Shown here in pieces: positions 1 through 37,189 of a DNA stretch of 37,189 nucleotides (positions within the stretch are counted from its first letter, which is position 1; every line of letters starts with the position of its first letter). The notes beneath the pieces were generated by a model that had not been told where the DNA came from, made no database searches, and saw only the letters and a list, made by a program, of their open reading frames with translations. The DNA is from Anaeromyxobacter sp. (GTDB lineage Bacteria; Myxococcota; Myxococcia; Myxococcales; Anaeromyxobacteraceae). A program made the translations under genes and the position numbers. The stretch covers positions 1 to 37,189 of the forward strand of contig JANYBC010000012.1 of NCBI GenBank assembly GCA_025360965.1, in the 5' to 3' direction.

Positions 1-24
1 TCGAGCGGGAAATAGGGGAAATCG

Positions 25-639
25 ATGACGAAGACTCAGATGAGGTCGTTGGCTGCATCGGCGGCAATGCTCGTGGTCTTGGTCGGTTGCGCCGGCAAGG
101 TTGGGACCGAAGGGGCGGTCGGTCCTACCGGTCCTGCTGGAGCCACTGGTCCCGCCGGTCCCGCCGGTCCCACCGGGGCGACCGGTCCAACCGGGGCGGT
201 GGGTCCTGCCGGGGCGATCGGTCCTGCCGGGCCATCGGTGGGTGCGCTCGTCGGCCAGAGCGTGAACAACCTGGATAACGTGGCGAACGGAGTCACCGGG
301 TACGTCAACATCCGCTCCAACTACATCCCGGCCACCAACCAGCGCGCCGTGGTGCTCGCGCGCTGCACCTTTGACGCGGCCGGCGCGGGGTCGATGCTGG
401 CGTTCCGGGCGGCGATTCGCAGCCCCACCGGGACCGGGACCATGACCTCAGGCACCGCCTACGAGCAGGCGGCGGAGACCTCCGTCGCCAACATCTGGGT
501 GGTGAGCACGGTCCAGGACTTCTTCGACCTGACCGCAGGGGTCGGGTACGACTTCGGCGTGAACTTCGTCGGGGCGTCGCCCAGCGGAGGGATCGGCAAC
601 GACTTCTGCACCCTGACGATCCAGTACTTCAGCCGCTGA
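25..639 (+). CDS. Collagen-like repeat lipoprotein
   Basis: Predicted 204-residue exported lipoprotein of unknown role. The N-terminus has a charged stretch, a hydrophobic core (residues 8-20) and a lipobox-like L-V-G-C with Cys22 as the likely lipidated residue. Residues 27-71 form 15 uninterrupted Gly-X-Y triplets rich in GPA, GPT and GAT, as in bacterial collagen-like proteins, which can trimerise as a triple helix. Residues 72-204 form a separate domain that I do not recognise. An AGGGGA ribosome-binding site lies 6-8 bases before the ATG. The triplets are encoded by near-identical 9-base units, so copy number could vary by slippage. The gene stands alone and converges on the radical SAM gene. 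Lipoprotein and collagen calls are seen in the sequence; function is unknown. Confidence 0.8.
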
Positions 640-644
640 GCGAG

Positions 645-698
645 AGGGCGTCCGCCACCCAGCCACCCCGCCAGTCGCCCGGCGGAGGCGGGCGCCCT
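645..698. terminator. Possible bidirectional hairpin terminator
   Basis: Between the convergent lipoprotein and radical SAM genes, AGGGCG-TCCGCC (645-656) can pair with GGCGGA (681-686) and CGCCCT (693-698), with an internal bulge. There is no T-run, so this is only a candidate. Confidence 0.3.
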
Positions 699-699
699 G

Positions 700-2193
700 T
701 CAGGGATGCGGCGTGCCGTGCGGCATGCCGTGGGGCATGCCGGGCTGATGCTCCATCTTCGGCATCTTCATGCCGAGGAAGGAGAAGTGCTCGCGGTAGC
801 CCTTCATCATCTCCTGGAAGGCGCTCATCATGTAGCGGCGCTTGAAGCCATCGGGGAGCTGCATCACCTCCGGCATCTTCTTCGCGTAGAAGGTCATGTA
901 GCACTTGCCCAGCGCCACCATGACCTCCTCGAGCGTCATGTCGTAAGGCTCCACGATGGGCGTGGCCAGGTTGTACTTGGACCAGTCGGTGACGCGGATC
1001 CGGTCCTTGAACTGAGCGTGGATGGGCGTGAACGGCATGGGGGTGAGCACCGGGAAGACCGCGATGTCGGGGTTGACCCGGATGGCCTCGGTGATGGTCC
1101 CCTCGATCGACTTCCAGGTCTCGGTGGGCCCGCCGATCATGAAGGAGGCCTCGGTCATGATGCCGTGCTCGCGGGCCAGGTCGACCGCCCGCTTGTTCTG
1201 GCTGACGCTGGTCCCCTTGTTGAGCGTGACCAGCATCTCGTCGGTGCTGCCCTCGGCGCCCAGGTAGAGGTGGATCACCCCGGCGTCCCGGTACTTGGGG
1301 AGGATGGCCTCGTCGCGGATGATGTCCTCGACGCGCGTCTCCATGAGCAGCTGCACGTCCATCTTTTCGGCGATGAGCAGGTCGAGGAGCCGCTCCCAGC
1401 GGACCGGGTCGTTGGTCGGGTAGGGGTCGATGAGGGTGATGAACTCCACGCCGTGCACGTCCACCAGCTGGTGCATCTCCTCGATGACGTTCTGCGGATC
1501 GCGGGCCCGCCAGTCCCCCCGCCAGAACTGCCGGTGGCTGCAGAAGGAGCAGCCCATCATGCAGCCGCGCGAGGTGAGCATCGAGGCCATGCGGCCCCAG
1601 GGCTCGATGTTGTAGTGGTAGTCGCCCCAGTCGAGCAGGTGCCAGGCCGGGCGGAGCGCGCCGAGGTCGGCGATGTGCGGGCGCAGCGGCGTGGCCACGA
1701 CGCGCCCGTCACGCTGGTAGGCGATCCCCTGCACGCCGGACGGATCGCCCGACCGCAGCGCGGCCAGGAGCTCCGGGAAGGTCTCCTCCATCTCGCCGCA
1801 GAGCACGAAGTCGACGAGGTTGGAGGGGTCGGCGAAGATCTCACGGAACATGAAGGTCGGGTGGGGGCCGCCGATCACGGTGACGATCTTCGGGTCGACC
1901 TCCTTGGCCACCCTGAGCGCCTGGAGGGCCGCTGGGACCGTGGCGGTGCTGATGGCGCCGGTGACCGGCAGGTAGTCGAGGCTCACCACCACGTCGGGTC
2001 GGTAGCTGCTTACCTGGGCGCGGACGTCGTCGAAGGTGGCGCCGGACTTGTTCATGGCGTCGTAGATGCGCGCCTCGTGCCCGGCCTTCTCGGCGACGCC
2101 GGCGAGGTAGGCGAGCTGGAGCGGTGGCCAGGTGCCGATGACCTGGACGCCCCAGCAGAGGTACGGCGGGCCGATGAAGAGGATCCTGCTCAT
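700..2193 (-). CDS. B12-binding domain radical SAM protein (BchE-like architecture)
   Basis: 497-residue protein. The N-terminal ~170 residues look like a Rossmann-type cobalamin-binding domain, including V-x-G-G-P-H-P near residue 106, without the classical DxHxxG motif. The radical SAM Cys motif C-x3-C-x2-C is at Cys211, Cys215 and Cys218, and should bind a 4Fe-4S cluster that cleaves SAM. Downstream segments such as G-A-E-G and G-G-P-T-E-T match the class B radical SAM barrel. The overall layout recalls BchE/P-methylase relatives, so a methylation or oxidative rearrangement is plausible, but the substrate cannot be read from sequence. The last ~23 residues are a Met/His/Pro-rich tail (PHG-type repeats), which is unusual. 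I chose the ATG at 2193 because the protein begins M-S-R-I-L-F-I-G-P-P there; a frame extension to 2250 looks non-coding. No pathway partner lies alongside. Confidence 0.85.
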   Translation of the reverse strand: MSRILFIGPPYLCWGVQVIGTWPPLQLAYLAGVAEKAGHEARIYDAMNKSGATFDDVRAQVSSYRPDVVVSLDYLPVTGAISTATVPAALQALRVAKEVDPKIVTVIGGPHPTFMFREIFADPSNLVDFVLCGEMEETFPELLAALRSGDPSGVQGIAYQRDGRVVATPLRPHIADLGALRPAWHLLDWGDYHYNIEPWGRMASMLTSRGCMMGCSFCSHRQFWRGDWRARDPQNVIEEMHQLVDVHGVEFITLIDPYPTNDPVRWERLLDLLIAEKMDVQLLMETRVEDIIRDEAILPKYRDAGVIHLYLGAEGSTDEMLVTLNKGTSVSQNKRAVDLAREHGIMTEASFMIGGPTETWKSIEGTITEAIRVNPDIAVFPVLTPMPFTPIHAQFKDRIRVTDWSKYNLATPIVEPYDMTLEEVMVALGKCYMTFYAKKMPEVMQLPDGFKRRYMMSAFQEMMKGYREHFSFLGMKMPKMEHQPGMPHGMPHGTPHP

Positions 2194-2321
2194 GGATCGG
2201 GTATCCGTTGGCTGGTGGTTCGTGCAGCGGGGACGCCTGCGCCATAACACGAGCGGCGCTCGGCCGCACCCCTATGGGTAGGCAGAAGCGCACCAGCTGC
2301 TCGGGCCAGGCCGGAACGATC

Positions 2322-2327
2322 ATTTTA
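2322..2327 (-). promoter_or_regulatory. Possible -10 element for the radical SAM gene
   Basis: On the minus strand, TAAAAT stands out in the GC-rich 191-base gap (2194-2384) between moxR and the radical SAM start. I find no convincing -35. The gap holds no other gene that I can support. Confidence 0.25.
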
Positions 2328-2384
2328 GCGCCCTCCAGCGGAAAGGGCCGCCAGGCGAGCGCGCCGGAGCCGGCCGGAGCGGTG

Positions 2385-3359
<975 letters not shown>

Positions 3360-3366
3360 GGGGCCG

Positions 3367-3372
3367 ACTCTA
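3367..3372 (-). promoter_or_regulatory. Possible -10 hexamer just upstream of moxR
   Basis: On the minus strand, TAGAGT ends 7 bases before the moxR ATG. It would give a nearly leaderless internal transcript. No good -35 is visible. Confidence 0.25.
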
Positions 3373-3383
3373 GCATGCGGGTT

Positions 3384-4499
3384 TCAGCGGCCGCGCCGGC
3401 GCCGCGCCGCCTCGACGTCGGCCGCGGCCCGGGCCACCTCGAGCAGGATCCCGGCGCCGCCCCTGGCCAGCGCCGCCTCGCCGCGCCGCAGCGGCTCGAC
3501 CGCCGCCGGCGCCCGGAGGCCGAGCCGCAGGGCGGCCTGCCCGGCCGGGAGCGAGGCTGGGACGCCGGCCTCCAGCGCCAGCGCCAGGCGCAGCCGTCGC
3601 CAGGTGGTCGCGGCCAGCTCCTCCTCGGCCCCGGCCCGCCGGTAGAGTTCGGCCAGCGAGGCCAGGTAGTCCCGCGTGGTCCTGCCGGTCGGCAGGGGCG
3701 GGGGCGGCCGGACCGCCCCGTGCCGTGGCCAGAGCGCCCACCCGAGCAGGAGGACCACCAGCCCGAGCTGCAGGCCGAGCCAGGCGCCAGGCCGCGCCAC
3801 GCCTTCGCCCGGCGGGCCGGCGGGGCGCAGGGCGCGCTCGTCGAAGGCGATCGGCCCGAGCGCCGCCAGTCTCACCCAGAGTGACAGCGAGTCTCCCTCG
3901 CCGATGGAGCGGTTGTCGAGCGGCTCGGGGCCGGAGAGCAGCAGCAGCTCGCCGCGCCCGAGCGGAACGGCCACCGCCGCCGGGCGCCCCGCCTCGCCCA
4001 GCACCGGCCGCGCCCCGGGGGCGTCCGAGGCGACCCCACCGGCGCCGACGCGCAGGGAGAGGCCGTCGAAGAGCGGGTGGGGTGCGAGCGGCCCGGCCGT
4101 CCCCTCCACTCCGCCGGGCACCCGCCGGACCGAGAGCCGCCTCGACAGGACCGGCTGGCTCGCTTCGCCGCGAGGTCCGAGCGCCCAGACCACCCGCCCG
4201 CCGGCCCGGGCCCAGTCGAGGAGCGCGGCTACCTGCCCCTCGCCCAGCGGCGCGGCCGGGGCGAGCAGGAGCCAGGTCTCACCCGGTGAAGGATCGGCGG
4301 CGCCGGGAACGAGCCGGCGGAACGGGCGCCCGGTGGCCGCCAGCCAGCGGGCCGCCGCCCCGACCCCCGGACCGGCCGTCGACTCGGTCGAGGGGAAGCT
4401 GGCGAGCGCCGGGTCTCCCCGCGTCGGCGCGGCCACCACCGCCAGCACCAGCAGCCCGGTCCCGAGCAGTCCCACCAGCACCAGGCCGGCGCGGTTCAC
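3384..4499 (-). CDS. DUF4350 domain-containing membrane protein
   Basis: 371-residue protein with one N-terminal transmembrane segment (about residues 5-25) and a second near residues 225-245 (hydrophobic run ending W-A-L-W-P-R). The extracytoplasmic part between them carries the DUF4350-type pattern: S-x-x-S-T near residue 40, a Rossmann-like stretch (W-L-L-L-A-P, then G-G-R-V-V-W) and L-L-L-L-S-G. The C-terminal cytoplasmic part is Ala/Arg-rich and helical. The start is GTG at 4499, overlapping the DUF4129 stop by 4 bases (GTGA), which implies translational coupling. DUF4350 proteins are regularly found beside MoxR, DUF58 and DUF4129 genes; their biochemical role is unknown. I infer a membrane component of a MoxR-serviced complex. 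Confidence 0.75.
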   Translation of the reverse strand: MNRAGLVLVGLLGTGLLVLAVVAAPTRGDPALASFPSTESTAGPGVGAAARWLAATGRPFRRLVPGAADPSPGETWLLLAPAAPLGEGQVAALLDWARAGGRVVWALGPRGEASQPVLSRRLSVRRVPGGVEGTAGPLAPHPLFDGLSLRVGAGGVASDAPGARPVLGEAGRPAAVAVPLGRGELLLLSGPEPLDNRSIGEGDSLSLWVRLAALGPIAFDERALRPAGPPGEGVARPGAWLGLQLGLVVLLLGWALWPRHGAVRPPPPLPTGRTTRDYLASLAELYRRAGAEEELAATTWRRLRLALALEAGVPASLPAGQAALRLGLRAPAAVEPLRRGEAALARGGAGILLEVARAAADVEAARRRRGR

Positions 4500-5116
4500 G
4501 GCGCCACCTCGCCGGGCAGGTCCGGTCCCGAGGCGAGGCCGGCCGCCACAGCCAGCGCCGCGGCCGCCTCCTCGGCGCTGACCGGTCGCTGGCCGAAGAC
4601 GGTCCGCTCGTGGAGCCGGACCAGCCGGGCGAAGCCCTCATCCGCCAGGCGGCTGGCGAGCTCCGGGCCGGTCAGCGCCTCGGTGGCCCTTCCGCCGAGC
4701 CGACGGTGGAGGCCACCCACCGCGGCCAGGAAGGCGAGCCGCACCGCCTCGGCCAGCTCCCCGGCCGCCAGCGCCCGCTCTCCCTCGGCGACCGTCACCC
4801 GCGGCTCGGCGAGGGTCCTGACCAGCACCGGCGGCGCCGCCGGCGCGGGACGCCGCCGCGATCGGCGCAGGCGAGCGGCTCGCCAGAGCAGCAGCGCCGC
4901 CACGGCCACGGCGGCAAGAAAGACCACGCGTCCCAGCCCGGCCACCTGCTCGGCCTCGGAGGTGCCGAGCAGCTCGGTGAGCCGCTCCCAGGCCTGCCTG
5001 AGCCAGCGCAGCAGCCCCTCGCCGCGCCAGCGGGCCGAGTGGAAGTCCGGGGAGGAGAGCACCTGGGCCAGCGCGGCGCGGTCGGCCTCGGTGGCGAGCT
5101 GGCCGGCGGCGCTCAC
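4496..5116 (-). CDS. DUF4129 domain-containing protein
   Basis: 206-residue protein with a single transmembrane segment (about residues 67-83, rich in V/A/L) followed by a basic RRSRRR stop-transfer stretch. The C-terminal domain has the DUF4129 signature: an alpha-helical region with A-L-T-G-P-E-L-A, then E-R-T-V-F-G and an A-E-E-A-A-A-A-L ending. The N-terminal ~65 residues are extracytoplasmic and include a W-L-R-Q-A-W-E-R-L segment common in such proteins. It starts with GTG at 5116, overlapping the previous gene by 4 bases, and overlaps the DUF4350 gene by 4 bases. Function is unknown; neighbours suggest a MoxR-associated envelope function. Confidence 0.75.
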   Translation of the reverse strand: MSAAGQLATEADRAALAQVLSSPDFHSARWRGEGLLRWLRQAWERLTELLGTSEAEQVAGLGRVVFLAAVAVAALLLWRAARLRRSRRRPAPAAPPVLVRTLAEPRVTVAEGERALAAGELAEAVRLAFLAAVGGLHRRLGGRATEALTGPELASRLADEGFARLVRLHERTVFGQRPVSAEEAAAALAVAAGLASGPDLPGEVAP

Positions 5117-6099
5117 GCGGCCTGCTCCAGCCGCCCGGCCCAGGCCGCCAGGTCGAGCCCCTCGGTCCGCGCCCGGCGCTCGAAGTAGAAGACCACCGTC
5201 ACCGCCAGCGAGAAGGGCTGGAGCGCGGCGCTGGCCACCAGCTCGAACAGCGAGAGCCCCAGCTCGACCGGGAGCGGCAAGGCCCCGGGCAGGAAGGGGA
5301 GGCTGCCTTCACCCCCGCCGACGCTGCTGGCCAGGGCCCGCGGCAGGCCGGCCAGGCCGTTGACCGCCAGCATCAGCACGAAGGCGGTGAAGAGCAGCAG
5401 CGAGGCCCGGACGCCGGGGCGCTCCAGCAGCGCCTGGCCGGGGCGCGGTCCCATGAGCCTGATGGAGCGGCGCACCGCCTGGAAGGGGCCGAGCCCCTCC
5501 ACCGCCACCGCCACCGGGGCGAGGATGGTGCGGAGCAGCGCCATCAGGAAGAAGATCAGCCCGCCCAGCACCGCGCCGATGGTCCCGGCCAGGACCGTGG
5601 CGCCCGAGTGGGCCGTGAAGGCGACGAGCAGCCCCGGGAGCGCGCCGAGTCCGAGCGCCGTGGTCAGCAGGAGCTGCTGGACCAGCCCGGCTCCGAGCGC
5701 TCCGAGCAGCCGCCGCGGCCAGGAGGCGACCCAAGCCTGCGGCAGGCCTGCGGCGGTGAGACCCGGCGCGAGCGCCGGCGCCAGGAGCGCCGCCGTGACG
5801 GTGGTGGCGAGGGACTGGAGCAGGAAGAGGACCACCAGCAGGCCGCCCGCCGCCGCCAGCGCCGAGGGCGCCTGCTCGGCAGCCTGCCGGGGGTCGCCGC
5901 TGGCGAGCAGGAGGGCCGGCGCCTGCGCCGAGAGGAAGCGGGCCATGGCCAGCGCGGGCGCCTGCAGGATCAGCATGGCGAGGAAGAGCTGCCGGAAGTG
6001 GAGCCGCGCGGCGGAGATGGCCCGGTCGATCATCCCGCCAATGCCGAGCGGGCCGATGGTCAGGTCGGGGGGCGGTTGGCTGGCCGGGTCGCGGGACAG
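5113..6099 (-). CDS. Polytopic membrane protein of the MoxR operon, probable CTG start
   Basis: About 328 residues with roughly six hydrophobic segments, similar in style to integral membrane proteins with a glycerophosphodiesterase-type membrane domain. No catalytic motif is visible. The first in-frame ATG is at 6033, but the frame stays open upstream to the DUF493 stop codon and encodes D-L-T-I-G-P-L-G-I-G-G-M-I-D-R-A, which matches the conserved N-terminal motif of this protein type (P-L-x-x-x-E-I-L-D-R-A). No ATG, GTG or TTG is in frame there. A strong AGGAGG at 6113-6108 lies 8 bases before a CTG at 6099, so I take CTG as the start. The ribosome-binding site overlaps the DUF493 stop, which implies coupling. 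Function unknown. Confidence 0.65.
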   Translation of the reverse strand: MSRDPASQPPPDLTIGPLGIGGMIDRAISAARLHFRQLFLAMLILQAPALAMARFLSAQAPALLLASGDPRQAAEQAPSALAAAGGLLVVLFLLQSLATTVTAALLAPALAPGLTAAGLPQAWVASWPRRLLGALGAGLVQQLLLTTALGLGALPGLLVAFTAHSGATVLAGTIGAVLGGLIFFLMALLRTILAPVAVAVEGLGPFQAVRRSIRLMGPRPGQALLERPGVRASLLLFTAFVLMLAVNGLAGLPRALASSVGGGEGSLPFLPGALPLPVELGLSLFELVASAALQPFSLAVTVVFYFERRARTEGLDLAAWAGRLEQAA

Positions 6100-6107
6100 G
6101 GTCAGCT

Positions 6108-6113
6108 CCTCCT
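6108..6113 (-). promoter_or_regulatory. Ribosome-binding site that decides a CTG start
   Basis: AGGAGG on the minus strand, made partly from the TAG stop of the DUF493 gene (6114-6112). It sits 8 bases from CTG at 6099 and about 75 bases from the first ATG at 6033. Confidence 0.55.
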
Positions 6114-6387
6114 ACAGTGCGTGGACCACGCGCGGGTCGTCACGCAGGGCGTCGTAGAGGGAGAGCCGCTGCGGCTCGCTGGTCAAGGTCACCACCACGG
6201 TCACCGAGTGGTACTTGCCGCCGGCGCTGGCGCGCACCGTGACCTGCCCGGCCGGCGCCGCGCCGACCACCCGGGCCACCAGGCCGCGGGCGTGCTCGGC
6301 GAAGTCGTCGCCGGCGAGCCCGATGATGGTGATCGGATACTCGACCGGATACTGGAAGCCGGCTGGCCGGTCACCGGGAAGTTCCAT
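6112..6387 (-). CDS. DUF493 (YbeD-like) family protein
   Basis: 91-residue protein of the DUF493/YbeD family, small ACT-like ferredoxin-fold proteins of unclear regulatory function. The family pattern is visible: F-Q-Y-P-V-E-Y-P-I-T-I-I-G near the start, then S-A-G-G-K-Y-H-S-V-T-V in the middle (residues 54-64), and L-Y-D-A-L-R-D-D-P-R-V at the end. The length is typical. I start at the ATG at 6387; a longer frame running upstream encodes no recognisable protein. It heads the minus-strand MoxR operon: its stop codon overlaps the ribosome-binding site of the next gene. Confidence 0.85.
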   Translation of the reverse strand: MELPGDRPAGFQYPVEYPITIIGLAGDDFAEHARGLVARVVGAAPAGQVTVRASAGGKYHSVTVVVTLTSEPQRLSLYDALRDDPRVVHAL

Positions 6388-6706
6388 CCTGCGAGCATAG
6401 CCGGGGTCGTGTGGGATGCGAACCGTGGGAGTCGGAGCGCCACGCAGGCCTCGCCACATCGCGCGGCGCGGCGCTGAGCGGGTCTGCGCCACCCGGGTCG
6501 GCACGCGCTCGGCGCGGGCGCGGCGCGGCTGGCGTGCCGCCCGAGCAGGCCCGCCGTCGAATCCGCTGGAATTCCGGCGCGCTCCGTCGCTTGCACCGTC
6601 CGTCCGGGGTGTGGGCCCTCCCTCGGCACGCCGGTCGCAAAGAGGGAGAGGCGAGAGCGCAGGGGCGCGCGTGAGCCGAAGCAGCCATCGAGAGGGAGAT
6701 CGGGAC
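6388..6706. other. 319-base divergent intergenic region
   Basis: This separates the DUF493 start (minus) from the Ig-like repeat gene (plus). It is open in the Ig-like frame from 6416, but that translation is Arg-rich, has no signal peptide and does not resemble a repeat half, so I regard it as non-coding. It holds the candidate DUF493 promoter and an AGAGGGAG ribosome-binding site (6691-6698) for the plus-strand gene. I see nothing else in it. Confidence 0.6.
6394..6422 (-). promoter_or_regulatory. Candidate promoter for the DUF493-MoxR operon
   Basis: On the minus strand, TTCGCA (6422-6417), a 17-base spacer, then TATGCT (6399-6394), ending 6 bases before the DUF493 ATG. If used, the transcript would start at or very near the ATG (leaderless). 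Confidence 0.4.
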
Positions 6707-7969
6707 ATGATGACGACGAAGAAGCTGATGGTGGTGGACGTCACGGGCCAGGTGGCCTGGTCCTCCTCCGACCTGACCATCGCCGCCGTCGACGCCAGCG
6801 GCCTGGTCAGCACCGCCGCCGCCGGCAGCGCGCTCCTGGTGGCCTCCCTGGAAGGGAAGACGGCTTCCGCCACCCTGCAGGTCAGTGACGCCATCCTGCT
6901 CTCGCTGGAGCTGACGCCGAGCCAGCTCCAGGTCCCGCTCGGGGTGGCGCTGTCCGCCCTGGTCAAGGGCACCTTCTCCGATGGCTCGGTGGTCGACCTG
7001 ACCTCGCAGGTCTCCTGGGGCGCGCCCGGCAGCGGCCTGGTGGTCGTGACGCCCGGCCAGTTCCGCGCCTCGGCCAAGGGGCTGGCCCGGCTCCAGGCTT
7101 CCTTCCAGGAGCGGGAGGCGACCGCCGACGTCCTGGTCACCGACGCGGTGGCCACGGCGCTGCAGCTCGGCAGCGCGCGCAGCCTGGCTGCACTCCCCAA
7201 GGGCACGCTCGCCAGGATCGTCGCCACCGCCAGCTTCACAGACGGCACCGCGCTCGACGTCACCGCCGACGTCACCTGGAGCAGCGACGCGCTCGCCATC
7301 GCCGCCGTCGAGGGCGTCATGGTGCGTGCCGTCGGCGTCGGGGCCACCCGGCTGCTCGGCTCCTACCAGGGGAGGTCCAGCTCGCTCGACGTGACCGTGA
7401 CCGAGGCCGAGGTGGTGGCCCTCTCGGTGCGGCCTCCGCTGGCGACCGCCCCGGCCGGTGACTTCGTCGCGCTCAGCGCCACTGCCACCTACTCCGACGG
7501 CAGCTCCGGCGACGTCACCGATCAGGTGACCTGGTCCTCCCTCGATCCGGTGGCGGTGCAGCTCTCCAACCGGCTGAACGAGCACGGCCACGCCTTCGGG
7601 CTGATCCGCGGCGCGCAGACTGTGGTGACCGCCCAGCTCCCCTCCGCCGGCCTCTCCGCCACCACGCTGGTCCAGGTCGGCGCCCCCGCGGTCCGGGGCT
7701 ATCGAATCGACCAGGCGCTCTCCGTGGCGCGCCGCACGGTCACCGCCGGGGCCGACCTCCAGCTCAGCGCCACCGCCACCTACACCGACGGCACCACCGC
7801 CAGCGCCACCGCGCAGCTCGTCTGGGTGAGCTTCTCGCCCAGCGTGGCCGTCGCCGACCCATACTCCCCCGGCCTGATCCACACCTTGGCGCCCGGCTCG
7901 GCCACCATCGTGGTGACGCTCCCCGACCACCCGCTCATCTGGATGTCGGCGGTGGTCTTCGTCCGCTGA
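6707..7969 (+). CDS. Tandem bacterial Ig-like (Big_2-type) repeat protein, N-terminally truncated
   Basis: 420 residues made of about four and a half degenerate repeats of ~80-95 residues. Each has the Big_2-type core: a turn like Y-S-D-G-S, then D-V-T-x-Q-V-T-W-S-S, then A-x-G-x-A, ending T-V-T-E-A or similar. Repeat boundaries are near residues 62, 147, 234 and 326. The protein begins inside a repeat ([11 protein letters not shown] at residues 9-19), so the first repeat lacks its N-terminal half, and there is no signal peptide. Such proteins are normally surface or secreted. The start has two adjacent ATGs (6707, 6710) preceded by AGAGGGAG about 8 bases away. It may be a remnant of a longer secreted protein or a cytoplasmic leftover. 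A strong terminator follows. Confidence 0.75.
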
Positions 7970-8009
7970 CGACTCCGTTCCCCTCGGTCGGAACCCCGAC
8001 CGGCCGAGA

Positions 8010-8050
8010 GCGCCCCCCGGGAATCCCCCGCGGGGGGCGCAGCCTTTTCT
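8010..8050 (+). terminator. Rho-independent terminator after the Ig-like repeat gene
   Basis: A perfect 10-base-pair stem (8010-8019 with 8031-8040, GCGCCCCCCG/CGGGGGGCGC), an 11-base loop, then AGCCTTTTCT. A smaller 7-bp hairpin (7985-7991 with 7996-8002) precedes it. Confidence 0.85.
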
Positions 8051-8061
8051 CGGGGAGCCGT

Positions 8062-8091
8062 TTGACGCGCCAGGCGGCGCGAGGTGAGAAT
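8062..8091 (+). promoter_or_regulatory. Candidate promoter for thiS-thiG
   Basis: TTGACG (8062-8067), an 18-base spacer, then GAGAAT (8086-8091), 10 bases before the thiS ATG. The leader would be very short. No TPP riboswitch fits in this space. Confidence 0.4.
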
Positions 8092-8101
8092 CCCGCCCCT
8101 C

Positions 8102-8308
8102 ATGGCGATCCTGGTTCGATTGAACGGCGAGCAGCGGGAACTGCCCGACGGGCTGACGGTGGAGACCCTGCTCGGGCACCTGGGCGTGAAGGCGACCCGC
8201 GTGGCGGTCGAGGTGAACGAGGCGGTGGTCACCAAGGACCGCTACCCGGTCCATCGGCTCTCGGGCGGGGACTCGATCGAGATCGTCGCCTTCGTGGGCG
8301 GGGGGTGA
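8102..8308 (+). CDS. thiS: Sulfur carrier protein ThiS
   Basis: 68-residue ubiquitin-fold sulfur carrier for the thiazole half of thiamine. The protein ends V-G-G-G, giving the C-terminal Gly-Gly that is adenylated by ThiF and converted to a thiocarboxylate, the sulfur donor for ThiG. Other family marks are R-L-N-G near the start, L-L-G-H-L in the middle and D-x-I-E-I-V just before the tail. I chose the ATG at 8102 (M-A-I-L-V-R-L-N-G); a GTG at 8084 would add six residues with no family similarity. The thiG gene starts 2 bases after the stop, so the two are cotranscribed and the proteins form a complex. Confidence 0.93.
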
Positions 8309-8310
8309 CC

Positions 8311-9084
8311 ATGACCGACACCTGGAGCATCGGCAAGTACACCTTCACGAGCCGGCTGCTGGTCGGGACCGGCAAGTTCCCCGACTTCCCCACCATGCAG
8401 CGGGCCCACCTCGCCTCGGAGGCCGAGGTGGTCACGGTGGCGGTGCGCCGGCTCGACCTCGCCGCCACGGGCGAGGCCTCCCTGCTGGAGTGGATCCCCA
8501 AGCACATGACGCTGCTCCCCAACACGGCCGCCTGCTTCACCGCCGACGAGGCGATCCGGACGGCGCGGCTCGGCCGGGAGCTGGGGCTGGGCGACCTCGT
8601 CAAGCTCGAGGTGATCGGCGATCCGCGCACGCTCTTCCCCGACGTGGTCGGGCTGCTCGAGGCGGCCCGGGTGCTGGTCAAGGAGGGGTTCACCGTCCTG
8701 CCCTACACCAACGACGACCCGGTCACCGCCAGGCGGCTGGAGGAGGCCGGCTGCGCCGCCATCATGCCGCTGGGCGCCCCCATCGGCTCGGGCCTCGGCA
8801 TCCGCAACCCCTACAACCTCCGGATCATCATGGAGAGCGCCACCATCCCGGTGCTGGTGGACGCTGGCGTCGGCACCGCCAGCGACGCCGCCATCGCCCT
8901 GGAGCTGGGCGCCGTGGCGGTGCTGATGAACAGCGCCATCGCGGGAGCCCGGGACCCGGTGATGATGGCGGCCGCCATGCGCGACGGGGTGCGGGCCGGG
9001 CGGCAGGCCTTCCTGGCCGGGCGCATCCCCATGAAGCTCCACGCGGCCGCCTCGTCGCCCATGAGCGGGCTGATCGGAACCTGA
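8311..9084 (+). CDS. thiG: Thiazole synthase ThiG
   Basis: 257-residue TIM-barrel enzyme that makes the thiazole phosphate of thiamine from deoxyxylulose phosphate, dehydroglycine and the ThiS thiocarboxylate. The length is standard. Family blocks are clear: F[10 protein letters not shown] near the N-terminus, L-V-K-L-E-V-I-G-D with the Schiff-base lysine Lys98, [18 protein letters not shown], and [10 protein letters not shown]. The start is the ATG 2 bases after thiS, behind a G-rich ribosome-binding site. It is followed by a convergent gene, so thiE is not in the same transcript. Confidence 0.96.
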
Positions 9085-9117
9085 CCCGGGACGGCCGGCG
9101 GTCCGCGGCCTTGCCGG

Positions 9118-9927
9118 CTAGGGTCCGGCGAAGGCGATCGGCTCGAGCGCCTCGGCGACGAAGCGGTAGACCTTCGACGGCAGTCCCCAGCCGCCACCGG
9201 CGAAGCCGGCGTGGACCTTCTCCCAGGCCACCGGGTGGTCCCGCTCCCGGATCGGCTCGACCGTGCCGCGCAGCCGCCAGCCGCCCGGCTGCGCCAGGTC
9301 GAGCACCACGCGGGTCTCGGTCGAGTTGCTGCGCAGGTTCATGGCGGTCTTGAGCGCCAGGCCATCGCCGTGGAAGAGTTCCACCCGCCCGTCGCGCACC
9401 TCGTGGTGGAAGACGAAGCGCGGCGAGAGGTTGGCGGTCTCGGCCACCGCCGCCAGGGCGAAGGGGAGCCCGGCGGCCAGCTCTCGCACCTCGTCGACCG
9501 GGATCTCCTCGAAGAAGCGGAGCGTGTAGGGGCTGTGGTGGACCGTGTAGAGGCGCGCGCCCTTCACGGTCAGCTCACCGCCCTCCTCGTTGAACAGGTC
9601 CGCCGTAAGGCCGTCCGGCGCCAGCGGGAGGGTCTTCACCTGGAAGCCCCGGTACTGCTCGAGCCGGGTCAGGTGGACCGAGACGCATTCGCCGGGCGTT
9701 GGCCGGCGCGGCAGCCCTCCGACCAGCTTGACCAGCAGCCCACCCGGGTGGGCCGCGGGCTCGACGCCGACGACGCGGTGGAGCGAGACCGAGGCGGCGC
9801 AGCCGGCCAGGCTGCTGGTCCCCATGAAGGTGAGGACCTTCTCGGCCCGCACCTGCGGGAACCTCGGCCCGTGCTGGCCGCGGAGGGTCTCGAGGAACTG
9901 GATGAAGCGCTCTGCCTGGCTCGACAC
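9118..9927 (-). CDS. Probable tandem PNPOx-like split-barrel protein
   Basis: 269-residue protein with no firm family assignment from reading alone. Both halves look like the FMN-binding split barrel of pyridoxamine phosphate oxidase relatives. The N-terminal half has F-M-G-T-S-S followed by a strand pattern and Y-R-G-F-Q-V-K-T; the C-terminal half has L-K-T-A-M-N-L-R-S-N-S followed by R-V-V-L-D and W-R-L-R-G-T-V-E, resembling the flavin-phosphate-binding segment. I therefore infer a duplicated split-barrel protein, possibly a flavin or haem-utilisation type oxidoreductase; the ligand is unproven. The start is GTG at 9927 with AGGAGG 7 bases upstream. It lies between thiG and thiE on the opposite strand, 38 bases from the thiE-like start (divergent). 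Confidence 0.5.
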   Translation of the reverse strand: MSSQAERFIQFLETLRGQHGPRFPQVRAEKVLTFMGTSSLAGCAASVSLHRVVGVEPAAHPGGLLVKLVGGLPRRPTPGECVSVHLTRLEQYRGFQVKTLPLAPDGLTADLFNEEGGELTVKGARLYTVHHSPYTLRFFEEIPVDEVRELAAGLPFALAAVAETANLSPRFVFHHEVRDGRVELFHGDGLALKTAMNLRSNSTETRVVLDLAQPGGWRLRGTVEPIRERDHPVAWEKVHAGFAGGGWGLPSKVYRFVAEALEPIAFAGP

Positions 9928-9965
9928 GCCCTGCCTCCTGCCGCGAAGATGGCGCGAAGTTAGCC

Positions 9966-10583
9966 ATGCGCCTCCCCATTGTCCACCTGGTCACGGACCG
10001 GGCCCTGATGCCGGATCTGGCCGCGCACCTCGACGGCCTGCTGTGCGGAGTTTCGCCTGGGCGCGTGGCGGTGCAGCTGCGCGAGAAGTCGCTGGGGGGC
10101 GGGGCGCTGGCGGCGCTCGGCGCGGTGCTGGCGGAGGTCTGCCACGCTCACCGCCAGCTGCTGCTCGTCAACGGCCGGCTCGACGTGGCCCTGGCCTGCG
10201 GCGCAGACGGCGTGCATCTGCCGGCCAGCGCGGTCGACCCGGGCGCGGCGCGCCGCCTGCTCGGGCCGGGCGCGCTGATCGGGGTCTCCTGCCACTCGCT
10301 CGACGACGTGGAGCGGGCCAGGGCGGGTGGCGCCAGCTACGCCACCTTCGGCCCTGTCTGGGCCACGCCCTCCAAGGCCGGCCTCGGCACGCCGCTCGGG
10401 CTGGAGCGGCTACGCGAGGCGAGCCGGCTCGGCCTCCCGCTGGTGGCGCTCGGCGGCGTGGAGCCCGGGGTGGCGCCGCTGGCCTTCGCGGCCGGGGCCA
10501 GCGGGGTGGCGGCCATCCGCGCCTGGCTGACGGGACCGTCCCCGGCCGCCGCGGTCCGGGCCCTGCTGGCCGCCGCGCCTTGA
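9966..10583 (+). CDS. thiE: Thiamine phosphate synthase-like protein (ThiE/TenI family)
   Basis: 205-residue TIM-barrel protein of the ThiE/TenI family. ThiE joins HMP-pyrophosphate and thiazole phosphate to give thiamine phosphate; TenI is a thiazole tautomerase. Visible blocks are V-Q-L-R-E-K, L-L-V-N-G-R, G-A-D-G-V-H-L-P, G-V-S-C-H-S, F-G-P-V-W-A-T-P-S-K and L-G-G-V. Several positions differ from classical ThiE: N-G-R where N-D is usual, and H-L-P-A rather than H-L-G-Q, so TenI activity is possible. The genomic context (thiS, thiG 1 kb upstream) supports a role in thiamine synthesis. The ATG at 9966 is 38 bases from the divergent gene. The CRP-family gene begins 32 bases downstream. Confidence 0.75.
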   Translation: MRLPIVHLVTDRALMPDLAAHLDGLLCGVSPGRVAVQLREKSLGGGALAALGAVLAEVCHAHRQLLLVNGRLDVALACGADGVHLPASAVDPGAARRLLGPGALIGVSCHSLDDVERARAGGASYATFGPVWATPSKAGLGTPLGLERLREASRLGLPLVALGGVEPGVAPLAFAAGASGVAAIRAWLTGPSPAAAVRALLAAAP

Positions 10584-10615
10584 CCGGCTGCGCCGCGCCC
10601 CCTACCTTCGCCAGC

Positions 10616-11308
10616 ATGTCCGACCGCGAACCCACGCCGCCCGGGCTGCTCCGGTCGGTCTCCATCCTGGCCGAGCTCGACCCCGCCGATGCCACCTCGC
10701 TGGAGCGGCTGGCTCGCCGCCGCGCCTTCGCCGCGGGCGACGTCATCGTCTCCGAGTCGGAGCGGGGCGACGCGCTCTACGTGCTGCTCGAGGGCAAGGT
10801 GAAGGTGGTCCTCTACGGGGAGTCGGGGCGCGAGGTGATCCTCTCCATCTTCAAGGAGCCGGGCGACTTCTTCGGGGAGATGAGCCTCCTCGACGACGAG
10901 CCGCGCTCGGCCACCGTGCTGGCCATGGAGCCCTCGAAGCTGCTGGTCCTCTCCCGCGCCGATTTCCGGGCCCACCTGGCGCGCCACCCGCGCGTGGCGG
11001 TGCAGGTGATGACCGAGCTGTCGCGGCGGCTGCGCCGGGCCGACGGGGTCATCGGCGATCTGGCCCTGCTCGACGTGCTGGGGCGGCTGGCCGCCCGGCT
11101 GCGGGACCTGGCGCTCGCCGACGGTGAGCCGACGCCGGAAGGTCGGGTGCTCAAGAACCGCCCGACCCAGGCGGAGATCGCCGGCATGATCGGGGCCAGC
11201 CGCGAGACCGTCTCGCGGGCCCTCTCCGAGCTGGCTCGGCGGGGTGACGTGGTGGCGACCGGCCGGCGCCTGCTGGTCCGCCACCGGCTGCTCCGCCGCC
11301 CGGACTAG
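10616..11308 (+). CDS. Crp/Fnr-family transcriptional regulator
   Basis: 230-residue regulator with an N-terminal cyclic nucleotide-binding domain (about residues 12-125) and a C-terminal Crp-type winged helix (about 150-225). The phosphate-binding cassette is intact: F-G-E-M-S-L-L-D-D-E-P-R-S-A-T with Glu88, Arg97 and Ser98, so binding of a cyclic nucleotide is likely. There is no N-terminal Cys cluster, which argues against an FNR oxygen sensor. The recognition helix region is T-Q-A-E-I-A-G-M-I-G-A-S-R-E-T-V-S-R. The start is the ATG at 10616; upstream in-frame sequence belongs to thiE read in another frame. A TACCTT hexamer ends 6 bases before the ATG, a possible leaderless -10. Targets are unknown. 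Confidence 0.92.
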   Translation: MSDREPTPPGLLRSVSILAELDPADATSLERLARRRAFAAGDVIVSESERGDALYVLLEGKVKVVLYGESGREVILSIFKEPGDFFGEMSLLDDEPRSATVLAMEPSKLLVLSRADFRAHLARHPRVAVQVMTELSRRLRRADGVIGDLALLDVLGRLAARLRDLALADGEPTPEGRVLKNRPTQAEIAGMIGASRETVSRALSELARRGDVVATGRRLLVRHRLLRRPD

Positions 11309-11361
11309 GACCGTCCCCCGGCCCGGCCTGCGGTCGGGATGCGCGGCGGCGGCACTTCTGC

Positions 11362-11367
11362 TATACC
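11362..11367 (+). promoter_or_regulatory. Candidate extended -10 upstream of queD
   Basis: TG-C-TATACC, with TATACC ending 10 bases before the queD ATG, which implies a very short leader. No clear -35. Confidence 0.35.
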
Positions 11368-11377
11368 GCCCGGCGCC

Positions 11378-11770
11378 ATGGGCTCACCGGTGTTCGAGAT
11401 CTCGAAGGACTACCTCTTCTCCGCGGCGCACCAGATCCGCTTCCACGGCGGCAAGTGCGAGCGGCTGCACGGCCACAACTGGCGTATCCGAGTCTTCGTC
11501 CGGGCCTCGGTCCTGAACAGGATCGGAATGGTCATCGACTTCGCCGACCTGCAGAAGCTGGTGGCCGAGGTCGGCGTCCGCTTCGACCACCGCAACGTCA
11601 ACGAGATCCCCCCCTTCGACGAGCGCAACACCACCGCCGAGTTGATCGCCCAGTACTTCCACGAGGAGATTGTCGCCCGGCTCCGCGACAGCGAGGGTGG
11701 CCGCGTCACCGTGGCGAAGGTCGACGTCTGGGAGAACGAGGGCTCGCTCGCCTCCTACCGCGAGGAGTAG
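11378..11770 (+). CDS. queD: 6-carboxytetrahydropterin synthase (QueD/PTPS family)
   Basis: 130-residue T-fold enzyme. The family converts dihydroneopterin triphosphate to 6-carboxytetrahydropterin in queuosine (7-deazaguanine) synthesis. Zinc ligands are visible: A-A-H at His18 and H-G-H-N at His31 and His33, with catalytic Cys27 in G-G-K-C-E-R. The later blocks D-F-A-D-L, F-D-H-R-N and the C-terminal V-D-V-W-E-N-E-G are also typical. I take the ATG at 11378; an upstream start at 11339 adds residues with no similarity. No other queuosine gene is in the window. The closely related PTPS-III or PTPS enzymes are alternatives, but Cys27 and the length favour QueD. Confidence 0.9.
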   Translation: MGSPVFEISKDYLFSAAHQIRFHGGKCERLHGHNWRIRVFVRASVLNRIGMVIDFADLQKLVAEVGVRFDHRNVNEIPPFDERNTTAELIAQYFHEEIVARLRDSEGGRVTVAKVDVWENEGSLASYREE

Positions 11771-11799
11771 CCGCGGCCGGTGGCTGCGCGGGGGCGACC

Positions 11800-12684
11800 A
11801 TGGAGACGCGACGACGCCTGGGCGCCACCGGCCTGCTGGTCCCGCCGCTCGGCCTCGGCGCGGGCGAGCTCGGCGACCCGGCGCTCGACGACGACGAGGT
11901 GGGCCGGCTCCTCAACGGCGCCCTCGACCTCGGCGCCACCTTCATCGACACGGCCCGCTCCTACGGCCTCTCCGAGGAGCGGATCGGGCGCCACCTGTCC
12001 CACCGCCGCGCCGAGTTCGTCCTCGCCACCAAGGTCGGCTACGGCGTGGCCGGCGAGGCCGACTGGACGGCCGGCTGCGTCCGGCGTGGCATCGACGAGG
12101 CGCTGGCGCGGCTCCGCACCGACTGCATCGACCTGGTGCTGCTCCACTCCTGCCCCGCCGAGACGCTCCGCGACGAGGGGATCCTGACCGCGCTCGACGA
12201 GGCCGGCCGGGCCGGCAAGCTGCGCGCGGCCGGCTACTCGGGCGAGGGGGCCGCGCTGACGGCGGCGATCGAGTCGGGGCGCTTCGGGGTGGTGGAGTGC
12301 TCGGTCAACCTCTGCGACCAGCGCGGCCTCGGCTCGGCGCTGCCGGCGGCGGTGGCCCGCGATCTGGGCGTCATCGCCAAGCGCCCGCTCGCCAACGCTC
12401 CCTGGCGCCACGCCGGGCGGCCCGAGCGCCAGGACGTGGACACCTACCTGGAGCGCTGGCGGACCATGCGGATCGAGCTGGCCGGCCTCGAGCCCGACGA
12501 GCTGGCGCTGCGCTTCGCCGCCCACGCGCCGGGCGTCACCTGCTGCATCGTCGGCACCACGCGGCTCGATCACCTGCGGCGCGGCGTCGAGCTGGTGGCG
12601 CGCGGGCCGCTGCCGGCGGAGGTGGTCGAGGCGGCGCAGGCCGCCTTCCGGGCCGCCGACCAGGGGTGGGAGGGGCTGGTGTAG
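11800..12684 (+). CDS. Aldo/keto reductase
   Basis: 294-residue NADP(H)-dependent aldo/keto reductase TIM-barrel protein. The catalytic tetrad is complete: Asp50 (F-I-D-T-A), Tyr55 (A-R-S-Y-G), Lys78 (A-T-K-V-G) and His116 (L-L-H-S). The C-terminal cofactor-binding part shows V-I-A-K-R-P-L-A and C-C-I-V-G-T-T. The start is the ATG at 11800, 29 bases after the queD stop, so the two may be cotranscribed. The natural substrate cannot be told from sequence. It converges closely (6 bases) on the VOC gene. Confidence 0.93.
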   Translation: METRRRLGATGLLVPPLGLGAGELGDPALDDDEVGRLLNGALDLGATFIDTARSYGLSEERIGRHLSHRRAEFVLATKVGYGVAGEADWTAGCVRRGIDEALARLRTDCIDLVLLHSCPAETLRDEGILTALDEAGRAGKLRAAGYSGEGAALTAAIESGRFGVVECSVNLCDQRGLGSALPAAVARDLGVIAKRPLANAPWRHAGRPERQDVDTYLERWRTMRIELAGLEPDELALRFAAHAPGVTCCIVGTTRLDHLRRGVELVARGPLPAEVVEAAQAAFRAADQGWEGLV

Positions 12685-12690
12685 TGGGGA

Positions 12691-13062
12691 TCACGGCCAG
12701 GTGGTGACGCCGGCCTTGCCGTCCCAGCCGTGGTGCCGCACCACGCAGAAGCGCTGACCGGTGGGCGCCTCCATCACCCACCACGTCTTCACGAAGCCGA
12801 CCCGGCGGGCCCCCAGCCCCTCGAGGCGCGCCACCTCGGCCTCGAGGTCGTCGGTCTCGATGTCGAGGTGCACCCGGCTCGGGTGGTCGACCCGCTGCAC
12901 CTCGACCTGGAGACCCCGGGCCGAGGCGTCGAGCCGCTCGTAGATCTCCCCCTCCCTCCCTGCCTCCTTCATCCCCAGCGCCCGGCTCCAGAAGCGGACG
13001 GCGCCGTCGAGGTCCTCGACGTGGCAGTCGATGATGAAACCGGCGAGTCGGCTCTTGTGCAT
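12691..13062 (-). CDS. VOC (glyoxalase/bleomycin resistance-type) family protein
   Basis: 123-residue vicinal-oxygen-chelate fold protein. The two beta-alpha-beta-beta-beta modules are visible: D-C-H-V-E-D-L-D-G-A-V-R-F-W-S-R-A-L-G at the start, V-H-L-D-I-E-T-D-D-L-E-A-E-V in the middle, and a G-Q-R-F-C-V-V type final strand. Possible metal ligands include His14, His65 and a late acidic or histidine residue, but I cannot say whether it binds metal. The start is ATG at 13062, or ATG at 13074, which adds M-I-R-R. It is divergent from the AddB-like gene. The small-molecule target is unknown. Confidence 0.82.
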   Translation of the reverse strand: MHKSRLAGFIIDCHVEDLDGAVRFWSRALGMKEAGREGEIYERLDASARGLQVEVQRVDHPSRVHLDIETDDLEAEVARLEGLGARRVGFVKTWWVMEAPTGQRFCVVRHHGWDGKAGVTTWP

Positions 13063-13129
13063 GCGGCGAATCATGCCCGGAGCCCCTGACGATCCCGGGA
13101 GGTCAGGGACGGGCGTTAAGGTCGCTCGC

Positions 13130-16100
13130 GTGCCCGCCCTCGTCGTCGTCCCCTCCGCGCTGCAGGCGACCCGCGCGGCCCGCCGGCTCTGCGACGCGGG
13201 GGGTGGGCTGCTCTTCGGCCCGACCGTCACCACGCTCGACGCCCTGGTCGGCCGCCTGCTGGCCGCGGCCGGGGATCGCCGCGCCATCCTCACGCCGCTG
13301 GCCGGCCGCCTGCTGGCCGTGCAGGCCGGCGAGGAGGCAGGAGGGGCGCTGGCCGGACTGCGCCCCGAGAGCGGGCTGGCCGGTGCACTGGCCGCGACCC
13401 TCGCCGAGCTGCGCCGGGGAGAGGTGCCGCCCGGCGCCGCGCGGGTCGCCGCCGGCGCGCTTCCCGGAGCAGCCGCGGAGCGGCTCGGCGCTCTGGCTCG
13501 CGCGCTCGAGGCCTGGGAGGCACGGCTCGCGCGCCACGAACTGCTCGACGGGCCCGGCGCGGCGCGGGCCGCCGCCGAGGCGGTGAGGCGAGGCCTCCCG
13601 CTCGATGACGGCGGTGAGCTGGAGCTCCTGCTCCTCGACGGCTTCACGGCCCTGGCGCCCGGCGAGTGGGCGCTGGTCGAGGCCCTGGCCACCCGGGCGC
13701 GCCGCACCCGCTTCCTGCTCCCGACCTTCGCCGATGCGCCGGCCCTCTCGGCCGCGGCCGAGCCGCTGCTGCGGCGGGTCGAGGCGCTCCACGAGCTCTC
13801 CGGCCTCCGCGAACTGGAGGTCATGCCGTGCAGGGTCGATGACCCGGCCCGGGCGGCGCGGCCGGCGGCGCTGCTGGCCGCGCTCGGCGGCATGGCGGTG
13901 GGCGCGGTGGCGCTCGAGGGCGAGCTGCTGGCCCTCGCCGGCTCTGGAGAGGAGGGGGAGGCGGCGCTGGCGGCGCGGACCGCGGCCGCCTTCATCGCGC
14001 AGGGCGTCCCGCCCTCCGAGCTGGTGCTCTTCGCCCCGTCGCCGCGCCGCTCGGCCCCGCTGCTGGCCGCCGCCTTCGCCGCAGAGGGGGTGCCCTTCGC
14101 CAGCGGCCGCGCCGGGGCGCTGGCCGACTCCCCGGTGGTGGCGGTGGTCCTCGGCGCGCTCAAGGTGGCCGGCGGCGCCCGCGACCGGAGGACGCTGGAG
14201 CGGCTGGCCGGCTCCACCTACCTCGTCACCTCGGGGCTGGGTCCGGGGCTGGGACGCCGGCTCGACGCGGCCGGGGCGCTCGACGGGCGCACCGATCCCG
14301 AGGCCAGCCTCCGCCGGCGCGCCGAGGCGCTCAGTGGCCCGTGGGCCACCCGGGAGCGAGAGGCGCTGGGCCGCGCCGCAGACGGCCTGGCCTCGCTGAT
14401 GGCCAGGCTGCGGCCGCTCTCCGGTGAGGCCACCGCGTCGTCCCACGCCTCCCGGCTCAGCGCCTTCCTCGACGGCGCCGGGCTCCGCCGCCAGGCGGGG
14501 CAGGGCGACGCGGCGGTGGCCGGCGGCGATCTCGCCGCGCTCTCGGCGCTCGAGGAGACGGCCGACCAGCTGGTGCGGACACTCACCATGCTGGGGCGGA
14601 GCGGCGAACGGCTGGGGGCCGTCGACTGGCAGGGGCTGCTGGCGCTGGCGGTCGACCGGGCCTCGCTCCGGGTGGGCCGCGAGCCGTTCGGCGGGGCGGT
14701 GGAGCTGGAGGCCCTCGCCGAGGCGCCGGGCCGGTCGGCCCGGGCCGCCATCCTGATCGGCTGCGCCGCCGGGGCGGTGCCGGCCCCGCCGCTGGCCGAG
14801 ACGCTGCTGCGCGAGCCGGAGCGGCAGGTCCTGAACGGCCTGCTGCGCCGCGGGGCCGTGGCCAGCGCGGCCGGGCGGCGAGCCGAGGCCTTCCACCAGG
14901 TGGCCTGCGCGGTGGCTGCCGGCCAGGAGCGGCTGGCGGTGCTCTGGCCCGGCCCCGGCCCGTCGGGAGGTGGCGAGCCTTCGCCGCTGCTCGCCCAGGC
15001 GCTGGCCGAGGCCGGGGTGGCGTTGCCGGCGCCCAGGCCGCCGCCGGCCCTGGCCGAGGCGCGCACCCCGCGCGAAGCGTTGCTGGCGGCCTCGCGGCTG
15101 GCGCGGGAGGGATCGGGAGCGGCCGCTGTGGCGGCCCTGGCCGGGGTCGGACTCTCGGCCCGCGCCTGCGCGGCGCTGGCCGTCGGCGCCATCGAGCGGG
15201 AGCGGCGCGAGGCGGTGCTGGCCGGCCGGCCAGGGCCGTTCGCCGGGGCCATCACCGGCGCGGGGCTGGAGCGGCTCCTCGGTCAGCTCCCGGCCGAGTG
15301 GTCGGCTCACCAGCTCGAGAACCTGGCCCGCTGCCCGTTCAGGTTCCTGCTGGCCACCGGGGCCCGGCTGCGGGAGGCGGACGAGGCCGGGCTCGACATC
15401 GACGCCCGCGACGAGGGGCGGCTGCTCCACGCCGTGCTGGAGCGCTGGGTGCGGGGGCGCGCCGAGCGCGGGGCCTGGCCGCCGACGGGCGGGCCGGCCG
15501 ACCGGCGCGAGGCCAGCGAGGTGGCACTGGCGGTCTTCGGGGAGTTCGAGCGGAACGGCAAGGTGGGAGACCCGGCGGTCTGGGGATCGCGGCGGGGGGC
15601 GGTGCTGGCCAGGCTGGCGCGCGTGGTCGAGGCCGAGGCGACCCGGCACGACGGCCTCACCCCGACCCTGCTGGAGCACCAGTTCGGCGGCCAGTCTCCG
15701 GTCCCGCCGCTCGAGCTGACGGCCGATGGCGAGACGGTCCGGCTGCAGGGGCGGATCGACCGGGTCGACGCCGGGCCCGGTCGGCTGCTGGTGATCGACT
15801 ACAAGAGCGGCAGCGACGCCGGGCGCCACCGCAAGCTGCTCGCACCCGAGGCCTTCGGCGTCACCAGCTTCCAGGTGCCGCTCTACCTGCTGGCGGCCGA
15901 GCGGGCCCTCCCCGGTCGGGCGCCGGCGGCCACCTACCTGCTGCTGCGCAGCGCCGAGCAGCTCACGGCGATCGAGGGCCGGCCCGACGAGCCGGGGCTG
16001 GCGCGGGCGGTGGTCGAGGCGGTCCGCCGGGTCCGTGGCGGGGCGCTGCCGATCGCCAGCCGTGACTGCGAAGGCTGCGAGTACGGCGCCGTCTGCCGCT

Positions 16101-16153
16101 TCCAGGGGGAGGCCGCCCTGGTGGGCGAGGTCGAGGCGGAGGGGGCGGCGTGA
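13130..16153 (+). CDS. addB: AddB-like nuclease subunit (PD-(D/E)XK, Fe-S)
   Basis: About 1007 residues. This is the B-subunit type of a RecBCD/AddAB-like complex that processes DNA double-strand ends for recombination. The N-terminal helicase-like region lacks a Walker A GxGKT motif, as expected for an inactivated helicase. The C-terminal RecB-type nuclease shows L-H-A-V-L-E-R, G-R-I-D-R-V-D and V-I-D-Y-K-S-G (Asp890, Lys892). Four cysteines fit the AddB iron-sulfur staple: Cys735 (L-A-R-C-P-F-R-F), then Cys980, Cys983 and Cys989 (C-x2-C-x5-C). I start at GTG 13130 (V-P-A-L-V-V-V-P-S), the first start giving family-like sequence. The gene overlaps the helicase gene by 4 bases. The symbol is by analogy. 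Confidence 0.88.
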   Translation: MPALVVVPSALQATRAARRLCDAGGGLLFGPTVTTLDALVGRLLAAAGDRRAILTPLAGRLLAVQAGEEAGGALAGLRPESGLAGALAATLAELRRGEVPPGAARVAAGALPGAAAERLGALARALEAWEARLARHELLDGPGAARAAAEAVRRGLPLDDGGELELLLLDGFTALAPGEWALVEALATRARRTRFLLPTFADAPALSAAAEPLLRRVEALHELSGLRELEVMPCRVDDPARAARPAALLAALGGMAVGAVALEGELLALAGSGEEGEAALAARTAAAFIAQGVPPSELVLFAPSPRRSAPLLAAAFAAEGVPFASGRAGALADSPVVAVVLGALKVAGGARDRRTLERLAGSTYLVTSGLGPGLGRRLDAAGALDGRTDPEASLRRRAEALSGPWATREREALGRAADGLASLMARLRPLSGEATASSHASRLSAFLDGAGLRRQAGQGDAAVAGGDLAALSALEETADQLVRTLTMLGRSGERLGAVDWQGLLALAVDRASLRVGREPFGGAVELEALAEAPGRSARAAILIGCAAGAVPAPPLAETLLREPERQVLNGLLRRGAVASAAGRRAEAFHQVACAVAAGQERLAVLWPGPGPSGGGEPSPLLAQALAEAGVALPAPRPPPALAEARTPREALLAASRLAREGSGAAAVAALAGVGLSARACAALAVGAIERERREAVLAGRPGPFAGAITGAGLERLLGQLPAEWSAHQLENLARCPFRFLLATGARLREADEAGLDIDARDEGRLLHAVLERWVRGRAERGAWPPTGGPADRREASEVALAVFGEFERNGKVGDPAVWGSRRGAVLARLARVVEAEATRHDGLTPTLLEHQFGGQSPVPPLELTADGETVRLQGRIDRVDAGPGRLLVIDYKSGSDAGRHRKLLAPEAFGVTSFQVPLYLLAAERALPGRAPAATYLLLRSAEQLTAIEGRPDEPGLARAVVEAVRRVRGGALPIASRDCEGCEYGAVCRFQGEAALVGEVEAEGAA

Positions 16154-19100
16154 GCTGGGAGCCGACCTGGTCCGACGCGGCACGGGCGCTCTTCGAGCTG
16201 CGCGGCGACACCGCCGTCTCGGCCGGCGCCGGCTCGGGCAAGACCACCGCGCTGGTGGAGCTCTGCGTCCGGCTGCTCTCCGGCGAGGCGACCGGCACGC
16301 CCCTCGACCCGGGACAGGTGGCGGCCATCACCTTCACCGAGAAGGCGGCGGCCGAGCTTGTGGCGCGGCTGCGGGCGGCGGTGGCCAGGCGGGCGCGACT
16401 CGCCGCCGGCGGGCCGGAGGCGGCCGACTGGACCGAGCGGCTGCGCGGCCTCGACCGGATGGCGGTCGGCACCATCCACAACTTCTGCGGACGGCTGCTG
16501 CGCGAGCGGGCCCTCGAGGCCGGGCTCGACCCGGAGTTCGCCGTGCTCGACGAGTCGGCGGCGCCGCCGCTGCTGGAGGCGGCGGCCCGGGGCGCGGTGG
16601 TGGCGGCGCTCGACGCCGGGCGGCCTGAGGCGCAGGCCCTCTGCGCCGGGCATGGCGCCGATGGCCTGGCCGCGCTGGTAGCCTCGCTGGTGAGGGAGCG
16701 GTCGGTCCGCGGGCTCCGGGGCGTGCAGCAGGTCGCGGCCAGCGCGCCAGGGGTGGTGGCGGCGGCGCGGGAGGCCCTGCTGACGGCGGCGGACGAGGTG
16801 GTGGCGGCGCGCGCCGAGGCCCGGACCCCGTCGGCCGAGAAGCTGGTGGAGCGGGTGGCGCGGGCCCTGGAGACGGTCGAGGAGGGCGCCCGCCACGGCG
16901 AGCTGACCGCGGCGGCGCTGGCCAGGCTGGTGGGCCTCGGCGCGGCGGCGACGCCGGGCCCGCGCGGCAACGGGATGGAGCGGCTCAAGGGTGCCTGCGA
17001 GGCGCTCAAGGCGCAGGGGAAGGCGCTGCCCGGGCTGGCGGCCGAGGCCTGGGGGCGCTCCCAGCGGGAGGAGCTGGCGCGGCTGGTGGGCCAGGCCGAG
17101 CAGGGCTACGCCGCGGCCTGCCGGTCGGTGCGCGGGCTCGACTTCGACGGCCTGCTCATCGCCACGCGGGACCTGCTGGCCGGCAATCCGGCCATCCTCG
17201 GCGAGCTGCGCGGCCGGCTCTCGGCCCTGCTGGTCGACGAGTACCAGGACGTCAACGGCGTGCAGCAGGCGATCTTCGCGCTGCTCACCGTGGCCCGCGA
17301 CGGCCTCCCCCCCGGCCCGGTGGCGGTGGCGGTCGGAGATCTCAAGCAGTCGATCTACGGCTTCCGCGGCGCCGACGTCGGGGTCTTCGCCGGTGTCGTG
17401 CAGCGGCTCGGCGAGGGCGCCGGACGGGTGCTGCGCCTGACCGACAACCACCGCTCGGCGCCGGCGGTGGTCGAGCTGGTCAACCGGGTCTCCACCCTGG
17501 CGCTCCAGCCGCCGGTGGGCCAGGCGGCGCGCCCCTTCGAGATCGCCTTCCGGCCCGAGGACCGGCTGGTGGCCCGGCGCCCGGGCGGGCATGCGCCGGC
17601 CGCCGAGCTGCTCGACGACGGGGGCCCGGGGAATGGCGCCGAGCGGCGCCAGCGGGAAGCCGAGGCGGTGGCGGCGCGGGTCCTCGCCCTGGTCTCGGGG
17701 CGGGCCGGGATCCCGGTCATGGAGCGCGGCGCCGATCGGCAGGAGCGGGCTCGCCGGCCGCGCTGGGGCGACGTGGCCATCCTCTTCCGCCGCACCACCG
17801 CGCTGGGGGTCTACGAACGGGCGCTGCGGGCCGCCGGTGTCCCGGTGCGGTTGGCACGCGGCGCCTTCCACCAGGCCCCGGAGGTGCGCGATCTCGGCGA
17901 GCTGCTGGCGTGCCTCACCGACCCCGGCGACGAGCTGGCCTGGGCGGCGCTGCTCCGCTCGCCGCTCTGCGCCGTCTCCGACTCCACCCTGCTGCTGCTG
18001 GCAGGCCTGCCGCTCACCGCCCTCCCGGGCGCCACCCCGGCGCAGCTGGCCGCGCTCGCCGTCGAGGAGGAGGAGCGGCGCCGGCTCGACCGGTTCCTCG
18101 CCACCTGGCGGGAGCTCAGGCCGCTGCGGGATCGGCTGCCTCCCGCGGCCCTGCTGCGCCGCGCCGTCGACGCCCTCGACCTCGACGTGGCCCTGGCGGC
18201 CGGACCGGATGGCGAGCGGCGGCGGCGCAACCTGGAGAAGGCCCTCGCCCTGGCCCGGACCTTCGGCGAGCGCGGAGGCACCGCCGCCGAGCTGGCGGTC
18301 CGGCTGCGCTGGCTCGCCGCCCAGCCACCGCGCGAGCCGGAGGCCGACCTCGACGACGCCGACGCGGTGACGCTGCTCTCGATCCACGCCGCCAAGGGGC
18401 TGGAGTGGCCCATCGTCATGCTCCCCGACCTGTCGGCGCCCTCGAGGAGCGACGCCGAGCGGGCCCGGCTCGACGCGGCCGGCCTGCTCTGCGCCGACTG
18501 GTTCGACGAGGCCTCGGCCGACTTCATCCGCACGCCGTCGCTGGAGGCGGCGCGCGACGAGGCGAAGCGGGCCGCCGCGGCCGAGGCGCACCGGCTCCTC
18601 TACGTGGCGCTGACCCGGGCGCGCGACCTGCTGGTCCTCTCCGGCGAGGGGCGGCCGAAGAAGGACGGCGAGCGCACCTTCCCTGGCTGGCGAGGCCTGC
18701 TGGAGGAGTCGGTCGGGAGCGACGGCGCGCTGGTCCTGCGGATCCCGCTGGCCGAGGCGGCCGGCGCCGCGCATGGCCCTGCGGTGGAGGCCCCGCCCGC
18801 CGCGGCCCCGTCGCCGGCGGTGGAGCTGGCGCCGCCCCGGCTCGCCCCGCCGCCGCCGCCCGCCTCGATCCGGCTGGCGGTGACCCAGCTGGCCGAGTTC
18901 GCCCGCTGCCCGCGCCGCCACCACCTGACCCGCGTGCTGGGGCTGGTGGAGCCGGCCGGGCTCCACGGCGGGGCCACCGACGACGACCCGGCCCGCGCCA
19001 CCTCGCGGGGCACGCTGGCCCACGCCATGCTCGCCGAGACCGACCTGGCCGCGCCCCCGCTGGCGCAGCGCGCCCTGCTGGCTGCGGTGGCGGCCCGGCG

Positions 19101-19725
19101 CGGCTACGACCCGGCCGATCCCGGGGTGGTCCGGATCCGCGAGGAGGTGCTCCGGTTCCTGGCCGCGCCGCCCGGTCGCGAGCTGGTGGCCGCCGCGGCC
19201 GAGGGGCGGCTCAGGCGGGAGCTGCCGTTCCTGCTGCGGCTCGACGGCGAGGGGAGGGGCGATCCACCGGCCTGCTACCTCAACGGCGCCATCGACGCGC
19301 TGGTAACGCCGGGCCCGGGCGGACGGCTGCTGGTCATCGACTACAAGTACTCGCTGCCACGCGCCGAGGCGGCGGAGCGTTACCGGCTCCAGTTGGCGGC
19401 CTACGCGCTGGCCGCCTCGCGCGCCAGCGGGGGCGCGCCGGTCGAGGCCCGCCTCCAGTTCCTGCGCGGCGACTTCAGCGGCCTGGACGTGACCCCCAAC
19501 GCCGCGGCCCTGGCCGATCTGGCCCGGACCGCGCCGGCGCTGGCGCTCGGGATCCTCCGCGGCGAAGGAGACCGGACGCCGGCCGAGCTTGGGCGTGACC
19601 AGGCGCGCTGCCTCGGCGAGGGGTGCGGCTTCGTCGAGCGCTGCTTTGGCGCCGGCCGCGGGGTGGAGGCGACCGCTGGGCTTGGCGACGGGCCTTCGAC
19701 GGAAACCACCGGCGATCCAGCTTGA
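16150..19725 (+). CDS. addA: AddA-like UvrD/RecB-type helicase-nuclease
   Basis: 1191-residue SF1A helicase fused to a RecB nuclease domain, the motor partner of the preceding AddB-like protein. Helicase motifs occur in order: Walker A S-A-G-A-G-S-G-K-T (Lys31), I-T-F-T-E-K-A-A, G-T-I-H-N-F-C, L-V-D-E-Y-Q-D-V, D-L-K-Q-S-I-Y-G-F-R-G-A-D, D-N-H-R-S, S-I-H-A-A-K-G-L-E-W and L-Y-V-A-L-T-R-A-R. The nuclease core is V-I-D-Y-K-Y-S (Asp1064, Lys1066). Unusually for an AddA-type protein, four cysteines frame the nuclease: Cys920 (F-A-R-C-P-R-R) and Cys1154, Cys1159, Cys1165 (C-x4-C-x5-C), suggesting a second iron-sulfur staple. It starts at GTG 16150 behind GGAGG. Confidence 0.92.
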   Translation: MSWEPTWSDAARALFELRGDTAVSAGAGSGKTTALVELCVRLLSGEATGTPLDPGQVAAITFTEKAAAELVARLRAAVARRARLAAGGPEAADWTERLRGLDRMAVGTIHNFCGRLLRERALEAGLDPEFAVLDESAAPPLLEAAARGAVVAALDAGRPEAQALCAGHGADGLAALVASLVRERSVRGLRGVQQVAASAPGVVAAAREALLTAADEVVAARAEARTPSAEKLVERVARALETVEEGARHGELTAAALARLVGLGAAATPGPRGNGMERLKGACEALKAQGKALPGLAAEAWGRSQREELARLVGQAEQGYAAACRSVRGLDFDGLLIATRDLLAGNPAILGELRGRLSALLVDEYQDVNGVQQAIFALLTVARDGLPPGPVAVAVGDLKQSIYGFRGADVGVFAGVVQRLGEGAGRVLRLTDNHRSAPAVVELVNRVSTLALQPPVGQAARPFEIAFRPEDRLVARRPGGHAPAAELLDDGGPGNGAERRQREAEAVAARVLALVSGRAGIPVMERGADRQERARRPRWGDVAILFRRTTALGVYERALRAAGVPVRLARGAFHQAPEVRDLGELLACLTDPGDELAWAALLRSPLCAVSDSTLLLLAGLPLTALPGATPAQLAALAVEEEERRRLDRFLATWRELRPLRDRLPPAALLRRAVDALDLDVALAAGPDGERRRRNLEKALALARTFGERGGTAAELAVRLRWLAAQPPREPEADLDDADAVTLLSIHAAKGLEWPIVMLPDLSAPSRSDAERARLDAAGLLCADWFDEASADFIRTPSLEAARDEAKRAAAAEAHRLLYVALTRARDLLVLSGEGRPKKDGERTFPGWRGLLEESVGSDGALVLRIPLAEAAGAAHGPAVEAPPAAAPSPAVELAPPRLAPPPPPASIRLAVTQLAEFARCPRRHHLTRVLGLVEPAGLHGGATDDDPARATSRGTLAHAMLAETDLAAPPLAQRALLAAVAARRGYDPADPGVVRIREEVLRFLAAPPGRELVAAAAEGRLRRELPFLLRLDGEGRGDPPACYLNGAIDALVTPGPGGRLLVIDYKYSLPRAEAAERYRLQLAAYALAASRASGGAPVEARLQFLRGDFSGLDVTPNAAALADLARTAPALALGILRGEGDRTPAELGRDQARCLGEGCGFVERCFGAGRGVEATAGLGDGPSTETTGDPA

Positions 19726-19816
19726 TTCCTGTCACGTGCGGCCGGAAGATGCCGGCCTCTCGAGGGGGCTGGTCTCGGCCCTCCTGCCGCGCACCCACCA
19801 CGCTGGAGCAAGCCCG

Positions 19817-20743
19817 ATGGCGATGACCGAGCGAGTGAAACAGATCCTTTCCTGGTACGGCTCCGACAGCCCGGGGACCCTCGCCAACCTCTATCGCCTG
19901 CTCAACACCGGTCGCCTCGCCGGCACCGGCAAGCTGGTGATCCTGCCGGTCGACCAGGGCTTCGAGCACGGGCCAGCCCGATCCTTCGCCCCCAACCCCG
20001 CCGGCTACGATCCCGAGTACCACGCCCAGCTGGCCGTCGACGCAGGGTGCAACGCCTACGCGGCGCCGCTCGGGTTCATCGAGGCGGTGGCGGCGAAGTA
20101 CGCCGGCCAGATCCCGCTCATCCTCAAGGTCAACAACTCCGACTCCTTGAGCAAGACCGGCGGCGCCCCGTGCTCGGCGCTGACCGGCTCGGTCAAGGAG
20201 GCGGTGCGGCTCGGCTGCGCGGCCGTCGGCTACACCATCTACCCGGGCTCGGACGCCCGGAACTCGCAGCTCCAGGACCTCCGCGACCTGACCCAGGAGG
20301 CCAAGGCGCACGGCCTGGTGGTGGTGACCTGGAGCTACCCGCGCGGCTCCGGCGTCTCCAAGGAGGGGGAGACCGCGGTCGACATCGCCGCCTACGCCGC
20401 CCAGATCGCGGCGCAGATGGGCTCGCACATCATCATGGTGAAGCCGCCCAAGGAGCTGGTGGAGCACCCGGAGGCCAAGAAGGTCTACGAGAAGTACCAG
20501 ATCCCCATCAAGACCCTCTCGGAGCGGGTGCGGCACGTCGTCCAGAGCGCCTTCAACGGCCGGCGGATCGTCATCTTCTCGGGCGGCGAGGCCAAGGGGT
20601 CGGACGAGGTGCTCGCCGAGATCAAGGGGATCGCCGATGGCGGCGGCTTCGGATCGATCATGGGGCGCAACGCTTTCCAGCGTCCCCGGGGCGAGGCCAT
20701 CAAGCTGCTGGGCGACGCCATGAAGATCTACGGCGCCCCTTAG
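19817..20743 (+). CDS. fbaB: Class I fructose-bisphosphate aldolase (DhnA/FbaB type)
   Basis: 308-residue DhnA-type aldolase, the archaeal-like class I family that cleaves fructose 1,6-bisphosphate into two triose phosphates through a Schiff base. Family blocks are L-P-V-D-Q-G-F-E-H-G, L-K-V-N-N-S-D-S, G-Y-T-I-Y-P-G-S, M-V-K-P-P-K with a candidate active-site lysine, F-S-G-G-E-A-K-G and G-S-I-M-G-R-N-A-F-Q-R phosphate binding. The start is ATG 19817 (a second ATG at 19823 is possible) with GGAG upstream. It stands alone after the AddA-like gene, 91 bases downstream, and ends at a strong hairpin, so it is probably transcribed on its own. The enzymatic call is well supported; glycolytic versus gluconeogenic use is not decidable. 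Confidence 0.92.
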   Translation: MAMTERVKQILSWYGSDSPGTLANLYRLLNTGRLAGTGKLVILPVDQGFEHGPARSFAPNPAGYDPEYHAQLAVDAGCNAYAAPLGFIEAVAAKYAGQIPLILKVNNSDSLSKTGGAPCSALTGSVKEAVRLGCAAVGYTIYPGSDARNSQLQDLRDLTQEAKAHGLVVVTWSYPRGSGVSKEGETAVDIAAYAAQIAAQMGSHIIMVKPPKELVEHPEAKKVYEKYQIPIKTLSERVRHVVQSAFNGRRIVIFSGGEAKGSDEVLAEIKGIADGGGFGSIMGRNAFQRPRGEAIKLLGDAMKIYGAP

Positions 20744-20772
20744 CCGGGCCCCGCAGGACTCCGAGCATCCCC

Positions 20773-20809
20773 GGAGCGGCGTCCCCATCGGGGCGCCGCT
20801 CCTGCCTTT
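20773..20809 (+). terminator. Terminator after the aldolase gene
   Basis: A perfect 9-bp stem GGAGCGGCG (20773-20781) with CGCCGCTCC (20794-20802), extended inside by CCCC/GGGG, followed by TGCCTTT. Confidence 0.75.
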
Positions 20810-20867
20810 CCGGGGGGCTGGCGGCGTTTTCCCTGCACCTACCCCCGCGGAAAGAGATAGTTTTGTC

Positions 20868-20896
20868 TTGCCCCTCGGGGCGACGAGGTTTACAAC
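20868..20896 (+). promoter_or_regulatory. Candidate sigma-70-type promoter for the DUF507 gene
   Basis: TTGCCC (20868-20873), a 17-base spacer, then TACAAC (20891-20896), in a locally AT-richer stretch. The start codon is 79 bases downstream. Confidence 0.5.
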
Positions 20897-20975
20897 GCTT
20901 CACCTTTCACTCGCGGTCCCCGCTCCGGCACCTGCCACGGCGCTGGCCGCGGCCGTCGAGGCGAGGAAACAGGAC

Positions 20976-21494
20976 ATGCGGCTCTACCCCAAGGTCATCC
21001 CCACCATCGCCCGCGAGGTCGTCCAGACCCTCATGCAGGATGGGGACGTCGAGGTTGAGACCCTCCGCATCAACGACGCCGAGAAGGACATGGAGTCGGT
21101 GATGAAGGAGTACCTCTCCTTCGAGGAGCGGGTGAACGCCGCCACGCGCGAGGCGCTGGAGCGGCGGGGCTACGACCACTCCCGCTTCGCCGCCGTCAAG
21201 CGCGAGATGGCCGACGTCCGCGGCTTCCGCATGGGCGACGAGGGGATCGAGCACGTCATCGGCCAGATGATCGAGCAGCTGCTCATCTCCCGGAACGTCG
21301 AGGAGGTCTTCACCGAGGACAACCTCCTCCGCAAGAAGGTCTTCGGCATCTTCCGCAAGCACCTCGACGTCGACGACGAGATCGACCGTGAGGCGCGCGC
21401 CCGGCTGAAGCACCTGCAGGAGGGCACCGCCGCCTTCGACATCGAGTACCAGAAGACGGTCGAGTTGCTGCGCCGCTCCAGGGGTCTGATCTAG
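20976..21494 (+). CDS. DUF507 family protein
   Basis: 172-residue soluble, highly charged, helical protein of the DUF507 family. The family opening M-R-L-Y-P-K-V-I-P-T-I-A-R-E is present at the ATG at 20976, which settles the start, and the sequence shows two related halves of roughly 85 residues (R-E-V-V-Q-T-L-M and I-E-H-V-I-G-Q-M-I-E-Q-L-L). DUF507 proteins are known mainly from Deltaproteobacteria and Myxococcota and have no assigned function. There is no signal peptide or membrane segment. It has its own candidate promoter and a hairpin terminator, so it is likely monocistronic. Confidence 0.85.
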   Translation: MRLYPKVIPTIAREVVQTLMQDGDVEVETLRINDAEKDMESVMKEYLSFEERVNAATREALERRGYDHSRFAAVKREMADVRGFRMGDEGIEHVIGQMIEQLLISRNVEEVFTEDNLLRKKVFGIFRKHLDVDDEIDREARARLKHLQEGTAAFDIEYQKTVELLRRSRGLI

Positions 21495-21523
21495 GCTCCG
21501 GTCGTCGATGCTGGCATCACGCG

Positions 21524-21553
21524 ACGGCGCCCTCGGGCGCCGTTTCGCGTTTC
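21524..21553 (+). terminator. Terminator after the DUF507 gene
   Basis: ACGGCGCCC (21524-21532) pairs with GGGCGCCGT (21535-21543), a stem of 8 bp with a CTCG loop, followed by TTTCGCGTTT. Confidence 0.75.
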
Positions 21554-21560
21554 CAGGAAA

Positions 21561-21588
21561 TTGACCCCCGATATCGCTCGATTACGCT
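21561..21588 (+). promoter_or_regulatory. Candidate promoter for the 21619-22790 gene pair
   Basis: TTGACC (21561-21566), a 16-base spacer, then TACGCT (21583-21588). The start codon is 30 bases downstream, with GGAGG at 21607-21611. Confidence 0.5.
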
Positions 21589-21618
21589 GGCCCCCTGCGC
21601 CGGGGCGGAGGTGGTCGG

Positions 21619-22422
21619 GTGGCGAAGGGCGAGACCTATTACCGGGGAGTCCGCGGCAGCGCCGCGCTCGGCACCGCCCGGCTCGCCGCCGGCGAGGTGG
21701 CCGCCGAGGCCCTGGCCCCCGGTGAGCTGCGGCGCGTCCCGTTCCGCGGTGAGCTGCTCGGCGCCGTGCGTGTCCGCTCATCCTTCGCGGCCGTCCCGCT
21801 GGTCGCCTTCGACCGGGCCGGCGAGCGGCTCGAGGCCGAGGCTCAGGCCGCCTGGCTCCAGTTGCTGCGCCTCTCCTGGAGCGAGGGGCGCAACTGGGCC
21901 CGCGTCGGCAAGAAGGAGCTGATGGCGAGGCTGCGGCTTTCCGAGCGCCGCCTGCTCCGCGTCCTCGACGCGCTGGTGCAGGGCCACTTCGTCACGCCGG
22001 TCCACCGCGACAACCGCGGCACCCTCTGGCTGGTGGCGTGGCCGGGCGAGCCGTTCGGCGAGCCGCCCGGTGACGAGGTGCTGCTGGGACGCGCCAGCCA
22101 GGCGGCGGCAGGCTCCACACCGCCCGACGGGCACCCCATCCCGGCGCTGGCCGGGGCCGCTCGGGTGGCGCCAGGGACGGCGCGGCCGGCGCGCGGCGGG
22201 AAGCGGGCGGCCGCTGCCGAGCCCCCCCGGCGCGGGGCCCGCGAGCTCACGCTGGCCCGGGCGCTCATGAAGGCCCGGCGGCTCGAAGGCGCGGCGGCGG
22301 AGGCGGCCGCCCTCCGCGAGGTGCAGGAGCTGGCCGACGAGGGGCAAGGGTACGAACGGATCGCCGCGGCCATCGCCGCGGTGGAGCGGCGCACGGTGGG
22401 CGGCGGGGCGGAGGAGTCATGA
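21619..22422 (+). CDS. Uncharacterised protein with a winged-helix-like region
   Basis: 267 residues; I do not recognise the family. Residues 76-140 look like a winged helix: W-L-Q-L-L-R-L-S-W then K-K-E-L-M-A-R-L-R-L-S-E-R-R-L-L-R-V-L-D-A-L and a wing-like H-R-D-N-R-G-T-L-W-L. This is the layout of MarR-like or replication-initiator-type DNA-binding domains, so DNA binding is an inference. The middle (residues ~150-205) is low-complexity and Ala/Pro/Gly-rich, probably a linker, and the C-terminal ~60 residues are an Ala/Glu/Arg helical segment. The start is GTG 21619 with GGAGG 7 bases upstream and a candidate promoter before it. The next gene overlaps by 4 bases, so the two products probably act together. 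Confidence 0.65.
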   Translation: MAKGETYYRGVRGSAALGTARLAAGEVAAEALAPGELRRVPFRGELLGAVRVRSSFAAVPLVAFDRAGERLEAEAQAAWLQLLRLSWSEGRNWARVGKKELMARLRLSERRLLRVLDALVQGHFVTPVHRDNRGTLWLVAWPGEPFGEPPGDEVLLGRASQAAAGSTPPDGHPIPALAGAARVAPGTARPARGGKRAAAAEPPRRGARELTLARALMKARRLEGAAAEAAALREVQELADEGQGYERIAAAIAAVERRTVGGGAEES

Positions 22423-22790
22423 AGATCGGGACGGCGGCGGCGGTGGCGGTGCAGCACGGGGTGGTCGAGGCGTGCGAGGCGCGCGAGGCGGCGCCTCCCC
22501 GGGAGCTCGACCCGGTCGAGGCGCTGCGCCGGCGGATGGCCAGCCGCTCGGCGAGGGAGCACGTGGTCCTCGACTTCCTCTCCGACGACCTGCGCGAGGT
22601 CCGCGAGGCGCTCGGCCAGATCCAGGGCTACGTAGAGGGGATCGAGCGGGCCGTGGCCGACCCGCGCCTCACCCAGCAACAGCTGCTGGCCCTGGCGCTC
22701 GGCGGCGGACCTGCCGCCCAGCTCGACTACCTCGGCGAGATGCTCGCCAACACCCGCCGCAGGCTGGCGCAGGTGGCGGCCAGGATGTGA
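22419..22790 (+). CDS. Small helical hypothetical protein, coupled to the winged-helix gene
   Basis: 123-residue soluble protein of unknown function. It is mostly alpha-helical by inspection, with a possible coiled coil (residues ~55-75: D-L-R-E-V-R-E-A-L-G-Q-I-Q-G-Y) and a C-terminal helical region ending in N-T-R-R-R-L. No signal peptide, membrane segment, Cys pair or catalytic motif is visible. The ATG overlaps the upstream stop as ATGA, behind a GGAGGAG ribosome-binding site, so translation is coupled to the upstream gene. It converges on the DUF3108 gene with a 22-base gap. Confidence 0.65.
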   Translation: MKIGTAAAVAVQHGVVEACEAREAAPPRELDPVEALRRRMASRSAREHVVLDFLSDDLREVREALGQIQGYVEGIERAVADPRLTQQQLLALALGGGPAAQLDYLGEMLANTRRRLAQVAARM

Positions 22791-22812
22791 TGCGGCGGCT
22801 CCCCGTGGAGCT

Positions 22813-23559
22813 TCAGCGCGCCTCCTCCAGCTTGGCCGAGACCATCCCGAAGTCGACGGCCGAGACCACCGCCAGCGGCAGGCGCCGCGCGTCGGCCGAG
22901 TACCAGAGCCAGATGGCACGGTCCTTCCCGGCCCCGTCGGCCCGCCTCGCCGCCCCCTCGACCCGCAGGGCCTCGAAGCGGCCGGCCGGCACCTCGAAGG
23001 TCTCGGTCCCTGAGGCCACCGCCCCCTCGAAGCGCCAGTACTTCCCGTTGGCGACCAGGTCGAAGCAGAGCCGGTCACCTGCCGCCAGGCGCACCGCCCG
23101 CAGGTAGTAGAGGGCCGAGAGCGCGTCGAGCACCTCCCCGCGGCGCTCGAAGACGCCGCTGCCGCGGTCGGCGCCGTCCTGGTTCTCCAGGGTCACCTTC
23201 GGTCCCACCGGGAGGAAGCGGGCATCCATGGAGCGGCGGCGGCCGTCCTCATCCGACTCCTCCCGGTAGCGCTCCGGGCGAAGCGTCCTGGCGTCGATCC
23301 AGGAGAGCCCCACCGCCACCAGCTTCTGCAGCGGGCCGAAGCGGGCGGTGTTGCGCGCCTTTGCGACCAGGGGGATGACCGATCCACCCGGGCCGGGACG
23401 CTCCACCGAGAACTGGACCTCGCCGACCTTGATGGCCCCGAGCAGCGACATCTCCATTCGCAGCCGTTCGCCGGGCCGCCAGGGGGGCGGGCCTGCCAGT
23501 GGCGGGAGGGTGCAGGCGGTGGGTGCGGCGAGCAGCAGGGCCAGGGCGGTGATGAGCAT
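22813..23559 (-). CDS. DUF3108 domain-containing exported protein
   Basis: 248-residue protein. A hydrophobic N-terminus (M-L-I-T-A-L-A-L-L-L-A-A-P-T-A-C) suggests export; Cys16 could be a lipidation site, though P-T-A-C is a poor lipobox and the usual basic residues are missing. The remainder is beta-rich and matches the DUF3108 pattern: G-E-R-L-R-M-E-M-S-L-L-G near residue 30, K-V-G-E-V-Q-F, then the D-A-L-S-A-L-Y-Y-L-R segment and L-C-F-D-L-V-A-N-G-K-Y. These are envelope proteins with an apparent beta-barrel-like fold and no known activity. The gene is divergent from the zinc-ribbon gene and convergent with the helical hypothetical. Confidence 0.8.
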   Translation of the reverse strand: MLITALALLLAAPTACTLPPLAGPPPWRPGERLRMEMSLLGAIKVGEVQFSVERPGPGGSVIPLVAKARNTARFGPLQKLVAVGLSWIDARTLRPERYREESDEDGRRRSMDARFLPVGPKVTLENQDGADRGSGVFERRGEVLDALSALYYLRAVRLAAGDRLCFDLVANGKYWRFEGAVASGTETFEVPAGRFEALRVEGAARRADGAGKDRAIWLWYSADARRLPLAVVSAVDFGMVSAKLEEAR

Positions 23560-23597
23560 CGTGCGCCAGCATCGCCTCGCCGGGGCGGTCCGTCCAG

Positions 23598-23625
23598 CCG
23601 GCTCCCGGACCGGCTCCCGGACCGG
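23598..23625. repeat. Short tandem repeat, 12-base unit
   Basis: CCGGCTCCCGGA occurs twice in tandem (23598-23609, 23610-23621) followed by CCGG, in the divergent gap (23560-23694) between the DUF3108 and zinc-ribbon genes. The meaning is unknown; it could be simple slippage in GC-rich sequence. Confidence 0.7.
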
Positions 23626-23694
23626 CCGGGCGGCGGGAAGCGGATCGGTGGACGCGGGGCGGCGCAGCGGCCATCATCGCGCAGGGAGGGCGCC

Positions 23695-23913
23695 ATGCCG
23701 GTCGACCAGAACTACGACGAGGATGACGAGAAGCAGGACTCCAGCGAGGGTTCGTCGCGCCGCTTCGGCGACTTCGACTGCCCGGAGTGCTCCGCCAACA
23801 ACCCCTACGACGACAAGTTCGGCGATGGGGACGAGATCCGCTGCTACTACTGCGGCGCCGAGTTCCGGGCCACGGTGACCGAATCAGGGAGGCTGAAGAC
23901 CAGGTTGATCTAG
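23695..23913 (+). CDS. Small acidic zinc-ribbon protein
   Basis: 72 residues. An acidic, disordered N-terminus (residues 6-20, rich in Asp, Glu and Ser) is followed by a zinc ribbon with two CxxC knuckles: Cys29/Cys32 (C-P-E-C) and Cys50/Cys53 (C-Y-Y-C-G). The spacing of 17 residues between knuckles is typical of a zinc ribbon that binds one Zn2+. The start is ATG 23695 with GGGAGG 6 bases upstream. Such small proteins often bind nucleic acid or partner proteins, but the function is unknown. The stop codon TAG overlaps the convergent yggS stop within a CTAG palindrome. Confidence 0.8.
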   Translation: MPVDQNYDEDDEKQDSSEGSSRRFGDFDCPECSANNPYDDKFGDGDEIRCYYCGAEFRATVTESGRLKTRLI

Positions 23914-24569
23914 TCACGCGACGGCCGCTCGCCAAACAGCGCGGTGCCGATCCGGATCAGCGTGGCCCCCTCCTCCACCGCGATCCGCCAGTCGGCGCTC
24001 ATCCCCATGGAGAGTTCGCGCAGCCCGAGCCGGTCGCGCAGGGCGCGCAAGCGGATGAAGTGGGGGCGGGGATCGTCCCCGGGGGGCGGGATGCACATGA
24101 GGCCGGCCACCTCCAGCCCGGGCAGATCCCGGGCCAGCGCCACCAGCCCGTCCACCCGGTCCGGCGCGCAGCCCGACTTCTGGGCCTCGCCGCCGAGGTT
24201 GACCTCGACCAGCACCCGCGCCGTGACCCCGGCCGCCGCGTAGCGCTTGCCGAGCTCGCGGGCCAGCTCGTCTCGATCGAGAGTGTGGATCCAGGCGGCG
24301 CGAGGGGCCAGGTACTTCACCTTGTTGGTCTGCAGGCCGCCGATGAAGTGCCAGGTCAGGCCGGCGAGATCGGAGAGCGCGTCGGCCTTCTGCCGCCACT
24401 CCTGCGCGTAGTTCTCGCCGAAGTGGCGCTGGCCGGCCGCGTAGGCTTCGCGGATGGCCTCGGGTGGCTGGGTCTTGGAGACGGCCACCAGGGTCACGCC
24501 GGCCGGCAGCTCGGCCTTCACGGCGGCGAGCCTCTCCGCGATGATGCCTGGTCCTCCGAGGTCGCCCAT
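23910..24569 (-). CDS. yggS: YggS-family PLP-binding protein
   Basis: 219-residue PLP-binding protein of the YggS/PLPBP family, which controls vitamin B6 homeostasis and affects amino-acid pools rather than catalysing a known reaction. The PLP lysine is Lys32 in V-A-V-S-K-T-Q-P. Further family blocks are F-G-E-N-Y-A-Q-E, W-H-F-I-G-G-L-Q-T-N-K, V-N-L-G-G-E-A-Q-K-S-G, G-L-M-C-I-P and L-S-M-G-M-S-x-D-W, then I-R-I-G-T-A-L-F-G. The ATG at 24569 is behind TAGACT 7 bases upstream, a possible leaderless start. It is on the same strand as the DUF4337 gene 42 bases upstream. Confidence 0.95.
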   Translation of the reverse strand: MGDLGGPGIIAERLAAVKAELPAGVTLVAVSKTQPPEAIREAYAAGQRHFGENYAQEWRQKADALSDLAGLTWHFIGGLQTNKVKYLAPRAAWIHTLDRDELARELGKRYAAAGVTARVLVEVNLGGEAQKSGCAPDRVDGLVALARDLPGLEVAGLMCIPPPGDDPRPHFIRLRALRDRLGLRELSMGMSADWRIAVEEGATLIRIGTALFGERPSRD

Positions 24570-24576
24570 GGCGCGC

Positions 24577-24582
24577 AGTCTA
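24577..24582 (-). promoter_or_regulatory. Possible -10 hexamer just upstream of yggS
   Basis: On the minus strand, TAGACT ends 7 bases before the yggS ATG. No clear -35. Confidence 0.3.
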
Positions 24583-24611
24583 CACGGCGCCTCGCGACGC
24601 CGGTCGCGGCG

Positions 24612-25193
24612 CTAGGCCAGCAGCCCCATCGCCAGCGCCACCAGCCCCGAGGCTCCGACCGCCAGCGAGCCGAGCCAGACCAGCTTGAAGCGCGTGAGCG
24701 CGGCCACCGCGCCGAGGGCGATGGAGACCTGGAAGAGGGCCACCGCGGCGGCGAAGCGGTGGTGGGCGTGGACCAGGTGCTCGGCCTCGGCCTCCCTGAC
24801 GTCACGTTCCCTCTCCTTCTCCCGTGCCTTCTCGGCGATCGCCTCCTGCTCGGCGGTGTACCGCGCCGACTTCTCCGCCACCTCCAGCGGCGGCTCCTTG
24901 CCAGCGGCCAGCCACGACGACCGGATCGCCTCCTGCACCGCGGCCTTCACGCCCTTGGCCTGGTAGTAGGCCCACTGGTCGGAGGCCTCCGCCTGCAGCC
25001 GGGTGGCGCTGGTCTTGAGGGCCAGGGCTTCGTTCACGGTGGCGCCGGCGCGGAGCGAGGCAATGGCCGCCAGCGCCGCCAGCAGCGCGGTGGTGATGGC
25101 GATGGAGCGCAGCAGGCTGCCGCCCTCCTTCTGCAGCTCCTCGTGGATGGCCTCGTGCAGCCGCTCGGTCTCGACTTCCGGTCCTTCGGGCAT
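24612..25193 (-). CDS. DUF4337 domain-containing membrane protein
   Basis: 193-residue protein. The N-terminal acidic region is followed by a membrane segment (about residues 29-47), then a long helical, highly charged stretch (residues ~105-142) likely to form a coiled coil, and two C-terminal membrane segments (about 148-167 and 171-191). This arrangement and the motif D-Q-W-A-Y-Y-Q-A-K match DUF4337. The start is ATG 25193 with GGGGAGG 5-6 bases upstream. No function is known. It lies 22 bases downstream of maf on the same strand. Confidence 0.8.
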   Translation of the reverse strand: MPEGPEVETERLHEAIHEELQKEGGSLLRSIAITTALLAALAAIASLRAGATVNEALALKTSATRLQAEASDQWAYYQAKGVKAAVQEAIRSSWLAAGKEPPLEVAEKSARYTAEQEAIAEKAREKERERDVREAEAEHLVHAHHRFAAAVALFQVSIALGAVAALTRFKLVWLGSLAVGASGLVALAMGLLA

Positions 25194-25215
25194 CGCGCCT
25201 CCCCTGGTCCCCAGA

Positions 25216-25788
25216 CTATCCCCGATCCCAGGGCAGCGGATGGCCGGCCCGGCGCAGCAGCGCCAGGGTCTCGTCGAGCGGCAGGCCGATGACGCCGGTG
25301 ACGCTGCCGCGGACGCCGCGGACGAAGGCGCCGAAGAGCCCCTGCACCGCGTAGGCGCCGGCCTTGTCGAGCGGCTCCCCAGTGGCCACGTACCAGGCGA
25401 TGACCCGCTCGTCGAGCGGCGCCACGTCGACCTCGGTGGCCACCACCTCGCAGAGCTCGAGCCGCACCGCCGGGCGGCGGACGCAGACCGCCGAGATGAC
25501 CTGGTGGGTGCGCCCCGAGAGGAGCCGGAGCATGCGGGCGGCGTCGGCGGCGCCGTCCGGCTTCCCGAGGATCTGGCCGTCGACGGCCACGGTGGTGTCG
25601 GCCGCCAGCACCAGGTCGCCGTCCACTGCGCGCGCCTTGGCCAGGGCCACGCGGCGGACGTAGGCGGCGGGCGCCTCGCCCGGGTGGACCGACTCGTCGG
25701 CGTCGGTGGGGCGGACCTCGAGCGCGAAGCCGAGCCCACCCAGCAGCTCGCGGCGGCGCGGGCTCCCCGAGGCGAGCGTCAGGACCAC
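25216..25788 (-). CDS. maf: Maf-family nucleotide pyrophosphatase
   Basis: 190-residue Maf/HAM1-fold protein. The family hydrolyses non-canonical or modified NTPs and is linked to septum formation control. Visible blocks are [39 protein letters not shown] and the later [13 protein letters not shown], which carries the substrate-pocket residues. The start is GTG at 25788, 7 bases after the ppiD stop, behind AGGGA. The order ppiD-maf-DUF4337 on one strand suggests an operon. Whether it is a YhdE (dTTP) or YceF (m7GTP) type is not decided. Confidence 0.94.
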
Positions 25789-25795
25789 GGAGTCC

Positions 25796-27358
25796 CTAGC
25801 CGCCGTCGGGCCGGACCGGTCCCGAGGCCAGCGCCGGGTTGACCTCGACCTTGCCGGCCTCGCGCAGCTGCTTCAGCCAGGCCGCCTGGACCTGCGACTC
25901 CCGCCGGTTGCGAAGGCGGGTGGCGACGTCGGCCTTCTGGGCCTCGAAGCGGGCCGCGTCGGGCTGCTCGCGCTTCTCCACCACCGCCACCACCGGCCCC
26001 TGCGCCGACGGGTAGACGGCGGGGAGCGGCTTGCCGGCGGCGCCGGAGAGGGCCGCGGCCGCCAGCCCGGGGATGCTGCCGAGCTTCGGCAGGTAGGTGG
26101 CCTCGCCGCCGAAGAGGCCGGTCGAGTCGGCGGCCACGGTCAGGCCACCCAGCTTGACCAGCTTCTTGCCGGAGGCCTCCGGCGGGAAGAGCACCGTCAA
26201 TGACTGGCCACCCTGCGCCGCGACCAGGGCCGCCTTGCTGCGCTCGGCCAGCAGCGCCGTGGCGCGGTCCTCCACCAGCAGCTCGGCCGCGATCTGCGGA
26301 CGGGCCACCTCGAGCGAGATCTGCCGGGCCTCGACCACCTCGTCGACCTTGATGAGGTGGTAGCCGGAGCCGGTCTTGACCGGGGCGGAGAGGCCGCCCG
26401 GCTTGAGGGCCATGGCCGCCTCGGCGAACGGCTTCTCCACCAGCCCCTCGCTGACGAAGCCGAGATCGCCGCCGCGCCCCTTGGTGTTCTGGTCGTCGGA
26501 CGACTGGGCGGCCACCTTGGCGAAATCCTCGCCCTTCTGCAGCCGCTTGGAGATGGCCTCGATGCGCACCAGGGCCGCCGCCTCGTCGCCACCGGCCACC
26601 TTCACGAGGATGTGGCGGGCCTTGACCTTCCTGGCCTGGTCGAAGCGGGAGGGGTTCTCCTTCCAGAACTTCTCGATGCGCGGGCCCTCCTTGGCGGCGA
26701 AGGCGGCCACCTCGGCGTCGGCCGGCTTCCTGACCTCGAGGCGGGCGCCGGCCAGCGGGAAGCGGACGAAGGTGAGCGAGGCCCGGTCGTGCTCGGACGA
26801 CCAGGCGTCCTTGACCTCGGCGTCGGAGACCTTCACGGTCTCTCGCAGCCCGGCGATCATCCGCTGGTAGAGCAGGTCCTCCCGCAGCACCGCCTCGAAG
26901 CGGGTCTCCGAGCCGTAGGCGCTGGCCACCGCGCGCTTGTACCCGTCGCGGTCGAACTTGCCCTCGGCCTGGAAGCCGGGGATCTCGAGGATGGTCCTGG
27001 CCAGCTCCTGGTCGGAGATGGCCAGCCCCTGCTTGCGGGCCTCGGCCACCACCAGGGCCCGGTCGACCACCTGGTCGAGGGCGATCTTCGACAGCCCCAG
27101 CTGCTCGGCCAGCTCGCGCGAGAAGTTCTGGCCGGCCTGTTGCTGGAAGTTGCGCATCAGGTTGGCGTAGGTCCGCTCGTAGTCCGCGACCGAGACCACC
27201 TCGCCGTTGACCCGGGCGGCCCAGGCCGGCGCCTGGCCGCCGGAGCAGCCCTTGTCGAAGGATCCGGGGCCGAAGCTGACCACGAAGACGATGATGATCG
27301 CGAACAGGAAGACGTAGGTGATGATGCCGCCCTTGTTCGCTCTGAGGTTGTCCAGCAT
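25796..27358 (-). CDS. ppiD: PpiD/SurA-type membrane-anchored peptidyl-prolyl isomerase
   Basis: 520-residue periplasmic foldase anchored by one N-terminal transmembrane helix (about residues 12-29). A SurA/PpiD N-terminal chaperone domain follows (about 46-175), then a parvulin domain (about 247-341) with A-R-H-I-L-V-K, the G-R-G-G-D-L-G-F block and G-Y-H-L-I-K-V. The C-terminal ~180 residues form a further region with a helical end. The start is ATG 27358 ([11 protein letters not shown]), the typical PpiD opening; an upstream extension to 27436 has no similarity. The gene is divergent from mreC, and their promoters overlap. Confidence 0.88.
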
Positions 27359-27419
27359 GGGCGCTGACGGCTCCTGGTGCGGGTGCGTGGAAGAATCGGC
27401 GCGAGGACGCGCCGGAAGG

Positions 27420-27449
27420 TTGAAGAACCTAGTCAATAGTCGCTAAAAT
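27420..27449 (+). promoter_or_regulatory. Promoter candidate for mreC-mreD-mrdA-rodA
   Basis: TTGAAG (27420-27425), an 18-base spacer, then TAAAAT (27444-27449), in an unusually AT-rich stretch, 30 bases before the mreC GTG. Confidence 0.6.
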
Positions 27450-27453
27450 GCAA
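27426..27453 (-). promoter_or_regulatory. Promoter candidate for ppiD-maf-DUF4337
   Basis: On the minus strand, TTGCAT (27453-27448), a 16-base spacer, then TAGGTT (27431-27426). It interlocks with the mreC promoter: the elements overlap or abut. Confidence 0.4.
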
Positions 27454-27479
27454 GGGATTTTGCCCCAGTCGGAGATCCC

Positions 27480-28355
27480 GTGCTGTCCCTCCTTCGGCGG
27501 TACCGCGAGCTGATCCTCGTCGCGGTCCTGCTCCTCTTCCCACTGGCCGTCTTCTTCGCGAACGCCAAGAAGCCGAGCCAGCACTCGCGCGTCGATCGCG
27601 CCGTCCTCTCCCTCACCGCGCCCCTCGAGAAGGGCGTGGGCGCGGTGGTGGTCGGCCTCCTCGAGGCGTGGGACGGCTACGTGGCGTTGCGCGGCTCCCA
27701 CCGCCGCGCCGCCGGGCTCCTCAAGGAGAACCAGGGGCTCCAGCTGCAGCTCCAGCAACTGCACCACGAGGCCACCGAGAACGACCGGCTGCGCAAGCTG
27801 CTGGCCATCGCCGAGGCGGCGCCGGTGCGCAGCTACACCGGCGCCCGCGTCATCGGGGTCCGGGCCGAGCCCTCCGGCCTGCAGCTGGTCACCATCGACA
27901 AGGGGAGCGACGACGGGCTCTCGCGCGGGATGCCGGTGATCACCGGCCAGGGCGTGCTCGGTCGGATCCACTCCACCGGGGGCGGCAGCGCCGACGTGCT
28001 GCTGGCCATCGACCGGAACTCCTCCATCGCCGTCCGCGTGGAGCGGACCCGGGCCCGCGCCAACGTCCGCGGCCTCGGCAACCCCAGCCGGGCGCGGCTC
28101 GACCACGCCGTCCGCAGCGAGGACGTCATCGAAGGCGACCTGCTGGTCACCTCCGGCACCGACGCCATCTTCCCGGCCGGGCTGCCGGTCGGTCGGGTCA
28201 CCCAGCTCCAGCGGGCGGCGCACGGCCTGTTCCTCGAAGGCTCGGTCATCCCCATGGTCGACCCGACCCGGGCCGAGGAGGTGCTGGTGATCACCTCCGG
28301 GGCCCGCGACCGCGACCTGCCGCCGTCGGCGCAGGCGCCGGGGAAGCCCAGGTGA
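27480..28355 (+). CDS. mreC: Rod shape-determining protein MreC
   Basis: 291 residues. The start is GTG 27480. A short basic N-terminus precedes one transmembrane helix (about residues 11-28), then a periplasmic coiled coil (about 75-108, K-E-N-Q-G-L-Q-L-Q-L-Q-Q-L) and the MreC beta-barrel domains, with the typical V-T-I-D-K-G-S-D-D-G-L-S-R-G-M-P-V and G-Q-G-V-L-G-R-I blocks. MreC links the cytoplasmic MreB filament and the PBP2/RodA elongation machinery. It overlaps mreD by 3 bases at GTGA. No mreB lies next to it. Confidence 0.94.
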   Translation: MLSLLRRYRELILVAVLLLFPLAVFFANAKKPSQHSRVDRAVLSLTAPLEKGVGAVVVGLLEAWDGYVALRGSHRRAAGLLKENQGLQLQLQQLHHEATENDRLRKLLAIAEAAPVRSYTGARVIGVRAEPSGLQLVTIDKGSDDGLSRGMPVITGQGVLGRIHSTGGGSADVLLAIDRNSSIAVRVERTRARANVRGLGNPSRARLDHAVRSEDVIEGDLLVTSGTDAIFPAGLPVGRVTQLQRAAHGLFLEGSVIPMVDPTRAEEVLVITSGARDRDLPPSAQAPGKPR

Positions 28356-28861
28356 GGCCGCTCCTCCACGCCATGGTGGCCCTGGTGCTGGCCGGCCTGC
28401 AGGCGGCCCTGCTGCGGCAGGTCGGGGGTGGCGCCTTCACGCTCTTCCTCCCGGTGGCGATGCTGGTCCACCTGGCCCTGACGGCCGAGCTGGGCGAGGG
28501 TGCGGTGGCGGCGGCGGCCGTCGGCTACGTCCTCGACGTCAGCAGCGGAGGCACCAAGGGGCTGCTCACCTCGCTGGCGGTGGGCACCTTCCTCGCCATC
28601 CGCTTCCTCCAGGTCGCGGTCGAGGTCCGCGGCTGGGCCGGCTTCGCGGCGCTCTGCGGGCTGGCCGCCTTCGGGATCTCGGCCGGGGCGCTGGCGCTGA
28701 CCCGCGCCGTGGCCCCGACCGAGCTGCGCCCGTCCTGGGAGCTGCTGCCGCGCGTCGCGCTGGGGGCGATGCTGACCGCGCTGGCGTCGCCGCTGCTGCG
28801 ATGGGGCCTGCTCCGGCTGGACGGCCTCTTCCGCGAGCGGATCGCGGAGCTGAGGCCGTAG
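28352..28861 (+). CDS. mreD: Rod shape-determining protein MreD
   Basis: 169-residue polytopic inner-membrane protein with about five hydrophobic helices and few recognisable motifs, which is usual for MreD. The identification rests on size, topology and position between mreC and mrdA. The start is GTG 28352, overlapping the mreC TGA. Its TAG stop shares its last base with the GTG start of the PBP2 gene, so the genes are tightly coupled. It is a component of the elongasome. Confidence 0.88.
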   Translation: MRPLLHAMVALVLAGLQAALLRQVGGGAFTLFLPVAMLVHLALTAELGEGAVAAAAVGYVLDVSSGGTKGLLTSLAVGTFLAIRFLQVAVEVRGWAGFAALCGLAAFGISAGALALTRAVAPTELRPSWELLPRVALGAMLTALASPLLRWGLLRLDGLFRERIAELRP

Positions 28862-30885
28862 TGTCGATCCTCCCGACGACGACCGGTTCCGTGCAGCGCG
28901 AGTTCAGGCCGAGGCTGGCCTGGGCCACGCTGGCGATCGGGCTCACCTTCCTGACCCTGCTGGCCCGGCTCTTCCAGCTCCAGATCGTCCGCGGCGACGA
29001 GCTCAAGGGGAAGGCGGACGAGAACTACGTCAAGGAGCTGCGGGTCCCGGCCGATCGCGGCCAGATCCTCGACCGCAACCAGCGGGTGCTGGTCGACTCG
29101 CGCCCCAGCTTCAACGTCACCCTGACGCCGTTCTACTGCGGCAAGCAGTGCGGCGAGATCCTCGGGCGCATCGCCGCCATCCTCTCCCTCTCGCCCGAGG
29201 AGGTGGAGCGGTCGCAGGGGCAGCTGGCCGGCGCCAGGAAGCTGGAGCGCTTCCGCCCCTTCACCGTCAAGGTCGACGTGAAGCGCGAGGAGCTCGACGT
29301 GCTGGAGGCCAACGCCATGGACCTGCCGGGCGTCGACGTCCAGCCCACGCCCCACCGCAGCTACCGGTACGGCGGGCTGGGGGGCCACCTCATCGGCTAC
29401 ATGAACGAGGTCGGCGCCGAGGAGTTGCGAAGGCTCAACGAGGAGCTGGCCCGCTCGGCCAGCCCGCAGGGGCCTTACCTGCTGGGTGACTACACCGGGC
29501 GCCGCGGGCTGGAGAAGCGCTTCGAGCGCGAGCTGCGTGGCGTCGACGGAAAGCGGCGCATCGCCGTGGACGCCAAGGGGCGGGAGATGGAGGGCGGCTT
29601 CATCGCCGAGGAGAACCGGGTGGTGGCGGCCTCGCCGGGGCGCAACCTGGTGCTGTCGCTCGACTGGCGGCTGCAGGAGCTTGCCGAGAAGACCTTCCCG
29701 GCCACGGCCGGCGTGGTGCTGGCCATGGACGCCAAGACCGGGTTCCTGCTGGCGCTGGTCGACCGGCCTGCGCCCGATCCCAACAAGATGTCGGGGCGCA
29801 TCACCGGGGCCGAGCTGGCCAGGATCCACGACGATCCGCTCCAGCCGGAGCTCTTCCGCGCCATCCAGCAGCACTACCACCCGGGCTCGACCTTCAAGGC
29901 GGTGACCTCGATCGCCGTGCTGGAGGAGGGGATCTACCGCCCCGACACGCGGATCTACTGCCCGGGCCACTTCAGCATGGGCTCGGCGCGCTGGCGCTGC
30001 GACCGGGAGGAAGGGCACGGCGCCGTCGACTTCACCCACGCGCTCGGGGCCAGTTGCGACGTCTTCTACTACAACGCCGGGGCCCAGCTCGGCGCCGACC
30101 TTCTCGCCAAGTGGGCCCGCAAGCTCGGGCTCGGAGCGCCCACCGGCTTCGACATCGCCGGCGAGGTGCCGGGGGTGATCCCCGACGTGGCCTGGCACGA
30201 CGCCCGGGTCCCGGGCGGCTACCAGAAGGGCATGGTCGTCAACCTCGCCATCGGACAGGGCGACGTCAACGTCACCCCCATGCAGCAGCTGGTGCTCTAC
30301 GGTGCGCTGGCGACCGGCGTGCTCTGGAAGCCGCAGGTGGTGCTGCGCGTCGAGGACTCGGACCGGCGCGTGCTGCAGGAGTTCGCGCCGCAGGAGCGCG
30401 GCCGGATCGAGCTCAAGCCCTCGACGCGCGAGACGGTCCTGAAGGGGCTGCTGGCCGCGGTCAACGAGCCCTACGGCACGGCCTACTGGCAGCGGCTTCC
30501 GGACGTGAGGCTGGCCGGCAAGACCGGCACCGCGCAGGTCGTGAAGCTGGGCGTGCGGCGGCTCAAGGCCGAGCAGGTGGACTACTTCGAGCGCGACCAC
30601 GCCTGGTTCGCGGTCTTCGCGCCGGCCGAGGACCCGCAGATCGTGGTGGTGGTGCTCAACGAGCACTCCGGCTTCGGCTCCACCAACGCGGCCCCGACGG
30701 CGGTGGAGCTGGTGCGCAGCTACTTCAAGCTCAAGGCCAAGGACGAGGCCGAGCGGGGCGGCGCTCCGTCGGAGGCCCCGCGGGCCCGTCCTCCGGCGCC
30801 GTCGCCGCCGGCCGCGCCCGGGGCAGGGGCCGAGCGCCCCACGCTGGGGAACGGGCCGCCGGCGGGAGGAGGGGCGCATGGCTGA
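28861..30885 (+). CDS. mrdA: Penicillin-binding protein 2 (elongasome transpeptidase)
   Basis: 674-residue class B PBP. An N-terminal transmembrane helix (about residues 17-40) precedes the pedestal domain with the R-G-Q-I-L-D-R-N block, then the transpeptidase domain. Catalytic motifs are complete: S-x-x-K at Ser343/Lys346 (P-G-S-T-F-K), S-C-D at Ser398 and K-T-G at Lys554 (A-G-K-T-G-T-A-Q). It cross-links peptidoglycan during cell elongation with RodA. The last ~45 residues are a Pro/Ala/Gly-rich tail. The start is GTG 28861, joined to mreD by one base; it overlaps rodA by 8 bases. The Cys pair at C-G-K-Q-C in the pedestal could form a disulfide, which is speculative. Confidence 0.95.
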   Translation: MSILPTTTGSVQREFRPRLAWATLAIGLTFLTLLARLFQLQIVRGDELKGKADENYVKELRVPADRGQILDRNQRVLVDSRPSFNVTLTPFYCGKQCGEILGRIAAILSLSPEEVERSQGQLAGARKLERFRPFTVKVDVKREELDVLEANAMDLPGVDVQPTPHRSYRYGGLGGHLIGYMNEVGAEELRRLNEELARSASPQGPYLLGDYTGRRGLEKRFERELRGVDGKRRIAVDAKGREMEGGFIAEENRVVAASPGRNLVLSLDWRLQELAEKTFPATAGVVLAMDAKTGFLLALVDRPAPDPNKMSGRITGAELARIHDDPLQPELFRAIQQHYHPGSTFKAVTSIAVLEEGIYRPDTRIYCPGHFSMGSARWRCDREEGHGAVDFTHALGASCDVFYYNAGAQLGADLLAKWARKLGLGAPTGFDIAGEVPGVIPDVAWHDARVPGGYQKGMVVNLAIGQGDVNVTPMQQLVLYGALATGVLWKPQVVLRVEDSDRRVLQEFAPQERGRIELKPSTRETVLKGLLAAVNEPYGTAYWQRLPDVRLAGKTGTAQVVKLGVRRLKAEQVDYFERDHAWFAVFAPAEDPQIVVVVLNEHSGFGSTNAAPTAVELVRSYFKLKAKDEAERGGAPSEAPRARPPAPSPPAAPGAGAERPTLGNGPPAGGGAHG

Positions 30886-31996
30886 CGTCTCGCTCACCGC
30901 GGCGACCGAGCGGCACCGGCTCGACCTCTTCCCCTGGCACGTGGCGGTGGCGGTGGCGCTCATCTGCCTGGTCGGGGTCTGGAACCTGGCCTCGGCCTCG
31001 CGCTCCGCCCACGCGCCGGTCTGGGTGACGCAGGCCTGGATCATGGGGGCCGCCGCCGTGCTGGCGCTGCTGGTCACGCTCTTCGACCACCGCGCCTACC
31101 AGCGGGCCGCATGGGTCTTCTACGGCCTGGTGCTGGTCCTGCTGGTGGTGGTCTTCTTCAAGGGACGGGTGGTGATGGGGGCGCGCCGCTGGATCGGCTT
31201 CGGCTCCTTCAACCTCCAGCCCTCCGAGCTGGCCAAGATCGCCGTCATCATGGCCCTGGCCAGTTGGTTCCACTACGACGACGAGCGGCGAAGGTCGCCG
31301 CGGGGCCTGGCCGGGACCATCATCCCGCTCGGCCTCACCCTGCTGCCGGCCCTGCTCATCCTGCGGCAGCCCGACCTCGGCACCGCGCTGGTGGTGGTCG
31401 CCATCGGCGTGACCATGCTGATCTTCTCGCGCATCCGGTGGCGGACGGTGGCGCTGCTGGCCGCGATCGCCGTCATCGGGGGGAGCTTCGCCTACTCCCA
31501 CCTCAAGCCCTACCAGAAGAAGCGGATCGAGTCGTTTCTCAACCCGGAGGGGGACGCGCTCGGCGCCGGCTACCACGCCATGCAGTCGAAGATCGCCGTG
31601 GGCTCGGGGCAGGCGCTCGGCAAGGGCTGGGGGCAGGGGACGCAGACCATGCTCTCCTTCCTGCCCGAGCAGCACACCGACTTCATCTTCTCGGTCTGGG
31701 CCGAGGAGCACGGGTTCGTCGGCAGCCTGCTGCTGCTGCTGCTCTACTTCTGGCTCATCGCTTCGGGCGTCGACATCGCCGGCAACGCCCGGGACCGGTT
31801 CGGCCACTTCCTCGCCGTGGGGGTGACCGCCATGCTCTTCTGGCAGATGACCATCAACATCGGCATGGTCACCGGCGTGCTGCCGGTGGTCGGCGTGACC
31901 CTGCCGCTGATGAGCTACGGCGGCTCCTCGGTGCTCTCGGTCTTCCTCGGGCTCGGCCTGCTGCTCAACGTGGCGATGCGGCGGTTCGTCAACTGA
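30878..31996 (+). CDS. rodA: Peptidoglycan glycosyltransferase RodA
   Basis: 372-residue SEDS-family protein with about ten hydrophobic helices. It polymerises lipid II into glycan strands together with PBP2. Typical blocks are G-A-R-R-W-I-G near residue 100, Q-P-S-E-L-A-K, Q-P-D-L-G-T-A, the loop with Q-S-K-I-A-V-G-S-G, F-L-P-E-Q-H-T-D-F-I-F-S and the final G-V-T-L-P-L-M-S-Y-G-G-S-S. The start is ATG 30878 behind GGAGGAG, inside the 3' end of mrdA. It is the last gene of the mre operon and is followed by a hairpin terminator. Confidence 0.96.
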   Translation: MADVSLTAATERHRLDLFPWHVAVAVALICLVGVWNLASASRSAHAPVWVTQAWIMGAAAVLALLVTLFDHRAYQRAAWVFYGLVLVLLVVVFFKGRVVMGARRWIGFGSFNLQPSELAKIAVIMALASWFHYDDERRRSPRGLAGTIIPLGLTLLPALLILRQPDLGTALVVVAIGVTMLIFSRIRWRTVALLAAIAVIGGSFAYSHLKPYQKKRIESFLNPEGDALGAGYHAMQSKIAVGSGQALGKGWGQGTQTMLSFLPEQHTDFIFSVWAEEHGFVGSLLLLLLYFWLIASGVDIAGNARDRFGHFLAVGVTAMLFWQMTINIGMVTGVLPVVGVTLPLMSYGGSSVLSVFLGLGLLLNVAMRRFVN

Positions 31997-32005
31997 AGCG
32001 GTGGG

Positions 32006-32054
32006 CGCCCCGCGCCGGCCAGAAATCGACGGCCGGGCTGGCCAGCGGGCGTTT
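32006..32054 (+). terminator. Terminator after rodA
   Basis: A long imperfect hairpin: CGCCCCGC (32006-32013) with GCGGGCG (32045-32051), and GGCCAG (32017-32022) with CTGGCC (32038-32043), followed by TTT. It could serve both rodA and the convergent trxA. Confidence 0.6.
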
Positions 32055-32074
32055 CAGATCGTCGCCGCCGGCGC

Positions 32075-32404
32075 CTACCCCGTCACCTTCTTGACCGCCT
32101 CCTCGAGCTTCCCCTTGTCGGCGCCGACCACCGTGCCGACCACCTGCCCGCCCTTGAAGATGAGCAGGGTGGGGATGGAGCGGATGCCGAAGCCCTGGGG
32201 GACCTGCTGGTGCTCGTCGACGTCCATCTTGCCGACCTTGAGCTTCCCCTTGTAGCGGCGCGCGATGTCCTCGACGGCAGGTGCGATGGCCTTGCAGGGC
32301 CCGCACCAGACCGCCCAGAAGTCGACCAGTACCGGCAGGTCGCTCTTGAGCACCTCGGCGTCGAAGGTGGCGTCCTGCAGGGTGACGATGTCGGTCGAGG
32401 CCAT
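32075..32404 (-). CDS. trxA: Thioredoxin
   Basis: 109-residue cytoplasmic thioredoxin. The active site is W-C-G-P-C with Cys34 and Cys37, the buried Asp is in V-D-F-W, and the cis-proline is Pro78 (S-I-P-T-L). The start is ATG 32404 (M-A-S-T-D-I-V) behind GAAGGAG; an upstream frame to 32464 is not thioredoxin. It reduces disulfides in client proteins using thioredoxin reductase. It has its own promoter and converges on the rodA operon. Confidence 0.97.
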
Positions 32405-32435
32405 GTGACTCCTTCGGAAGATCCGTGAATGGGTC

Positions 32436-32464
32436 TTTCTATTCGGCCCATGCCGCTCTGGCAA
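32436..32464 (-). promoter_or_regulatory. Promoter of trxA
   Basis: On the minus strand, TTGCCA (32464-32459), a 17-base spacer, then TAGAAA (32441-32436), about 30 bases before the trxA ATG. Confidence 0.6.
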
Positions 32465-32482
32465 GCGGTCGGGAGGGCATGG

Positions 32483-32488
32483 TAAATT
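32483..32488 (+). promoter_or_regulatory. Possible -10 element for the 32535 gene
   Basis: TAAATT upstream of the proline-rich hypothetical gene. No good -35; the region before it carries the trxA -35 on the other strand. Confidence 0.3.
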
Positions 32489-32496
32489 CCCTCACC

Positions 32497-32516
32497 CCAC
32501 GCGGAGTTGCGCGTGG
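32497..32516 (+). promoter_or_regulatory. Leader hairpin upstream of the 32535 gene
   Basis: A perfect 7-bp stem CCACGCG (32497-32503) and CGCGTGG (32510-32516) with loop GAGTTG, ending about 7 bases before the AAGGA ribosome-binding site. There is no T-run, so it is not a terminator. Confidence 0.4.
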
Positions 32517-32534
32517 TGCCTGGAAGGACCGCGG

Positions 32535-33137
32535 ATGGCAGGGCTGCTCTTCGTCTCGCAAGCCATGATCGACTCCTGGGCCGACCAGGGGCGGATCGAC
32601 TTCGTCGGCAACGTCATGACGCTGCACTCTGGCGAAGGCCGAGGGCGCAGCTACGCCCTCGACCCGGCGGTCCGCTTCCTGGCGCTGCTCGGCGCCGAGA
32701 CCGACCCGCACCAGCTCCTCAAGAAGGTCAAGTCGGTGGCCCAGCTCAGGGAGCTGGGGGCCGAGGTGATCGACGCCTCGGTCGTGCACGGCGACGTCGC
32801 CTACGAGGTGGAGCCGGGGTACCTCGCCGAGGTGAGCGCGCTGCAGGCCGCGGCCACCGCCAAGGTCGATCCGGCCCGCGCCGGGGCCACCAGAGCCGCG
32901 CCTCCCGCGCCCCCCCAGGCCGCGGCCCTCAGGCCGGGCATCCCGGTGGCGCCGCGCGTCGCGCCGCCGGTACCACCGCCGCCGGTCCGGGCGCCTGCGC
33001 AACCGCCGCCAGCTCCAGCGGCGACGGGGAAGGCGCCTGGCGCCCCGCCACCGGCCGGGCCGCTCCCCGCCAACCTTGAGGGCCGACGCAAGGAGGCCGA
33101 AGAGCTGGCCCGCTTCCTCCTCGACAAACTCTCCTGA
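32535..33137 (+). CDS. Hypothetical protein with a Pro/Ala-rich linker
   Basis: 200-residue protein of unknown function. Residues 1-105 form an apparently folded domain ([26 protein letters not shown], then Y-E-V-E-P-G-Y). Residues ~110-175 are a Pro/Ala-rich linker with runs of Pro. A short charged helix ([16 protein letters not shown]) ends the protein. There is no signal peptide or membrane segment, so it is probably cytoplasmic. The start is ATG 32535 with AGGA upstream. It lies between trxA (divergent) and the ccsA/hemA block. The folded half and the last helix could be protein-interaction parts; this is inference. Confidence 0.7.
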
Positions 33138-33197
33138 TTCTTGTGGTAGGACGCGGCCACTCCCGGATCGGTTCGGGGGCACCGCAGACACGGACCC

Positions 33198-34049
33198 ATG
33201 AGCCTCGACCTCCTCCGCTTCACCGCCGGCCTCTACGCCGTGGCCGCCGCCGGCTACCTGCTCTACTTCGCCCGCCCCCGCTACACCCTGGCGGCCCGGG
33301 TCGGCGGCTGGTTCCTCTCCGGCGGCGTGGTCGTGCACCTCGCCGCCATCGGCCTGGCCTGCAAGGAGTTCGGCGGGCTGGAGTGGTTCACGCTGCGCGG
33401 CGGCATGGTGCTCACGGCGGTGCTGTTGGCCGGCGCCTACCTGCTGGTGCAGCGCTTCTACCACCTGCCGTCGGTGGGGGCCTTCGTCACCCCGCTCACG
33501 CTCATCATCCTGCTGCCGACGCTCTTCGGAGAGGGCGGCGCGCCCGGAGTGGCCCCGGCGGCGCTCCGCCACCCGGCCATCACCGGCCACATCATGACCG
33601 CCTCGCTCGGCGTGGCGCTCTTCGGGCTGGCCTTCGGGGTGGCGCTCATGTACCTGCTGCAGGAGCGCGAGGTGAAGGGGAAGCGGTTCGGGGCGCTCTT
33701 CTCGCGCCTGCCGCCGCTCGGCTCGCTCGACAAGCTGACCGACCGCCTGGTCAGGATCGGCTTCCTCTTCTTCACGGTGGCCAGCATCGCCGGCGCCGTC
33801 ATCGCCCGCTCGGTCTGGAAGAGCGCCTGGTCCTGGGACCCGCAGCAGGTCTCCACCCTGGCGATCTGGGCGCTCTACGGCGGCATGGTCCAGCTGCGCC
33901 ACCTCGGCTGGCACGGGCGGCGCTACGCCCTGCTCACCGTCTTCGGCTTCGCCATCCTCATGACGTCGATCGTGACCCTGCGCTCGGTGCCCGGACTGAC
34001 CATGCACGCCGGCGAGTACAAGGGGCCGAACACGGAGTCGAACAAGTGA
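33198..34049 (+). CDS. CcsA/HemX-type cytochrome c biogenesis membrane protein
   Basis: 283-residue polytopic membrane protein with about eight hydrophobic helices. The haem-binding WWD-type loop is visible as S-A-W-S-W-D-P-Q-Q, and a His at H-I-M-T in a preceding helix is a possible axial ligand. CcsA moves haem across the membrane for cytochrome c maturation; the close relative HemX, encoded next to hemA in many bacteria, affects glutamyl-tRNA reductase levels. Its position, overlapping hemA by 4 bases (GTGA), fits either. The start is ATG 33198. I cannot separate CcsA from HemX by sequence alone. Confidence 0.82.
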
Positions 34050-35383
34050 GCGGCCGCGGGCTCTTCCTGGTCGGACTCTCGCACAAGAGCGCGCCCATCG
34101 AGGTGCGCGAGCGGGTGGCCCTGAACGGCGCCGATCTCAAGGCGGCGCTGCAGCAGCTGCGCGCCAGCCAGGGCGTCGAGGAGGCCTTCGTGGTCTCCAC
34201 CTGCAACCGGGTCGAGGTCTTCGTGCAGGCCGAGGGCGAGGAGGCGGCGCGCCGCTTCTTCACGAGCCGGGCCGAGCAGGCGGGGGATCACCTCTACGTC
34301 AAGGCCGGAGCAGACGCCGTCCGCCACCTCTTCCGGGTCGCCGCCAGCCTCGACTCGATGGTGGTGGGCGAGCAGCAGATCCTCGGGCAGGTGAAGGAGG
34401 CCTACGGCCTGGCCAGCGGCGTGGAGGCGGCCGGTAGCTACATGTCGCGCCTATGCAACCGCGCCTTCGCCACCGCCAAGCGGGTGCGCACCGAGACCGG
34501 CATCGGGCGCGGGGCCACCTCGATGTCGCAGGTGGCGGTCGAGCTGGTCGAGAAGATCTTCGGCGATCTGAAGGGCCGCACCATCCTGCTGCTCGGCGCC
34601 GGCAAGATGGGGGCGCTCTCGGCCAAGGCGCTGCAGGTGCTCGGGGCGGACCGCGTGCTGGTGACCAACCGGTCGCCGGAGCGCGGCCAGCAGCTGGCGG
34701 CCCAGGTGCAGGGCACCTTCCGCCCCTGGGCCGACCTGCACCAGCTGCTGGTCGAGGCCGACGTGGTGATCGTCTCCACCGGCGCGCCCAGCTACGTGCT
34801 CACCGCCGCGATGGTTCGCACCGCCAAGAAGCAGCGGCGCCACCGCAACCTCTGCCTCATCGACCTGGCGGTGCCCCGCAACGTCGACCCGGCCTGCGCC
34901 GACCTCGAGGACGTCTTCGGGTACGACGTCGACGACATGCAGAAGGTGGTGAGCGCCAACCACCAGGCCCGCCAGGGCGAGGCCCAGAGCGCCGAGGCCA
35001 TCGTCGAGGCCGAGGTGCTGGCCTTCACCCGCGAGCGCGAGACCCGGGCGGCGCTGCCGGTGCTGGTGACCCTGCGGCTGCGGGCCGAGGCGATCGCCCG
35101 GGCCGAGGCCGAGCGGACCCTGCAGAAGGCCGGCGCCGCGCTCGACGACCGGACCAGGGCCTCGATCGAGGCCATGGCCAGCGCCATCGTCAACAAGCTG
35201 CTCCACCTGCCCACCGTGCGCCTCAAGGCCGCGGCGGCTGTCGGCGAGAGCGCACTGGCTGGCGCCGTCGCCGAGCTCTTCGGCCTCGATCAGGCCCAGC
35301 CCCCGCCCGGCGGTCGCCGCGCCCCGCTCGCCAACGGCGCCACCACCCCGGGCCTTCCCCCGCCCGAGAAGGACGACCAGTGA
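34046..35383 (+). CDS. hemA: Glutamyl-tRNA reductase
   Basis: 445-residue enzyme that reduces glutamyl-tRNA(Glu) to glutamate-1-semialdehyde, the first committed step of the C5 tetrapyrrole pathway. The N-terminal catalytic domain shows S-H-K-S-A-P and S-T-C-N-R-V-E with the nucleophile Cys53, then [10 protein letters not shown]. The NADPH domain has L-L-L-G-A-G-K-M-G (about residues 180-190). A C-terminal dimerisation helix follows, and a Pro-rich tail of ~30 residues ends the protein. The start is GTG 34046 with GGAG 8 bases upstream. It overlaps hemC by 4 bases. Confidence 0.96.
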
Positions 35384-36327
35384 CCATCCGCATCGCCACC
35401 CGCAAGAGCCCGCTGGCCAGGTGGCAGGCCAACCACGTCGCCGACCTGCTGCGCGCGCTGGAGCCTGGACTGCAGGTCGAGCTGCACGAGCTCATGACCC
35501 GCGGTGACAAGATCCTCGAGGTGCCGCTGGCGCTGGTGGGCGGCAAGGGGCTCTTCGTCAAGGAGATCGAGGACGCCTTGCTCAACGGCGATGCCCAGAT
35601 CGCCGTCCACTCGATGAAGGACCTCCCGGCGCTCATCGCCCCCGGCCTGGTGGTGGCCGCCATCCCGGTGCGCGAGGATCCGCGCGACGCGCTCTGCTCA
35701 CCGAAGTGGAAGACGCTGGAGAACCTGCCGCGCGGCGCTCGCATCGGCACCTCGTCCCTGCGCCGCTCCGCCCAGCTGAAGGCCATCCGCCCCGACCTGC
35801 AGATGGAGGTGGTGCGGGGCAACGTGCAGACCCGCCTCAACAAGGCCTCCGACGGGCTCGACGCGGTGGTGCTGGCCTACGCCGGCCTGCGCCGCCTGGG
35901 GCTGGCCCAGCACGCCACCCAGGTGCTCTCGCCCGAGCTGATGCTGCCGGCCGTGGCCCAGGGGGCGCTGGCGCTGGAGGCCCGCGCCGACGACGCCGCC
36001 ACCCTGGCGAGGCTGGCGAAGCTGGACGACCCCGAGACCCGCTACCGGGTCGAGGCCGAGCGCGGCTTCCTTTCGCGCATCGAGGGGGGCTGCCAGGTGC
36101 CGATCGCCGGTCACGCCACCGTCGCCAATGGGCAGGTCCACCTGCGGGCGCTGGTGGCTTCGCTCGACGGCACGCGCGTCATCCGCGGCGAGCGGCGCGG
36201 CCCGGTGGAGGAGGCGCGCGCCCTCGGAGACGCGCTGGCGGTCGAGCTGCTCGGTCATGGCGCCGGCGAGATCCTCAAGGAGGCCGAGGGGCACACCGTC
36301 GGCCTCGGCGCGCCGGTCAGGAAGTAG
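35380..36327 (+). CDS. hemC: Hydroxymethylbilane synthase (porphobilinogen deaminase)
   Basis: 315-residue enzyme that links four porphobilinogen units into hydroxymethylbilane. Family blocks are [42 protein letters not shown] and V-R-G-N-V-Q-T-R-L. The dipyrromethane cofactor attaches to Cys238 in G-G-C-Q-V-P. The start is GTG 35380, overlapping the hemA TGA. hemD follows after 4 bases. hemB is not in the window. Confidence 0.97.
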
Positions 36328-36331
36328 CGCC

Positions 36332-37102
36332 ATGGCCGGGGCGTTGGCCGGCCGGACCGTGGTGGTGACCCGCGGCGCGGGCGGCGACGACGCGCTCTCT
36401 GCGCGGCTGCGCCAGCTGGGGGCGGAGGTGCTCGAGTTCCCGGCCATCGCCTTGGCGCCGGCCGAGGACTTCGGCCCGCTGGACGAGGCGCTGCGTGGGC
36501 TGGCGCGCTTCGACTGGGTCGCCTTCGCCAGCGGCAACGCGGTGGAGCAGGCGGTGGCGCGGCTCGACGCGCTCGGCCTGACGCGTGGCCTGCTGGCCGA
36601 CCGGCGGCTCGCCTGCGTCGGGCCGGCCACCGGCGCGCGGCTGGAGGCGCTGGCGCGGGCCCCGGACCTGATGCCTTCGGAGGCGACCGGCGCGGCGCTG
36701 GCCGCCTCTCTGGCGCCGCACGTCCGCGGCAAGGCGGTGCTGGTGCCGAGGGCGGCCGAGGGCCGGCCGGAGCTCATCGACGGGCTTCGTGCTGCCGGGG
36801 CCGAGGTGGTGGCGCCGGTCTCGTACCGGACGGTGCTGGCCGCCCCCGGTTCGCTCGCCGCGCTGGGGGCGCTGCTGGCGGCGGGGAGGGTGGACGCCGT
36901 CACCTTCGCGTCGCCGTCGGCGGTGCAGGGTGTGGTGGCGGGGCTCGGCTCGGAGGCGTCGCGACTCGACGGCGTGCTGCTCGGCGCCATCGGACCGACC
37001 ACGGCGGAGGCGCTGCGGGCGGCGGGGTTCACGGCGGGAGTGGTGCCGGACATCCACACCGCCGAGGCGCTGGCCGACGCCCTGGCGGTCAGACTGGGGT
37101 GA
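36332..37102 (+). CDS. hemD: Uroporphyrinogen-III synthase
   Basis: 256-residue enzyme that cyclises hydroxymethylbilane to uroporphyrinogen III. The two-domain pattern is visible: V-V-V-T-R near the N-terminus, F-D-W-V-A-F-A-S-G-N-A-V near residue 65, V-L-V-P-R-A in the middle, D-A-V-T-F-A-S-P-S-A-V and the final I-G-P-T-T-A-E-A-L. Sequence is weakly conserved in this family, so the assignment also rests on position 4 bases after hemC. The start is ATG 36332. It ends the hem operon within the window. Confidence 0.92.
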   Translation: MAGALAGRTVVVTRGAGGDDALSARLRQLGAEVLEFPAIALAPAEDFGPLDEALRGLARFDWVAFASGNAVEQAVARLDALGLTRGLLADRRLACVGPATGARLEALARAPDLMPSEATGAALAASLAPHVRGKAVLVPRAAEGRPELIDGLRAAGAEVVAPVSYRTVLAAPGSLAALGALLAAGRVDAVTFASPSAVQGVVAGLGSEASRLDGVLLGAIGPTTAEALRAAGFTAGVVPDIHTAEALADALAVRLG

Positions 37103-37156
37103 TAGGCGTCGGCCTGACCTGGCGCCTAGTGCCGCGACCCAGGCAAGATGCCTACT

Positions 37157-37176
37157 GCGAGAGCCGATCCTCTCGC
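37157..37176. other. Perfect hairpin after hemD
   Basis: GCGAGAG (37157-37163) pairs with CTCTCGC (37170-37176) around a CCGATC loop. A second short inverted repeat, TAGGCG (37103-37108) with CGCCTA (37123-37128), begins right after the hemD stop. There is no T-run inside the window, so a terminator role is unproven. Confidence 0.4.
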
Positions 37177-37189
37177 TGCGGCAGGCGGC

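Follow-up and report, generated by a model that had tools for sequence, protein, structure and literature searches.

The stretch of DNA analysed here (hereafter the window) comprises 37,189 nt from an Anaeromyxobacter sp. and is one contig of a 3.83 Mb assembly divided into 259 contigs. On its minus strand, five genes encode, in 5' to 3' order, a DUF493 protein, a predicted membrane protein, a DUF4129-like protein, a DUF4350 protein and a MoxR-type AAA ATPase (Table 1, for which overlaps and gaps were computed from the first start in each frame). Syntenic counterparts of all five are present in a sister species (genome G003, locus L011). By full-length homology and by its N-terminal P-L-x-x-G-(E/G)-x-x-D motif, the membrane protein belongs to a group of myxobacterial LRPLxxGE(I/L/M)IDR membrane proteins, in which the P, G and D are invariant over 91 aligned sequences. 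It reaches no curated Pfam cut-off (DUF6159, E 0.0043), and GPDPase_memb and DUF7847 give weak matches in other members of the group. In two outgroups of the same taxonomic family (loci L004 and L006), a frame matching the thiS-like gene of the window (8102 onwards) adjoins the membrane-protein gene in divergent orientation; the two are separated in the window by DUF493 and by a gene (6707-7969) encoding Big_2 Ig-like domains. This gene order suggests that the membrane-protein gene once had an upstream region of its own and was later brought into the operon, a move that would fit the remodelled start region described below.

Table 1. Features of the membrane-protein gene and of its operon in the window.
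Feature	Coordinates	Strand	Basis
CTG at which the membrane-protein gene most likely starts	6097..6099	-	in frame, 8 nt after AGGAGG
Shine-Dalgarno AGGAGG, AG taken from the DUF493 TAG	6108..6113	-	sequence
Membrane-protein gene with the proposed start CTG 6099 (328 aa)	5113..6099	-	open frame; family conserved in the order
Codons of the N-terminal motif LTIGPLGIGG, lost if the start is ATG 6033	6034..6063	-	alignment
First ATG in frame, judged internal	6031..6033	-	alignment and upstream starts of homologues
Competing in-frame CTG	6103..6105	-	2 nt from AGGAGG; spacing judged too short
Competing in-frame CTG	6061..6063	-	aligned with the GTG start of the sister; no Shine-Dalgarno
DUF493 gene, upstream neighbour	6112..6387	-	Pfam PF04359, E 7.2e-21; stop TAG 6114-6112
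DUF4129-like gene	4496..5116	-	PF13559, E 1.2e-05; 4-nt overlap with the membrane-protein gene
DUF4350 gene	3384..4499	-	PF14258, E 6e-14; 4-nt overlap with the DUF4129-like gene
MoxR-type AAA ATPase gene	2385..3359	-	AAA_3, E 1.2e-63; begins 24 nt after DUF4350

The DUF493 and membrane-protein genes lie in the same frame with TAG alone between them, and TAGGAGGAGCTGACCCTGTCCCGC is the minus-strand sequence that follows the DUF493 codons. As the preliminary description had stated, the membrane-protein frame is open from this TAG down to ATG 6033 with no ATG, GTG or TTG, which leaves the conserved N-terminus without any canonical start after the preceding in-frame stop. In the other two frames, the stretch 6113-6030 holds a single canonical triplet, a TTG at 6041, which AGGAGG cannot serve because the distance is too great. 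The same description placed AGGAGG, built partly from the DUF493 stop codon, 8 nt before CTG 6099, and both its position (6113-6108) and this working distance were recovered; a second GGAG register lies 6 nt from the same codon. Just one more in-frame codon, ACC 6102, falls 4-10 nt from AGGAGG. Two more in-frame CTGs, absent from the preliminary description, are CTG 6105, which AGGAGG precedes by 2 nt, and CTG 6063, where no Shine-Dalgarno is seen, while ATG 6033-6031 follows CTG 6099 in frame by 22 codons. With 12 nt from TAG to CTG 6099 and a Shine-Dalgarno sequence that spans the stop, the junction has the layout of a stop-codon-coupled pair, and the coupled initiation suggested beforehand would fit this arrangement.

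AGGAGG occurs 52 times in the window over both strands, against 33 expected from shuffles, and the chance of finding it on the right strand within ~30 nt is roughly 2%. The codon-usage score of 6099-6034 is best in the proposed frame (1.8, compared with -14.1 and -8.6 in the other two), whereas the 12 codons 6099-6064 alone score just -0.8 (other frames -3.6 and -4.4). RNA folding at the start revealed nothing unusual (z-score +0.4). The same junction had no exact match in viral contigs, and one scan of genome contigs returned the sister alone.

When 145 genomes of the order were searched with an alignment, 103 contained matches at E <= 0.001, of which some were weak and local. The alignment set comprises the window protein and 90 homologues (30 loci and 60 further sequences, duplicates removed), which include many close relatives and do not amount to 90 independent observations. 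Left out were a partial copy (G057:C636), 14 weak local matches (E >= 1.6e-14) and three homologues with one in-frame TGA each (G137:C91, G057:C25 and G062:C166, from two genera), which may reflect an error, a pseudogene or something else. With the residue that aligns to M6033 taken as reference, all 91 sequences have P at -6, G at -2 and D at +2, and 89 have E at -1; the reference residue itself is L, I or M in 88/91 and thus an ordinary hydrophobic position. The expectation that initiation at ATG 6033 would remove a conserved motif is borne out by the invariant P and G. With the canonical codon closest to the motif as the predicted start of each homologue, ATG, GTG or TTG lies upstream of the P in 90/90 homologues and in the window there is none. 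The comparison with orthologues for which the preliminary description had called, in search of starts at the position of ATG 6033, thus finds a usual start codon upstream of the motif throughout, which speaks for the reading put forward there. These nearest codons are GTG in 69, ATG in 15 and TTG in 6 homologues, and in 89 of the 90 their distance to the M position is at most 18 codons; judged by codon frequencies (an estimate from a 5.6% share), about half of all 12-codon stretches would be expected to hold an ATG, GTG or TTG. From the alignment, ATG 6033 is almost certainly an internal codon, and we conclude with high confidence that translation starts upstream of it. A Shine-Dalgarno match of at least 5 nt, 4-10 nt before the nearest canonical start, was found in one homologue only (1/90; a TTG with AGGAG), so the AGGAGG of the window is not a family default. 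The other 89 homologues lack such a sequence, and some of them (e.g. L007, L009 and L010) display TATG-like sequence just upstream; leaderless transcripts could be used in some homologues, these three among the examples.

Alignment of the window DNA with the sister revealed one clean 52-nt gap in the latter, corresponding to window 6114-6063, such that the CTG of the DUF493 end is joined directly to TGACC. In the sister, ...GCG CTG TGA ends DUF493 and GTG ACC ATC begins the membrane protein, the two genes overlapping by GTGA in different frames; this single 52-nt difference gives the sister both its DUF493 TGA stop and its overlapping GTG start. The last residues of DUF493 are VVHAL in the window and in the sister. 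Over the ten codons 6063-6034, the window differs from the sister in the first base (CTG/GTG) and in two third positions, both synonymous, and the remainder of the gene is intact, with 74% protein identity. Conservation of the 22 additional residues, suggested as a check in the preliminary description, holds in the sister for the last 10 (LTIGPLGIGG) and fails for the first 12, absent there. Conservation of a near-cognate start codon in orthologues was likewise not observed, as the sister uses GTG within a remodelled junction, and a CTG start common to the genus was not found for this gene, G001 and G002 (each 79% complete) giving no copy. The outgroups L004 and L006 share 48% and 44% protein identity, respectively, with the window protein and have their ATG at -17 and -16. 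CGACCTG, which surrounds CTG 6063, is identical in the window and in both outgroups, where it is internal; CTG 6063 therefore looks ancestrally internal, which favours CTG 6099. With moderate confidence, given two outgroups and one dipeptide, Asp-Leu would be ancestral and internal, the sister would have lost the upstream part by deletion, and the window start would lie upstream of 6063.

Translation of the membrane protein probably begins at CTG 6099, as a genuine CTG. An assembly artefact would be one way around it: the true base at 6099 could be A, G or T, with CTG representing a consensus error or minority variant of an ordinary start at the same codon. The single copy in one assembly of 259 contigs, the failure to find a second genome of the species and the GTG start of the sister lend this some substance, but no long homopolymer is present at 6099 and the CTG present at infC throughout the genus (see below) makes a CTG start plausible, although it says nothing directly about this base; we regard an error as unlikely. 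It is quite improbable that initiation occurs instead at CTG 6063, the 12 upstream codons being an untranslated leader. That codon aligns exactly with the GTG start of the sister, in which everything between the DUF493 end and this position is missing, but it has no Shine-Dalgarno, does not overlap the DUF493 stop as the start of the sister does, belongs to a GAC CTG common to two outgroups and internal there, and would leave the strong AGGAGG without a gene. CTG 6105, two codons before 6099, is in frame and nearest to the stop codon; it is nonetheless separated from AGGAGG by 2 nt, compared with 5-8 nt at six candidate starts in the window and sister (matches of at least 5 nt within 10 nt, five further matches at 12-17 nt having been set aside as implausible sites), and a start at this codon is very improbable.

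Very little weight is given to ATG 6033 as the start of a shortened protein, whether functional or decaying. Its claim is to be the first canonical start in the frame, against which stand the loss of residues present in 91/91 sequences, the lack of a Shine-Dalgarno, and the synonymous nature of the 6060-6034 differences from the sister in an otherwise intact gene. Readthrough of the in-frame TAG would yield a DUF493-membrane protein fusion, as both genes share one frame with just TAG between them; such a product is scarcely credible when the sister has the two genes in different frames with overlapping TGA/GTG, DUF493 ends at VVHAL in both species and AGGAGG would be needless. As for the natural CTG start put forward in the preliminary description, the missing canonical start and the Shine-Dalgarno spacing uphold it, while the GTG of the sister and the two other CTGs, which compete although disfavoured, weigh on the other side.

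The genomes of the genus lend independent support to a CTG start through infC, the gene for IF3, which is present in the window genome. Among the matches listed, 52 infC loci were read, some genomes giving two copies. Outside the genus, ATC or ATT stands behind a Shine-Dalgarno in 48/48 loci from other genera of the order; within the genus, CTG takes this place in 4/4 genomes examined (L144 of the window genome, G000; L197 of G001; L171 of G002; L172 of G003), located 9 codons before the conserved core and preceded by GGAG and 6 nt. The contexts are AAGGAG CACCGT CTG AAT in the window genome, GAGGAG CACGGT CTG AAT in G001 and G002, and AAGGAG CAAGGT CTG AAT in G003. The membrane-protein gene reads GAGGAG CTGACC CTG, presenting the hexamer of G001 and G002 infC and the spacing of all four. 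In G001 and G003, the open frame contains no canonical codon ahead of the core; that of G002 contains a single TTG, which precedes the CTG by 13 codons and has no Shine-Dalgarno. The window genome has two GTGs at distances of 45 and 39 codons upstream of the CTG, of which the closer is itself preceded by GGAGG at 11 nt, and these count somewhat against the CTG start. Between them and the CTG is a promoter-like TTGACT-16 nt-TATCCT, which matches 9/12 consensus bases and had no equal in 50 shuffles; as it lies downstream of both GTGs, a transcript from such a promoter would exclude them.

Seven of the 48 loci (L176-L179, L181, L183 and L184), all in one genus of the same taxonomic family, read ATG GCG/GCA ATC with GGAGG 3 nt before the ATG and 9 nt before the ATC, either of which may be the start. 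One of them, the outgroup locus L184, also carries a CTG that follows GAGG further upstream than its ATC and ATG and is judged incidental. Twelve further infC loci were considered (11 outside the order and 1 inside), of which 8 passed a motif filter, the one inside the order having ATT. None of these 8 has a CTG behind a Shine-Dalgarno, a weak result in that 3/8 show no candidate start. No report of a CTG-started infC was recognised in the literature searched, the coverage of which was partial. CTG is probably a working start codon in the genus, and its genus-wide occurrence at infC makes a CTG start at the membrane-protein gene plausible. It also suggests that CUG is able to take over IF3-sensitive initiation.

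CTG is nevertheless not a general start in the window genome. In a small sample of 20 genome stretches plus the window (311,647 bases; 170 coding frames picked by codon usage, with predicted starts), a Shine-Dalgarno was found 4-9 nt upstream of ATG in 21/81 cases, of GTG in 11/67 and of CTG in 3/84, the last comparable to the 162/4906 of all codons other than ATG, GTG and TTG. Exact AGGAGG at this distance precedes 5/170 canonical starts and 30/4906 other codons; the one CTG so preceded (1/84) is that of the membrane-protein gene. CTG accounts for 5.4% of codons in the sampled frames, and its presence alone therefore means little, the weight resting on the missing canonical start and on the conserved encoded motif.

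G002 and G003 carry GGATCACCTCCTT, the expected 16S rRNA 3' end with a normal anti-Shine-Dalgarno, which had no match in the window genome (rated 100% complete) or in G001. G001 and G003 possess identical initiator tRNA genes whose anticodon stem has the usual GGG/CCC, and no copy was recovered from the window genome or from G002. Both absences from the window genome probably represent assembly gaps, as perhaps does that of the initiator tRNA from G002. A changed initiator tRNA was considered as the cause of CTG initiation and rejected, since the gene is ordinary in G001 and G003, both of which have a CTG infC; the infC CTG thus goes with an ordinary initiator tRNA wherever the latter was seen.

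In the available parts of the published accounts, CUG is an infrequent start codon. It is annotated in 20 genes, or 0.024%, across 69 model genomes (PMC9845219), and start-codon switches to CUG are rare (2/61,358 from AUG, 1/5,080 from GUG and 1/2,468 from UUG; PMC5622118). Such switches resemble the present case in that one lineage has a CUG start and its relatives a canonical one; they differ in being counted from genome triplets, whereas the ancestral start of the window gene is not reconstructed because the indel remodelled the region. As reported for mycobacteria, CTG is not enriched as a leadered start (0.03%), in contrast to ATT (9.8%; PMC4633059). Caulobacter dnaA has a CUG preceded by a Shine-Dalgarno, as here, which according to the portion of the study at hand gives a toeprint and is unused in vivo (PMC8443254); a functional AUG lies downstream in that gene, whereas the downstream ATG of the window cuts off invariant residues.

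Closer parallels are provided by genes with near-cognate starts. According to the sections seen, infC of studied bacteria starts with AUU or AUC and is repressed by IF3 (PMC5472188; PMC1805508). The membrane-protein gene shares with it a near-cognate start, a strong Shine-Dalgarno and a position fixed by a conserved N-terminal core, and within the genus it shares CTG with infC at the same spacing. It differs in that its CTG is not common to the sister and, as the gene does not encode a translation factor, autoregulation is not expected. Streptomyces sigR, as described in the part of PMC5472188 available, is likewise an operon gene with a AGGAGGTG ribosome-binding site and a start outside ATG, GTG and TTG; IF3 represses this GTC start and affects protein ratios. 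The GTC was tested experimentally and occurs in 32/34 species, whereas the window CTG is supported by sequence evidence in one species. A CTG start at 6099 would be a further example of a known phenomenon, and the infC CTG raises its interest.

In the mechanism that we propose for CTG 6099, ribosomes finishing DUF493 at TAG would sit on AGGAGG with the anti-Shine-Dalgarno able to pair, and could re-initiate 12 nt past the stop, the initiator tRNA being accepted on CUG despite the first-position mismatch. The predicted N-terminal peptide is MSRDPASQPPPDLTIGPLGIGG. IF3 would limit this initiation as it does at near-cognate starts in studied bacteria. A low yield would be expected since, in the available text of the two sources, CUG initiation complexes are less stable than those on AUG, GUG or UUG (PMC11497404) and CUG starts are rare (PMC9845219); a modest output may be appropriate for a membrane protein produced beside the other operon products. 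A wider scenario is possible but doubtful: the near-cognate start preferred in the genus would have shifted from ATC to CTG, the latter replacing ATC at infC in all four genomes with the Shine-Dalgarno layout kept, and in the window species the membrane-protein gene would have joined this CTG class, IF3 holding its output down relative to DUF493 and allowing it to rise when IF3 is scarce.

Gene callers restricted to ATG, GTG and TTG would put the start at ATG 6033 and lose the invariant motif. Starts at CTG are uncommon and rarely backed by evidence, and the locus offers a natural experiment, with CTG in the window species, GTG in the sister and an indel between them. Elsewhere in the window, collagen-like G-P-T/G-P-A triplet repeats (Pfam Collagen, E 1.7e-07) occur in a protein predicted from positions 25-639 of the plus strand.
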